Shown one piece after another: positions 1 to 37,194 of a stretch of 37,194 nucleotides of DNA. Below the pieces are notes generated by a model. That model was not told where the DNA came from. It ran no database searches and saw only the letters and a list, made by a program, of their open reading frames with translations. This stretch comes from an uncultured Trueperaceae bacterium. GTDB taxonomy: Bacteria; Deinococcota; Deinococci; Deinococcales; Trueperaceae. The position numbers were made by a program, and so were the translations under genes. The DNA lies in assembly GCA_913057165.1 (NCBI GenBank), contig CAJXNS010000013.1, positions 1 through 37,194 on the forward strand, given 5' to 3'. Every line of letters begins with the position of its first letter. Position 1 is the first letter of the stretch.

Positions 1-396
<396 letters not shown>

Positions 397-473
397 AAGT
401 GTTGGGATTTAGGCCCCAACGAGCCTGTTTTGCAGTGTGAAAAAAAGAATCGACAGGTCGTCTCGAAACCGGA

Positions 474-485
474 TTTTCAAAGATC
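474..485 (-). promoter_or_regulatory. boxA-like antitermination element in the rRNA leader
   Basis: The leader between the rRNA promoter and the 16S 5' end contains GATCTTTGAAAA on the minus strand, close to the boxA consensus of rRNA leaders that binds NusB/S10. Its place, about 80 bases upstream of the mature 16S end, is typical. The match is by eye. Confidence 0.5.
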
Positions 486-510
486 GCGGCGCCCTGAGGC
501 GCGAATTAAG

Positions 511-539
511 AGTATGCCAAGCATTCGCAGGCTTGTCAA
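511..539 (-). promoter_or_regulatory. rRNA promoter (TTGACA, 17 bp, CATACT)
   Basis: On the minus strand a perfect -35 (TTGACA, 534-539) is followed after 17 bases by CATACT (511-516), a one-mismatch -10. Transcription would start near position 505, giving a leader of about 110 bases before 16S rRNA. The interval 397-603 otherwise holds this leader, the boxA-like element and no gene. Confidence 0.8.
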
Positions 540-603
540 CCCCATGTCATTACATCCAACCGGGGCGCTCCCTCCCGTGACGCCAAAGCGCCTGGTGAAG
601 CGG

Positions 604-609
604 TACCCT
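604..609 (+). promoter_or_regulatory. -10 box of leaderless nif3 transcript
   Basis: TACCCT lies 6 bases before the ATG at 616. It fits the TANNNT-N6/7-start pattern repeated across this window, and it selects this ATG over the longer in-frame extensions upstream. Confidence 0.65.
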
Positions 610-615
610 CCCTTC

Positions 616-1368
616 ATGCAACGAAGCGAACTTGTCCGCTGGCTCGACGAACTCCTTAACGTTCACGCCATCCCAGACGCCAGTCTGAATGGCCTTCAGG
701 TCGAAGGTGCTGACGAGGTCCGCCACGTGGCTGTCGCCGTCGACGCCAGCCAAACGGCGATCGAGCAGGCAGCCTCGGTAGGCGCCGACTTCCTCATCGT
801 TCATCACGGCCTGTTCTGGGGCGGTATGGAACCGATCACCAAAATGACCGGTGCCCGCGTCCGCCTACTCATCGAAAACAACATCAGCCTCTACGCCGCA
901 CACCTCCCACTCGACGCCCATCCTGAAGTTGGCAACAACGTGGGTCTAGCCGAACTGCTAAGCCTTACCGACATCCAGCCGTTCGCCGAAAGTGGCGGAC
1001 ACCTGATTGGTGCACGCGGTGAGTTTCCAAACCCGATGTCCTTGCGCGATCTCGCCGACCAAATCGAAGAAGTCCTTGGTGAAAGCGTGCTCGTGCACGC
1101 AGGAGGCCCGATGGAGGTGCAACGCATTGGCATCGTGACCGGATCCGGGTCAAGCTTCCTGCATCAAGCCGCAGACCTCGGCCTTGACGCGCTTCTCAGC
1201 GGAGAACCAAAACACGACAATTTTCACGTTCCCTTCGAACGTGGCATCAGCGCGCTATACGCCGGGCATTACATGACCGAAACGGTCGGGGTCAAGCGCC
1301 TAGCGGAGCGCCTTGAAGTCGACCTTGGCCTCTCCACCGAATTCTTGCTGCTGCCCACCGGGTTGTAA
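616..1368 (+). CDS. Nif3-like dinuclear metal centre protein (YbgI type)
   Basis: A 250-residue cytosolic protein of the NIF3/YbgI family (PF01784), which forms hexameric toroids with a two-metal site; the substrate is unsettled, though members of the family are often annotated as GTP cyclohydrolase I type 2. The metal ligands known for E. coli YbgI have counterparts: H63 and H64 in the IVHHG motif, D100 in HLPLD, H218 and E222 in GHYMTE. The length matches the short form that lacks the inserted PII-like domain. An open frame extends back to about 430, but it runs through the rRNA promoter; the TACCCT box six bases before this ATG and the conserved N-terminal helix fix the start here. tmk starts 4 bases after the stop, so the two probably share a transcript. 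Confidence 0.92.
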   Translation: MQRSELVRWLDELLNVHAIPDASLNGLQVEGADEVRHVAVAVDASQTAIEQAASVGADFLIVHHGLFWGGMEPITKMTGARVRLLIENNISLYAAHLPLDAHPEVGNNVGLAELLSLTDIQPFAESGGHLIGARGEFPNPMSLRDLADQIEEVLGESVLVHAGGPMEVQRIGIVTGSGSSFLHQAADLGLDALLSGEPKHDNFHVPFERGISALYAGHYMTETVGVKRLAERLEVDLGLSTEFLLLPTGL

Positions 1369-1372
1369 CCAA

Positions 1373-1999
1373 GTGAGCCCTAACGGCCGTTTTGTCGTGT
1401 TCGAAGGCCCCGAAGGGGCCGGCAAAAGCACGCAAGTGAAGCGTCTTGCCGCATGGCTTCAGGCGGCAGATCTTAAGGTGCTCACCACCCGCGAGCCTGG
1501 CGGTTCGGCCTTGGCGGATCGGGTGCGCGACATCCTGCTCGATCCCACGTTGACGATTGATGCGGAGGCAGAGTTCTTGCTGTATTCCGCCGCCCGCGCT
1601 CAACATGTGAAGGACACCATCCAACCGGCCCTTGCGACGCACGATGCGGTGCTCTGCGATCGTTTTGCCGCTTCGAGCACGGCCTACCAGGGCTACGGGC
1701 GGGGCCTGAACCTTGATTGGGTCGCGAGCGTGAATGCGCACACCACCCAAGGCCTTGAGCCTCACCTGACGATTCTGCTTGATTTGCCGCCCGAAACGGG
1801 GCTTGCCCGTGTGGCATCCCGCGGCCGCGTTGACCGGCTTGAGCAGGCCGACATTGCGTTTCACCGGCGCGTGCGGGAGGCTTTCGTGAACCTCGCTCGC
1901 GACAACCAGGGTTGGGTCACCATCGATGCCACCCAAAGCGAAGACGGTGTCCACCAAGCGATCCAGGAGGCGTACGCCCGTGCGTTCGGCGCGCCGTAA
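1373..1999 (+). CDS. tmk: Thymidylate kinase
   Basis: A 208-residue dTMP kinase (dTMP + ATP to dTDP + ADP), essential for dTTP supply. Visible motifs: P-loop GPEGAGKST (12-20), TREPGG (39-44) where the Arg contacts the dTMP phosphate, the DR motif in LCDRF (D96, R97), then SSTAYQGYGRG, and an Arg-containing lid region around 148-155. The GTG at 1373, four bases after nif3, gives the usual N-terminus; longer in-frame starts would overlap nif3 by up to 56 bases. The 3' end overlaps the next gene by 20 bases, so nif3, tmk and the cyclotransferase look like one operon. Confidence 0.95.
   Translation: MSPNGRFVVFEGPEGAGKSTQVKRLAAWLQAADLKVLTTREPGGSALADRVRDILLDPTLTIDAEAEFLLYSAARAQHVKDTIQPALATHDAVLCDRFAASSTAYQGYGRGLNLDWVASVNAHTTQGLEPHLTILLDLPPETGLARVASRGRVDRLEQADIAFHRRVREAFVNLARDNQGWVTIDATQSEDGVHQAIQEAYARAFGAP
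1965..1970 (+). promoter_or_regulatory. Strong ribosome binding site inside tmk
   Basis: AGGAGG lies inside the tmk coding sequence, 9 bases before a GTG at 1980. It decides the start of the downstream lipoprotein gene, because translation from there begins directly with a signal peptide. Confidence 0.75.
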
Positions 2000-2774
2000 C
2001 CGGTTCGGTCTTCAAACACTGCCCCTCGTGGCTTTGGTGCTCGCGACCGTACTGGGTGGTTGCGCGCCGGGGACGCCGGCCTCTCGCTCCGTTGAGGTTG
2101 TGGCTTCATTCCCTCACGATCAGGCGGCGTTTACGCAAGGTCTGTTGTGGCACGACGGGCATGTGTTCGAGTCCACCGGCTTGTACGGGTCATCGAGCGT
2201 CCGTAAGGTTCGGCTGGCTGATGGCGCTGTCTTGATGCAACGCGATCTGCCTGAGGATCTTTTCGGTGAAGGCTTGGCTTTGGTTGGCGACACCTTGATC
2301 CAGCTAACCTGGCGCGCCGGTGATGCCTATGTATGGCCGCTTGATTCGTTTGAGCGCGCGGTGACGCGTTTCGGTTACGACGGCGAAGGTTGGGGTTTGT
2401 GCTTCGATGGCGCCCGGCTTGTCATGAGCGACGGAAGCGACCGCCTGACGTTCCGGGATCCCGACACGTTTGACGTGATCGGGGGTGTGGACGTGACGTT
2501 CGATGGTCAGCCGCTCGCTCAGCTCAATGAACTTGAGTGTGTGGATGGGCGCGTGTGGGCGAACGTTTGGTTTGAAGACCGCATCGTTGAAATCGACCCG
2601 AGCAGTGGTCAGGTTGTGTCCTACGCGGACCTAGCCCGGTTGCTGACGGAGACGGAACGGTCCAGCTTAGGGCGCGATGACGTGCTCAACGGCATCGCCT
2701 ATCGTGATGACACCGGCACCTTCCTCGTGACCGGAAAGCGTTGGCCTAAGGTGTTCGAGATTGCGCTTCGGTAA
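1980..2774 (+). CDS. Glutaminyl-peptide cyclotransferase, plant/bacterial beta-propeller type, lipoprotein
   Basis: A 264-residue member of the QC family typified by the papaya enzyme (PF05096), which converts N-terminal glutamine to pyroglutamate. Family signatures are FTQGL near the N-terminus, STGLYG, GEGLA, GEGWGL, LNELE and LNGIAY near the C-terminus. With the GTG start chosen from the AGGAGG site, residues 1-27 form a basic then hydrophobic signal peptide ending in the lipobox LGGC, with C28 as the lipidation site, so the enzyme should act on the periplasmic side of a membrane. The gene overlaps tmk by 20 bases. It converges on the FmdB-like gene, and the 48 bases between them hold no convincing terminator. 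Confidence 0.9.
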   Translation: MRSARRNRFGLQTLPLVALVLATVLGGCAPGTPASRSVEVVASFPHDQAAFTQGLLWHDGHVFESTGLYGSSSVRKVRLADGAVLMQRDLPEDLFGEGLALVGDTLIQLTWRAGDAYVWPLDSFERAVTRFGYDGEGWGLCFDGARLVMSDGSDRLTFRDPDTFDVIGGVDVTFDGQPLAQLNELECVDGRVWANVWFEDRIVEIDPSSGQVVSYADLARLLTETERSSLGRDDVLNGIAYRDDTGTFLVTGKRWPKVFEIALR

Positions 2775-2822
2775 GGGTGCCGGTAGGTAGGCGTCGTTGA
2801 CACCGATGGAACGGACGAACGA

Positions 2823-3083
2823 CTAGTCGCCTGACTTGCTCGGCTTGCTTGTTTTGCTGTCTGTTTTGGTGGTGCCACCATCCGATGACTTTTTAGGGGC
2901 AGCGCCCTTTCTGGAGTCGTTAACGTAAAAACCGCTGCCTTTAAAGGCGATGCCGACGGGCTGGATAATCCGTTTGACCGGATCTCCGGTCTCGGGATGC
3001 GCGGTGAGCGCATCGTCCGCCATGGACTGCTCGATTTCAAAGGTCTCACCCGTTGACAGGTTTTTGTAAACGTACAGTGGCAC
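2823..3083 (-). CDS. FmdB-family small protein lacking the zinc-ribbon cysteines
   Basis: An 86-residue protein with the clear FmdB/YebB-like pattern (PF09723): start PLYVY, central FEIEQSM, then VKRIIQP and GIAFKGSGFYVNDSR. In ordinary members two CxxC pairs bind zinc; here the four positions are N8, T11, H29 and T32, so the knuckles are gone while the rest of the fold pattern is intact. The C-terminal 28 residues are Ser/Thr/Lys-rich and probably disordered. The start is a GTG preceded by a GAGGAGGGAGG Shine-Dalgarno; an open frame continues upstream but has no such site. The role of FmdB proteins is not well established (originally a proposed regulator of formamidase expression). Confidence 0.85.
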   Translation of the reverse strand: MPLYVYKNLSTGETFEIEQSMADDALTAHPETGDPVKRIIQPVGIAFKGSGFYVNDSRKGAAPKKSSDGGTTKTDSKTSKPSKSGD

Positions 3084-3104
3084 GGCGGCCTCCCTCCTCT
3101 GGTG

Positions 3105-3118
3105 ACCCCACGTGGGGT
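3105..3118. repeat. 14-bp perfect palindrome in the FmdB-like gene leader
   Basis: ACCCCACGTGGGGT is perfectly self-complementary. It lies between the presumed transcription start and the Shine-Dalgarno of the minus-strand FmdB-like gene, so it may be an operator for a dimeric regulator or a stem in the mRNA leader. Confidence 0.5.
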
Positions 3119-3132
3119 GCTCAACAGCGGGA

Positions 3133-3138
3133 AGTTTA
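3133..3138 (-). promoter_or_regulatory. Candidate -10 box for the FmdB-like gene
   Basis: TAAACT on the minus strand, about 50 bases upstream of the GTG start. Initiation 6-8 bases downstream would give a leader of about 43 bases that includes the 14-bp palindrome and the ribosome binding site. Confidence 0.4.
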
Positions 3139-3148
3139 CCCCTGCTGC

Positions 3149-3154
3149 TAGATT
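3149..3154 (+). promoter_or_regulatory. -10 box of leaderless gpsA transcript
   Basis: TAGATT is 6 bases upstream of the GTG at 3161. There is no Shine-Dalgarno in front of this GTG, in keeping with a leaderless message. Confidence 0.6.
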
Positions 3155-3160
3155 GGGTGC

Positions 3161-4174
3161 GTGTCACGCCGCGACGCACCCCCACCTGCCTCCGTGGCTG
3201 TGCTCGGCGCCGGCCAATGGGGCACCGTGCTGGCCGACCTGCTGGCCCACAACGGTCTTACGGTACGCCTGTGGACGCGCAACGTAGGCAAGGCTCAAGC
3301 GTGGCATGACGAACGGGTCCAGCAGAACCTAAGTCAGAGCGAAGAACACCCGGCTTCAAGGGTGTCGATGACCTCCGACATCGCAGATGCCACGGGCGAC
3401 GCCGACGCGGTTGTCGCAACCGTCCCAAGCGTCGGCCTGCCAGATCTGGTCGCACGCCTCGACGCTGCAGGGGTGCATCCAGCCGGTTGGGTATCCACCG
3501 CGAAAGGGTTGATGGACGCCCACTTAACCACCCCGCACGCGTGGCTCACCAGGCGGGTTGCTGCGCCGGTTGCGGTGCTCTCCGGTCCCAACCTGGCGCA
3601 TGAGATTGCGGCTGGAAAACCGGCTGCAACCGTTGTGGCGTCCCACGACACGACGTTCGCTGAGCGGGTACGTGGCTGGTTTCACCAGGCGACGTTTCGG
3701 GTGTACCTCAACGACGATCCCCAGGGCGTTGAGGTGGGTGGCGCCTACAAAAATGTCATCGCGGTGGCCGCTGGGATGTCGGACGCCTTGGGTTTAGGAA
3801 CCAACGCAACGGCGGCGTTGGTGTCGCGCGGCTTGGCGGAAATGGTGCGCTTAGGCAACCGTCTCGGTGGGAAGGCTGCGACGCTCTACGGCCTTGCCGG
3901 CGTGGGTGACCTGGTCGCCACGTGCCTGGCCAGTGAAAGTCGGAACCATCAAGCGGGCCGCAGGCTCGCATCAGGAGAGTCAGGCGAGGCGATCTTGGCG
4001 TCGGGCTTAACGGCCGAAGGGCTGCGAAGCGTCCAAGCGCTCGCCGCGCACGGCCGCGACGCAGGCCTAAGCCTGCCGATCGCTGAACACGTGTACGAGG
4101 TTGCGTTCGGCGCCCTTGCCGCTGATGACGCCGTGGCACGACTGATGACGCGCGAGGCCACGCGGGAGACGTGA
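3161..4174 (+). CDS. gpsA: Glycerol-3-phosphate dehydrogenase [NAD(P)+]
   Basis: A 337-residue cytosolic enzyme that reduces dihydroxyacetone phosphate to sn-glycerol 3-phosphate for phospholipid synthesis. The Rossmann motif GAGQWG is at residues 17-22, STAKG in the middle, and LSGPN, then the GGAYKNVIAVAAG segment with the catalytic lysine, and GLAGVGDLVATC with the substrate loop, all as in GpsA. Length is normal. The GTG start lies 6 bases after a TAGATT box and gives the expected short N-terminal tail. The gene diverges from the FmdB-like gene across 77 bases. The next gene follows in the same direction but has its own -10 box. Confidence 0.96.
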   Translation: MSRRDAPPPASVAVLGAGQWGTVLADLLAHNGLTVRLWTRNVGKAQAWHDERVQQNLSQSEEHPASRVSMTSDIADATGDADAVVATVPSVGLPDLVARLDAAGVHPAGWVSTAKGLMDAHLTTPHAWLTRRVAAPVAVLSGPNLAHEIAAGKPAATVVASHDTTFAERVRGWFHQATFRVYLNDDPQGVEVGGAYKNVIAVAAGMSDALGLGTNATAALVSRGLAEMVRLGNRLGGKAATLYGLAGVGDLVATCLASESRNHQAGRRLASGESGEAILASGLTAEGLRSVQALAAHGRDAGLSLPIAEHVYEVAFGALAADDAVARLMTREATRET

Positions 4175-4203
4175 GCGTTGGTTTCTAAGGCGGCCTTGTT
4201 TGC

Positions 4204-4209
4204 TAATCT
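4204..4209 (+). promoter_or_regulatory. -10 box of leaderless HD-domain gene
   Basis: TAATCT is 7 bases before the GTG at 4217. It argues for that GTG over the in-frame TTG at 4178, which has no signal in front of it. Confidence 0.6.
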
Positions 4210-4216
4210 GCCCGGC

Positions 4217-4834
4217 GTGAACGGACGTTTGGCCTTTGTTTTGGATGCGTTTCGCCTCAAAGAACGTGCCCGCTCCGGCTGGGAGTTGCGCGGGATTGAC
4301 GATGGCGAATCGGTGGCGGATCACAGTTGGGGGACGGCCCTGCTGTGCAGCATGTTTGCCTCGGAGGCAGGTCTTGACGCCGCTCGCACGGTTGAGATTG
4401 CGTTGGCGCACGATCTTGCTGAAGCCGAAATTGGTGACGTGCCGTCGCTCGCAAACGTTGCCGACCGTCCGATGACCCCGGCTGAGAAGGCGCAGCGTGA
4501 GTCGGCTGCGATGGCCCGCCTTGAGGCGGTATGGCCGGGTGAGGCGAGTGCGCGGGTGAAGGCGCGATGGCAAGAGTACGAGGATCGCGCAAGTGGCGAG
4601 GCTCGTTTTGTGCGGGATATGAACCTGATTGATATGTGCCTGATGGCGCTGCATTATGAACGCGGCCGTATTGACATGGCCCCAATCCGGCACGCACCTG
4701 GCGCCTTAGACGAGTTTTTTGAGTCGGCGTGGGAGCGTATCGATTCGGCGTTCGCCCGCTCACTCCTGGAAGAGATTGAAGGGGCTTACCGTGAAGCCCA
4801 GCGCATGAGGCAGGCCAGCATCACCGGCGCTTAA
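4217..4834 (+). CDS. HD-domain protein of the HDDC2/YfbR 5'-deoxynucleotidase type
   Basis: A 205-residue metal-dependent phosphohydrolase. It follows the HDDC2 pattern: LKERARSGWELRGI near the start, ESVADHSW (H36), ALAHDLAEAEIGD (H65, D66), a PMTPAEKAQRE helix, and FVRDMNLIDM with the last metal-binding Asp. Family members hydrolyse deoxynucleoside 5'-monophosphates; the exact substrate here is inferred. The start is set at GTG 4217 from the TAATCT box and because the family usually begins about 15 residues before the LKxxxRxGW segment. Its stop codon overlaps that of the convergent gene in a shared TTAA. Confidence 0.87.
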   Translation: MNGRLAFVLDAFRLKERARSGWELRGIDDGESVADHSWGTALLCSMFASEAGLDAARTVEIALAHDLAEAEIGDVPSLANVADRPMTPAEKAQRESAAMARLEAVWPGEASARVKARWQEYEDRASGEARFVRDMNLIDMCLMALHYERGRIDMAPIRHAPGALDEFFESAWERIDSAFARSLLEEIEGAYREAQRMRQASITGA

Positions 4835-5127
4835 GCGGATCCTGAACCACGACGACCAGGCGGTTCGGCGGGCTCCATCTCATCATCTGGGGGCAGCCAA
4901 GGTTCCCTGGGTTGTGCTGGCGGTTCGGCACTCCGCTCGACGGTCGGGGCACGCCGCACGGTCCATTCAAGCGCCACGCCAACCGCAGCGATGACGAGGA
5001 CGACCGCGACCGGACTGGAGCGAAAGAACCCGTCGGTGGACACCAGCGAAATCAGTGCTGCGCCTGCAGCCACGGCGTAGAAGAAGCGAGCGAACCCTAG
5101 GAAAACGTTCTTTTCACGGGCCGTCAT
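4831..5127 (-). CDS. Small hypothetical membrane protein with two TM segments
   Basis: A 98-residue protein with no family I recognise. Residues about 8-30 and 37-58 are hydrophobic and look like two membrane spans joined by a short turn; the rest is a Pro/Glu-rich tail (PPAQPREPW, EMEPAEPPG) that is probably disordered. The ATG overlaps the hlyIII stop codon (ATGA), which suggests translational coupling. A TATCAT box also lies 6 bases before this ATG, inside the end of hlyIII, so an independent leaderless message is possible. The stop is shared with the convergent HD gene. Confidence 0.72.
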   Translation of the reverse strand: MTAREKNVFLGFARFFYAVAAGAALISLVSTDGFFRSSPVAVVLVIAAVGVALEWTVRRAPTVERSAEPPAQPREPWLPPDDEMEPAEPPGRRGSGSA

Positions 5128-5807
5128 GCGCCGATGATATAGCGTGCGATCAACACGAAATGAAACGCGCTTCCAGCCAGCACGAACAGGTGCCAGATCT
5201 CGTGGTACCCGAAGACCGTCGGGAACGGATCGGGGCGTTTGAGGGCGTAGACGACCGCTCCAACGGTGTAGGTGACGCCACCGGCAACAAGCCAAGTCAC
5301 GCCAGGCCACGGGAGCGCCTGTACGAGGGGCCCGAGGGCAAGCACGGACAGCCAACCAAGGATCACGTAAAGCGCGGTGCTGAACCACCTCGGTGCGTTG
5401 AGCCAGAAGATCTTGAACAGCACCCCGAGTAACGCGAGGGCCCACACGACCGACAGGAGCGCAATGGCCAGCGACGGTGCCGCAGGCCGAACGGCCACCA
5501 ACAAGACGGGGGTGTAGGTCCCTGCGATCAGGACGAAGATGGCGGCATGGTCGAACAGGCGCAATCTGACGTACGTCTTATAGCCGACCTTCAGGGCGTG
5601 CAGTAGCGTGCTGGCGAGGAACAGCAGCACCACACTCAGACCGTAGACGGTCGCGCTGACGGTGTGCAGCACATCGCCCGACGCAAGGGCCCATAAGACC
5701 CCTAGGCCGACCAGGCCGAGCACCACACCAGCGGCGTGGGTTAAGGCGTTAATCGGTTCGCGCAACCAACGCAAACCAGGCAGGGGGCGGGCGCTCACGT
5801 CGTTCAT
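5124..5807 (-). CDS. Hemolysin III / PAQR-family membrane protein
   Basis: A 227-residue integral membrane protein with about seven hydrophobic segments. The conserved PAQR/HlyIII metal-binding motifs are present: a Ser and His in LASTLLHAL, the Asp in FDHAAIFVLIAGTYTP, and HEIWH plus a final His (GSAFHF) near the C-terminus. Bacterial members are linked to membrane fluidity homeostasis or, historically, cytolysis; the actual reaction, perhaps a hydrolase, is uncertain. The start is the ATG six bases after a TACCCT box. The gene overlaps the following small membrane protein by four bases. Confidence 0.92.
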   Translation of the reverse strand: MNDVSARPLPGLRWLREPINALTHAAGVVLGLVGLGVLWALASGDVLHTVSATVYGLSVVLLFLASTLLHALKVGYKTYVRLRLFDHAAIFVLIAGTYTPVLLVAVRPAAPSLAIALLSVVWALALLGVLFKIFWLNAPRWFSTALYVILGWLSVLALGPLVQALPWPGVTWLVAGGVTYTVGAVVYALKRPDPFPTVFGYHEIWHLFVLAGSAFHFVLIARYIIGA

Positions 5808-5813
5808 ACGTGC

Positions 5814-5819
5814 AGGGTA
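5814..5819 (-). promoter_or_regulatory. -10 box of leaderless hlyIII transcript
   Basis: TACCCT on the minus strand, 6 bases before the hlyIII ATG; no Shine-Dalgarno is visible in that gap. Confidence 0.6.
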
Positions 5820-5856
5820 CTTCCTGGGTGCATGAGGAGCATGGCAATCGTGCGCA

Positions 5857-6699
5857 TCAATTTGGGTGGCCTTGCTCCACCGGACGTTTGGGATCGCGGC
5901 ACCACTCGCTCCACGAACCGGCATAGAGCTTGGGGGTTGGCAACCCCGCCACTTCGGCAGCAAGCACGTTGTGTGCGGCGGTGACACCAGAGCCGCAGTA
6001 AGCCACCCATTCATCAGCTTCATCCACCCACGCGAAGCGTTCGGCGAGACGGTCGGCAGGCAAAAAACGGCCGTCTTCTAAGTTGCCTGTGAAGGGCAGG
6101 TTAATGGCACCGGGGATATGCCCGGCGACTGGGTCGATCGGTTCATGGGTGCCTGCGTAACGGTCTGGAGCGCGTGCATCCACGAGGAGTACCGAAGCGT
6201 CCTCAAGTCCCGCCTCAAGCGTGTCCGCATCCACCGTGGGCATGCCGCCCGGTTGGCCTTCAAAGGTGGTGGCCGGATGGGCGGCGTTGCCAGACTCGGT
6301 GTCATTGATGTCGGCCACCCAGGCTTGCAGGCCGCCATCAAGCACGAAGGTGTCGGCATGGCCAAGCCACCGCAAAAGCCACCAGGCGCGGGCAGCCATG
6401 GCGCCACCAGCGTCGTCATAAACGATGATCGGGCGTGCGTTTGAGAGCCCTCGCTCACCAAGCGTTTGGCAGAGCACGGCCGCATCGGGCAGCGGGTGCC
6501 GGCCTCCCTGACCGGAGGTCTGGATGGGGCCAGACAGGTCGTCATCAAGATGCAAGTAGACCGCCCCGGGAAGGTGCGCCTGCTCGTAACCTCGCCGGCC
6601 GGCTCCTGGATCGGCAAGGTTGAAGCGGGCATCGACAAACTGTGCGCCTTGCTCACGCCGCAAGGCCTCCGCTTCGGTGGGGGTGACGATCGGATTCAT
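5857..6699 (-). CDS. sseA: 3-mercaptopyruvate sulfurtransferase (two rhodanese domains)
   Basis: A 280-residue cytosolic enzyme with an inactive N-terminal rhodanese domain (about 5-135, no Cys in its loop) and an active C-terminal domain (about 155-275). The catalytic loop reads CGSGVTA with C235 as the sulfur-accepting cysteine. The Gly-Ser pair after the Cys marks mercaptopyruvate sulfurtransferases, while thiosulfate sulfurtransferases usually carry an Arg-Lys pair (CRKGVT), so SseA-type specificity is favoured. The start is the ATG seven bases after TAGACT; a twelve-residue longer in-frame start lacks support. It follows the exporter gene by only 10 bases yet seems to have its own promoter. 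Confidence 0.93.
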   Translation of the reverse strand: MNPIVTPTEAEALRREQGAQFVDARFNLADPGAGRRGYEQAHLPGAVYLHLDDDLSGPIQTSGQGGRHPLPDAAVLCQTLGERGLSNARPIIVYDDAGGAMAARAWWLLRWLGHADTFVLDGGLQAWVADINDTESGNAAHPATTFEGQPGGMPTVDADTLEAGLEDASVLLVDARAPDRYAGTHEPIDPVAGHIPGAINLPFTGNLEDGRFLPADRLAERFAWVDEADEWVAYCGSGVTAAHNVLAAEVAGLPTPKLYAGSWSEWCRDPKRPVEQGHPN

Positions 6700-6706
6700 G
6701 GCTCGC

Positions 6707-6712
6707 AGTCTA
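6707..6712 (-). promoter_or_regulatory. -10 box of leaderless sseA transcript, overlapping the upstream stop codon
   Basis: TAGACT is 7 bases before the sseA ATG. Its first three bases are also the TAG stop codon of the upstream MFS gene. Confidence 0.6.
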
Positions 6713-7966
6713 GCCTGCGGCCGAAAGATTCGCATCCTCAGGGTGGGTGTCCGTCGGGAATCGTCTCAACGACCGCAACACCACCAGCAGGGCGAGGACA
6801 ATGAATGCCGCCCCCGCAAAAAAGGGCATGCCGGGCAGTTCGGCCACCGCGCCGGGGCCGGAGAAGGCTCCGAAAAGACTTCCCGAGATGAGCGGAGCCA
6901 CAATGGCAGTCAGCGAGAGTAACGACGTGATGGCGCCCTGAACCCGTCCCTGGTCGGATGAGGGGACGGAGCCTGCGATCAACCCTTGAATGGCGGGACC
7001 GCTGACGTTACCGAGGGCGGTGACGGCGATGACCAGATAGAACCATGTGCCCACCGACGTGAGGCCGTACGCCAGGAATCCTGCCGCATAAACGGTGAGG
7101 CCCACAACCACCGTGCGCCGCTCGCCAATGCGGGCCACCATGGGCCGAACGAGGAGCCCTTGCACGATCGCGGCGGTGATCCCTACGACGGCGAGCGCCA
7201 AGCCGTTTTCCGAGGGTCCCCATGCGAAGCGGTAGTCGGTGTAGAGCACAAAGACGGTCTCCAGGCCGCGTTGCGCGAGGCCGAACAGCATGAAGCCAGC
7301 CGCCAAGCCGGCGACCAGTGGGTATGCCTTCAGGCCAGCCAGCGAGCGTAACGGGTCGATGCGTTTCCAGTCGAAGGGGGCGCGCCGCTCAGGTGGCAGC
7401 GATTCGGGCAGCACCACGAGTCCGTACACCCAGCCGGCGGCGGCAACAGCGGCACTGGCAAGGAACGGCACGCGCAGCCCAAGATCACCGAGCAGGCCAC
7501 CGATCGCAGGCCCGAAAATGAAGCCGAGGCCGAAGGCAACGCCGACGAACCCGAAGTTTCGCGCGCGGGTTTCTTGACTGGAAACGTCGGCGATGTAGGC
7601 GTTGACGGTGGTGATGGTGGCTCCGGTAATGCCTGCGAGCGCACGGCCCACGACCAACCATGCGAGCGTCGGTGACCAGGCGAGGATCAGGTAGCTGAGG
7701 GAGAAGCCGGCTAAGGCCACCAAAATGACGGTGCGGCGTCCAAACCGGTCTGACAACGCCCCGAGCAGGGGCGCGAAGAGGAACTGCATGAGTGCGTAGA
7801 GGGCGGCGATGGCACTGTAGGCGAACGCGGCGTCGCTCGGTCCGCCGGGCAGGAAGCCATCGACCAGTTGCGGAAGGACCGGAATGATAATGCCGATCCC
7901 AAGGATGTCGAGAAACAACACAACCAGTACGAACGGAACGCCGGCTTGCCGCTTGTTGTGGGTCAT
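6710..7966 (-). CDS. MFS drug exporter of the TetA/Bcr type
   Basis: A 418-residue major facilitator protein with about 12 hydrophobic spans. TM1 carries the [14 protein letters not shown] pattern of TetA(A/C)-class transporters; the loop 2-3 motif A appears as [14 protein letters not shown], and motif C as [12 protein letters not shown]. By family it is a proton-driven efflux pump, but its drug range cannot be told from sequence, and environmental TetA-like proteins often do not confer tetracycline resistance. ATG 7966 is preceded by GAGAGG 12 bases upstream and, about 40 bases upstream, by TACCCT. The open frame extends far upstream across the divergent methyltransferase gene; that extension is rejected. 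Confidence 0.9.
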
Positions 7967-8004
7967 CAACCAGGGGTTCCTCTCATGATGCCTGCCGGTC
8001 AGGA

Positions 8005-8010
8005 AGGGTA
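8005..8010 (-). promoter_or_regulatory. Candidate -10 box for the MFS exporter gene
   Basis: TACCCT on the minus strand, 38 bases before the ATG at 7966. This gene also has a GAGAGG ribosome-binding sequence, so it would be a leadered message. Confidence 0.4.
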
Positions 8011-8030
8011 GCACCGAGACCGCTGCCGGG

Positions 8031-8036
8031 TACCAT
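8031..8036 (+). promoter_or_regulatory. -10 box of leaderless trmH-family transcript
   Basis: TACCAT lies 6 bases before the GTG at 8043. The divergent exporter promoter box sits about 20 bases away on the other strand. Confidence 0.6.
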
Positions 8037-8042
8037 GCGCGG

Positions 8043-8858
8043 GTGACAGCCGCTCTGATCGAAAGCCCCCAAAACGCGCGCGTCAAAGCGTTGATGCGAC
8101 TCCACCAACGGCGCGAACGGGACCGCACGAACACCGCCCTCTGCGAAGGGCTGCAAGAAACCGCGCACGCGCTGCGGTCAGGCGTCGCCATCCAAGCGTT
8201 GTGGCTCTGCCCGGAATGGACAAGCGCGGACGCCGCCGAGCTTGAAGGCTTAGCCAAACGGCGTGACATCCCGGTTTGGCACCTGTCCCCTGCCGCATTC
8301 AAGCGCATCAGCGTGCGACAAAACCCCGACGGTGTGGCGTGTACCTTCACGCCCCCAGGCGCCAGCGTTGACACCCTCACAGAGTCGGCGCAAGGCCTAC
8401 TCCTGGTCCTTGTCGGTACCGAAAAACCAGGCAACTTAGGGGCGCTCGTGCGATCGGCCGACGCACTCGGCGCCGCGGGCGTCCTGACGGTCACCGGTCG
8501 CGGCTCCGACCCGTGGAATGCCGCTGCGATCCGCACCAGCATGGGTAGCGTCTTCAACATCCCCATTGCCAGCGGCCCTGCGGAACACGTACGCAGCGCG
8601 TTATCGCAACATGGGTGGAGCATGGTGGCAAGCTCGCCTGCTGGGCACGTCAGCCCCTGGCAGATGGACTGGCAAGGACGCGTGGCTCTCGTGGTCGGTC
8701 CGGAACACGAAGGGCTTGATACGGCTTGGCTTGACGCCGCCGACCACACGGTGCGCATCCCGATGGAAGGCGGCGCCGACAGCATGAACGCGTCGGTCTC
8801 AGGTGCGATTCTCCTGTACGAGGCGCTCCGCCACCGGACCATGTCCGGAGCAGACTGA
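8043..8858 (+). CDS. TrmH/SpoU-family RNA 2'-O-methyltransferase
   Basis: A 271-residue SAM-dependent RNA ribose methyltransferase with a SPOUT knot. An N-terminal substrate-binding domain (about 1-100, ending in the FKRISVRQNPDGV region) precedes the catalytic domain, whose three motifs are visible: KPGNLGALVRSADALGA (motif 1), VVGPEHEGL (motif 2) and IPMEGGADSMNASVSGAILLYEA (motif 3). The target could be 23S rRNA or tRNA and is not decided by sequence. The GTG start follows a TACCAT box by six bases. The tiny DUF2256 gene begins on the last base of its stop codon, so the two are co-translated. Confidence 0.92.
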   Translation: MTAALIESPQNARVKALMRLHQRRERDRTNTALCEGLQETAHALRSGVAIQALWLCPEWTSADAAELEGLAKRRDIPVWHLSPAAFKRISVRQNPDGVACTFTPPGASVDTLTESAQGLLLVLVGTEKPGNLGALVRSADALGAAGVLTVTGRGSDPWNAAAIRTSMGSVFNIPIASGPAEHVRSALSQHGWSMVASSPAGHVSPWQMDWQGRVALVVGPEHEGLDTAWLDAADHTVRIPMEGGADSMNASVSGAILLYEALRHRTMSGAD

Positions 8859-9025
8859 TGCCCGCGCAACGCAAGAAACGTGACCTGCCTAGCAAGACGT
8901 GCGCCACCTGCGGCCGGCCCTTCACGTGGCGCCGCAAATGGGCGAAAGACTGGGAGTCGGTGCGTTACTGCTCCAAACGCTGCCGGGGTGCTGCAAGACA
9001 AACGTCTCGGCAACCTGAGCGGTAG
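8858..9025 (+). CDS. DUF2256-family small cysteine-rich protein
   Basis: A 55-residue basic protein. It matches DUF2256 (PF10013): KTCATCGRPFTWRRKW, then KDWESVRYCSKRCR. Four cysteines (C15, C18, C38, C42) make a CxxC...CxxxC set that probably binds one zinc. The ATG shares one base with the TGA of the methyltransferase (TGATG), a clear sign of translational coupling. Function is unknown; in many bacteria DUF2256 genes lie near photolyase/cryptochrome genes, which is not the case here. The TAG stop is also the beginning of the -10 box of the next gene. Confidence 0.9.
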   Translation: MPAQRKKRDLPSKTCATCGRPFTWRRKWAKDWESVRYCSKRCRGAARQTSRQPER

Positions 9026-9028
9026 CAT
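9023..9028 (+). promoter_or_regulatory. -10 box of leaderless DUF454 transcript, overlapping a stop codon
   Basis: TAGCAT is 6 bases before the GTG at 9035, and its TAG is the stop codon of the DUF2256 gene. Confidence 0.6.
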
Positions 9029-9034
9029 GGTCAC

Positions 9035-9505
9035 GTGAGTAACCGGAGCGCAACGACGGCACCCAGACGTGCCATCAGCCAAGAGGAATTGGCGGCGCTT
9101 GAGGCCAAAGACATCCTCCAAAACCCGGTGCTGCGGATGCTGTTCATCGCTTTAGGGTGGGTGGCTGTTGCGTTTGGGACGATCGGGATCTTCGTGCCCG
9201 GCTGGCCGACGACCGTGTGGATTTTGGTGGCGGCGTTTTTCTTTGCGCGATCAAGCCCGCGGTTCTACCGCTGGCTGCTGACGCATCGCGTGTTCGGCCC
9301 AACGGTTCGCGATATCCGCTTAGGACGGGGATTGAGCCGCCGCGTGAAGGCTTACGCCATCAGCATGAACCTGCTGTTTGTTGGGGGTAGCGCCGCCTAC
9401 CTGGGGTTTGGTCGCGACGCTTGGGTCATCGCCGTCATCGTCATCTCGGTCGGCCTCGTCGGTGTGGCGTACATCCTTAAGATGCCAACCCGTCACGACG
9501 GCTGA
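9035..9505 (+). CDS. DUF454 (YbaN-like) inner membrane protein
   Basis: A 156-residue membrane protein of the DUF454/YbaN family (PF04304). The family core is plain: GWVAVAFGTIGIFVPGWPTTVWILVAAFFFARSSPRFYRWLL, then HRVFGPTVRDI, followed by a last pair of hydrophobic segments. Four spans are expected: about 34-50, 55-73, 105-122 and 127-146. No biochemical function is established for the family. The start GTG has a TAGCAT box six bases upstream and no Shine-Dalgarno. It converges on the DUF3084 gene, with 15 bases between stops and no terminator hairpin. Confidence 0.88.
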   Translation: MSNRSATTAPRRAISQEELAALEAKDILQNPVLRMLFIALGWVAVAFGTIGIFVPGWPTTVWILVAAFFFARSSPRFYRWLLTHRVFGPTVRDIRLGRGLSRRVKAYAISMNLLFVGGSAAYLGFGRDAWVIAVIVISVGLVGVAYILKMPTRHDG

Positions 9506-9520
9506 TTCACACGTGCTGCG

Positions 9521-11002
9521 TCAGTCTAAGACGGTTAACTCAAGGCGCGCGGGACCCGAACGGTACACGTCTTCGAGTACGACAATCCCTAAATGCACCG
9601 GACCGGTACGGCGTAGCAGGAGGCTCGCGAATCCTTCCTCGGTCAAGGTCGGGTAGCGAGGCAGCTGGAACTCGTCCAACCCTTCCCGCCGTAACGTTCG
9701 CAACGCGTCGCCTTTCAGTGCGGAGATCGTGCCACGCAGATCGCTTTGGCTGACCGGCTGGTCGGCGGTACCCAAGTGGATATTGCGGGCAACCAGCAGG
9801 CGGCCTTGCTCCACCACAATTTCGTTCTCAAACGCCTCAATGACAACCTCAACCTCAACCGGACTGAACTGGTTATTCGGTGACAGGAAGCGAATCAGGT
9901 CCGACCCTGGGGTTTGCAGGACCGCATCCACGAGAATGGCTTGCTGGTCCGGTCGCAGCGCCACCGCCCCAGCGCCACGACGGGCGGTCAGTTCGCTGGC
10001 TTGCTGCACAAACTCGGAAAGCTGCAGTTGTGCATCTGGAAGTGTGTCCGCATCGATCGAACCGCTGTAGATCAACTCGCCGGTTTCAAACGTCACGTCC
10101 CCAGAGGACGCCCGCTCAAATTCGGCCTGCACGTCACGCAGACGGCGTGATTGTTGTTCCAGTTGACCCGTGAGGTCCTCCACCTGGCCTTGCAGTGCCG
10201 CCGCGCGTGCCGAGGCGTCCTCAATGCGGCCTTCAAGCGTGGCGTTCAGGTTTTCTAGGCGGGCGTTGCGTTGACCAAGCTGCTCGTTGGATGCCGCCAG
10301 CTCGGCGTTGGCAGCCCGTAGGCTCTCCGCTTCGTCACTGAGCGCCTGCGACTCCTGCTCGAGCACGTCAATGATGCCTTGCAGCTGGTTGACCTGCTCA
10401 CGGGCGACACCCACCTCCGAGATCGCAGCATCGCGTTCACTCAGGGCCGAATCACGCGCAGCCGATGCGGCCTCCAGTTCTCCCTGTACGCGTTCAAACT
10501 CGCCTTGCACCCGCCCCAGTTCGGTCTGTAATGCATCCAGTTCACCCGCCAGGGCGGCGGCGTCGGCTTGCAAAGCGTCGCGTTCTTGTGCAGCGGCATC
10601 GCGACTGGCAAGCGCCTCATCGCGGGCTTGTTCGGCGTTGTTGATCGTTTCCCGCGCTCGGGTTAACTCCCCCTCGAGGGTGTCGAGTTCGCCCGCCAGG
10701 CGGTCGACCTGACGGCTTAAGTCACGTTCTTGATCTTGCAGGCGTGACAGCTCACGTGCGGTGGCTTGGGCGTTCAGGATCGTCTGCGCAGCGTTTTCGA
10801 ACGCCAACGCCAGCACGCCAATGGTGCTGATCATGATGAGCAAGCCGGCGAGAATGCCGATCAGCTGACCGGTGCGTTTCGGCCGCGCACCCAGAATGGA
10901 GACGCGGTTGCGTCCCGCCCAGGTGCCCAGTCGGTCGCCCGCCCAGGCGATCACGCCCGCGAGTAGAAGCAGGACCAGAATCAGCCCGATGAGGTACGTC
11001 AT
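9521..11002 (-). CDS. DUF3084 membrane-anchored coiled-coil protein
   Basis: A 493-residue protein in three parts. Two N-terminal membrane spans (about 3-22 and 46-67) flank a basic loop. A long heptad-rich coiled coil of about 220 residues (80-300) follows, with many E/R/L/A repeats such as QERDALQADAAAL. The C-terminal 190 residues form a mixed globular domain that I recognise as DUF3084, a family known mainly from cyanobacteria and Deinococcus; function unknown. The ATG lies 30 bases after lptB with a CAGGA sequence upstream, so the pair is almost surely an operon. A role in envelope organisation or as a partner of the ABC ATPase is an inference from that pairing. Confidence 0.88.
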   Translation of the reverse strand: MTYLIGLILVLLLLAGVIAWAGDRLGTWAGRNRVSILGARPKRTGQLIGILAGLLIMISTIGVLALAFENAAQTILNAQATARELSRLQDQERDLSRQVDRLAGELDTLEGELTRARETINNAEQARDEALASRDAAAQERDALQADAAALAGELDALQTELGRVQGEFERVQGELEAASAARDSALSERDAAISEVGVAREQVNQLQGIIDVLEQESQALSDEAESLRAANAELAASNEQLGQRNARLENLNATLEGRIEDASARAAALQGQVEDLTGQLEQQSRRLRDVQAEFERASSGDVTFETGELIYSGSIDADTLPDAQLQLSEFVQQASELTARRGAGAVALRPDQQAILVDAVLQTPGSDLIRFLSPNNQFSPVEVEVVIEAFENEIVVEQGRLLVARNIHLGTADQPVSQSDLRGTISALKGDALRTLRREGLDEFQLPRYPTLTEEGFASLLLRRTGPVHLGIVVLEDVYRSGPARLELTVLD

Positions 11003-11032
11003 GCCGCACGTCCTGAGGCTGCGTCCATCGCT

Positions 11033-11800
11033 TTAGAGTTGAAAATCGGTCCCGAGGTAGGTGCGGCGTACGTCATCGTCATCGGCGAAGGCGTCCGGGC
11101 TGCCTTCAAAACGCACTTGGCCTTCGTACATCAGCACGATCCGGTCGGCAATGGCCACCGTTTCGCGCACGCTGTGGTCGGTCAGGAGCACGCCAAGGCC
11201 CCGCTGATCCCGCAGGTCTTGAATCAGCAGTTGAATTTCACGAATCGATTTCGGATCAACGCCGGTGAACGGCTCATCGAGCAGGATGAAGGTGGGGTCG
11301 ATCGTCAGACTACGTGCAATCTCCAGACGGCGGCGTTCACCACCGGACAGGGTGCTAGCGCGGTGGTCAGCAAGCTTGGTCAAGCCAAACTCATCAAGCA
11401 GCGAAAACGCGCGTTTTCTGCGACGTTCCTTGGAGGGTTCATGGAACTCAAGGATCGCTAGCAGGTTATCCAGGACGGTCATCCGCCTAAACGCACTGGG
11501 TTCTTGGGCGAGGTACCCGACGCCAGCCTTGGCGCGGCGGTGCATCGGCCAGCGGGTGACGTCCTTCTGCCCAAGCCGGATGGAGCCTGCAGTCGGCCGG
11601 GTGAACCCGACCATCATGTAAAAGCTGGTGGTTTTTCCTGCGCCGTTTGGTCCGAGGAGGGCCACAATCTCACCCGGTTTGACGCTTAGGTTGACGCCAT
11701 CGACGACCTTTTGCCGGCCGTAACGTTTTACGAGCCCTTGGGCCGCCAGCTCCGACGGCGCGGCAGGCGCCACCGCAGGGGTTGCTTGAGGGCTCGTCAT
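11033..11800 (-). CDS. lptB: LptB-type ABC transporter ATP-binding protein
   Basis: A 255-residue ABC ATPase of the LPS-export (LptB/YhbG) class. Walker [10 protein letters not shown] at 50-58, Q-loop in [15 protein letters not shown] (the stretch after Q99 is typical of LptB), signature LSGGE 151-155, Walker B ILLDEP (D175, E176) and the switch His H209 are all present. In proteobacteria LptB drives LptFG and lifts lipopolysaccharide to the outer membrane. Here no lptA, lptC or lptFG lies next to it; the partner in the operon is a DUF3084 gene. Start: ATG seven bases after TAACCT; the open frame upstream, which runs into aceF, is ignored. Confidence 0.9.
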
Positions 11801-11807
11801 GACGCGT

Positions 11808-11813
11808 AGGTTA
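11808..11813 (-). promoter_or_regulatory. -10 box of leaderless lptB transcript
   Basis: TAACCT on the minus strand, 7 bases before the lptB ATG. It lies downstream of the aceEF terminator, so lptB has its own start. Confidence 0.6.
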
Positions 11814-11863
11814 GCACGGGCTTTTAGGGCGCTTACCTGACCTGATACGGCAATCCGGCACCT

Positions 11864-11900
11864 AAAAAACGCGCCCGGCTTTAGGTTCGACCGGGCGCGC
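11864..11900 (-). terminator. Intrinsic terminator of the aceEF operon
   Basis: On the minus strand a 9-bp GC-only stem (CCCGG core, arms 11870-11878 and 11891-11899) with a 12-base loop is followed by six T residues (11864-11869). It starts about 20 bases after the aceF stop codon. Confidence 0.9.
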
Positions 11901-11921
11901 TTTGCTCGTGTGTGTGGGGGG

Positions 11922-13226
11922 TTAACCCTCGAGGCTGATGAGGAACGGTTCTTCGATCGCTTCACATACCCAGCGTAGGAAGCGGGCGGCGGCGGCACCG
12001 TCGATGAGGCGGTGGTCGTACGTGACCGACAGCGGCATGGTCCGCACCGGATCGAACGATTCCGTGTTGGGATTCCACACCGGTTGAATACCGCCACGCG
12101 CAACACCGAGAATGGCGACGTCGGGCGGGTTGACGATTGGCGTGAACGCGTCGCCACCGATGCCTCCGAGGTTGCTGACGCTGAAGTTACCGCCTTGCAT
12201 GTCGTCCGGACTGAGTTTGCGGTCGCGGGCGCGGGCGGCAAGCTCTCCTAGCTCAACGGCAAGGTCGATCATGCTTTTCTGGTCCGCGTTCTTGACGACC
12301 GGCACCAGCAGGCCGTTATCGGTATCGACGGCCACCCCGACGTTGACGTACTTTTTGTAGACGATTTCGTTGGTGTTGACGTCAATACTGGCGTTGAAAT
12401 CAGGGAATTTTTTGAGTGCGGCCGCGACGATCTTAATGAGCATTGCGGTGGGTGTGAGCTTCGCCCCGCGCGCCTCCGCTTCTTTCTTGTACCGCTGACG
12501 TAGCGCCTCAAAGCGGGTGGCGTCGGCGGTGTCAAAGTGCGTCACCATGGGGACGGTCGACCAGGCCGTCGTCATCGAACGGACGGTGGCTTTGCGGATG
12601 CCGTTCATGGCGACGCGTTCCACGTCACCCCACTTGGTGAAGTCCGGCAGTTCCGCTTGCGCAGGTGCGGCGGGAGCGCCGGCCGCCTGGCGAGGCATGC
12701 CGCCACTGGCGAACGTTTTGACGTCTTCCGCGGAAATGCGTCCCAGAATCCCGGAACCTTGGATCGCTTTTAAGTCCACACCGAGTTCGCGGGCGAGCCT
12801 GCGTACGCTGGGTGCGGCTGGAATGAGGCCCGGTTGGCCGCTGTCGGCCACCGGCGCAGGGGCAGCCGGCGCTGGCTTGGGTGCCTCTGCAGCAGGTGTC
12901 TCGGTCGCTGCTGGCGCTGGAGCTGACAACTCGCTCGGTTCTGGCTCGCTGGCTTCCTCTGGCGCTTCAGCGGCGGGAGCAGCACCGCCGCCTTCGCCGA
13001 CGGCCATGACGACGCTACCGATGGCGACCTCTTCACCCTCTTTGACGTCCACACGTTCGACAACACCGGCGACGGAGGACGGCACTTCAACGACCGCCTT
13101 GTCGGTTTCAAGTTCGAGGACCGTTTGGTCAACCTCGACGGTATCGCCAACTTTGACGAGCACGCCTACAACGGTTCCGACGTCAATTCCCTCGCCAACC
13201 TCGGGTAGCTTCATTTCTGTGGGCAC
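11922..13226 (-). CDS. aceF: Dihydrolipoamide acetyltransferase, E2 of pyruvate dehydrogenase
   Basis: A 434-residue E2 subunit that transfers the acetyl group from lipoate to CoA. There is one lipoyl domain (about 1-78, lipoylated K43 in ETDKAVVEV), an Ala/Pro/Glu-rich flexible linker (about 80-145), a peripheral subunit-binding domain (about 150-190, [12 protein letters not shown]...GRISAEDV) and the acyltransferase core with the HxxxD motif in YDHRLIDG (H405, D409). The GTG start has GGAGG nine bases upstream; the ATG four codons later is a poorer choice. It follows aceE by 18 bases and ends in a strong terminator. No E3 (lpd) gene is in this operon. Confidence 0.95.
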
Positions 13227-13244
13227 GGGTTCACTCCTCCGACT

Positions 13245-15968
13245 TCACGACGTGACGGGGTTGGGTTTTTGCGGGTCGATATTCCACGCCTTGGCGGCCT
13301 CTTTCAGCACGGTCGCCTTCAGCGTTCCGGCGTCAACAAGGGCACGCAGGGCGGTGTAGGCAACGTGCTCGGCGTTCACCTCAAAGTGATCGCGCATCTC
13401 TTCGCGCGCTTCGCTGCGACCGAAACCGTCCGTACCGAGACTGTACAGCGGCACATCAAGGTAGGGCGCCAGCATGTCCGGAAGGGTCTTGACGTAATCG
13501 CTGGCGGCAACCACCGGTTGGGTGTCGCGTCCGTTCAGCATGCGGTCCAGATGCGATTCGGTCGTCTCGTTCGCTTTCTGGCTGCGGCGCTCAGTGCGGG
13601 CGGCATCTTGGGCGTCACGGTAGAGCGCCTTATAACTGGTGATGCTGAACACGTCCGCAGCGACGTTGTGGGCTTCAAGAAGCTCTTGCGCGCGGCGTAC
13701 CTCCGCCAGGATGGAGCCGGAACCGAAGAGCGTGACGCGGGCTTTGTACCGTTTGCTGCTCGGAGCCATGAGATAACCACCGCGGACGATGCCGTCGACC
13801 AGTTCGTCGCGTGACAGGTGTTCAGGAGCAGCAGGCTGCGGCAGGTTTTCGTTCTCGACCGTGAGGTAGTAGAAAACGTCCTCTTTGTCGACGTACATGC
13901 GGCGCATACCGTCTTGAATGATTGCGGCCAACTCGTACGCCGTACCCGGGTCGTAAGCCATCAGGTTCGGCAGGGGTAGCGCCAGCAGATGGCTGTGACC
14001 GTCGGTGTGCTGCAGGCCTTCGCCTGCGAGGGTGGTGCGACCTGCGGTGGCGCCGAGCATGAAGCCTTTGGCGCGTGAGTCGCCCGCCGCCCAGGCAAGA
14101 TCGCCGATCCGCTGGAAGCCGAACATGCTGTAGTAAATGAAGAACGGCACCATGGTCACGCCGTAGTTGATGTGGCTGGTTCCGGCGGCGATGAAGCTGG
14201 ACATGCTTCCCGCTTCGGTGATGCCTTCTTCAAGGATGGCGCCGTCTTTCGATTCCTTGTAGTACATCAGGCTTTCGCGATCCACCGGTTCGTACAGCTG
14301 CCCGGTGGAGGAGTAAATGCCGATCTGGCGGAACAAGGCTTCCATCCCGAAGGTGCGGGCTTCATCAGGGATGATTGGCACAATCCGGTCGCCGTAGTTG
14401 GGGTCTTTAAGCAGCTTCCGCAAGACCGCGACGAACACCATGGTGGTCGATACCTGGCGGTCGCCGGTGCCTTCGTAAAACTCTTCGAAGGCGTCGGGGT
14501 CCGGCTCAGGGAGAGCCTCAGTGGCGTCCACCCGTTCGGGGAGGTAACCGCCGAGGGCTTCGCGTCGCTCTTGGAGGTAGGTGGCTTCCGGCGAACCCTG
14601 CTCCGGTCGGTAGAACGGGTACTCGCCAATCTCGCTGTCCTTGATGGGAATATCGAAACGATCACGGAACGCCTTCATGGCGTCCTCGTCAAGTTTTTTG
14701 GTTTGGTGGGCTGGGTTTTTGCCTTCTGTGGTCTGCCCCAGGCCGTAGCCTTTGACGGTGCGCGCCAAAATGACGGTCGGAGCACCCTTATTTTCAACCG
14801 CACGCTTGAACGCCGCGTAGACCTTGATGGAGTCGTGACCACCGCGGTTGAGCTTGGCGAGATCGTCGTCGCTCCAGCCTTCAATCAACGCCTTGAGTTC
14901 TGGGGTGTTGAAGAAGTTTTCACGCAGTTCGGGCGCACCAAAGGCGGCGTAGCGTTGCGATTCACCGTCCACCATCTGGTCGAAACGCTCAACCAGAACG
15001 CCGTTCTTGTCTTTGGCGAACAGTTCATCCCAGCCGCTTCCCCAGGCGACCTTGATGACGTTCCAGCCGGCGCCACGGAAGATCGCTTCAAGCTCTTGGA
15101 TGATCTTGCCGTTGCCGTACACCGGGCCATCGAGACGCTGCAGGTTGGCGTTGATCACCCAGATGAGGTTGTCCAACTTTTCGCGGGCAGCGAACTTAAT
15201 CGCGCCGAGGGTTTCAACCTCGTCCGTTTCACCGTCCCCAAGGAACGCCCAAATGTTGCCGCTTCCGGGTTCCTTGAGGCCGCGGGCTTCAAGGTAGCGA
15301 GCGAAACGGGCGTTGTAGATCGACATCACGGGCCCGAGGCCCATCGAGACGGTCGGGAACTCCCAGTAGTTGGGCATCAGCCACGGGTGCGGGTAGCTTG
15401 ACAGGCCGGGCGTGTCTTGCAGCTCACGCCGGAAGTTGCGCATGTGTTCTTTGTCGAGGCGGCCTTCAAGGTAACTGCGGGCGTACATGCCGGGGCTGGC
15501 ATGCCCTTGGAAGTACACCAGATCGCGGTCCTTGCCCGCACCACGACCGCGGAAGAAGTGGTTGAACCCCACCTCGTACAGCGTTGCAGCCGAGGCGTAC
15601 GTCGCCAGGTGCCCGCCGATGCCGTCGCTGTACTTATTGGCGCGCACGACCATCGCGATGGCGTTCCAGCGAATCAAGGCGCGAATGCGTCGCTCGATGG
15701 CCAGGTCGCCTGGGTATTCCGGGTCGTCCTCCGCTGGGATGGTGTTGATGTACGGCGTTTCGGCCGTGAAGGGGATTTCAACGCCGCGTTGCTGGGCGAA
15801 GACGTCAAGCTGCTTGAGGAGCTCGCGTACGCGTTCGCGGCCGCCAGACGCAAGGACGTACTCCAAGGAGTCCAGCCATTCACGCGTTTCGACTTCCGTG
15901 AGCGTCGCGAGTTCATTTTCGGTTAGTTGAGAGCGATCGGACGTCCGACCGTTTGGCGTGTTCGCCAT
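13245..15968 (-). CDS. aceE: Pyruvate dehydrogenase E1 component, homodimeric type
   Basis: A 907-residue thiamine diphosphate enzyme that decarboxylates pyruvate and acetylates the E2 lipoyl group, joining glycolysis to the citrate cycle. It is the single-chain AceE form, not the alpha/beta type. The TPP motif runs from GDGETDE (244-250) to NLQRLDGPV (275-283); FNHFFRGR and HASPGMYARSYLEGR nearby are typical AceE active-site segments. Length matches the family (about 890 residues). The ATG at 15968 has GAGAGGAG seven bases upstream; a five-codon longer in-frame start does not. A TAGGCT box about 50 bases upstream of the ATG may be the promoter. Confidence 0.97.
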   Translation of the reverse strand: MANTPNGRTSDRSQLTENELATLTEVETREWLDSLEYVLASGGRERVRELLKQLDVFAQQRGVEIPFTAETPYINTIPAEDDPEYPGDLAIERRIRALIRWNAIAMVVRANKYSDGIGGHLATYASAATLYEVGFNHFFRGRGAGKDRDLVYFQGHASPGMYARSYLEGRLDKEHMRNFRRELQDTPGLSSYPHPWLMPNYWEFPTVSMGLGPVMSIYNARFARYLEARGLKEPGSGNIWAFLGDGETDEVETLGAIKFAAREKLDNLIWVINANLQRLDGPVYGNGKIIQELEAIFRGAGWNVIKVAWGSGWDELFAKDKNGVLVERFDQMVDGESQRYAAFGAPELRENFFNTPELKALIEGWSDDDLAKLNRGGHDSIKVYAAFKRAVENKGAPTVILARTVKGYGLGQTTEGKNPAHQTKKLDEDAMKAFRDRFDIPIKDSEIGEYPFYRPEQGSPEATYLQERREALGGYLPERVDATEALPEPDPDAFEEFYEGTGDRQVSTTMVFVAVLRKLLKDPNYGDRIVPIIPDEARTFGMEALFRQIGIYSSTGQLYEPVDRESLMYYKESKDGAILEEGITEAGSMSSFIAAGTSHINYGVTMVPFFIYYSMFGFQRIGDLAWAAGDSRAKGFMLGATAGRTTLAGEGLQHTDGHSHLLALPLPNLMAYDPGTAYELAAIIQDGMRRMYVDKEDVFYYLTVENENLPQPAAPEHLSRDELVDGIVRGGYLMAPSSKRYKARVTLFGSGSILAEVRRAQELLEAHNVAADVFSITSYKALYRDAQDAARTERRSQKANETTESHLDRMLNGRDTQPVVAASDYVKTLPDMLAPYLDVPLYSLGTDGFGRSEAREEMRDHFEVNAEHVAYTALRALVDAGTLKATVLKEAAKAWNIDPQKPNPVTS

Positions 15969-16017
15969 GGGTACTCCTCTCAAGCCGGCCTCGGGGACCG
16001 GTCACGAAGCGCCGCTT

Positions 16018-16023
16018 AGCCTA
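16018..16023 (-). promoter_or_regulatory. Candidate -10 box for aceEF
   Basis: TAGGCT on the minus strand would start a leader of about 43 bases carrying the strong aceE ribosome binding site. It falls just behind the stop codon of the nucleosidase gene (ends at 16039). No clear -35 was found. Confidence 0.35.
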
Positions 16024-16038
16024 CCGCAGGCAGCCAAC

Positions 16039-16770
16039 TTAATTGGGTTGCGTCTGCGCCACGGGAAGGCGACTTAGGATGCCAAGCACGACCGCTTCGG
16101 CCGTCTGGGCAGCCTTGACGGTAAAGGCACGAAAGTCCACCGACGCTTGGTGGTCTGCTGTGTCGCTAATGGAGCGGACGACCACCCACGGCGTTTGCCA
16201 GCGGTGGGCGACCTGGGCTACCGCGGCGCCTTCCATCTCAGCACAGGCAGCACCAAACGACTCGCGCAAGCGCTCCACGTGTCCCACGTCAGCCACGAAC
16301 ACGTCGCCGGAGGCGACGGTACCGACGCGCACGCGTTCGGCGCCGACCGCATCGAAGGCGGCCGCTTGAGCGGCCTCCACTAACGCGCCGTCCGCGTCGA
16401 ACCGCAGCGGCTCACCGGGAACCTCGCCTGCGGCGTAACCGAGGGGCTCCACGTTGACGTCATGCTGCAGGGCGTCTTTGGACACAACCACGTCACCCAC
16501 ATTGAGGGTGGGGTCGACGGCGCCGGCCACGCCGGTGAAGATCAACGTGTGGGTGCCCATCCCAAGCATTTGCTGCGCGAGGGCGGCCGCATTGACCTTG
16601 CCGACCCCGCAGACGGCAAGCCTGACAGGGTGGCCTTGCAGCGTGCCTTCGGTGATGTCAAACGTACCGGCCTTGATCTCCCGGGCGGCTTCAAGGTGCG
16701 GCCGCAAGGTCGCGACCTCCTCAGGCATGGCGCCAATGATGCCAAGGCGGCTGGTTGACGTCTCGCTCAC
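16039..16770 (-). CDS. mtnN: 5'-methylthioadenosine/S-adenosylhomocysteine nucleosidase
   Basis: A 243-residue cytosolic nucleoside hydrolase that cleaves adenine from MTA and SAH, recycling products of SAM use. The N-terminal GIIGAMPEEV carries the catalytic Glu that matches E12 of the E. coli enzyme; GVAGAVDP, the AEMEGAAVAQVA ribose-binding segment and the SISDTAD segment with the catalytic Asp are all present. The start is taken as the GTG overlapping the upstream stop (GTGA), typical of coupled genes; an ATG five codons earlier (16785) is possible and would overlap by 19 bases. It is cotranscribed with the basic membrane protein gene. Confidence 0.93.
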   Translation of the reverse strand: MSETSTSRLGIIGAMPEEVATLRPHLEAAREIKAGTFDITEGTLQGHPVRLAVCGVGKVNAAALAQQMLGMGTHTLIFTGVAGAVDPTLNVGDVVVSKDALQHDVNVEPLGYAAGEVPGEPLRFDADGALVEAAQAAAFDAVGAERVRVGTVASGDVFVADVGHVERLRESFGAACAEMEGAAVAQVAHRWQTPWVVVRSISDTADHQASVDFRAFTVKAAQTAEAVVLGILSRLPVAQTQPN

Positions 16771-17330
16771 GGGGAGCGGTTCCATACAAGGCGACCGAGG
16801 TACCCACCAAGAATGGCGAAGGGGACCGCCAAGGCGAGCATCAAGGGGGCCACCTGAAGGGGGAACTCGTCACCCAAAATGAAACCGTAACGCTGGTTGG
16901 CGAGCGTCACGAGCGCCATGAGGGCGCTGGCGGCGACGACCACCACGAGCGGCTGTTCAGCCCCGCGGCGCATCATCCACAGCACCGAGAAGTAACCAAA
17001 CAGCAGGTAGAAGCTGGCGGAGACCAGCTGTCCAGCCAGACTGACGTCGGGGGGCGCAACGGCTTGCAAGGAGATGAAGAACACCGTCGCTGCCGTCAGG
17101 CCGCCTGAAAACCGCCCTGGGTTGGTGCGTTTCGGTGCACCGGGTTCGGGGGCCTTCTTCGCTTCCTGGCTGCCCTCTTTTTTGGCGTTTCTTAAAGCCT
17201 CACGGCGCTTTTTGACGGCGGCCTTGCGGGCCTCCCGGCGGGCACGTTTTTCCGCTTGCGCTTTGGCTTTTTCCCGTTCGGCGCGCTGCTCTTTTTGCTT
17301 CTCGGCGCGCCGCAGTTGTCGGTTCATCAT
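16767..17330 (-). CDS. Hypothetical membrane protein with a highly basic N-terminal helix
   Basis: A 187-residue protein that I do not recognise. Residues 3-60 are a charged Lys/Arg/Glu/Ala helix or coiled coil (QLRRAEKQKEQRAEREKAK and similar), residues 60-75 a Pro/Gly linker, and the remainder forms about four hydrophobic spans (about 78-93, 100-120, 127-145, 159-181). The long cytoplasmic basic helix could bind nucleic acid, ribosomes or anionic lipid; this is conjecture. ATG ATG is the start, six bases after TACGCT. The gene overlaps the nucleosidase by four bases and diverges from crtI. Confidence 0.8.
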   Translation of the reverse strand: MMNRQLRRAEKQKEQRAEREKAKAQAEKRARREARKAAVKKRREALRNAKKEGSQEAKKAPEPGAPKRTNPGRFSGGLTAATVFFISLQAVAPPDVSLAGQLVSASFYLLFGYFSVLWMMRRGAEQPLVVVVAASALMALVTLANQRYGFILGDEFPLQVAPLMLALAVPFAILGGYLGRLVWNRSP

Positions 17331-17336
17331 GCCGCT

Positions 17337-17342
17337 AGCGTA
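17337..17342 (-). promoter_or_regulatory. -10 box of the leaderless basic membrane protein gene
   Basis: TACGCT on the minus strand, 6 bases before the first of two adjacent ATG codons. Confidence 0.6.
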
Positions 17343-17417
17343 GCAACTCAGGCCCGCGGCGTCGCGTTCGTGTCCTGAACCGTGGCGCGCGGTGCGGTTG
17401 CGGGCGCCAGCGACACA

Positions 17418-17423
17418 TATACT
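17418..17423 (+). promoter_or_regulatory. -10 box of leaderless crtI transcript
   Basis: TATACT lies 7 bases before the crtI ATG. It is among the boxes closest to the TATAAT consensus in the window. No clear -35 was found at the usual distance. Confidence 0.65.
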
Positions 17424-17430
17424 GAACCTT

Positions 17431-18936
17431 ATGAAACGAACCATTACGATTATCGGATCGGGGTTTGGCGCCTTGGGCGCGGCCGCGCGTTTACTGGCCG
17501 ACGGCCACCACGTCAAAATTTACGAAGCGCGCGACAAGTTGGGTGGCCGGGCGTACACCTACGAGCAGGACGGCTTCCGTTTTGATGGCGGGCCGACCAT
17601 CATTACGGCTCCGTGGATGTTCGACGAAATCTGGGAGAAGGCAGGCCGCAAACGCGAGGATTACGTTCAGTTTGTGAAGTGCGATCCGTTCTACCGGATT
17701 TTCGATCACGAAGGCCGGCATTTCGACTACAACGACGACGAAATGTTCATCCTGCAGGAGATCGATAAGCGCAACCCGGACGATAAGGCCGGCTACCTGA
17801 ACTTCATGAAGACCACGAAGAAGATCTTCCAGAAAGGCTTCGTGGAGTTGGCCGACAAGCCGTTCTTGTCGCCGATGGACATGGTGAAAGTAGCTCCGGA
17901 CCTGATCCGGATGCAGTCGTACAAGTCCGTGTACAGCTACTTATCGCAGTACGTCAAAGACCCGTTCTTGCGTCAGGTGTTCAGTTTCCACCCGCTGCTG
18001 GTGGGTGGCAACCCGTTCGATACGCCCAGCATTTACGCCATGATTCACTACCTCGAGCGCGAATGGGGGGTGTGGTACGCGCTGGGCGGCACGGGTGCCC
18101 TGGTGGATGCGTTTGAACGCCTCATCCGTGAACTCGGAGGTGAGATTCACCTCGACACGCCGGTGGATGAGATTGTGGTGGACGGTGAAGGACGAAGGCG
18201 GCGCGCGACGGGCATTCGCCTTGCCAGCGGCGACTTCGTGGCGGCCGACGACGTCATCAGCAACGCCGACGTCGCGAACACCTACATGAACTTGATCGAC
18301 GCCCGCCACCGCCGTAAGTACACCGACAACAAGTTGCGCCGGATGGATTACACGATGAGCCTCTTCGTCTGGTACTTCGGGACCAACAAGCAGTACCGGC
18401 ATGACGAGCACCTCAAACACCACAACATCATTCTCGGGCCGCGCTACGAGGGCTTGCTGAAGGACATCTTCAAAAACGACGGTCGCCTAGCGGACGACTT
18501 CAGCTTGTACCTGCACATGCCGTCCTATACCGACCCGAACATGGCACCGGAAGGCCACGAGGCGTTCTACGTGCTATCGCCTGTCCCGAACCTGAAGAGC
18601 GGCATCGACTGGCGCACGCAGGCGGAGGGTTACCGCGACAAAATCCGTGACTTCTTGGAGGCGAACTACCTGCCAGGCCTCAAGGAACACATCGTGACGG
18701 AACATTTCATCGACCCGCTGCACTTCCAGACGACCCTCAGGAGCTTCCAAGGCAACGCGTTTGCCTTCGAGCCGAAGCTGACGCAGTCGGCCTGGTTCCG
18801 ACCGCACAACCGCAGCGAAGAGATGCCCAACCTGTACTTTGTCGGTGCCGGTACGCATCCAGGTGGCGGCCTTCCGGGTGTGTTGTCCAGCTCCAAGATC
18901 GCGGACGACCTGATCCGCGAGTCCGTCGCCGGCTGA
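17431..18936 (+). CDS. crtI: Phytoene desaturase (CrtI family)
   Basis: A 501-residue FAD-dependent carotenoid desaturase that introduces double bases-pair conjugation, i.e. double bonds, into phytoene toward lycopene. The N-terminal dinucleotide motif is [15 protein letters not shown], followed by [12 protein letters not shown] and FDGGPTIIT. The C-terminal CrtI signature is present as [29 protein letters not shown]. Length is typical. The ATG is set by a TATACT box seven bases upstream; a longer reading frame starts 13 codons earlier without support. Phytoene synthase (crtB), often adjacent, is not within the window; the next gene is a small NTF2-like protein. The product would support the pigmentation common in Deinococcota. 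Confidence 0.93.
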
Positions 18937-18955
18937 CGGCACGGCGTTCAAGCGC

Positions 18956-19312
18956 GTGCCCTCCCCCACCGCCGAAGCGTTCGCCCACGGGGTGCTGGAC
19001 GCGTTCTCACGAAGCCGCGAGGCGTGCGCCACGTTTCTATTGACGCACGCCTCGGCGCGCTTCGCGTCGTCGGTTGGGGATGTGGCGCACCTCACGCACC
19101 TGTTCAACAACGCCGCATGGTCGCCCCTGGTGACCGCATCACGCCGTGAGATTGTGGAGATCGAATCGATCGGGCCGGCCGCCCGCGCGACCATCCGTGC
19201 GGTGCCGGCAGGTGACGGCACCCCCGCGGATTACCTACTGTCGCTAAAGCAGACGAACGACGGCAACTGGTTGATTACCGGCTTGGTGCGCAGCGAACTG
19301 ACCGCGATGTAG
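18956..19312 (+). CDS. Small protein resembling DUF4864 / NTF2-like fold
   Basis: A 118-residue protein without signal peptide or membrane span. The layout (N-terminal helix AFAHGVLDAF, a segment LLTHASARFASSVGDVAHL, then beta strands ending in DGNWLITGLV) resembles the DUF4864 family, but the match is only by pattern and no catalytic residues are known. It begins with a GTG 19 bases after crtI and no promoter box is visible, so it is probably read from the crtI message. It converges tail to tail with the lipoprotein gene, 4 bases apart. Confidence 0.7.
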   Translation: MPSPTAEAFAHGVLDAFSRSREACATFLLTHASARFASSVGDVAHLTHLFNNAAWSPLVTASRREIVEIESIGPAARATIRAVPAGDGTPADYLLSLKQTNDGNWLITGLVRSELTAM

Positions 19313-19316
19313 AGGG

Positions 19317-19826
19317 TCAGTCAGCCTGCACGAGGAAGCTCATGCTGTTCTGGTCCCCGTCGCGCGCCTGGTGGTCCACCCGCACGCGGCGGGTCAGCCC
19401 GGCGGCCTCCTGCGGGACGACCACGCGGGCGGTCAACCGCACCGCAAAATCGAACGGTGCATCGGGATCATCACGGTCAGCGAACGGCACGGTCCGCTCA
19501 ATGCGTGTTTGCCATACGGCGGCCTCCCACCCATCAGGCGCTTCCACCGAGGTTCGTGAGATCAGCCGGGCGGCACTGGCCGAACTGCCGCTGACACCCA
19601 TCGGAATCCACCGTAAGCCTGCGCGTGCGACGTCACGCACCTCAAGACCCAGATCGTCAAGGCTGTACTCCGCCGTGACAAACAGGGTGGTACCCGCCGG
19701 CACCACGTAGGTGGCACCCTCGCGGTAGTCAAACCGGGCAACATCGGCGTTGGCACCCGGCGCGCACGCCGCGAGAGCCGCGGCAAACAGCACAACAGTG
19801 AAAAGCAAACGGGCTGGCAACATCAT
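19317..19826 (-). CDS. Hypothetical lipoprotein
   Basis: A 169-residue exported protein. The N-terminus is a signal peptide with the lipobox LAAC, lipidation Cys at 21. The mature part is rich in beta-strand patterns (TYVVPAGTTLFVTAEYSL, FAVRLTARVVVPQEAAG) and has no further Cys. I do not recognise a family. The first of two ATGs is used because TAAGGT lies six bases upstream. It diverges from the amidase gene. Confidence 0.8.
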   Translation of the reverse strand: MMLPARLLFTVVLFAAALAACAPGANADVARFDYREGATYVVPAGTTLFVTAEYSLDDLGLEVRDVARAGLRWIPMGVSGSSASAARLISRTSVEAPDGWEAAVWQTRIERTVPFADRDDPDAPFDFAVRLTARVVVPQEAAGLTRRVRVDHQARDGDQNSMSFLVQAD

Positions 19827-19832
19827 GCATGC

Positions 19833-19838
19833 ACCTTA
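19833..19838 (-). promoter_or_regulatory. -10 box of leaderless lipoprotein transcript
   Basis: TAAGGT on the minus strand, 6 bases before the ATG of the lipoprotein gene. Confidence 0.5.
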
Positions 19839-19877
19839 CCGCTCGCCGGGCGCCGCGGTTGCGCTGCACGGCACCCA

Positions 19878-19890
19878 AAAACGCCGTTTT
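19878..19890. repeat. Short inverted repeat in the lipoprotein/amidase interval
   Basis: AAAACG and CGTTTT flank a single C. It lies just before the in-frame ATG at 19894 of the amidase gene and could be an operator. It is too short to claim more. Confidence 0.3.
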
Positions 19891-19929
19891 GGCATGAACG
19901 AGGCCGTTTCGGGCGATGATGCGGCCATC

Positions 19930-21561
19930 ATGAGTCAAAACGACCCGCGTGAAAGCCATACGCTGCGCCTAACCGCCGATTTAAGCGCCACTGAAGCGCA
20001 AACGCTGCTGGAAGAGCTGCAGGCAGCCGAAAGCCTCTTCGCGTTGGCGTTTGAACCGCACCATCGGTCGCAACTGCCGCAGGCGGTCCGGCAGCATCAA
20101 GACGCCACCGCCGCCGTTAGGCAACTGGGAATTCCCAACACGGTCGCACCCGCCTCGGTCTTTAGCGCCACGCCCGCCCACGGTCTTCAGGACCATCAAG
20201 GCAGCACTTGGCGCGACCGCCATGAGACAGGCGACCTGCACGACGCGGACCTGCCGTACGCCAGCATCGACGCGCTCGGGGCAGCCTTAAGGCGCGGCGA
20301 CATCACGTCCGTTGCGTTAACCGAACGTTTTCTCGCGCGCCTTGAAACGCACCAACCGGAACTCTTGGCGGCCGCCACCCTCCTGCCCGAGCGGGCGCGA
20401 CAGCAGGCCGAAGCGGCCGACGCTGCGCTGGCGCGCGGTGAGGACCTGGGTCCTTTGCACGGCATGCCGTACTTGGCCAAAGACCTCCTCGCCGTTCCTG
20501 AAGGGGTGACGGGATGGGGGGCAACGCCGTACCGCGAGCAGCGTTTGGACGCAACGGCCACGGTCGTGGCCCGTTTGGAGGCCGCCGGTGCGGTGCTGCT
20601 CGGTAAGGCCTCGCTGGGGGCGCTGGCCATGGATGACGTCTGGTACGGGGGGCAAACGAAAAACCCTTGGAACCTCACGCAAGGCAGCAGCGGCTCGTCG
20701 GCCGGTTCAGCAAGCGCGGTTGCCGCGGGCCTCGCCGTGTTCGCGATCGGTTCTGAAACCATGGGGTCGATCCTTAGCCCAAGCGGGCGGTGTCACGTGC
20801 CGGGCTTACGTCCCACCTTCGGTCGGGTGTCCCGCCACGGAGCCATGGCGCTCTCCTGGAGCCTCGACAAGCTTGGGCCGATCGCCCGCTCTGCGCGCGA
20901 CACGCACCTGGTCCTGAACGCCATTCACGGACACGATCCGCTGGATGATGCGTCGGTCGACGCGCCGCTATTGGGGACGGAAGGAATTGACGTGACCCGC
21001 TTGCGGGTGGCCGCACCGCGCGATGTGCTGGCTTCACCCGGCGCCGGCATGGCAGCGTTCTTGGAGCACGCGGCCACCTTGGGCGTGACGGTCGACACGG
21101 TCGATCTTCCTGACCTGCCCGCCGCACCGGTCATGACGCTGCTGATGGTGGAGGCCAGCGCAGCCTTCGACGAACTGGTCAGGAGTCCGGCAATGGACAC
21201 GCTGGTGCGCCAGAGCGACACCTCCTGGCCCAACCTGATGCGGGCCGCACGGTTTGTGTCAGCCCCCGATTATTTGCAGCTTCAGCGTCTGCAACGCCAA
21301 ATCCGGGACGCGATGGACGCCTTGTTTGAAACGGTCGATGTGATCGTGACGCCAAGCGGTCACGATGCTGCCATGCTGTTCGGTAATGCGGCAGGGGTGC
21401 CCGCCTTGGGCGTACCAGCGCTTAGCGAGCCAACGGGCGACGACGATGCGTCCGTGGCCCTGCTCGGGCGGTCGTTCCATGAACACAGCCTCGTGGCGCT
21501 CGCTGAGGCCCTCGAGGCGGCTCGCGGCCCGCTAGGGCGTCCACCCGGGTTTACGTCTTAG
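19930..21561 (+). CDS. Amidase signature family hydrolase with N-terminal extension
   Basis: An enzyme of about 543 residues in the GatA/amidase family. The Ser-cisSer-Lys triad can be read: K184 in YLAKDLL, cis-Ser S260 in the GSSGSSAGSAS loop, nucleophile S280 in ETMGSILSP. Residues 1-105 form a helical extension not found in GatA, and the block DDVWYGGQTKNPWNL...CHVPGLRPTFGRVSR marks a distinct subgroup of secondary amidases. No gatB or gatC is nearby, so a free-standing amide hydrolase is more likely than the tRNA amidotransferase; the substrate is unknown. The start is uncertain: in-frame ATGs at 19825, 19894 and 19930 all lack a Shine-Dalgarno or -10 box; 19930 is chosen because earlier residues look non-conserved. 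Confidence 0.85.
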   Translation: MSQNDPRESHTLRLTADLSATEAQTLLEELQAAESLFALAFEPHHRSQLPQAVRQHQDATAAVRQLGIPNTVAPASVFSATPAHGLQDHQGSTWRDRHETGDLHDADLPYASIDALGAALRRGDITSVALTERFLARLETHQPELLAAATLLPERARQQAEAADAALARGEDLGPLHGMPYLAKDLLAVPEGVTGWGATPYREQRLDATATVVARLEAAGAVLLGKASLGALAMDDVWYGGQTKNPWNLTQGSSGSSAGSASAVAAGLAVFAIGSETMGSILSPSGRCHVPGLRPTFGRVSRHGAMALSWSLDKLGPIARSARDTHLVLNAIHGHDPLDDASVDAPLLGTEGIDVTRLRVAAPRDVLASPGAGMAAFLEHAATLGVTVDTVDLPDLPAAPVMTLLMVEASAAFDELVRSPAMDTLVRQSDTSWPNLMRAARFVSAPDYLQLQRLQRQIRDAMDALFETVDVIVTPSGHDAAMLFGNAAGVPALGVPALSEPTGDDDASVALLGRSFHEHSLVALAEALEAARGPLGRPPGFTS

Positions 21562-21584
21562 CTGCAGAGGGTCTGACTTAAGAC

Positions 21585-23123
21585 TCAGTCGAGTTTGGAC
21601 TGGCGGTAGACCGTATCGCGCGACGCTTCCGGCTCGACGCGGCCGTACTGCTGGTTCATGTCCGCCAGGAAGGTGCCCAGCCACGCTGGGATGTCATCCC
21701 ACGTAAACCGCCACGACCAGTTGCCTTGGGTGGAGCCGGGCGTGTTCATGCGGGCGTCTGAACCCAAGTCCAAGCAGTCTTGGAGCGGCACGACGGCGGT
21801 GTCAGCCACGCTGGCGAGTGCGAGCCGGATGAGGTCGTGCGCGACGTGATCGCCGCTGCGCCCCAAGTACCGCCGCACGGCGTCTTGTTCTTCGACTGGC
21901 GCGGCTTCAAACCAACCGCGTGTGGTGTCGTTGTCGTGCGTGCCGGTATAGACGACGGTATTGCGGTCGTAATTATGCGGCAGGTAGGGGTCGGCCGCGT
22001 TGCCAGCGAAGGCGAACTGCAGCACCCGCATGCCCGGCAGGTCGTTCTCTGTTCTTAGCGCGTCCACCTCAGGTGTGATCACCCCTAAGTCTTCAGCCAC
22101 GATCGGGGCGTCGCCTAAAGCCGAACGCACCGCATCAAAAAACGCTTGTTTGGGGCCCGGCTGCCAGCGGCCGTTCTCGGCGGTGGGCTCACCGGCAGGA
22201 ATTTCCCAGTAGGCCTCAAACCCGCGGAAGTGGTCGATGCGGACCACATCCACCATGTCGAACGTGCGCTTGAGGCGGTCGATCCACCACGTGAAGCCTT
22301 GCGCCTCCATGACGTCCCAGCGGTAGAGGGGGTTGCCCCACAGTTGTCCGGTGGCACTGAAGTAGTCGGGGGGTACGCCGGCCACGTGGCGCGGTGCGCC
22401 GGACTCATCGAGGTCGAACTGGCTTGGGTTGGCCCATACGTCGGCCGAATCGAGTGCCACAAAGATCGGTAGGTCCCCAACCACTTGGACGCCACACTGC
22501 TCTGCGTGGCGTTTCACCGTCCGCCAGTGCGCGGTGAACCAGTACTGCCAGAGCTTGTGGCGTGCAAGTTCGCGCGCATGGTCGTCTTGGAAGGCGGCGA
22601 GGGCAGCGGCGTCGCGGTCGCGCAGGGGCTGCGGCCAGTCACGCCACGGCCGTCCGTCGTGGGCGTCCTTTAAGGCCATGAATAGGGCGTAATCGTCCAG
22701 CCAACTGGCGTGGGTGTCACAGAAACGTTCGAAGTCGCGGCGGTCTTCGGGCGTGGCCACGTCGTCAAAGCGGTCGGCTGCGACGGTGAGCGCCTGAATC
22801 TTTTGGGGGATGACGGTGCCGTAATCCACGGCGTGACCGTCAGCAGCCTGGGCTTCACGGATCGCACCCGAGGGCAAGAACCCTTCCTCAACCAGGCGGC
22901 TTAAGGAGATGAGGTACGGGTTGCCGGCGAAGGCGCTGAAGGATTGGTACGGGCTGTCGCCGTACCCGGTTGGCCCGAGCGGCATGACCTGCCAGGTGCG
23001 AAAGCCTGAGGCGTGCAGCCACGACAGCCAGCGTTCGGCATCGTCACCCAGCGTGCCGATACCTTCAGGCCCGGGCAGGCTGGTCGGGTGCAGGAGCAGC
23101 CCAGCGCTGCGCCTTAAACGCAT
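21585..23123 (-). CDS. malQ: 4-alpha-glucanotransferase (amylomaltase)
   Basis: A 512-residue GH77 enzyme that transfers alpha-1,4-glucan chains in maltodextrin and glycogen metabolism. Key segments are RSAGLLLHPTSLPG at the N-terminus, GDLPIFVALDSADVW, VRIDHFRGFEAYWEIP with the nucleophile Asp, VAEDLGVI with the acid/base Glu, and THDNDTTRGW with the third Asp. Length is typical. It begins 16 bases after the second ABC permease gene and so appears to be the last gene of that transport operon, an unusual place. It converges on the amidase gene, with a 23-base gap and no terminator seen. Confidence 0.96.
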   Translation of the reverse strand: MRLRRSAGLLLHPTSLPGPEGIGTLGDDAERWLSWLHASGFRTWQVMPLGPTGYGDSPYQSFSAFAGNPYLISLSRLVEEGFLPSGAIREAQAADGHAVDYGTVIPQKIQALTVAADRFDDVATPEDRRDFERFCDTHASWLDDYALFMALKDAHDGRPWRDWPQPLRDRDAAALAAFQDDHARELARHKLWQYWFTAHWRTVKRHAEQCGVQVVGDLPIFVALDSADVWANPSQFDLDESGAPRHVAGVPPDYFSATGQLWGNPLYRWDVMEAQGFTWWIDRLKRTFDMVDVVRIDHFRGFEAYWEIPAGEPTAENGRWQPGPKQAFFDAVRSALGDAPIVAEDLGVITPEVDALRTENDLPGMRVLQFAFAGNAADPYLPHNYDRNTVVYTGTHDNDTTRGWFEAAPVEEQDAVRRYLGRSGDHVAHDLIRLALASVADTAVVPLQDCLDLGSDARMNTPGSTQGNWSWRFTWDDIPAWLGTFLADMNQQYGRVEPEASRDTVYRQSKLD

Positions 23124-23139
23124 CGGGGGTCACCTGAGA

Positions 23140-24075
23140 TCACTTGTCGAACGCTTTACCGATGGCTTTGGGGGGAATCGCGCGGCCCACAAAACCGGCC
23201 AGCACCAGCATCGTCAGGATGAACGGCACGGCCGTCACCAGCGACGGTGGCAGGAGCTGCCCGCCACCCAGCAGCGTCCCGATCGCCTCAAACGCGCCGA
23301 ACAGCAGCGTGGCGCCAAGTGCACCCCACGGCGTCCACTTGCCGAAAATGAGGGCGGCTAGGGCGATGTAACCACGCCCGCCCGCCATTTCCGCCACGAA
23401 CTGGTTGAGGTTGCCGATGGACAAGAACGCCCCACCGAGACCGGCCAGCACACCGGAGATGACCACGCCGTAATAACGCATGCGCCTGACGTCAATACCG
23501 ACACTGTCGGCCGCTTCGGGGTGCTCACCGACCGAACGCAAGCGCAGGCCGAACGGTGTGCGGAAGAGCACGTACCAGGAGACCGGGACGAGAATGAACG
23601 CCAGGTACACGAGCGGACTGAACGTGAAGCCTTCAACGCCCCACTGCGGCAGCCGGTTTTCAATACGCGCGCTGGTGGTTGAGTTGTCGTACAAGCCGGT
23701 CAGGATCACCGCTGGAATCCCGATCGACATCAGGTTGATCGCGGTGGCGCTGATGATCTGGTCGGCCTTGTAGCGGATCGAGACGACCGCGTGAATCCAG
23801 CCGATGAACCCACCCACAACCATGGCGGCAAGCACCCCCACCCAAGGGGCGAACCAAACCGATGCGTTGGGGTTCTCGGCCAGGTAGGGCCGTTCGATGA
23901 GCTGGGCGGTCACGGCCGCGCCGAGCGCACCGAAGACCATGATGCCTTCCAAAGCAATGTTGACCACACCGCTACGCTCGCTGAACAGGCCGCCGAGGGC
24001 CGCCAGCAGGAGCGGGGTGGTTGCCCGCAGGATGGACGCCAGCAGGCCGATGAGGATCATCGTGTCAAAGGTCAT
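23140..24075 (-). CDS. ABC transporter permease, nucleoside/BmpA type (NupQ/YufQ-like)
   Basis: A 311-residue membrane protein of the branched-chain permease superfamily (PF02653), subgroup that works with BmpA-like lipoprotein receptors in nucleoside uptake. The subgroup hallmarks SERSGVVNIALEGIM near TM2 and GEHPEAADSVGIDV in the cytoplasmic coupling loop are present; 8-10 hydrophobic spans. The start overlaps the end of the larger permease gene by four bases (ATGA), so the two form a pair. The ATPase and the substrate-binding lipoprotein are not in the window and must be encoded elsewhere. Confidence 0.88.
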   Translation of the reverse strand: MTFDTMILIGLLASILRATTPLLLAALGGLFSERSGVVNIALEGIMVFGALGAAVTAQLIERPYLAENPNASVWFAPWVGVLAAMVVGGFIGWIHAVVSIRYKADQIISATAINLMSIGIPAVILTGLYDNSTTSARIENRLPQWGVEGFTFSPLVYLAFILVPVSWYVLFRTPFGLRLRSVGEHPEAADSVGIDVRRMRYYGVVISGVLAGLGGAFLSIGNLNQFVAEMAGGRGYIALAALIFGKWTPWGALGATLLFGAFEAIGTLLGGGQLLPPSLVTAVPFILTMLVLAGFVGRAIPPKAIGKAFDK

Positions 24076-26273
24076 GCGTCGCCCTCCTCGCCTTCGCCGT
24101 CTTGGCTGGCGCTCTTGTTGCGCCGCCAGGCGGCACGCTTGATGGGGTCAGTAAGACGTTCTGGCAGGAACCCGCGGGCGGCAATGAACAGCACGACCAA
24201 GGCAAGGACCATGTTGACCACGTCGCGGGTGAGGTCGGTGAAGGTGATGTTGAGGGTCGACCCGCCGTTCTTCAGCACGCCGAACAGGAACGCCGACAGG
24301 ACGATCCCAAGGGGGTTGTTGGCGCCTAGCAGGGCGACAGCGATGCCGTCAAACCCGTCGCTGGTCGGTAGGGACACGCGCAGCGAGAAGTCCTCCAGGG
24401 CGCCACCGAGCACGTAGTGCGTCGCGCTCAAGCCAGCGAAGCCACCCGACATGGCCATCGCCAGCACGGTGTTGCGCTTGAGGTTGACGCCGCCGTACTC
24501 CGCTGCGCCTGGCGACTGCCCAGCAGCGCGGAGCTCGTAACCCCACTTGGTCCGCTGCAAGAAGACGTGCATGAACACCGCCGCGGCGATCGCGATGAGA
24601 AACCCTGCATTCAAGTTTGACGGCGGCACGGTGACCGGCATGGCGGTCAGGCCAGCCAAGGCAAGCACACCAAACACGGCAGCACCACCAGCAACGGACG
24701 CCAGCAGTCGGGCCCACCAGGCACGCGCCCGAGCGAACCGCCCGAGAAGCACGAACGCCAAACCGGCGGTAAGGACCGCCAACCAGGCCGCCAGGTTGAA
24801 GGTGGCTTCCGTCGAGCCCACCATGGTGGCGGGGTCAACCCCGAAGAGTTGTGGGAGTTGCGGGAGGCGGGCGGTTTCCTGAAGCGGCACCGACTTCGGT
24901 TCACTGCCTGCGGCTTTAAACGGCAGGTTGACGGTCACGGGACCGTCACCCGCGCGCGGCCAGCCGGCGACCGTCATGATGACCAGCAGGATGCCCATGA
25001 CACCCGCCGCACTGGCGCGTGGTCTGGCGGTCAATAGCGTCCGCACGCGCGGGATGAACAACAGCGCAATCAGCACCAGCAAGGACACCCCAAGCCACGT
25101 CAGAATCCGCAAGGCCGAAGCGGCGAACACCGGGCTCGAAGACAAAATGAACAACAGCAGCGAGCTGGCAATGAAGTTCATCAGGATCGTGTTGATGACT
25201 TCGTTGGCACCGAAGCGGGCCTTAAGGAAACCAGGGATGGCGCCCCAGACGGCCCCGCCGAGGGCAGCGGCTGCGACCGCTAAGGGAAGCACCAACCAGC
25301 CGGGGCCTGGGAGGTAGATGCCTGCCAGCATGGCAAACAACGCGCCGATGGCCATCTGGCCTGGAGCGCCGATGTTGAACAGTCCAGCCTGAAAACCGAA
25401 CCCGACACCAAGCCCGGTGAAGATGAGGGGGGTGGCGAACTTAAGGGCCTCCGTAAAACCTTCAAAGGTGCCAAGCGAACCGGAGAACAGCGTCCAATAA
25501 GCGTAGAAGAGCGTGTCGAGGCGCCCGGCGAGGGCCTCACGCCAGTTGGCCAGTTGCACGTCATTACCGAGCGGGGTCGGTTGTAACACCAGAATCACGA
25601 CCGCGGCGGCCGCCAAGGCCAGCATGATCGCGGTGAGAGGGACGGCGATGCGGTCGGCGAGCGCCTGCACCGCGCGCGCACCTCGCCTGAAGACCTGCAA
25701 ACCGAACAGCACCGCCAGGCCGCCGGTCACGATGGCCATGAATGCCGCCAGGCCGGGCGCCCCGTCGGCGTACGGCAGACGGCGGATGCGCACACCCACC
25801 TGCAAGGCGTCCAACCGGGTGGCCTCCAGCGTTTGCGTGTCGAATCGTTCAAGCAGCGACTCAAGTCCAGCGACGTCGGTTCGGGCGCTCGGTTCAGCCA
25901 AGGCTTCCTCGAGGACGCTGCGTACCTCCGTGGTGCGCGCGGCGTCGTAGGCAGCAGCGTGCACACCCAGTCCGTAGAAGGTACTGGCAATGAGGGCGAC
26001 ACCACCGGCCAGCCAGGCGATATGACGGGTTGGCTTCGGCAGGAACGATGCGACCAACAACACGGTGTAGAGCGCCGCCAACAAGACGGCGACCACCGCA
26101 AGTTGGGGGACGTCCACCGCGTCGGTTCGGCCGGTGAAATCGATCGTCCGGTTCGGCAGGAGGGTGACGGCGCCACGCGCAGCCGTTTCACGGTTGAAGG
26201 ACGCCCACGGCGCAAAGAAGGCGGTCAGCGCCGCCACCACCGTCAACGCCGCCACGGTCAGTCGGTCGTTCAT
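24072..26273 (-). CDS. Enlarged ABC transporter permease, nucleoside/BmpA type (NupP/YufP-like) with extra domains
   Basis: A 733-residue permease, about twice the usual 350. The family core is split: part one (about 270-372) has KFATPLIFTGLGVGFGFQAGLFNIGAPGQM and GFLKARFGANEVINTILMNFIA; part two (about 552-715) has KWGYELRAAGQSPGAAEYGGVN and SDGFDGIAVALLGANNPLG. Residues 1-265 add about five membrane spans (near 7-24, 57-77, 86-105, 173-193, 210-230) with a charged loop at 110-165. Residues about 390-545 insert roughly four more spans around an exported loop. The C-terminus is acidic (QDGEGEEGDA). No frame break is visible. The ATG follows TATCAT by seven bases, and the gene overlaps the partner permease by four. 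Confidence 0.88.
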   Translation of the reverse strand: MNDRLTVAALTVVAALTAFFAPWASFNRETAARGAVTLLPNRTIDFTGRTDAVDVPQLAVVAVLLAALYTVLLVASFLPKPTRHIAWLAGGVALIASTFYGLGVHAAAYDAARTTEVRSVLEEALAEPSARTDVAGLESLLERFDTQTLEATRLDALQVGVRIRRLPYADGAPGLAAFMAIVTGGLAVLFGLQVFRRGARAVQALADRIAVPLTAIMLALAAAAVVILVLQPTPLGNDVQLANWREALAGRLDTLFYAYWTLFSGSLGTFEGFTEALKFATPLIFTGLGVGFGFQAGLFNIGAPGQMAIGALFAMLAGIYLPGPGWLVLPLAVAAAALGGAVWGAIPGFLKARFGANEVINTILMNFIASSLLLFILSSSPVFAASALRILTWLGVSLLVLIALLFIPRVRTLLTARPRASAAGVMGILLVIMTVAGWPRAGDGPVTVNLPFKAAGSEPKSVPLQETARLPQLPQLFGVDPATMVGSTEATFNLAAWLAVLTAGLAFVLLGRFARARAWWARLLASVAGGAAVFGVLALAGLTAMPVTVPPSNLNAGFLIAIAAAVFMHVFLQRTKWGYELRAAGQSPGAAEYGGVNLKRNTVLAMAMSGGFAGLSATHYVLGGALEDFSLRVSLPTSDGFDGIAVALLGANNPLGIVLSAFLFGVLKNGGSTLNITFTDLTRDVVNMVLALVVLFIAARGFLPERLTDPIKRAAWRRNKSASQDGEGEEGDA

Positions 26274-26280
26274 TCCGCGA

Positions 26281-26286
26281 ATGATA
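26281..26286 (-). promoter_or_regulatory. -10 box of the leaderless permease operon
   Basis: TATCAT on the minus strand, 7 bases before the ATG of the large permease. The operon read from here would be both permeases and malQ. Confidence 0.6.
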
Positions 26287-26315
26287 CCGGTTCAACGGCC
26301 ATGGTCAGGCCAAAC

Positions 26316-27095
26316 TCAGCGCCGGGCGGTGGGTGTCACCCAGCCGGCCTGCCGCAAACGCGTGAGGAGCCACCGTTCATCGGGCTCGGCGTCTTGCACC
26401 ACCAGCTGCAAATAACGCCCACCGGCGCTGTGCACCCACGCGGCGCACGCGGCGGTGTGTCGCAGCAAGGCGTCTTGGTAGGCCGCCGCGGAGGCTGGAG
26501 CCAGGTGACGCGCGCCGGTGTTGACGTCCCGGAGGCGCCGTGGCTCAGCCGGGGGGCGCACTTCGCGGCTGGCCAAGAGTTGCACCACGTTCATCTCAGC
26601 GGCTTCGCGTGCGAGCTTGGTGGCGGCCGGACCGAACGGGGCGGGCTCCATGAGGTCAGACACAATCAGCAGCGCCTGGTTGCGTGGGGCGCTTGCGTGG
26701 CGGGCGTGCCAGGCGCGGAGTTGTGCGTCCAGTCCAGCGGCAGGCCGGCCGCTGGCATCAAGGTCGTGGTGTTGTGTGGGCGTTGCGCCCGCAGCAAGCA
26801 CGGCTGAAAGCGCACGGGCGTGTTCGTGTTTGCGGTGTAGGTCCATGCCAGGGCGGCCGTCCTGCAGGATGATCAGGCCGGCTGGGTCGTCGGTTTGTGG
26901 GTCTGGGACCACGAGTTCTTGGTGGCGGGCGTAGGCCCGCCAGTTGATGCTGCGGACGTCGTCGCCTTCGCGGTACGGGCGTAACTCGCCCGGGTCGGCC
27001 GAACGGCCGCGGCGCCCCGACCGCGGGTCGCCCTCTCGGGCGGCTTCCTGTTGGAAGGCAAACCGGTACGGACGCCGCGCGGTGGTGGGGGTCAC
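26316..27095 (-). CDS. DUF58 domain protein
   Basis: A 259-residue cytosolic protein. The DUF58 motif (PF01882) is visible as the segment from GELRPYREGDDVRSINWRAYARHQELVV. After it comes a VWA-like half with LIILQDGRPGMD, and later LLIVSDLMEP. Such proteins are nearly always paired with MoxR ATPases and are thought to help assemble or activate VWA or redox enzymes. The GTG start overlaps the moxR stop (GTGA), so the pair is translationally coupled. No BatA/BatB or transglutaminase gene follows; the next gene downstream is the permease with its own promoter. Confidence 0.88.
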   Translation of the reverse strand: MTPTTARRPYRFAFQQEAAREGDPRSGRRGRSADPGELRPYREGDDVRSINWRAYARHQELVVPDPQTDDPAGLIILQDGRPGMDLHRKHEHARALSAVLAAGATPTQHHDLDASGRPAAGLDAQLRAWHARHASAPRNQALLIVSDLMEPAPFGPAATKLAREAAEMNVVQLLASREVRPPAEPRRLRDVNTGARHLAPASAAAYQDALLRHTAACAAWVHSAGGRYLQLVVQDAEPDERWLLTRLRQAGWVTPTARR

Positions 27096-28066
27096 GCGGG
27101 GCTGGGAGGCTCCACGGGGGTGCGGGCCACCAAGTCGGTGAGGACCGCGTCGGTGGTGGTGCCGTCGAGTTGGGCGTCCAGTGCCAGGGATACGCGGTGC
27201 CGGAGGGCAGGGAGCACGGCGCGTTTTAAGTCGGGCAGGTCGACGTACGGCCGGCCAGCCATCAGCGACCAGGCTTGCGCGAGCCGGACGATGGCCTGTC
27301 CGCCGCGTGGGCTGGCGCCTAGCGCCAGGCGTGGCTCGTGGTGGGTGGCTTCGATCAGCCGGGCGACGTACGCGATGGCGGCGTCGGCGATCGGTTGGGC
27401 TGCCGCTTCACTGCGGGCCTGAATGACGTCGTTGGTGCGCATGAGGGCTGGCTGGGCGTCCGCGGATGCGGGTTGCTTGAGGATCGCTTGGAGGTCGTGT
27501 TCGGACGGGCGAGGCACGTTGATTTTGACGGTGAAGCGGTCGAGTTGGGCTTCTGGGAGTGGGTAGGTGCCTTGCATTTCGAGCGGGTTTTGGGTGGCGA
27601 CGACCATGAACGGGTGGGGCAGCGGCCGCGTTTCACCGCCGACGGTGACGTGGCCTTCCTGCATGGCTTCTAAGAGCGCGCTTTGGGTGCGCGGTGTGGC
27701 GCGGTTGAGTTCGTCGGCCACAAGGAGGTTGGCGAAGACCGGGCCTGGCACGAACCTAAAGGCGCTGGGAGCGTCGGGTTGGTAGACGTCGCTGCCGGTA
27801 ACGTCGCCCGGCATGAGGTCGGGCGTGAACTGGATCCGCTTGACGTCAAGGTCGGTGAGCCGTCCGAGTTCGGTTGCAAGTTGGGTTTTGCCGAGCCCTG
27901 GCGGGCCTTCCAGCAGTGCGTGTCCGCCGGCAAGCAAGGTGGCGACGAGTTCATCGACGATGCCTGACTGCCCAATGAGGCGTGTATTCAGCGCGTCGCG
28001 TAGGGTGCGCCATGCGCCTTGTGCCTCTTGGTTTTCAGGCCGCTCCTGCGGGGCTTGCTGCTGCAT
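27092..28066 (-). CDS. MoxR-family AAA+ ATPase
   Basis: A 324-residue AAA+ ATPase with chaperone-like roles in maturation of protein complexes. Walker A is GPPGLGKT (K60), Walker B LLVADELNRA, followed by TQSALLEAMQEGHVT and the sensor 1 region VVATQNPLEMQGTYPLPEAQLDRF, which is diagnostic for MoxR. The C-terminal lid domain shows SPRGGQAIVRLAQAWSLM. The ATG has TAACCT six bases upstream. It is followed by DUF58 with a four-base overlap and diverges from the acetyltransferase gene. Confidence 0.93.
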   Translation of the reverse strand: MQQQAPQERPENQEAQGAWRTLRDALNTRLIGQSGIVDELVATLLAGGHALLEGPPGLGKTQLATELGRLTDLDVKRIQFTPDLMPGDVTGSDVYQPDAPSAFRFVPGPVFANLLVADELNRATPRTQSALLEAMQEGHVTVGGETRPLPHPFMVVATQNPLEMQGTYPLPEAQLDRFTVKINVPRPSEHDLQAILKQPASADAQPALMRTNDVIQARSEAAAQPIADAAIAYVARLIEATHHEPRLALGASPRGGQAIVRLAQAWSLMAGRPYVDLPDLKRAVLPALRHRVSLALDAQLDGTTTDAVLTDLVARTPVEPPSPA

Positions 28067-28072
28067 ACGCGG

Positions 28073-28078
28073 AGGTTA
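28073..28078 (-). promoter_or_regulatory. -10 box of leaderless moxR transcript
   Basis: TAACCT on the minus strand, 6 bases before the moxR ATG and only 15 bases from the oppositely directed box of the acetyltransferase gene. Confidence 0.6.
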
Positions 28079-28093
28079 CCGGATGCGGAGCGC

Positions 28094-28099
28094 TACACT
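28094..28099 (+). promoter_or_regulatory. -10 box for the GNAT acetyltransferase gene
   Basis: TACACT is 8 bases before the ATG at 28108, the widest spacing among the leaderless-type starts here. Confidence 0.5.
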
Positions 28100-28107
28100 C
28101 GTAAGCG

Positions 28108-28662
28108 ATGAGCATCGCGTTGGGTCGGGTTCGTTTGCGTCCGTTGGATGCGCTCCGTCCAGAGGACTGGGTGCGGGTGCACCAGCATTTTCAGGATCCG
28201 GAGATTGCGCACTTAAACGGCACGCCGCCGAATCGGCTGCCGCGGTGGTTGCTGCGGCGGGTGCTTAAGTCGGATGCGCGGCGGCCTGACCGCATGCCGT
28301 TTGGTGTGTACGACGAGCATGACGACTACATTGGGACGGTGGAGCTGTACGACGTGGCGTCCGACGAGGCGACGCTGGGTATCATCATTGGTGAACGTTC
28401 ACATTGGGGTCGTGGCTACGGGCCGGAAGCGATGCGGGCGTTGTTGCGGCACGCCTTCGGGGCGCTGGGTTTAAACCACGTGCGGTTGCATACGTACGGC
28501 GACAACGAGCGTGCCTTGGCGGCATTTCAGAAGGTAGGGTTCGCTGAACGAGAACGAAAGCGGAACCGTGAAGGTCGCGTTGACGTGCACATGGATTTGT
28601 GGCGGGATGCGTTCCTCGAAGCGGAGCGGCGCCTGGAGGCGGCCGCGGAAAGCGAGACATGA
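28108..28662 (+). CDS. GNAT-family N-acetyltransferase (RimJ/RimL-like)
   Basis: A 184-residue cytosolic acetyl-CoA dependent acetyltransferase. The GNAT core is seen as FGVYDEHDDYIGTVELYDV, the acetyl-CoA loop SHWGRGYGPEAMRALLRHAF, and GLNHVRLHTYGDNERALAAFQKVGF, the arrangement of the RimJ/RimL and spermidine acetyltransferase subgroup (Acetyltransf_3). The acceptor could be a protein N-terminus or a small amine. Its TGA overlaps the start of the next gene, so the two are coupled. Confidence 0.9.
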   Translation: MSIALGRVRLRPLDALRPEDWVRVHQHFQDPEIAHLNGTPPNRLPRWLLRRVLKSDARRPDRMPFGVYDEHDDYIGTVELYDVASDEATLGIIIGERSHWGRGYGPEAMRALLRHAFGALGLNHVRLHTYGDNERALAAFQKVGFAERERKRNREGRVDVHMDLWRDAFLEAERRLEAAAESET

Positions 28663-29354
28663 TGCTGACAAATCGTCGAGTGGTGGTTTCAGGCGCAAGC
28701 CGCGGGATCGGCCGGGCGCTGGTGTTGCGCCTGATTGAAGCTGGAGCGCAAGTGGCGTGCGGCGCGAGGGCGGAGGCTGAGCTTGCGGCGCTTGCAGAGG
28801 CGGGTGCGGAGGTGCATCCGCTTGACGTGCGTGACCCCTCCTCGGTGGAGGCCTTCTCGTCCGCGGTGCTGCAGGGCGGCCCGGTGGACGCGCTGGTGAA
28901 CAATGCGGGCGTGGGGACGTTCGGTCCGATCGAAACGTTCAAGGTTGAGGACTGGGACCGCATCATGGAAACCAATGTGCGGGGGACGTTTTTGTTGACG
29001 CAAGCGTTCTTGGGTTCGCTCACCAGCCGTGAAGGTCAGGTCGTGAACGTGACGAGTGATGTGTCGGGGCGCACCTTTGCGGGTGCGGCGGCCTACACGG
29101 CAAGTAAGCACGCCCAGCGGGCGTTTACGCGGGCGCTGCAGATGGAAACTGTGGATGCTGGCGTGCGCGTCACGGAGATTCGTTCCGGTGTGGTGACGAC
29201 GTACTTTAATGACGGCACCCCGCGTGATCCGGACGATGGGGCGCTCTCGGCCGACGACGTTTCTGAGGCGATTGTGTTCGCGTTAATGCAGCCCAAGCAT
29301 GTGCGCGTCGATGAGGTGCTCTTGCACCCGCGGAAGCAACCGGTCGAGTTTTAG
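28659..29354 (+). CDS. Short-chain dehydrogenase/reductase
   Basis: A 231-residue classical SDR. The cofactor motif GASRGIG (12-18), the NNAG motif (LVNNAGVGTFGP), and the catalytic Ser (VTSDVSG) and YTASK Tyr/Lys are all present. R38 at the end of beta-2 (CGARAEAE) suggests NADP(H). The substrate cannot be deduced. ATG at 28659 overlaps the acetyltransferase stop by four bases (ATGA); a second ATG follows at once. Confidence 0.9.
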   Translation: MMLTNRRVVVSGASRGIGRALVLRLIEAGAQVACGARAEAELAALAEAGAEVHPLDVRDPSSVEAFSSAVLQGGPVDALVNNAGVGTFGPIETFKVEDWDRIMETNVRGTFLLTQAFLGSLTSREGQVVNVTSDVSGRTFAGAAAYTASKHAQRAFTRALQMETVDAGVRVTEIRSGVVTTYFNDGTPRDPDDGALSADDVSEAIVFALMQPKHVRVDEVLLHPRKQPVEF

Positions 29355-29365
29355 GCTTGCGCTAT

Positions 29366-29393
29366 TTGCACTCGCGGGCGTGGGGTGTATACT
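29366..29393 (+). promoter_or_regulatory. Promoter of the tRNA-Lys/tRNA-Glu operon
   Basis: TTGCAC (29366-29371) and TATACT (29388-29393) are separated by 16 bases. Transcription would begin near 29400, giving about 70 bases of leader before tRNA-Lys. That leader can form a hairpin at 29402-29418 and another at 29424-29451. Confidence 0.7.
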
Positions 29394-29470
29394 CGTCGTC
29401 GCCTCGCGCTTCGTGAGGTGTGTGGTCAGAGGCCCTGTGGGCTCTCAGGCCAGCCAATGAGGGTTTGGTT

Positions 29471-29546
<76 letters not shown>

Positions 29547-29551
29547 CGCTA

Positions 29552-29626
29552 GGCCCCTTCGACTAGCGGTTAGGTCACCACCCTTTCAAGGTGGCGGCAC
29601 GAGTTCGAATCTCGTAGGGGTCACCA
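29552..29626 (+). tRNA. tRNA-Glu (anticodon UUC)
   Basis: A 75-base tRNA including encoded CCA, five bases after tRNA-Lys. The acceptor stem GGCCCCT pairs with AGGGGTC with one G-U pair; the anticodon loop CTTTCAA gives UUC; the T loop is GTTCGAAT. It is cotranscribed with tRNA-Lys and followed by a terminator. Confidence 0.97.
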
Positions 29627-29629
29627 AGA

Positions 29630-29660
29630 ACCGGGAGGCGTTCGCGCCTCCCGGTCTCTT
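29630..29660 (+). terminator. Intrinsic terminator after the tRNA genes
   Basis: An 11-bp perfect stem (ACCGGGAGGCG and its complement) closes a TTCG tetraloop, 29630-29655, followed by CTCTTTAT. It lies three bases after the tRNA-Glu CCA. The U-tract is short but the stem is strong. Confidence 0.85.
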
Positions 29661-29685
29661 TATGGCAACACGCGTAGCATTTTAG

Positions 29686-29728
29686 TTTCGAAAGCCACCA
29701 GGGTCTCAAACGTTGACAAACTTTCGAA
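29686..29728. repeat. Two TTTCGAA direct/palindromic repeats around the operon promoter
   Basis: TTTCGAAA at 29686-29693 and TTTCGAA at 29722-29728 lie 36 bases apart. The second is inside the promoter spacer and the first just upstream of the -35. Each is near-palindromic, so a dimeric regulator bound to both could control the promoter. Confidence 0.4.
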
Positions 29729-29741
29729 TATAAGGAATACT
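29713..29741 (+). promoter_or_regulatory. Near-consensus sigma-A promoter of the SHMT-like/aconitase-like operon
   Basis: TTGACA (29713-29718), a 17-base spacer, and AATACT (29736-29741). With the rRNA promoter this is the only clear TTGACA in the window. It gives a leader of about 45 bases, and GGAGGA (29785-29790) stands four bases before the ATG, so unlike many neighbours this gene is both leadered and well supplied for ribosome binding. Confidence 0.75.
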
Positions 29742-29794
29742 CGGCAGGCTTGTCGCCATTTACCTTTGATTCATAGGGCGGCTTGGAGGAACCC

Positions 29795-31036
29795 ATGACT
29801 GCGAACCCTGCACCGTCCACCGCCGCCGACCGTCTGGCACGCATCTCGACCGCCATCAGCGACCACGAGTCGTACCGCGACAGCTGCATCGGCTTGGTCC
29901 CAACCGAAAACCGGATGAGTCCGCGCGCACGTGCCGCCATGAACAGCGACCTGGCGCACCGCTACCTATTCCAAAACCCGCAATGGCGTTACGTGGGCGG
30001 TAAGCACCTCGCCGTTGTCGAAGAAACCGCGAAAGAACTCGCCCGCGAACTGTTCGATGCCAAGCACGTCAACGTCCGGCCGCTCTCTGGCGAGAACTGC
30101 ACCAACATCGTGATCCATGCCGTGGTTCCCAAAGGCGGCAACTTCTACCACCTCGCGATGGAAGACGGCGGGCACTTCGCCGCTGCCAGCGTTGCCGACC
30201 GGCTGACCGACAACCGCTTCTTGCTCCCCTTCGACCGGGAGCGCGCCACCATCGACGTGGCCGCCTGCGCCGAGATGTTTGCAAGCCACCCGCCGGACGT
30301 CATCTACCTGGACGCGTCTATGACCACCCAACCCCACCCACTGCAAGAACTGCGCGCCCTGGCAGGCGATGACACCGTGATCGTGTACGACGCGTCGCAA
30401 ACGTTAGGCCTCATTGCCGGTGGCCGGTTCCAAGATCCCCTGCGGGAAGGGGCCGACATCCTGTCGGGCAGCACCCACAAGTCACTCCCCGGACCGCAAA
30501 AAGGCATGATCCTCACCAACCGTGACGACCTGATCGAAGCGGTTGAACGCACGATCTTCCCCGGCCACGTCTCGAACTTCCAGGTGCACCACGTCGCAGC
30601 GCTGGCGGTGACCTTGGCTGAAACGCTTGAGTTCGGACGTGAGTATGCCGACCAGATCATTCGTAACGCCCGCGCCTTGGCTGCAGAACTCCGCAACCTT
30701 GGGCTGGCCGTTCAAACCGGTGGCGGCGAAACGGAAACCCACCAGGTATGGCTGGACGTCACCGCGCTGGCCACCCCCGATGAAGCCGTTGAGCGCCTGC
30801 ACGACGCGAACATCATCGCGAACGTCAACCTGATTCCGACCATGCAAAGCAAAGGCCTACGCCTCGGGGTACCCGAGGTCACCCGTCTCGGTATGACCGA
30901 GGACGACATGCGCGCCATCGCCCGGTTCATGCACGACGCACTCGCCCACGTTCGCCCCATTGAGCACGTCCGCGCGGATGCGGCGCGTCTCGCCAGCGCA
31001 CACACCGAGGTGCGTTACTGCTTCCCAGAGGCGTGA
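29795..31036 (+). CDS. Serine hydroxymethyltransferase-like PLP enzyme with altered active site
   Basis: A 413-residue fold-type I PLP enzyme that aligns along its whole length with glycine/serine hydroxymethyltransferase. Kept: the Schiff-base lysine in STHKSLPGP (K229), D199 under the PLP ring, the ENRMSP segment, and the substrate-carboxylate arginine in GLRLGVP (R356). Changed compared with E. coli GlyA: the Glu of YAEGYP (E57) is F59, the Tyr of RYYGG (Y65) is V67, H203 is Q202 and R235 is Q. The folate contacts and proton-transfer residues are therefore gone. I infer an aldolase, transaldolase or related reaction on an alpha-amino acid, not folate-dependent serine synthesis. It is coupled to the next gene by a GTGA overlap. 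Confidence 0.85.
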   Translation: MTANPAPSTAADRLARISTAISDHESYRDSCIGLVPTENRMSPRARAAMNSDLAHRYLFQNPQWRYVGGKHLAVVEETAKELARELFDAKHVNVRPLSGENCTNIVIHAVVPKGGNFYHLAMEDGGHFAAASVADRLTDNRFLLPFDRERATIDVAACAEMFASHPPDVIYLDASMTTQPHPLQELRALAGDDTVIVYDASQTLGLIAGGRFQDPLREGADILSGSTHKSLPGPQKGMILTNRDDLIEAVERTIFPGHVSNFQVHHVAALAVTLAETLEFGREYADQIIRNARALAAELRNLGLAVQTGGGETETHQVWLDVTALATPDEAVERLHDANIIANVNLIPTMQSKGLRLGVPEVTRLGMTEDDMRAIARFMHDALAHVRPIEHVRADAARLASAHTEVRYCFPEA

Positions 31037-32739
31037 GCACACCCCGCATCGAGCAGATTCTCGGTGCACCGGCAGGCGACGAGGTCCGGCTTAGGCCGGA
31101 CTTGGTCGTTACCGACGACTGGACCACCCCTTCCCTGCTGCCGTACCTGGATGCGCTTGGGACCCACACGTCCAAAGTGCCAACCGTCCTGGTGCACGAT
31201 CACACCTGGGAGGAGGCCGCCTACGACGGGGCTGACGCCAGCAAGGCAGCCGCCCTGAAAGCCACCCGCGACCGCTTCACCGAGCGTTTTGGCGCCACCC
31301 TAATCGAAGGTCAAGGCATCCAACATCATGTCCTGCCGGAACTCGGCCTGGTGAAGCCCGGCTCGGTGGTGCTCGGGAACGACTCGCACACGCCCACGCT
31401 TGGCGCCGCGGGCGCGGTCGCGTTTGCCTCCCAGCCGGTGGGGGTGGCCTTGGCCATGCACACGGGCGAGACCGTGATGCGCGTCCCATCCACCTTCCGT
31501 ATTCGCGTCGTGGGGCAATTGCATCCTGACGTCACCCTGCGCGATGCGGCCCTCACGCTGCTTGATTCCCTCACCGGTGATGGGGGCGTCCCGCTCGCCG
31601 CTGGGGCGTGCTTGGAGTTCAGCGGCGAAGCCGTGGCGGACCTCTCACGCGAGCAGCGCAGCGTGCTGGCGAACATCGCGCCAGAAGCGGTCGCAGCAAC
31701 CAGCCTGTTCGCCAACGGTGACGACACCCACTTGAATGCGGACGTTGAGCTTGACCTTGGCACGGTGCAACCACGCGTGGCGGCGCACCCAAACCCGCGG
31801 CGCTCGGTTGCCCTCAAGCCCGGCCCAACGGAAACGATCGACCGCGTGTTCATCGGGACCTGTTCCGGTGGCACGCTTGATGAGATCAACGCGTTTGCAG
31901 CAGCGCTTTCAGGCAAGGTTGCCGTCCCCACGCAGGTGACGCCGGCGACGCATGCCGTAGCAGACGCCCTTGAGGCTTCCGGTGTGCTCGCGCAGCTCGG
32001 CGCGGCAGGCGTCCAGGTGACACCTCCTGGCTGCGGGGCCTGCTTCGGCTTCGGTATTGAACGCCTGAAGCCGGGCGAGGTGGCGGTGACCACCGGCAAC
32101 CGCAACACCCCAGGGCGGATGGGGTCACCCGATGCGCGCATCCACTTGGCTGGCGGCCGGACGGCGGCCCAGGCTGCCATGCAAGGTCGCCTGCCGAAAC
32201 CCGAGGTTGCGACCGCGTCGCATCCAGAACTTCGTATGGATGTTCCAAAACGCGGCAACCTCGCCCACGTGTTCGGGACGGTCACCACCGACGACCTGAC
32301 GCCATCACACGTGCCTGGCGTAGGATCCAGCAACGACCGCACACGCGACGTGCTGATGGGCCTGCTGTTTCACTACGTGAATCTGCGACCAGACCCCGAG
32401 GCGCTCGCGGGTCGCCTGCTGGTCGCCGATCATGCGTTTGGGATGGGCAGCAACCGCGCAAGTTCGGTCTTGGCTCTCCTTGAGGCCGGCGTCACCGCTG
32501 TGTTGGCGCGCAGTTTTTCGCCGCTCTACCGTGCCGGGGCACGCGATTCAGGCCTACCGACCGTGGTGGTTGACGATGCAGTCCACGACGCCCTACGGAA
32601 CGCCACGCATGCCGAACTCAACCTCGACGCCGGCACACTGGTCGTAGATGGCGTGACGTTTGAGGTACCCGCCGAAAGCGAGCACGAGCGTCAGGTGCGG
32701 CTGCACGGTGGAGCCCTGGCCATGCACGCCGCCTCGTGA
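31033..32739 (+). CDS. Single-chain aconitase / 3-isopropylmalate dehydratase-like hydro-lyase
   Basis: A 568-residue protein joining a LeuC-like large part (about 1-400) to a LeuD-like swivel domain (about 405-530), which in leucine synthesis are separate. The 4Fe-4S ligands are in place: C277 (FIGTCSGGT), C334 and C337 (PPGCGACFG). GNDSHTPTLGAAG (115-127) and GNRNTPGR (355-362) are further family blocks. In the swivel domain the usual GSSREH motif reads GSNRASS (472-478), so Arg is kept while Glu and His are lost. An iron-sulfur (de)hydratase acting on a hydroxy di- or tricarboxylate is likely; the substrate is unknown. Start: GTG overlapping the upstream stop. Confidence 0.87.
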   Translation: MSTPRIEQILGAPAGDEVRLRPDLVVTDDWTTPSLLPYLDALGTHTSKVPTVLVHDHTWEEAAYDGADASKAAALKATRDRFTERFGATLIEGQGIQHHVLPELGLVKPGSVVLGNDSHTPTLGAAGAVAFASQPVGVALAMHTGETVMRVPSTFRIRVVGQLHPDVTLRDAALTLLDSLTGDGGVPLAAGACLEFSGEAVADLSREQRSVLANIAPEAVAATSLFANGDDTHLNADVELDLGTVQPRVAAHPNPRRSVALKPGPTETIDRVFIGTCSGGTLDEINAFAAALSGKVAVPTQVTPATHAVADALEASGVLAQLGAAGVQVTPPGCGACFGFGIERLKPGEVAVTTGNRNTPGRMGSPDARIHLAGGRTAAQAAMQGRLPKPEVATASHPELRMDVPKRGNLAHVFGTVTTDDLTPSHVPGVGSSNDRTRDVLMGLLFHYVNLRPDPEALAGRLLVADHAFGMGSNRASSVLALLEAGVTAVLARSFSPLYRAGARDSGLPTVVVDDAVHDALRNATHAELNLDAGTLVVDGVTFEVPAESEHERQVRLHGGALAMHAAS

Positions 32740-32765
32740 CGCAGTACCCAGCGGCCTGCTACATT
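32736..32765 (+). promoter_or_regulatory. Candidate promoter of tRNA-Val
   Basis: GTGACG (32736-32741) and TACATT (32760-32765), 18 bases apart, lie directly after the aconitase-like gene, whose TGA is inside the -35. Transcription would start about 10 bases before the tRNA. Confidence 0.45.
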
Positions 32766-32780
32766 AGTGGGCGGTGACAC

Positions 32781-32855
32781 GGGCGATTAGCTCAGCGGGA
32801 GAGCGGCCGCCTTACAAGCGGTAGGTCGGCGGTTCGAATCCGTCATCGCCCACCA
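32781..32855 (+). tRNA. tRNA-Val (anticodon UAC)
   Basis: A 75-base tRNA including encoded CCA. Acceptor GGGCGAT/ATCGCCC, anticodon loop CTTACAA (UAC), T loop GTTCGAAT; all stems pair. The ATG of a small ORF follows its CCA after six bases, and no terminator lies between. Confidence 0.97.
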
Positions 32856-32861
32856 ACTTTC

Positions 32862-33134
32862 ATGTCCGATTTTGCCGTCCAAGATGACCTGTTTAGCGCC
32901 CGCCGCTGGTGTGAACGACGCACCGCGGCGGGCACATCCGTTCGCTTGCTGCTTGAGCCGTTAGACCCACCCCACGTGCGCGTGTGCGAGTACCACCGGC
33001 TGCGGCCTGGAGCGCGCGAGTACCGCCGCGTGCCCGAGGAGGAAGGTCAAGTCCAGCCGCTCGGGCGCTTGCTACCCGGTGAGGATTTTGGGGCGCTGTT
33101 TGGGGACGACGCGACGAACGACCACGATCAATAA
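32862..33134 (+). CDS. Hypothetical small protein downstream of tRNA-Val
   Basis: A 90-residue, highly charged protein (many Arg, Glu and Asp; RRWCERRTAAG, EYHRLRPGAREYRRVPEEEG) with no signal peptide, membrane span or family that I recognise. The ATG is six bases after the tRNA CCA and has no Shine-Dalgarno; processing of the tRNA 3' end would release a nearly leaderless mRNA. The stop overlaps the convergent VWA gene by seven bases. It may be a real gene since it fills the space between tRNA and the next gene in an otherwise gap-free region, but a spurious ORF is not excluded. Confidence 0.55.
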   Translation: MSDFAVQDDLFSARRWCERRTAAGTSVRLLLEPLDPPHVRVCEYHRLRPGAREYRRVPEEEGQVQPLGRLLPGEDFGALFGDDATNDHDQ

Positions 33135-33793
33135 GGCTGCTCAAGACGGCCAGCCACCTCCGCCACCGCATCAGAGAAACCGTCTAGATCCGTCATGTGC
33201 ACCAGCTCCGGCCTGCCCGCAAGCGTCTTTAAGAATGCCTCGTCGGCTTGGCCGGTACCGATGGGGATGAGCGTGATGCCTGCGTCGCGAATGAAGCGTG
33301 CAGCCGCAAGGGTGGCTTCGGCATCATCGGGCATACCGTCGGTTAAGAGCACAATGACGCGGTGTCCACGCCGAAACCGCAGGCGGCGTTGCGCGATCCT
33401 GAGAGGCCGCGCCATCCGGGTTCGGCCGTAGGGCTTGAGGCGCTGCAGGCGCCTCCAAAACCGCGGAATGTCCACACTTGGGGTGCTTAGTAGTTGCGTT
33501 TTAGACGCGAACGCCACCGCCCCTACCGCGTAGTGCCTGCGGACCGCCTCAACAAAAAACTTAAACGCCCCGCGTCGCAGCTGAGGCATCTTGCCGGGGT
33601 CGGCCATGCTGGTGGAATGGTCAAGCACGAGCATGACCGTTCCCGCGCGGGTGGACCAGGGACGGGCCAACGACCAAGCTCCCGGGGCCCGGCGCACGAG
33701 CTCGCTGGCACCTTGTGTTGGGCGAACCTCCGCGACATCAACCGGCTCATCATTCGTGGGCTGCCGCTTGGGGTCTGGCTTGCCACGTGCCAT
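33128..33793 (-). CDS. VWA-domain protein
   Basis: A 221-residue cytosolic protein. After a charged N-terminal tail comes a von Willebrand A domain (about 52-215). The MIDAS metal site is complete in its readable parts: DHSTS (D58, S60, S62) and TDG in VIVLLTDGMPDD. Similar proteins bind metal and mediate contacts in MoxR-dependent complexes; the MoxR/DUF58 pair of this window, 5 kb away, is a possible but unproven partner. Start: ATG five bases after TACCGT; the longer open frame would cross the divergent dipeptidase gene. Confidence 0.88.
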   Translation of the reverse strand: MARGKPDPKRQPTNDEPVDVAEVRPTQGASELVRRAPGAWSLARPWSTRAGTVMLVLDHSTSMADPGKMPQLRRGAFKFFVEAVRRHYAVGAVAFASKTQLLSTPSVDIPRFWRRLQRLKPYGRTRMARPLRIAQRRLRFRRGHRVIVLLTDGMPDDAEATLAAARFIRDAGITLIPIGTGQADEAFLKTLAGRPELVHMTDLDGFSDAVAEVAGRLEQPY

Positions 33794-33798
33794 GCCGA

Positions 33799-33804
33799 AC
33801 GGTA
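33799..33804 (-). promoter_or_regulatory. -10 box of leaderless VWA transcript
   Basis: TACCGT on the minus strand, 5 bases before the ATG, the shortest gap of this type in the window. Confidence 0.45.
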
Positions 33805-33848
33805 CCGAACTGCGGCCGAGTTTGAAGGCCCGCCACGCATCGGTCGGG

Positions 33849-33854
33849 TAGCAT
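33849..33854 (+). promoter_or_regulatory. -10 box of leaderless dipeptidase transcript
   Basis: TAGCAT is 6 bases before the dipeptidase ATG, in the 67-base interval shared with the divergent VWA gene. Confidence 0.6.
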
Positions 33855-33860
33855 CGCTGC

Positions 33861-34874
33861 ATGACGATTCCTATTTTCGACGGCCATAACGACGTTCTGT
33901 TCCGCTTGGAGTTAGATCCGCAGCGTTCGTTTGCCGACTGCGGGGATGACGGACATATCGATGTCGCGAAGGCCCAAAAGGGTGGTTTTGCGGGCGGTCT
34001 TTTCGCCATGTTTGCGGCCAACCCGGAATTGCTGACAGGCGGGCCGCGCGACCGGTCTCGGCCGTACGGACCGCTTGATGCTGACTTTGCAATGCGGAGC
34101 ATGATGCGGCAGTTCGGTCGGCTTCGGATGCTGGAAGCGGACGGTCACGTGCGCGTGGCAACCACGGTTGCGGACATTGAACAGGCGATGGCCGACGGTG
34201 TGATGGCGGCAGTGCCGCATATTGAAGGTGCCGAGGCGCTCACCGATGTGGCTGACCTTGAGGCTCTGTACGGTCTTGGGTTGCGTTCGCTTGGCTTGGT
34301 GTGGAGCCGCCCGAACCGGTATGCCACCGGCGTACCGTTCGCGTTTCCTGGAACGCCTGATGTCGGGCCGGGCTTGACGCATGCAGGAGCGGAGCTTGTG
34401 AAGGCATGCAACCGCCTGGGGGTGCTCGTGGACGTCTCACACCTCAATGAGGCTGGCTTCTGGGACGTGCTCGACATCTCAGACGCCCCTGTGGTGGCCA
34501 GCCACTCCAACGCGCATTCGGTCGCGGCCAGCCCAAGAAACTTAACGGACCGGCAACTGGACGCGCTGGCGGAACGTGACGGCCTGGTTGGCATCAACTT
34601 CGGTGTGGGCTTCCTCCGCGAGGACGGCGCGTTCGATTCGAACACGCCCCTTGCGGATGTGGTGCGGCATGCCGACCATTTAATTGAACGGGTGGGCGAG
34701 GACCGCGTGGCGCTCGGCTCGGATTTTGATGGCGCCATGATGCCGGACGCGTTGCATGGTGTGGACGCACTTCCTAAACTGCTGGACGCCTTCAGGGAGC
34801 ACGGCTATGACGATGCTCTCATTGAGAAGATTGCGCACGGTAACTGGTTAGCGCTGTTACGACGGGTTTGGTGA
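33861..34874 (+). CDS. Membrane dipeptidase / peptidase M19 family
   Basis: A 337-residue zinc hydrolase of the renal dipeptidase family. The two-zinc site is readable: DGHND (H9, D11), bridging E122 in PHIEGAEAL, H194 in DVSHLNEAGFWDV, H215 in ASHSN, and the Asp in GSDFDG near the C-terminus. No signal peptide is visible, so the enzyme should be cytosolic and hydrolyse dipeptides (some relatives prefer D-amino acid or dehydro-dipeptides). The start has a TAGCAT box six bases upstream. The CLC gene begins 10 bases after the stop and is likely cotranscribed. Confidence 0.93.
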   Translation: MTIPIFDGHNDVLFRLELDPQRSFADCGDDGHIDVAKAQKGGFAGGLFAMFAANPELLTGGPRDRSRPYGPLDADFAMRSMMRQFGRLRMLEADGHVRVATTVADIEQAMADGVMAAVPHIEGAEALTDVADLEALYGLGLRSLGLVWSRPNRYATGVPFAFPGTPDVGPGLTHAGAELVKACNRLGVLVDVSHLNEAGFWDVLDISDAPVVASHSNAHSVAASPRNLTDRQLDALAERDGLVGINFGVGFLREDGAFDSNTPLADVVRHADHLIERVGEDRVALGSDFDGAMMPDALHGVDALPKLLDAFREHGYDDALIEKIAHGNWLALLRRVW

Positions 34875-34884
34875 GGCTTGCCGC

Positions 34885-36921
34885 ATGGGGGCATGGTGGC
34901 AACGGTTTGAGCAGCTTTTAAAGAGGGTTCTTAAACCCGGTGCGTCGTCTGAGACGGTGGGTTTGCTTGCCTCAGCGGTGACGATTGGGGTGGCTGCCGG
35001 CCTCGCTGCGGTCGCGCTGGACGCCGTGATCAACCTGATGGGGGCGTGGACGGAAGCCTTGCGGGCGAGCCGTGGTGGGCTGACCGCAGCGTTGCTGGTG
35101 TTGTTGGTGCCTGCCTTGGGTGGGCTGCTGGTCGCCCCGATCATGCACTATTTCGCGTCTGAGGCGCGTGGCTCGGGCGTTCCGCACGTGATGTTTGCCG
35201 TGTCGAACTTAGGCGGACGTCTACCGAAACGTTTGGCGTTCTGGCGGCCGCTTGCCACGATGTTGTCGGTCGGTAGTGGCGGTTCGCTCGGTACGGAAGG
35301 TCCGGTCGTGCAGATGAGCGCCGCTATCTCGTCGGTTTTTTCTGACGTCCGGAAACTGTCGGACGAGCGCCGACGGAGCCTGGTGGCGGTGGCGGCAGCG
35401 GGGGGCGTGGCAGCGACATTTAACGCACCGATTGCTGGCGTGCTGTTTGCGCTTGAGGTCATCCTCGGGCGGTTTGAAGGGCGTTACTTCGCGACGGTCG
35501 TGGTGGGGGCCGTCTCAGCCACGGCCGTTTCCAGGTCGTTGCTCGGTGATGCACCGGCGTTTGCGGTGCCTTCGAATTACGTGCTCGGATCGCCCGCTGA
35601 ACTTCCGGTGTATGCCGTGTTGGGCCTCTTGAGTGCGTTCGTGGCGGTGGGGTTCATGCGGACGATTGTGACCACCGAAAACGCGTTCGATCGGCTTCGG
35701 CTGCCGTGGTGGTCACGGCCTGCGCTGGGTGGTCTGGCGGTGGGTGCACTCGCGTTGGTGGCGCCTGAAGTACTGGGGCGGGGTTACGACACCACCGGTG
35801 CGGTGCTGCAGAGCGAACCGTACGGCTGGGGGTTTTTGCTCACGTTGCTTGTCTTAAAGACCCTTGCGACAGGTATTTCGATTGGCTCGTACGGTTCAGG
35901 CGGCATTTTTGCGCCAGCGTTGCTGGTCGGTGCGACCGCAGGGGCGCTGTTTGGCACGTGGATGGATGCGATCGTGCCCGCGCTGGGTGTACCAACAGGC
36001 GCATACGCGCTGGTGGGTATGGCGGCGGTCTTCGCGGGTGTCACACGCGCAGCGATGAGTTCGATCGTCATGATTTTTGAGTTGTCAGGCAGTTACGACA
36101 TGATCCTGCCGCTGCTTTTAGCGGCGGTCGTGGCGACGCTCGTGAGCGACCTTTTACACCCCGACTCTTACTACCGTCTGGTGCTTTTGCGCCGTGGTTT
36201 GAGCCTGATGCGCCTGCGCGAGACGGACCTCTTTCAGACGGTACGTGTGCGCGAAGCGATGGATAAGAACGTTCCTACCTTGAATGCCGATGACACGCTG
36301 CGGGAGTTAACCGATGCGCTGCATGCTTCGCATCACCACGGGTTTGTCGTGGCACGCGCCGACGATCCGACGCGTATGGCCGGAATCGTGACGCTGTCCG
36401 ACCTTGAGCGCGCCCAGCGTAATGGCCTACCGACGTCCACTCCGATTCGTGAGTTGTGCCACCGGGAGGTGCAGACAGCCCATCCCGACGATACGGCCAG
36501 CGAGGTACTTGAACGGATGGACCGGCACGGTATTGGGCGTATGCCGGTGGTGGAGCCAGCCGATCCTGAGCGTGCGATTGGGATGGTACGCCAGTCGGAC
36601 TTAGCGCGGGCTTATGCCGCTGCCATCAACCGGCAGCGTTCCAGCGATCAGGTCCAGCAGCGCTTGAGGCTTCGTGAACTGACCGGTCAAGAGATTGTGG
36701 AGGTTCGTGTGCCTGCGGACTCGCCGTACGTTGGTGTGCCCTTGAAAGATGCGGGCTTGCCGCTCGACAGCATTGTGGTGTCGGTGCGCAGGGGTGGCAG
36801 GACGATCTTTCCTCATGGGAGTACGGTCCTTCAGGCAGGCGATAGCGTGATCGCAAACGTGGCCCCTGGGTCGTCAAAGACGTTCGCACAAGAGCTGCGA
36901 ACGCCTCCAACGGATTCCTAA
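34885..36921 (+). CDS. CLC chloride channel/transporter with CBS pair and RCK_C domain
   Basis: A 678-residue protein in three modules. The CLC membrane domain (about 25-430) shows the selectivity segments GSGVP (96-100), GTEGP (136-140) with the gating Glu E138, and GGIFAPALLVG. Two CBS motifs follow (about 455-575; VREAMDKNVPTLNADDT and IRELCHREVQTAHPDDT), which in other proteins bind adenine nucleotides. The last 80 residues match a TrkA-C/RCK_C domain (IVEVRVPADSPYVGVPLKDAGLP). Retained E138 allows gating or Cl-/H+ exchange. The ATG has GTGAGG eight bases upstream, and the gene sits in an operon with the dipeptidase. Confidence 0.94.
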   Translation: MGAWWQRFEQLLKRVLKPGASSETVGLLASAVTIGVAAGLAAVALDAVINLMGAWTEALRASRGGLTAALLVLLVPALGGLLVAPIMHYFASEARGSGVPHVMFAVSNLGGRLPKRLAFWRPLATMLSVGSGGSLGTEGPVVQMSAAISSVFSDVRKLSDERRRSLVAVAAAGGVAATFNAPIAGVLFALEVILGRFEGRYFATVVVGAVSATAVSRSLLGDAPAFAVPSNYVLGSPAELPVYAVLGLLSAFVAVGFMRTIVTTENAFDRLRLPWWSRPALGGLAVGALALVAPEVLGRGYDTTGAVLQSEPYGWGFLLTLLVLKTLATGISIGSYGSGGIFAPALLVGATAGALFGTWMDAIVPALGVPTGAYALVGMAAVFAGVTRAAMSSIVMIFELSGSYDMILPLLLAAVVATLVSDLLHPDSYYRLVLLRRGLSLMRLRETDLFQTVRVREAMDKNVPTLNADDTLRELTDALHASHHHGFVVARADDPTRMAGIVTLSDLERAQRNGLPTSTPIRELCHREVQTAHPDDTASEVLERMDRHGIGRMPVVEPADPERAIGMVRQSDLARAYAAAINRQRSSDQVQQRLRLRELTGQEIVEVRVPADSPYVGVPLKDAGLPLDSIVVSVRRGGRTIFPHGSTVLQAGDSVIANVAPGSSKTFAQELRTPPTDS

Positions 36922-36933
36922 CGAAGTTTGAGC

Positions 36934-37194
36934 CTAAGCAGCGTTGGGCTGCTCAGGTTCTTCTTCATTGCTTGCACTGGCTTCATTTTCAGAATTGCTT
37001 TGCGGTTCGGTGTCAGGCTTCAGGGCATCAAGCACCCGCTGTTTAATCTCCGCCTTCAGGCTGTCGTCCGCGCCAATGAACTCAGCCGCGCGTTCCTTAC
37101 CCTGACCCAAACGGGTCTCCCCATACGCAAACCACGAACCGGACTTCTCCACCACCCCAAGATCACTCGCAACCTGCACCAAATCCCCAAGCGC
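36934..37194 (-). CDS. recA: RecA, C-terminal part (truncated by window edge)
   Basis: The last 86 residues of recombinase RecA, reading in from the right window edge. The segments LVQVASDLGVVEKSGSWFAY and RLGQGKERAAEFI are the RecA C-terminal domain. The acidic tail (EPQSNSENEASASNEEEPEQ), which in RecA tunes DNA binding, ends in TAG. The gene converges on the CLC gene with 12 bases between stops and no terminator hairpin. The ATPase core lies outside the window. Confidence 0.96.
   Translation of the reverse strand, partial: ALGDLVQVASDLGVVEKSGSWFAYGETRLGQGKERAAEFIGADDSLKAEIKQRVLDALKPDTEPQSNSENEASASNEEEPEQPNAA

Follow-up and report, generated by a model that had tools for sequence, protein, structure and literature searches.

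A conserved two-gene operon of Trueperaceae pairs a predicted threonine-transaldolase-like PLP enzyme with a single-chain aconitase-family enzyme

Two adjacent genes of an uncultured Trueperaceae bacterium raise the question of what a PLP enzyme and an aconitase-like enzyme could be doing together in one operon. The window analysed here, the whole stretch of 37,194 nucleotides, belongs to a genome of 1.78 Mb in 106 contigs that is 95% complete. ORF A runs on the forward strand from an ATG at 29795 to a TGA ending at 31036 (413 aa), and ORF B on the same strand from a GTG at 31033 to a TGA ending at 32739 (568 aa). The stop codon of A and the start codon of B overlap in the four bases GTGA (31033-31036, forward strand), just as the original prediction had stated. 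The same four-base overlap (GTGA or ATGA) is seen at every A-B junction that can be read (nine operons), and therefore it is not due to chance.

Concerning transcription, a common promoter had also been claimed, and a sigma-70-like candidate (TTGACA-17-AATACT, 29713-29741, forward strand, 10 of 12 consensus matches) is indeed predicted upstream of A. The consensus scan gave three promoter-like sites near the operon against 0.4 expected, and a GGAGG ribosome site lies directly 5' of the A start. The predicted promoter is placed between ORF A and a strong predicted intrinsic terminator (29630-29655, forward strand; stem of 11 pairs, nine of them G-C, with a T-rich tail), which closes the unit of tRNA-Lys and tRNA-Glu (29471-29626, forward strand, ARAGORN) and parts the operon from these upstream tRNAs. 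At the other end, tRNA-Val (32781-32855, forward strand, ARAGORN) starts 41 bases 3' of ORF B. The GC content of the operon (65%) agrees with that of the window (63%).

In three other genomes (G026, G028, and G032) a -10 motif is located 6-11 bases 5' of the A start codon, and a conserved ACTTATGATACGTTCG was found with that motif directly upstream of A in loci L026, L028, and L035. The A transcripts of those three genomes are likely leaderless, unlike the window with its leadered promoter and ribosome site; the leaderless arrangement has been described as common in Deinococcota (PMC12340547). The search for riboswitch control of the pair found none. A cyclic di-GMP-II riboswitch (63.4 bits) is present at 7038-7121 of locus L028 (G032, contig C196), 5' of a small exported-protein gene (7170-7751), and it faces away from the A-B operon.

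Regarding the first enzyme, A matches the Pfam SHMT family (157 bits) and reaches 300.5 bits against a curated NCBIfam SHMT cut-off of 335. Its top matches are the SHMT of M. jannaschii and the transaldolase ObiH, the former (4UQV, 315 bits by profile) being the best single match both in sequence and in structure. A was aligned with true SHMTs, ObiH, OrfA, and transaldolase-like proteins of Streptomyces plasmids. In this alignment A keeps the catalytic Glu38, Tyr57, the PLP-stacking His127, Asp199 (bound to the PLP nitrogen), the PLP lysine Lys229, and the carboxylate-binding Arg356, and it carries the HQ motif (His316-Gln317) and a tryptophan in the mobile loop. The earlier statement that A lacks the classical GlyA residues was thus wrong for the lysine, the glutamate, the histidine, the aspartate, and the arginine, but right for two other features. 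The first is the SHMT folate insertion before Arg356 (alignment positions 336-370), missing in the six A proteins compared. The second is the histidine of the DxxH motif, which is Gln202 (DASQ) in nine of nine A proteins and histidine in all the other proteins compared.

L-threonine transaldolases are described by catalytic His, Asp, Lys, and Arg residues, by two loops that correspond to the folate-binding regions of SHMT, and by HQ and loop aromatic motifs (PMC10495429, PMC8072733). The catalytic His131, Asp204, Lys234, and Arg366 of ObiH are matched in A by His127, Asp199, Lys229, and Arg356, and the folate loop 2 is missing in ObiH as it is in A. However, His207 of ObiH, which takes part in its active-site hydrogen-bond network, is not kept, Gln202 standing in its place. 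This substitution could mean an altered chemistry, the histidine being a PLP contact in SHMT and a member of that network in ObiH. The HQ pair is not decisive by itself because M. jannaschii SHMT has it too.

The phylogenetic tree placed A with OrfA, ObiH, and a transaldolase-like protein of a S. cattleya plasmid, apart from the SHMTs including that of M. jannaschii (support 100/98), while the inner order of the transaldolase side is uncertain and ObiH, OrfA, and the S. cattleya protein have long branches. A therefore groups with the L-threonine transaldolases (ObiH/ObaG, LipK, FTase, and OrfA), sharing with them the missing folate loop, the PLP residues, HQ, and the loop tryptophan; it differs from them in DASQ, in a short loop 1, in lying outside biosynthetic clusters, and in its aconitase-family partner. 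From archaeal-type SHMT it is separated by the lack of the folate/pterin insertion before the substrate-binding arginine and by the tree split. Judging from its sequence, A is a fold-type I PLP enzyme of the folate-independent L-threonine-transaldolase side of the SHMT fold and not a folate-dependent SHMT, so that the former label of SHMT-fold enzyme holds for the fold and can be refined. The predicted structure has moderate quality (pLDDT 78), with active-site loops below 50, and consequently no pocket can be read from it. The nearest annotated relatives of A outside Trueperaceae are OrfA, encoded in the S. clavuligerus alanylclavam cluster, and genes belonging to NRPS clusters. OrfA was suspected to be a transaldolase by Scott et al. 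(PMC5490192). A phmmer search beside the transaldolases of Streptomyces plasmid clusters found no B-like gene.

The second enzyme matches Pfam Aconitase with 205 bits and, weakly, Aconitase_C with 23 bits. Residues 1-390 resemble the LeuC/HacA families and the last 150 the LeuD/HacB families, so both parts of the LeuC-like/LeuD-like fusion foreseen in the original prediction were recovered along one chain of 568 residues. Such a fusion is by itself not new in the superfamily. B stays under every curated NCBIfam cut-off for IPM isomerase and homoaconitase (254 vs 385, 240 vs 410, and 171 vs 550 bits), and its predicted structure (pLDDT 85, pTM 0.88) matches aconitase and the subunits of archaeal homoaconitase and archaeal IPM isomerase. 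The cluster cysteines Cys277, Cys334, and Cys337 and the base Ser473, features of the aconitase superfamily apart from AcnX, are kept, and so are Asp56-His57, Asp117-Ser118-His119, Glu218, Asn356-Arg357, Arg362, and Arg475, residues with roles known in part from pig aconitase. The roles of the catalytic residues in the aconitase superfamily have been described (PMC8184944).

B thus agrees with HacAB and LeuCD in domains, cluster cysteines, and catalytic residues, and differs from them in having both parts in one chain and in its substrate-facing motifs. In fact, the GSSRE motif, highly conserved in aconitases and in the small subunits of IPM isomerases (PMC7308503), has become GSNRA (472-476) in all B proteins, which is the changed swivel motif that had been pointed out. 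Furthermore, the substrate recognition loop is replaced and TC(S/A)GG stands for CTN. When B was placed in a tree beside LeuC, HacA, and others, it came out as a clade of its own with a long stem (about 2 changes per site). B, a predicted single-chain Fe-S hydro-lyase made of a LeuC-like and a LeuD-like part, is set apart by its changed substrate motif. Neither leuA/leuB nor lysine genes are found beside A-B in the operons with flanks read.

Profile searches of 111 Deinococcota genomes detected A in 10 and B in 11, with 10 genomes common to both, and neither gene in any of the 72 genomes of other families. The eleventh B begins at base 9 of its contig, which explains the lack of A as a gene cut off by the contig end, and the pair is accordingly counted in 11 of the 39 Trueperaceae genomes. 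This co-occurrence (Fisher p 2e-13, uncorrected for kinship), together with the adjacency of A and B wherever they are paired, gives weight to the proposal that both products act together. Two A peptides searched against about 85,000 species genomes matched loci of Trueperaceae/Deinococcota only, a search that variants without those peptides would escape. With dN/dS values of 0.24-0.35, A and B evolve under purifying selection. The long open frames that resembled an A-B fusion in relatives were rejected as chance read-through in GC-rich DNA.

The genes flanking A-B vary from genus to genus, which indicates that the pair itself is the unit. In the genus of the window, A-B lies between tRNA-Glu and tRNA-Val in G000 and G002, whereas the site is empty in the sister genomes G003 and G004, which carry the same three tRNAs but have tRNA-Glu and tRNA-Val only 127 and 279 bases apart. 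The tRNA-Lys/tRNA-Glu order at the left border is the same in G002, G003, and G004. The filled and empty sites imply that A-B was gained or lost as a unit, and the pair is a mobile-looking two-gene cassette of Trueperaceae.

These results reveal a conserved functional unit built from two known superfamilies, and A and B almost certainly work in a single short pathway of metabolism that has not been described. No description of the pair or the operon was found in the open-licence literature searched. The family side of A, the kept catalytic residues of both enzymes, their strict pairing, and the separate housekeeping copies are supported by the sequences; we infer that B acts on the product of A, that the acceptor is carboxylated, and the direction of the module. 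The interpretation that we favour, with somewhat better than even confidence, is a self-contained accessory metabolic module in which B, its pocket remodelled, acts on the product of A, whose acceptor is carboxylated. The idea of making or breaking a carbon-carbon bond and then using a hydro-lyase fits both enzyme families. B would be a [4Fe-4S] hydro-lyase that takes off or shifts the hydroxyl of the A product. Since B keeps three arginines that hold the substrate carboxylates in aconitase, the acceptor of A is most likely carboxylated. It could be glyoxylate or another 2-oxo acid, and the substrate of B would be a dicarboxylate. A would then make a 3-hydroxyaspartate-like intermediate; dehydration would turn it into an enamine, and the enamine would break down by hydrolysis into ammonia and a 2-oxo acid. 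To our knowledge, the known transaldolases use aldehydes and not 2-oxo acids as acceptors, which counts against this choice of acceptor. The favoured reading is further weakened by Gln202 of A, by the moderate A model, by M. jannaschii SHMT rather than ObiH being the best single match of A, and by the lack of any transporter, regulator, or riboswitch linked to the pair.

The abstract logic is that of the beta-hydroxyaspartate cycle, in which the aldolase BhcC joins glycine to a 2-oxo acid and the dehydratase BhcB removes water and ammonia. At both steps, however, these enzymes belong to protein families other than those of A and B, and glyoxylate is only a proposed acceptor in the case of A-B. 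A more specific version, which we consider doubtful, is a CoA-free way of building chains. The PLP transaldolase would take a glycyl unit, supplied by threonine or glycine, and attach it to a 2-oxo acid; its dedicated partner of the aconitase family would then dehydrate the amino-hydroxy diacid, giving ammonia and a longer 2-oxo acid. If true, the module would open a new way to 2-oxo acids, and the aconitase superfamily would gain an activity new to it, with an amino-hydroxy acid as substrate.

The activities listed for that superfamily comprise aconitase, 2-methylcitrate dehydratase, homoaconitase, IPM isomerase, and the two AcnX dehydratases, and the favoured module, if true, would add another one. 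It would also join two enzyme superfamilies not known as partners, and A would be a natural source, outside antibiotic clusters, of transaldolase-type enzymes, for which there is demand as biocatalysts. As the pair consists of two stand-alone genes, it can be tested directly by co-expression.

The module could also run in the catabolic direction, which is unlikely but is the best placed of the alternatives. Here B would hydrate or isomerise an unsaturated or hydroxylated amino acid taken up by the cell, and A would split it by a retro-aldol reaction to glycine and an aldehyde or 2-oxo acid. The model is the methylisocitrate/dimethylmalate routes, whose lyases act after aconitase-family partners; as in A-B, an aconitase-family enzyme and a carbon-carbon bond lyase share one operon, but that lyase belongs to the PEP mutase/isocitrate lyase family and is not a PLP enzyme. 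The accessory, patchy, and site-specific presence of A-B suits catabolism, and a near LeuC/LeuD-like plasmid relative of B belongs to what is likely a catabolic operon, next to a gene of the isocitrate lyase/PEP mutase family. Nevertheless, the flanks examined show neither a transporter nor a regulator linked to the pair, and those closest non-Trueperaceae relatives of A that can be annotated are mostly in biosynthetic clusters. Positions 4944-8781 of L115, a Roseomonas plasmid locus, hold a LeuC/LeuD-like pair with a gene of the isocitrate lyase/PEP mutase family and one for an iron alcohol dehydrogenase, possibly a dimethylmalate-like catabolic operon.

Those same biosynthetic relatives of A, in the S. 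clavuligerus alanylclavam and NRPS clusters, and the patchy distribution of the pair would suit a specialised-metabolite route. Modelled on the transaldolases of antibiotic clusters, A and B would yield an uncommon amino acid of the dehydro or keto type, serving as a signal, an antimetabolite, or a building block. This is improbable, given that NRPS, ligase, export, or resistance genes are linked to the pair in no genome examined.

Even less probable is a lysine bypass, where A would join glycine to 2-oxoglutarate and B would dehydrate the product to 2-oxoadipate, replacing homocitrate synthase and homoaconitase in the alpha-aminoadipate pathway. Homoaconitase and IPM isomerase are the families nearest to B, and homocitrate synthase with HacA is present in 10 of 39 Trueperaceae but in none of the 11 with A-B (p 0.02, uncorrected for kinship). 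Moreover, LysX is above its cut-off in all A-B genomes, and the LysW-X-Y-Z-J-K operon is present in six of them, all those whose LysX region was read. However, the well-assembled G003, G010, and G019 have neither A-B nor homocitrate synthase and keep LysX and the operon as well, so the operon needs no source of 2-oxoadipate. G009, in addition, has A-B together with a true DapA. After the survey of homocitrate synthase, LysX, LysA, and DapA over the 39 Trueperaceae genomes, a bypass via 2-oxoadipate was left unsupported. The LysW-X-Y-Z-J-K operon occurs without homocitrate synthase or homoaconitase in L060-L069 (for example L063, 5033-10200, in G000, contig C18), and it probably serves ornithine/arginine synthesis in these Trueperaceae. 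Many Trueperaceae with this operon are also without a DapA over the cut-off.

The genome of the window has its own GlyA (616 bits on the SHMT model), LeuC, LeuD, and LeuB in a single cluster, and AcnA at a contig end; LeuC, LeuB, and AcnA pass their curated cut-offs and LeuD passes one of two models. Canonical glyA, leuCD, and acn genes are therefore all present elsewhere, in agreement with the view that neither A nor B is the housekeeping enzyme. A lack of other copies, which the original prediction had named as part of what would speak against it, is not observed. The least credible reading is that of an additional SHMT (A) lying next to an additional IPM isomerase or aconitase (B) by chance: both fall within those superfamilies and M. 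jannaschii SHMT is the top structural match of A, but besides these true counterparts A has no folate loop, B has its GSNRA motif and long stem, and the two co-occur without exception. A second SHMT-like gene of G011 was considered as an intermediate and rejected, as its contig has 36.5% GC and looks foreign. This contig (L103, G011, contig C112) carries a distant SHMT-like gene and is likely contamination of the G011 MAG, given its low GC in an otherwise GC-rich family. In the window itself, the contig end (1-396, minus strand) holds a 16S rRNA gene of which only the 5' part is present (Rfam RF00177, 332 bits).

What the first reader, a model, noticed from the sequence alone, without database searches (positions are those of the whole stretch)
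29795..31036. SHMT homologue that keeps PLP and carboxylate binding but has lost E57, Y65, H203 and R235 equivalents
By alignment in my head, K229, H228, D199 and R356 are preserved, while the Glu and the Tyr that serve retro-aldol chemistry and folate positioning are F59 and V67, and the His that stacks near PLP is Q202. That is a coherent active-site rewrite, not random decay, since the flanking RY.GG and GPxxG frames are intact. It suggests a non-folate reaction on an alpha-amino acid.
Basis: partly seen in the sequence, partly recalled or inferred. Interest (0 to 1): 0.7.

Follow-up and report, generated by a model that had tools for sequence, protein, structure and literature searches.

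The report
Transaldolase-like enzyme in a lysine regulon
A gene that looks like serine hydroxymethyltransferase is really closer to threonine transaldolases; in a branch of Deinococcus relatives it is always paired with a homoaconitase-like enzyme, shares a DNA control site with the lysine genes, and occurs only where the normal first lysine enzymes are missing, so the pair may be an undescribed way to start making lysine.

Summary
The reading frame is real. E57 to F59, H203 to Q202 and R235 to Q235 are confirmed; the Y65 loss is doubtful (Y66 fits the site in two of three alignments), and the PLP-stacking His is H127, which is kept. The rewrite is mostly that of L-threonine transaldolases (ObiH, alanylclavam OrfA, fluorothreonine transaldolase): profile scores 381-406 versus 242-283 bits, shared W64, Q317 and K236, and grouping with SHMTs rejected (AU p 0.007). 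Only Q202 is peculiar to this clade. The gene overlaps, by GTGA, a fused LeuC-LeuD-type homoaconitase-like hydro-lyase. The pair is adjacent in all 10 Trueperaceae genomes that carry the first gene. An operator palindrome in front of the pair recurs almost only at the LysW-type alpha-aminoadipate lysine operon, and in other Trueperaceae in front of homocitrate synthase-LysT-LysU. Homocitrate synthase (10 genomes) and the pair (11) never co-occur, and all of these genomes keep LysX. I propose, untested, that the pair replaces homocitrate synthase and homoaconitase: a glycyl unit is added to an oxo-acid (2-oxoglutarate preferred), then dehydrated, giving 2-oxoadipate. Main weakness: 11 LysX-bearing genomes have neither system, and homoisocitrate dehydrogenase was not searched.

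The parts
29795..31036 (+). CDS, 413 aa, fold-type I PLP enzyme of the SHMT / L-threonine transaldolase superfamily; K229 is the Schiff-base Lys by alignment
31033..32739 (+). CDS, 568 aa, fused LeuC-LeuD-type aconitase-superfamily hydro-lyase (homoaconitase-like); GTG start overlaps the stop of the first gene (GTGA); cluster Cys C277, C334, C337 and the DHT, DSH, NRN, GR and GSNR motifs are kept
29785..29789 (+). GGAGG ribosome-binding site 5 bases before the ATG
   Evidence: sequence
29713..29741 (+). sigma-70-type promoter-like site TTGACA-17-AATACT (10 of 12); 2 such sites found in the region against 0.5 expected
29680..29694 (+). degenerate copy (2 mismatches: TTTTAGTTTCGAAAG) of the operator CTTWCGNTTCGWAAG that is well conserved in front of this gene pair in relatives
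29721..29735 (+). second operator-like half site CTTTCGAATATAAGG between the promoter hexamers (3 mismatches on the minus strand); weak
   Evidence: sequence

Best explanation
The two genes form a co-translated module of the lysine (alpha-aminoadipate) regulon in Trueperaceae that have lost homocitrate synthase and LysT/LysU. SHOWN: sequence, fold and phylogeny place gene 1 with L-threonine transaldolases; gene 2 is an aconitase-superfamily protein with its cluster and catalytic motifs kept; they are always paired; they share an operator with the LysW lysine operon; they never co-occur with homocitrate synthase. INFERRED: gene 1 takes a glycyl unit (from L-threonine or glycine, as a PLP quinonoid) and adds it to an oxo-acid. 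With 2-oxoglutarate this gives 2-amino-homocitrate, whose OH carbon carries a carboxylate as aconitases require. Gene 2 removes water; the enamine becomes an imine, hydrolyses to oxaloglutarate and loses CO2 to give 2-oxoadipate, which is transaminated to alpha-aminoadipate and passed to LysX/LysW. Two enzymes would thus replace homocitrate synthase, homoaconitase and perhaps homoisocitrate dehydrogenase. Succinate semialdehyde (giving 3-hydroxy-2-aminoadipate) is the second candidate acceptor. The chemistry is a hypothesis; nothing was assayed.
For: Pairing: gene 1 in 10 genomes, gene 2 next to it in every one, plus one genome with gene 2 at a contig edge; flanks otherwise mostly differ between genera. 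Regulon: with up to 1 mismatch, 25 of 31 operator matches in the 10 genomes lie in front of the pair or of lysW; the reversed control pattern gives 6. The lysW-side operator is in 10/11 pair genomes and 8/11 genomes with neither system; in homocitrate synthase genomes it lies in front of homocitrate synthase in at least 4/10, in the order HCS-LysT-LysU-LysX-LysY in three operons read. Exclusivity: homocitrate synthase over cut-off in 10/39, pair in 11/39, overlap 0; all are LysX+ (hypergeometric 0.005 among 32 LysX+ genomes, not corrected for kinship). Own genome: LysX, [LysW]-aminoadipate kinase and [LysW]-lysine hydrolase over their cut-offs, a LysW ending EDWGE, no homocitrate synthase, no LysT-like protein beyond LeuC and AcnA, no diaminopimelate decarboxylase over cut-off. 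All 30 LysX read carry the Asn-Thr of AAA-type LysX rather than Gly-Phe of ArgX (motif from PMC10433800). Transaldolase type; structure neighbours 4bhd/4uqv Z 49-51 and ObiH 7k34 Z 49.5, ahead of GlyA-type SHMTs at 47 or less. Gene 2 model: best match homoaconitase large subunit 4kp2, Z 44.3.
Against: Eleven LysX+ genomes, some near complete (G093, one contig), have neither homocitrate synthase nor the pair, and most still keep the operator at lysW, so the pair is not the only answer to the gap. Exclusivity follows the family tree in part (different genera), so the p-value overstates it. The window's own copy of the operator is degenerate (2 mismatches) and G094's is worse. Known transaldolases use aldehydes; a ketone acceptor would be unusual. 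Gene 2 has lost the His/Arg of LysT's C-x-x-C-MGRH and CTNGR motifs, so its substrate may be quite different.
Confidence: 0.45

Rival explanations
1. Gene 1 is an L-threonine transaldolase or glycine aldolase making a beta-hydroxy amino diacid (for example beta-hydroxyaspartate from glyoxylate) that gene 2 dehydrates, for a purpose outside lysine making; the shared operator reflects general amino-acid control.
For: Family placement; clade-specific basic residues R65, K70, K353 near the acceptor loops suggest a charged acceptor; the beta-hydroxyaspartate cycle is a precedent for glycine plus oxo-acid followed by dehydration (literature found).
Against: The operator is nearly private to the lysine loci (25/31 matches) and lies in front of homocitrate synthase in relatives; exclusivity with homocitrate synthase.
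Confidence: 0.25
2. The pair makes a modified amino acid that the LysX/LysW machinery carries (for example 3-hydroxy-aminoadipate toward 3-hydroxylysine), i.e. carrier-protein-based specialised metabolism, not lysine itself.
For: Co-regulation with the LysW operon; transaldolases usually serve specialised metabolism (PMC8072733); patchy distribution.
Against: No other biosynthetic genes, transporter or NRPS travel with the pair; it is never in a genome with homocitrate synthase, which this reading does not predict.
Confidence: 0.12
3. Gene 2 is simply the homoaconitase of these genomes, with homocitrate supplied by a repurposed LeuA/CimA paralogue, and gene 1 has an unrelated helper role.
For: Best structural match is homoaconitase large subunit; LysT and LysU are gone; G083 has an extra synthase-like protein at 297.7 bits.
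Against: Most pair genomes have only two synthase-family genes, scoring as LeuA and CimA do elsewhere; gene 2 fails all homoaconitase cut-offs and has lost LysT motif residues; it leaves gene 1 unexplained.
Confidence: 0.12
4. An ordinary SHMT, perhaps using another pterin like the M. jannaschii enzyme.
For: Best single PDB sequence match is M. jannaschii SHMT (245 bits), also the best structural match.
Against: Lacks E57 and the folate-loop residues; tree with M. jannaschii rejected (AU p 6e-5) and with all SHMTs rejected (p 0.007); a normal GlyA is present.
Confidence: 0.04

Closest known systems
L-threonine transaldolases: ObiH/ObaG (7k34), fluorothreonine transaldolase, S. clavuligerus OrfA (alanylclavam)
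   Same: Fold; PLP residues Y55, H131, D204, K234, R366; W68, aromatic at F70, H324-Q325, K241; loss of the SHMT glutamate; short folate loop
   Different: H207 replaced by Gln in all 10 members; invariant loop YLFQNPQWRYVGG; stands beside a homoaconitase-like gene and under a lysine operator instead of in an antibiotic cluster
M. jannaschii SHMT (4uqv, 4bhd)
   Same: Nearest single structure; shares Q at 235, S260, N261, H-Q at 316-317
   Different: Keeps the catalytic Glu and lacks W64 and K236; joint clade rejected
Homocitrate synthase plus homoaconitase LysT/LysU of the alpha-aminoadipate pathway
   Same: Operator, and the homoaconitase superfamily of gene 2; one C-C bond former plus one aconitase-type enzyme
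   Different: The C-C bond former is an unrelated PLP enzyme; gene 2 is a fusion with 36-39% identity to LysT and altered active-site motifs
Beta-hydroxyaspartate cycle (glycine + glyoxylate, then dehydration)
   Same: Works like: PLP aldol addition of glycine to an oxo-acid followed by loss of water
   Different: Different enzyme families (established knowledge); not a member

Membership tests
L-threonine transaldolase | ObiH-type PLP residues Y55, H131, D204, K234, R366 | tested here: met
   Y57, H127, D199, K229, R356 in 10/10
L-threonine transaldolase | Published motif F58, W68, F70 in the mobile loop (PMC8072733) | tested here: inconclusive
   W64 = W68 in 10/10; Y66 at F70; F59 nearby, but loop alignment is uncertain
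L-threonine transaldolase | H324-Q325 pair | tested here: met
   H316-Q317 in 10/10; also present in M. jannaschii SHMT
L-threonine transaldolase | H207, partner of H324/Q325 | tested here: not met
   Gln202 in 10/10; His in 6/6 transaldolase-type rows
L-threonine transaldolase | Phylogenetic grouping apart from SHMTs | tested here: met
   16-row branch 95/89; grouping with SHMTs rejected p 0.007; long branches present
L-threonine transaldolase | Uses L-Thr as donor, releases acetaldehyde | not testable with these tools
   needs an assay
Fluorothreonine transaldolase (TIGR04506) | Score over cut-off and C-terminal aldolase domain | tested here: not met
   252.3 < 650 bits; 413 aa single domain
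Serine hydroxymethyltransferase | Catalytic Glu57 | tested here: not met
   F59 in 10/10
Serine hydroxymethyltransferase | NCBIfam subfamily NF000586 cut-off | tested here: not met
   300.5 < 335 bits
Homoaconitase / 3-isopropylmalate dehydratase (gene 2) | [4Fe-4S] cysteines and catalytic motifs | tested here: met
   C277, C334, C337, D56-H57, D117-S118-H119, NRN-GR, GSNR invariant in 7/7
Homoaconitase / 3-isopropylmalate dehydratase (gene 2) | Curated family cut-offs | tested here: not met
   best 254.4 < 385 bits
Lysine (AAA) regulon member | Shared operator with the LysW operon | tested here: met
   window copy itself degenerate
Alternative alpha-aminoadipate route | Makes 2-oxoadipate or aminoadipate | not testable with these tools
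   needs enzymes and tracer work
Alternative alpha-aminoadipate route | Homoisocitrate dehydrogenase dispensable or absent in pair genomes | not tested

The most novel reading that the evidence does not exclude
A two-enzyme entry into lysine biosynthesis that is not described in the papers searched: a transaldolase-type PLP enzyme adds a glycyl unit to 2-oxoglutarate (or succinate semialdehyde), and a fused homoaconitase-like Fe-S enzyme dehydrates the product to give 2-oxoadipate, replacing homocitrate synthase, homoaconitase and possibly homoisocitrate dehydrogenase.
Probability: 0.4. Interest if true: 0.88.

Novelty: new variant of a known kind. Interest (0 to 1): 0.74.

Why it matters
If right, there is a further way to begin lysine, built from an aldolase family known so far mainly from antibiotic pathways, and a concrete answer to how some Deinococcota with the LysW lysine operon obtain aminoadipate without homocitrate synthase. 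It would move threonine transaldolases into primary metabolism and give a biocatalyst that may join glycine units to oxo-acids. Even if the exact reaction is wrong, the operator, the exclusivity with homocitrate synthase and the fixed gene pair make the function directly testable.

Tried and rejected
Ordinary SHMT: rejected by residues, cut-off, tree and a separate GlyA. Riboswitch or leader RNA upstream: no Rfam match in front of the pair. tRNA-site island: tRNA-Lys/Glu and tRNA-Val flank the pair in the window and L003 only, none next to it in most other loci, so not general. Pair in Actinomycetota: 396 genomes gave homologues of each gene but never adjacent. Lysine operon really being an arginine operon: argued against by the Asn-Thr motif of LysX and equivalog scores for LysZ and LysK, not by experiment. 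Diaminopimelate decarboxylase as a sign of the DAP route: uninformative, since Truepera radiovictrix has one but no listed dihydrodipicolinate reductase (PMC3356886), and most Trueperaceae have one. A first random-window background for the operator was inflated because the fetched loci were chosen for the site; the reversed-pattern control is used instead. The structure model gives no coordinates here, so the Y65/Y66 question could not be settled by superposition.

Full report
What is there. The window is a contig of a Trueperaceae (Deinococcota) genome: the nearest named relatives are Trueperaceae metagenome-assembled genomes. The frame 29795-31036 (+) is a 413-residue protein with a GGAGG site before its ATG. 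Its TGA overlaps the GTG of the next gene, 31033-32739, so the two are very likely co-translated. Pfam calls them SHMT (157 bits) and Aconitase (204.6 bits). Neither reaches any curated NCBIfam cut-off: gene 1 has 300.5 against 335 for the SHMT subfamily and 252.3 against 650 for fluorothreonine transaldolase; gene 2 has 254.4 against 385. The own genome has a separate GlyA and separate LeuC and AcnA, so both genes are extra copies of their kind.

Checking the residues. I aligned 62 sequences: 10 Trueperaceae members, ObiH, the fluorothreonine transaldolase region, the S. clavuligerus OrfA region and other plasmid homologues, M. jannaschii SHMT, GlyAs and Actinomycetota homologues. The alignment places ObiH W68, F70, H131, D204, H207, K234, H324, Q325 and R366 where the literature has them (PMC8072733). 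F59 replaces E57, Q202 replaces H203 and Q235 replaces R235 in all 10 members. The Y65 claim is unsettled: two alignments put Y66 there, one puts V67. E57 and R235 are also absent from all transaldolase-type rows. K236, in the motif GPxKG, is in 10/10 members and 6/6 transaldolase rows but in no GlyA and not in M. jannaschii SHMT. Only Q202 is peculiar to the clade. dN/dS of 0.17-0.28 argues against decay.

What gene 1 is. All members score 381-406 bits with a profile of six transaldolase-type sequences and 242-283 with an SHMT profile; leave-one-out controls behave as expected, except that M. jannaschii SHMT is nearly even. The tree groups the clade with the transaldolases (95/89), and forcing it with SHMTs is rejected (p 0.007). 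Some transaldolase branches are long, so this is good but not perfect evidence. The AlphaFold model (mean pLDDT 89.5) matches M. jannaschii SHMT and ObiH best (Z 49-51). The conserved Glu of SHMT takes part in the folate-dependent cleavage of serine but not in folate-independent cleavage of allo-threonine (PMC5958214), so its loss fits folate-free aldol chemistry. It resembles a transaldolase but fails one published feature (H207), and no activity is known; I call it transaldolase-like.

Its fixed partner. Gene 2 lies next to gene 1 in all 10 genomes that have gene 1, and an eleventh genome has gene 2 at a contig edge. Surroundings differ between genera, so the conserved unit is these two genes. 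In 396 Actinomycetota genomes the pair was not found. Gene 2 models as an aconitase-superfamily protein, best match homoaconitase large subunit 4kp2 (Z 44.3), with the cluster cysteines and the main catalytic motifs invariant but some LysT motif residues changed.

The lysine link. Upstream of the pair in the relatives lies an imperfect palindrome, CTTWCGNTTCGWAAG. In the 10 genomes, 25 of 31 matches with up to one mismatch lie in front of the pair or of the LysW operon; the other six equal the six matches of the reversed control pattern. In genomes with homocitrate synthase the site lies in front of that gene in at least four of ten, where the operon reads homocitrate synthase-LysT-LysU-LysX-LysY onward. 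So this looks like an old lysine operator that the pair has joined. In the window itself the copy is degenerate (29680-29694, two mismatches), which weakens the case for this one genome.

Distribution. Homocitrate synthase over cut-off is in 10 of 39 Trueperaceae and the pair in 11, with no overlap; all 21 have LysX. LysX of all types carries the Asn-Thr motif of aminoadipate-type LysX. In the window's genome the kinase and hydrolase score as [LysW]-aminoadipate kinase and [LysW]-lysine hydrolase, and no homocitrate synthase, LysT or diaminopimelate decarboxylase was found (95% complete). That leaves a gap: an operon that needs aminoadipate, without the known enzymes to make it. A published survey infers the aminoadipate route as ancestral in the phylum and lists a full cluster in Truepera radiovictrix (PMC3356886). 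Eleven further LysX-bearing genomes have neither homocitrate synthase nor the pair; I cannot explain them, and the exclusivity is partly confounded by kinship.

How it may work (inferred). A glycyl quinonoid from threonine or glycine adds to 2-oxoglutarate, giving homocitrate with an extra amino group. An aconitase-type enzyme can remove water from such a molecule because its OH carbon carries a carboxylate. The resulting enamine would become an imine, hydrolyse to oxaloglutarate, the normal intermediate of homoisocitrate dehydrogenase, and decarboxylate to 2-oxoadipate. Succinate semialdehyde as acceptor gives the right carbon count too, but its product suits aconitase chemistry less. Confidence is 0.8 that the pair belongs to the lysine regulon, 0.45 that it supplies 2-oxoadipate or aminoadipate, and about 0.25 for 2-oxoglutarate as the acceptor.

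Novelty. The enzyme types are known; a transaldolase-like enzyme with a homoaconitase-like partner under a lysine operator was not found in the papers searched, a library that lacks most subscription journals. I therefore grade it a new variant of a known kind, with a categorically new pathway as the open possibility.

Noticed in passing
L127-L135, L227, L231; e.g. G000:C18:24440-24454: Operator palindrome CTTWCGNTTCGWAAG, often as two copies about 200-230 bp apart, in front of lysW or homocitrate synthase; suggests an unnamed lysine repressor, perhaps looping DNA.
   Followed up: partly
genomes G077, G082, G085, G086, G093, G101-G106: LysW/LysX lysine operon present but neither homocitrate synthase nor the gene pair: source of aminoadipate unknown.
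   Followed up: partly
G083:C20:115337-116362 (L149, L230): Extra homocitrate/isopropylmalate-synthase-like protein (297.7 bits, under cut-off) in what looks like a catabolic operon with isochorismatase-like and ABC transport genes.
   Followed up: no
L058-L060, L062-L065, L069, L073, L074 (Actinomycetota): A clade of SHMT-like proteins with a shortened loop (YGGS) and Tyr in place of the PLP-stacking His; function unknown.
   Followed up: no
L024, L054, L056, L057, L067, L071: Another SHMT-like clade with Tyr in place of the His before the PLP lysine and Leu in place of the catalytic Glu, including one Trueperaceae genome (G074).
   Followed up: no
L046 (S. clavuligerus pSCL3) and L047 (Streptomyces sp. 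FR1 pFRL3): Transaldolase-like genes in uncharacterised clusters (with a TauD-type dioxygenase and NRPS; with radical SAM, P450 and carbamoyltransferase).
   Followed up: no
L005:7648-7731 (-): Cyclic di-GMP-II riboswitch (63.4 bits) in front of a divergent gene upstream of the pair in one relative.
   Followed up: no
window 1-396 (-): The contig begins inside a 16S rRNA gene.
   Followed up: no
window 29471-29626 and 32781-32855: tRNA-Lys, tRNA-Glu and tRNA-Val flank the pair; the same order is seen in L003 only.
   Followed up: yes
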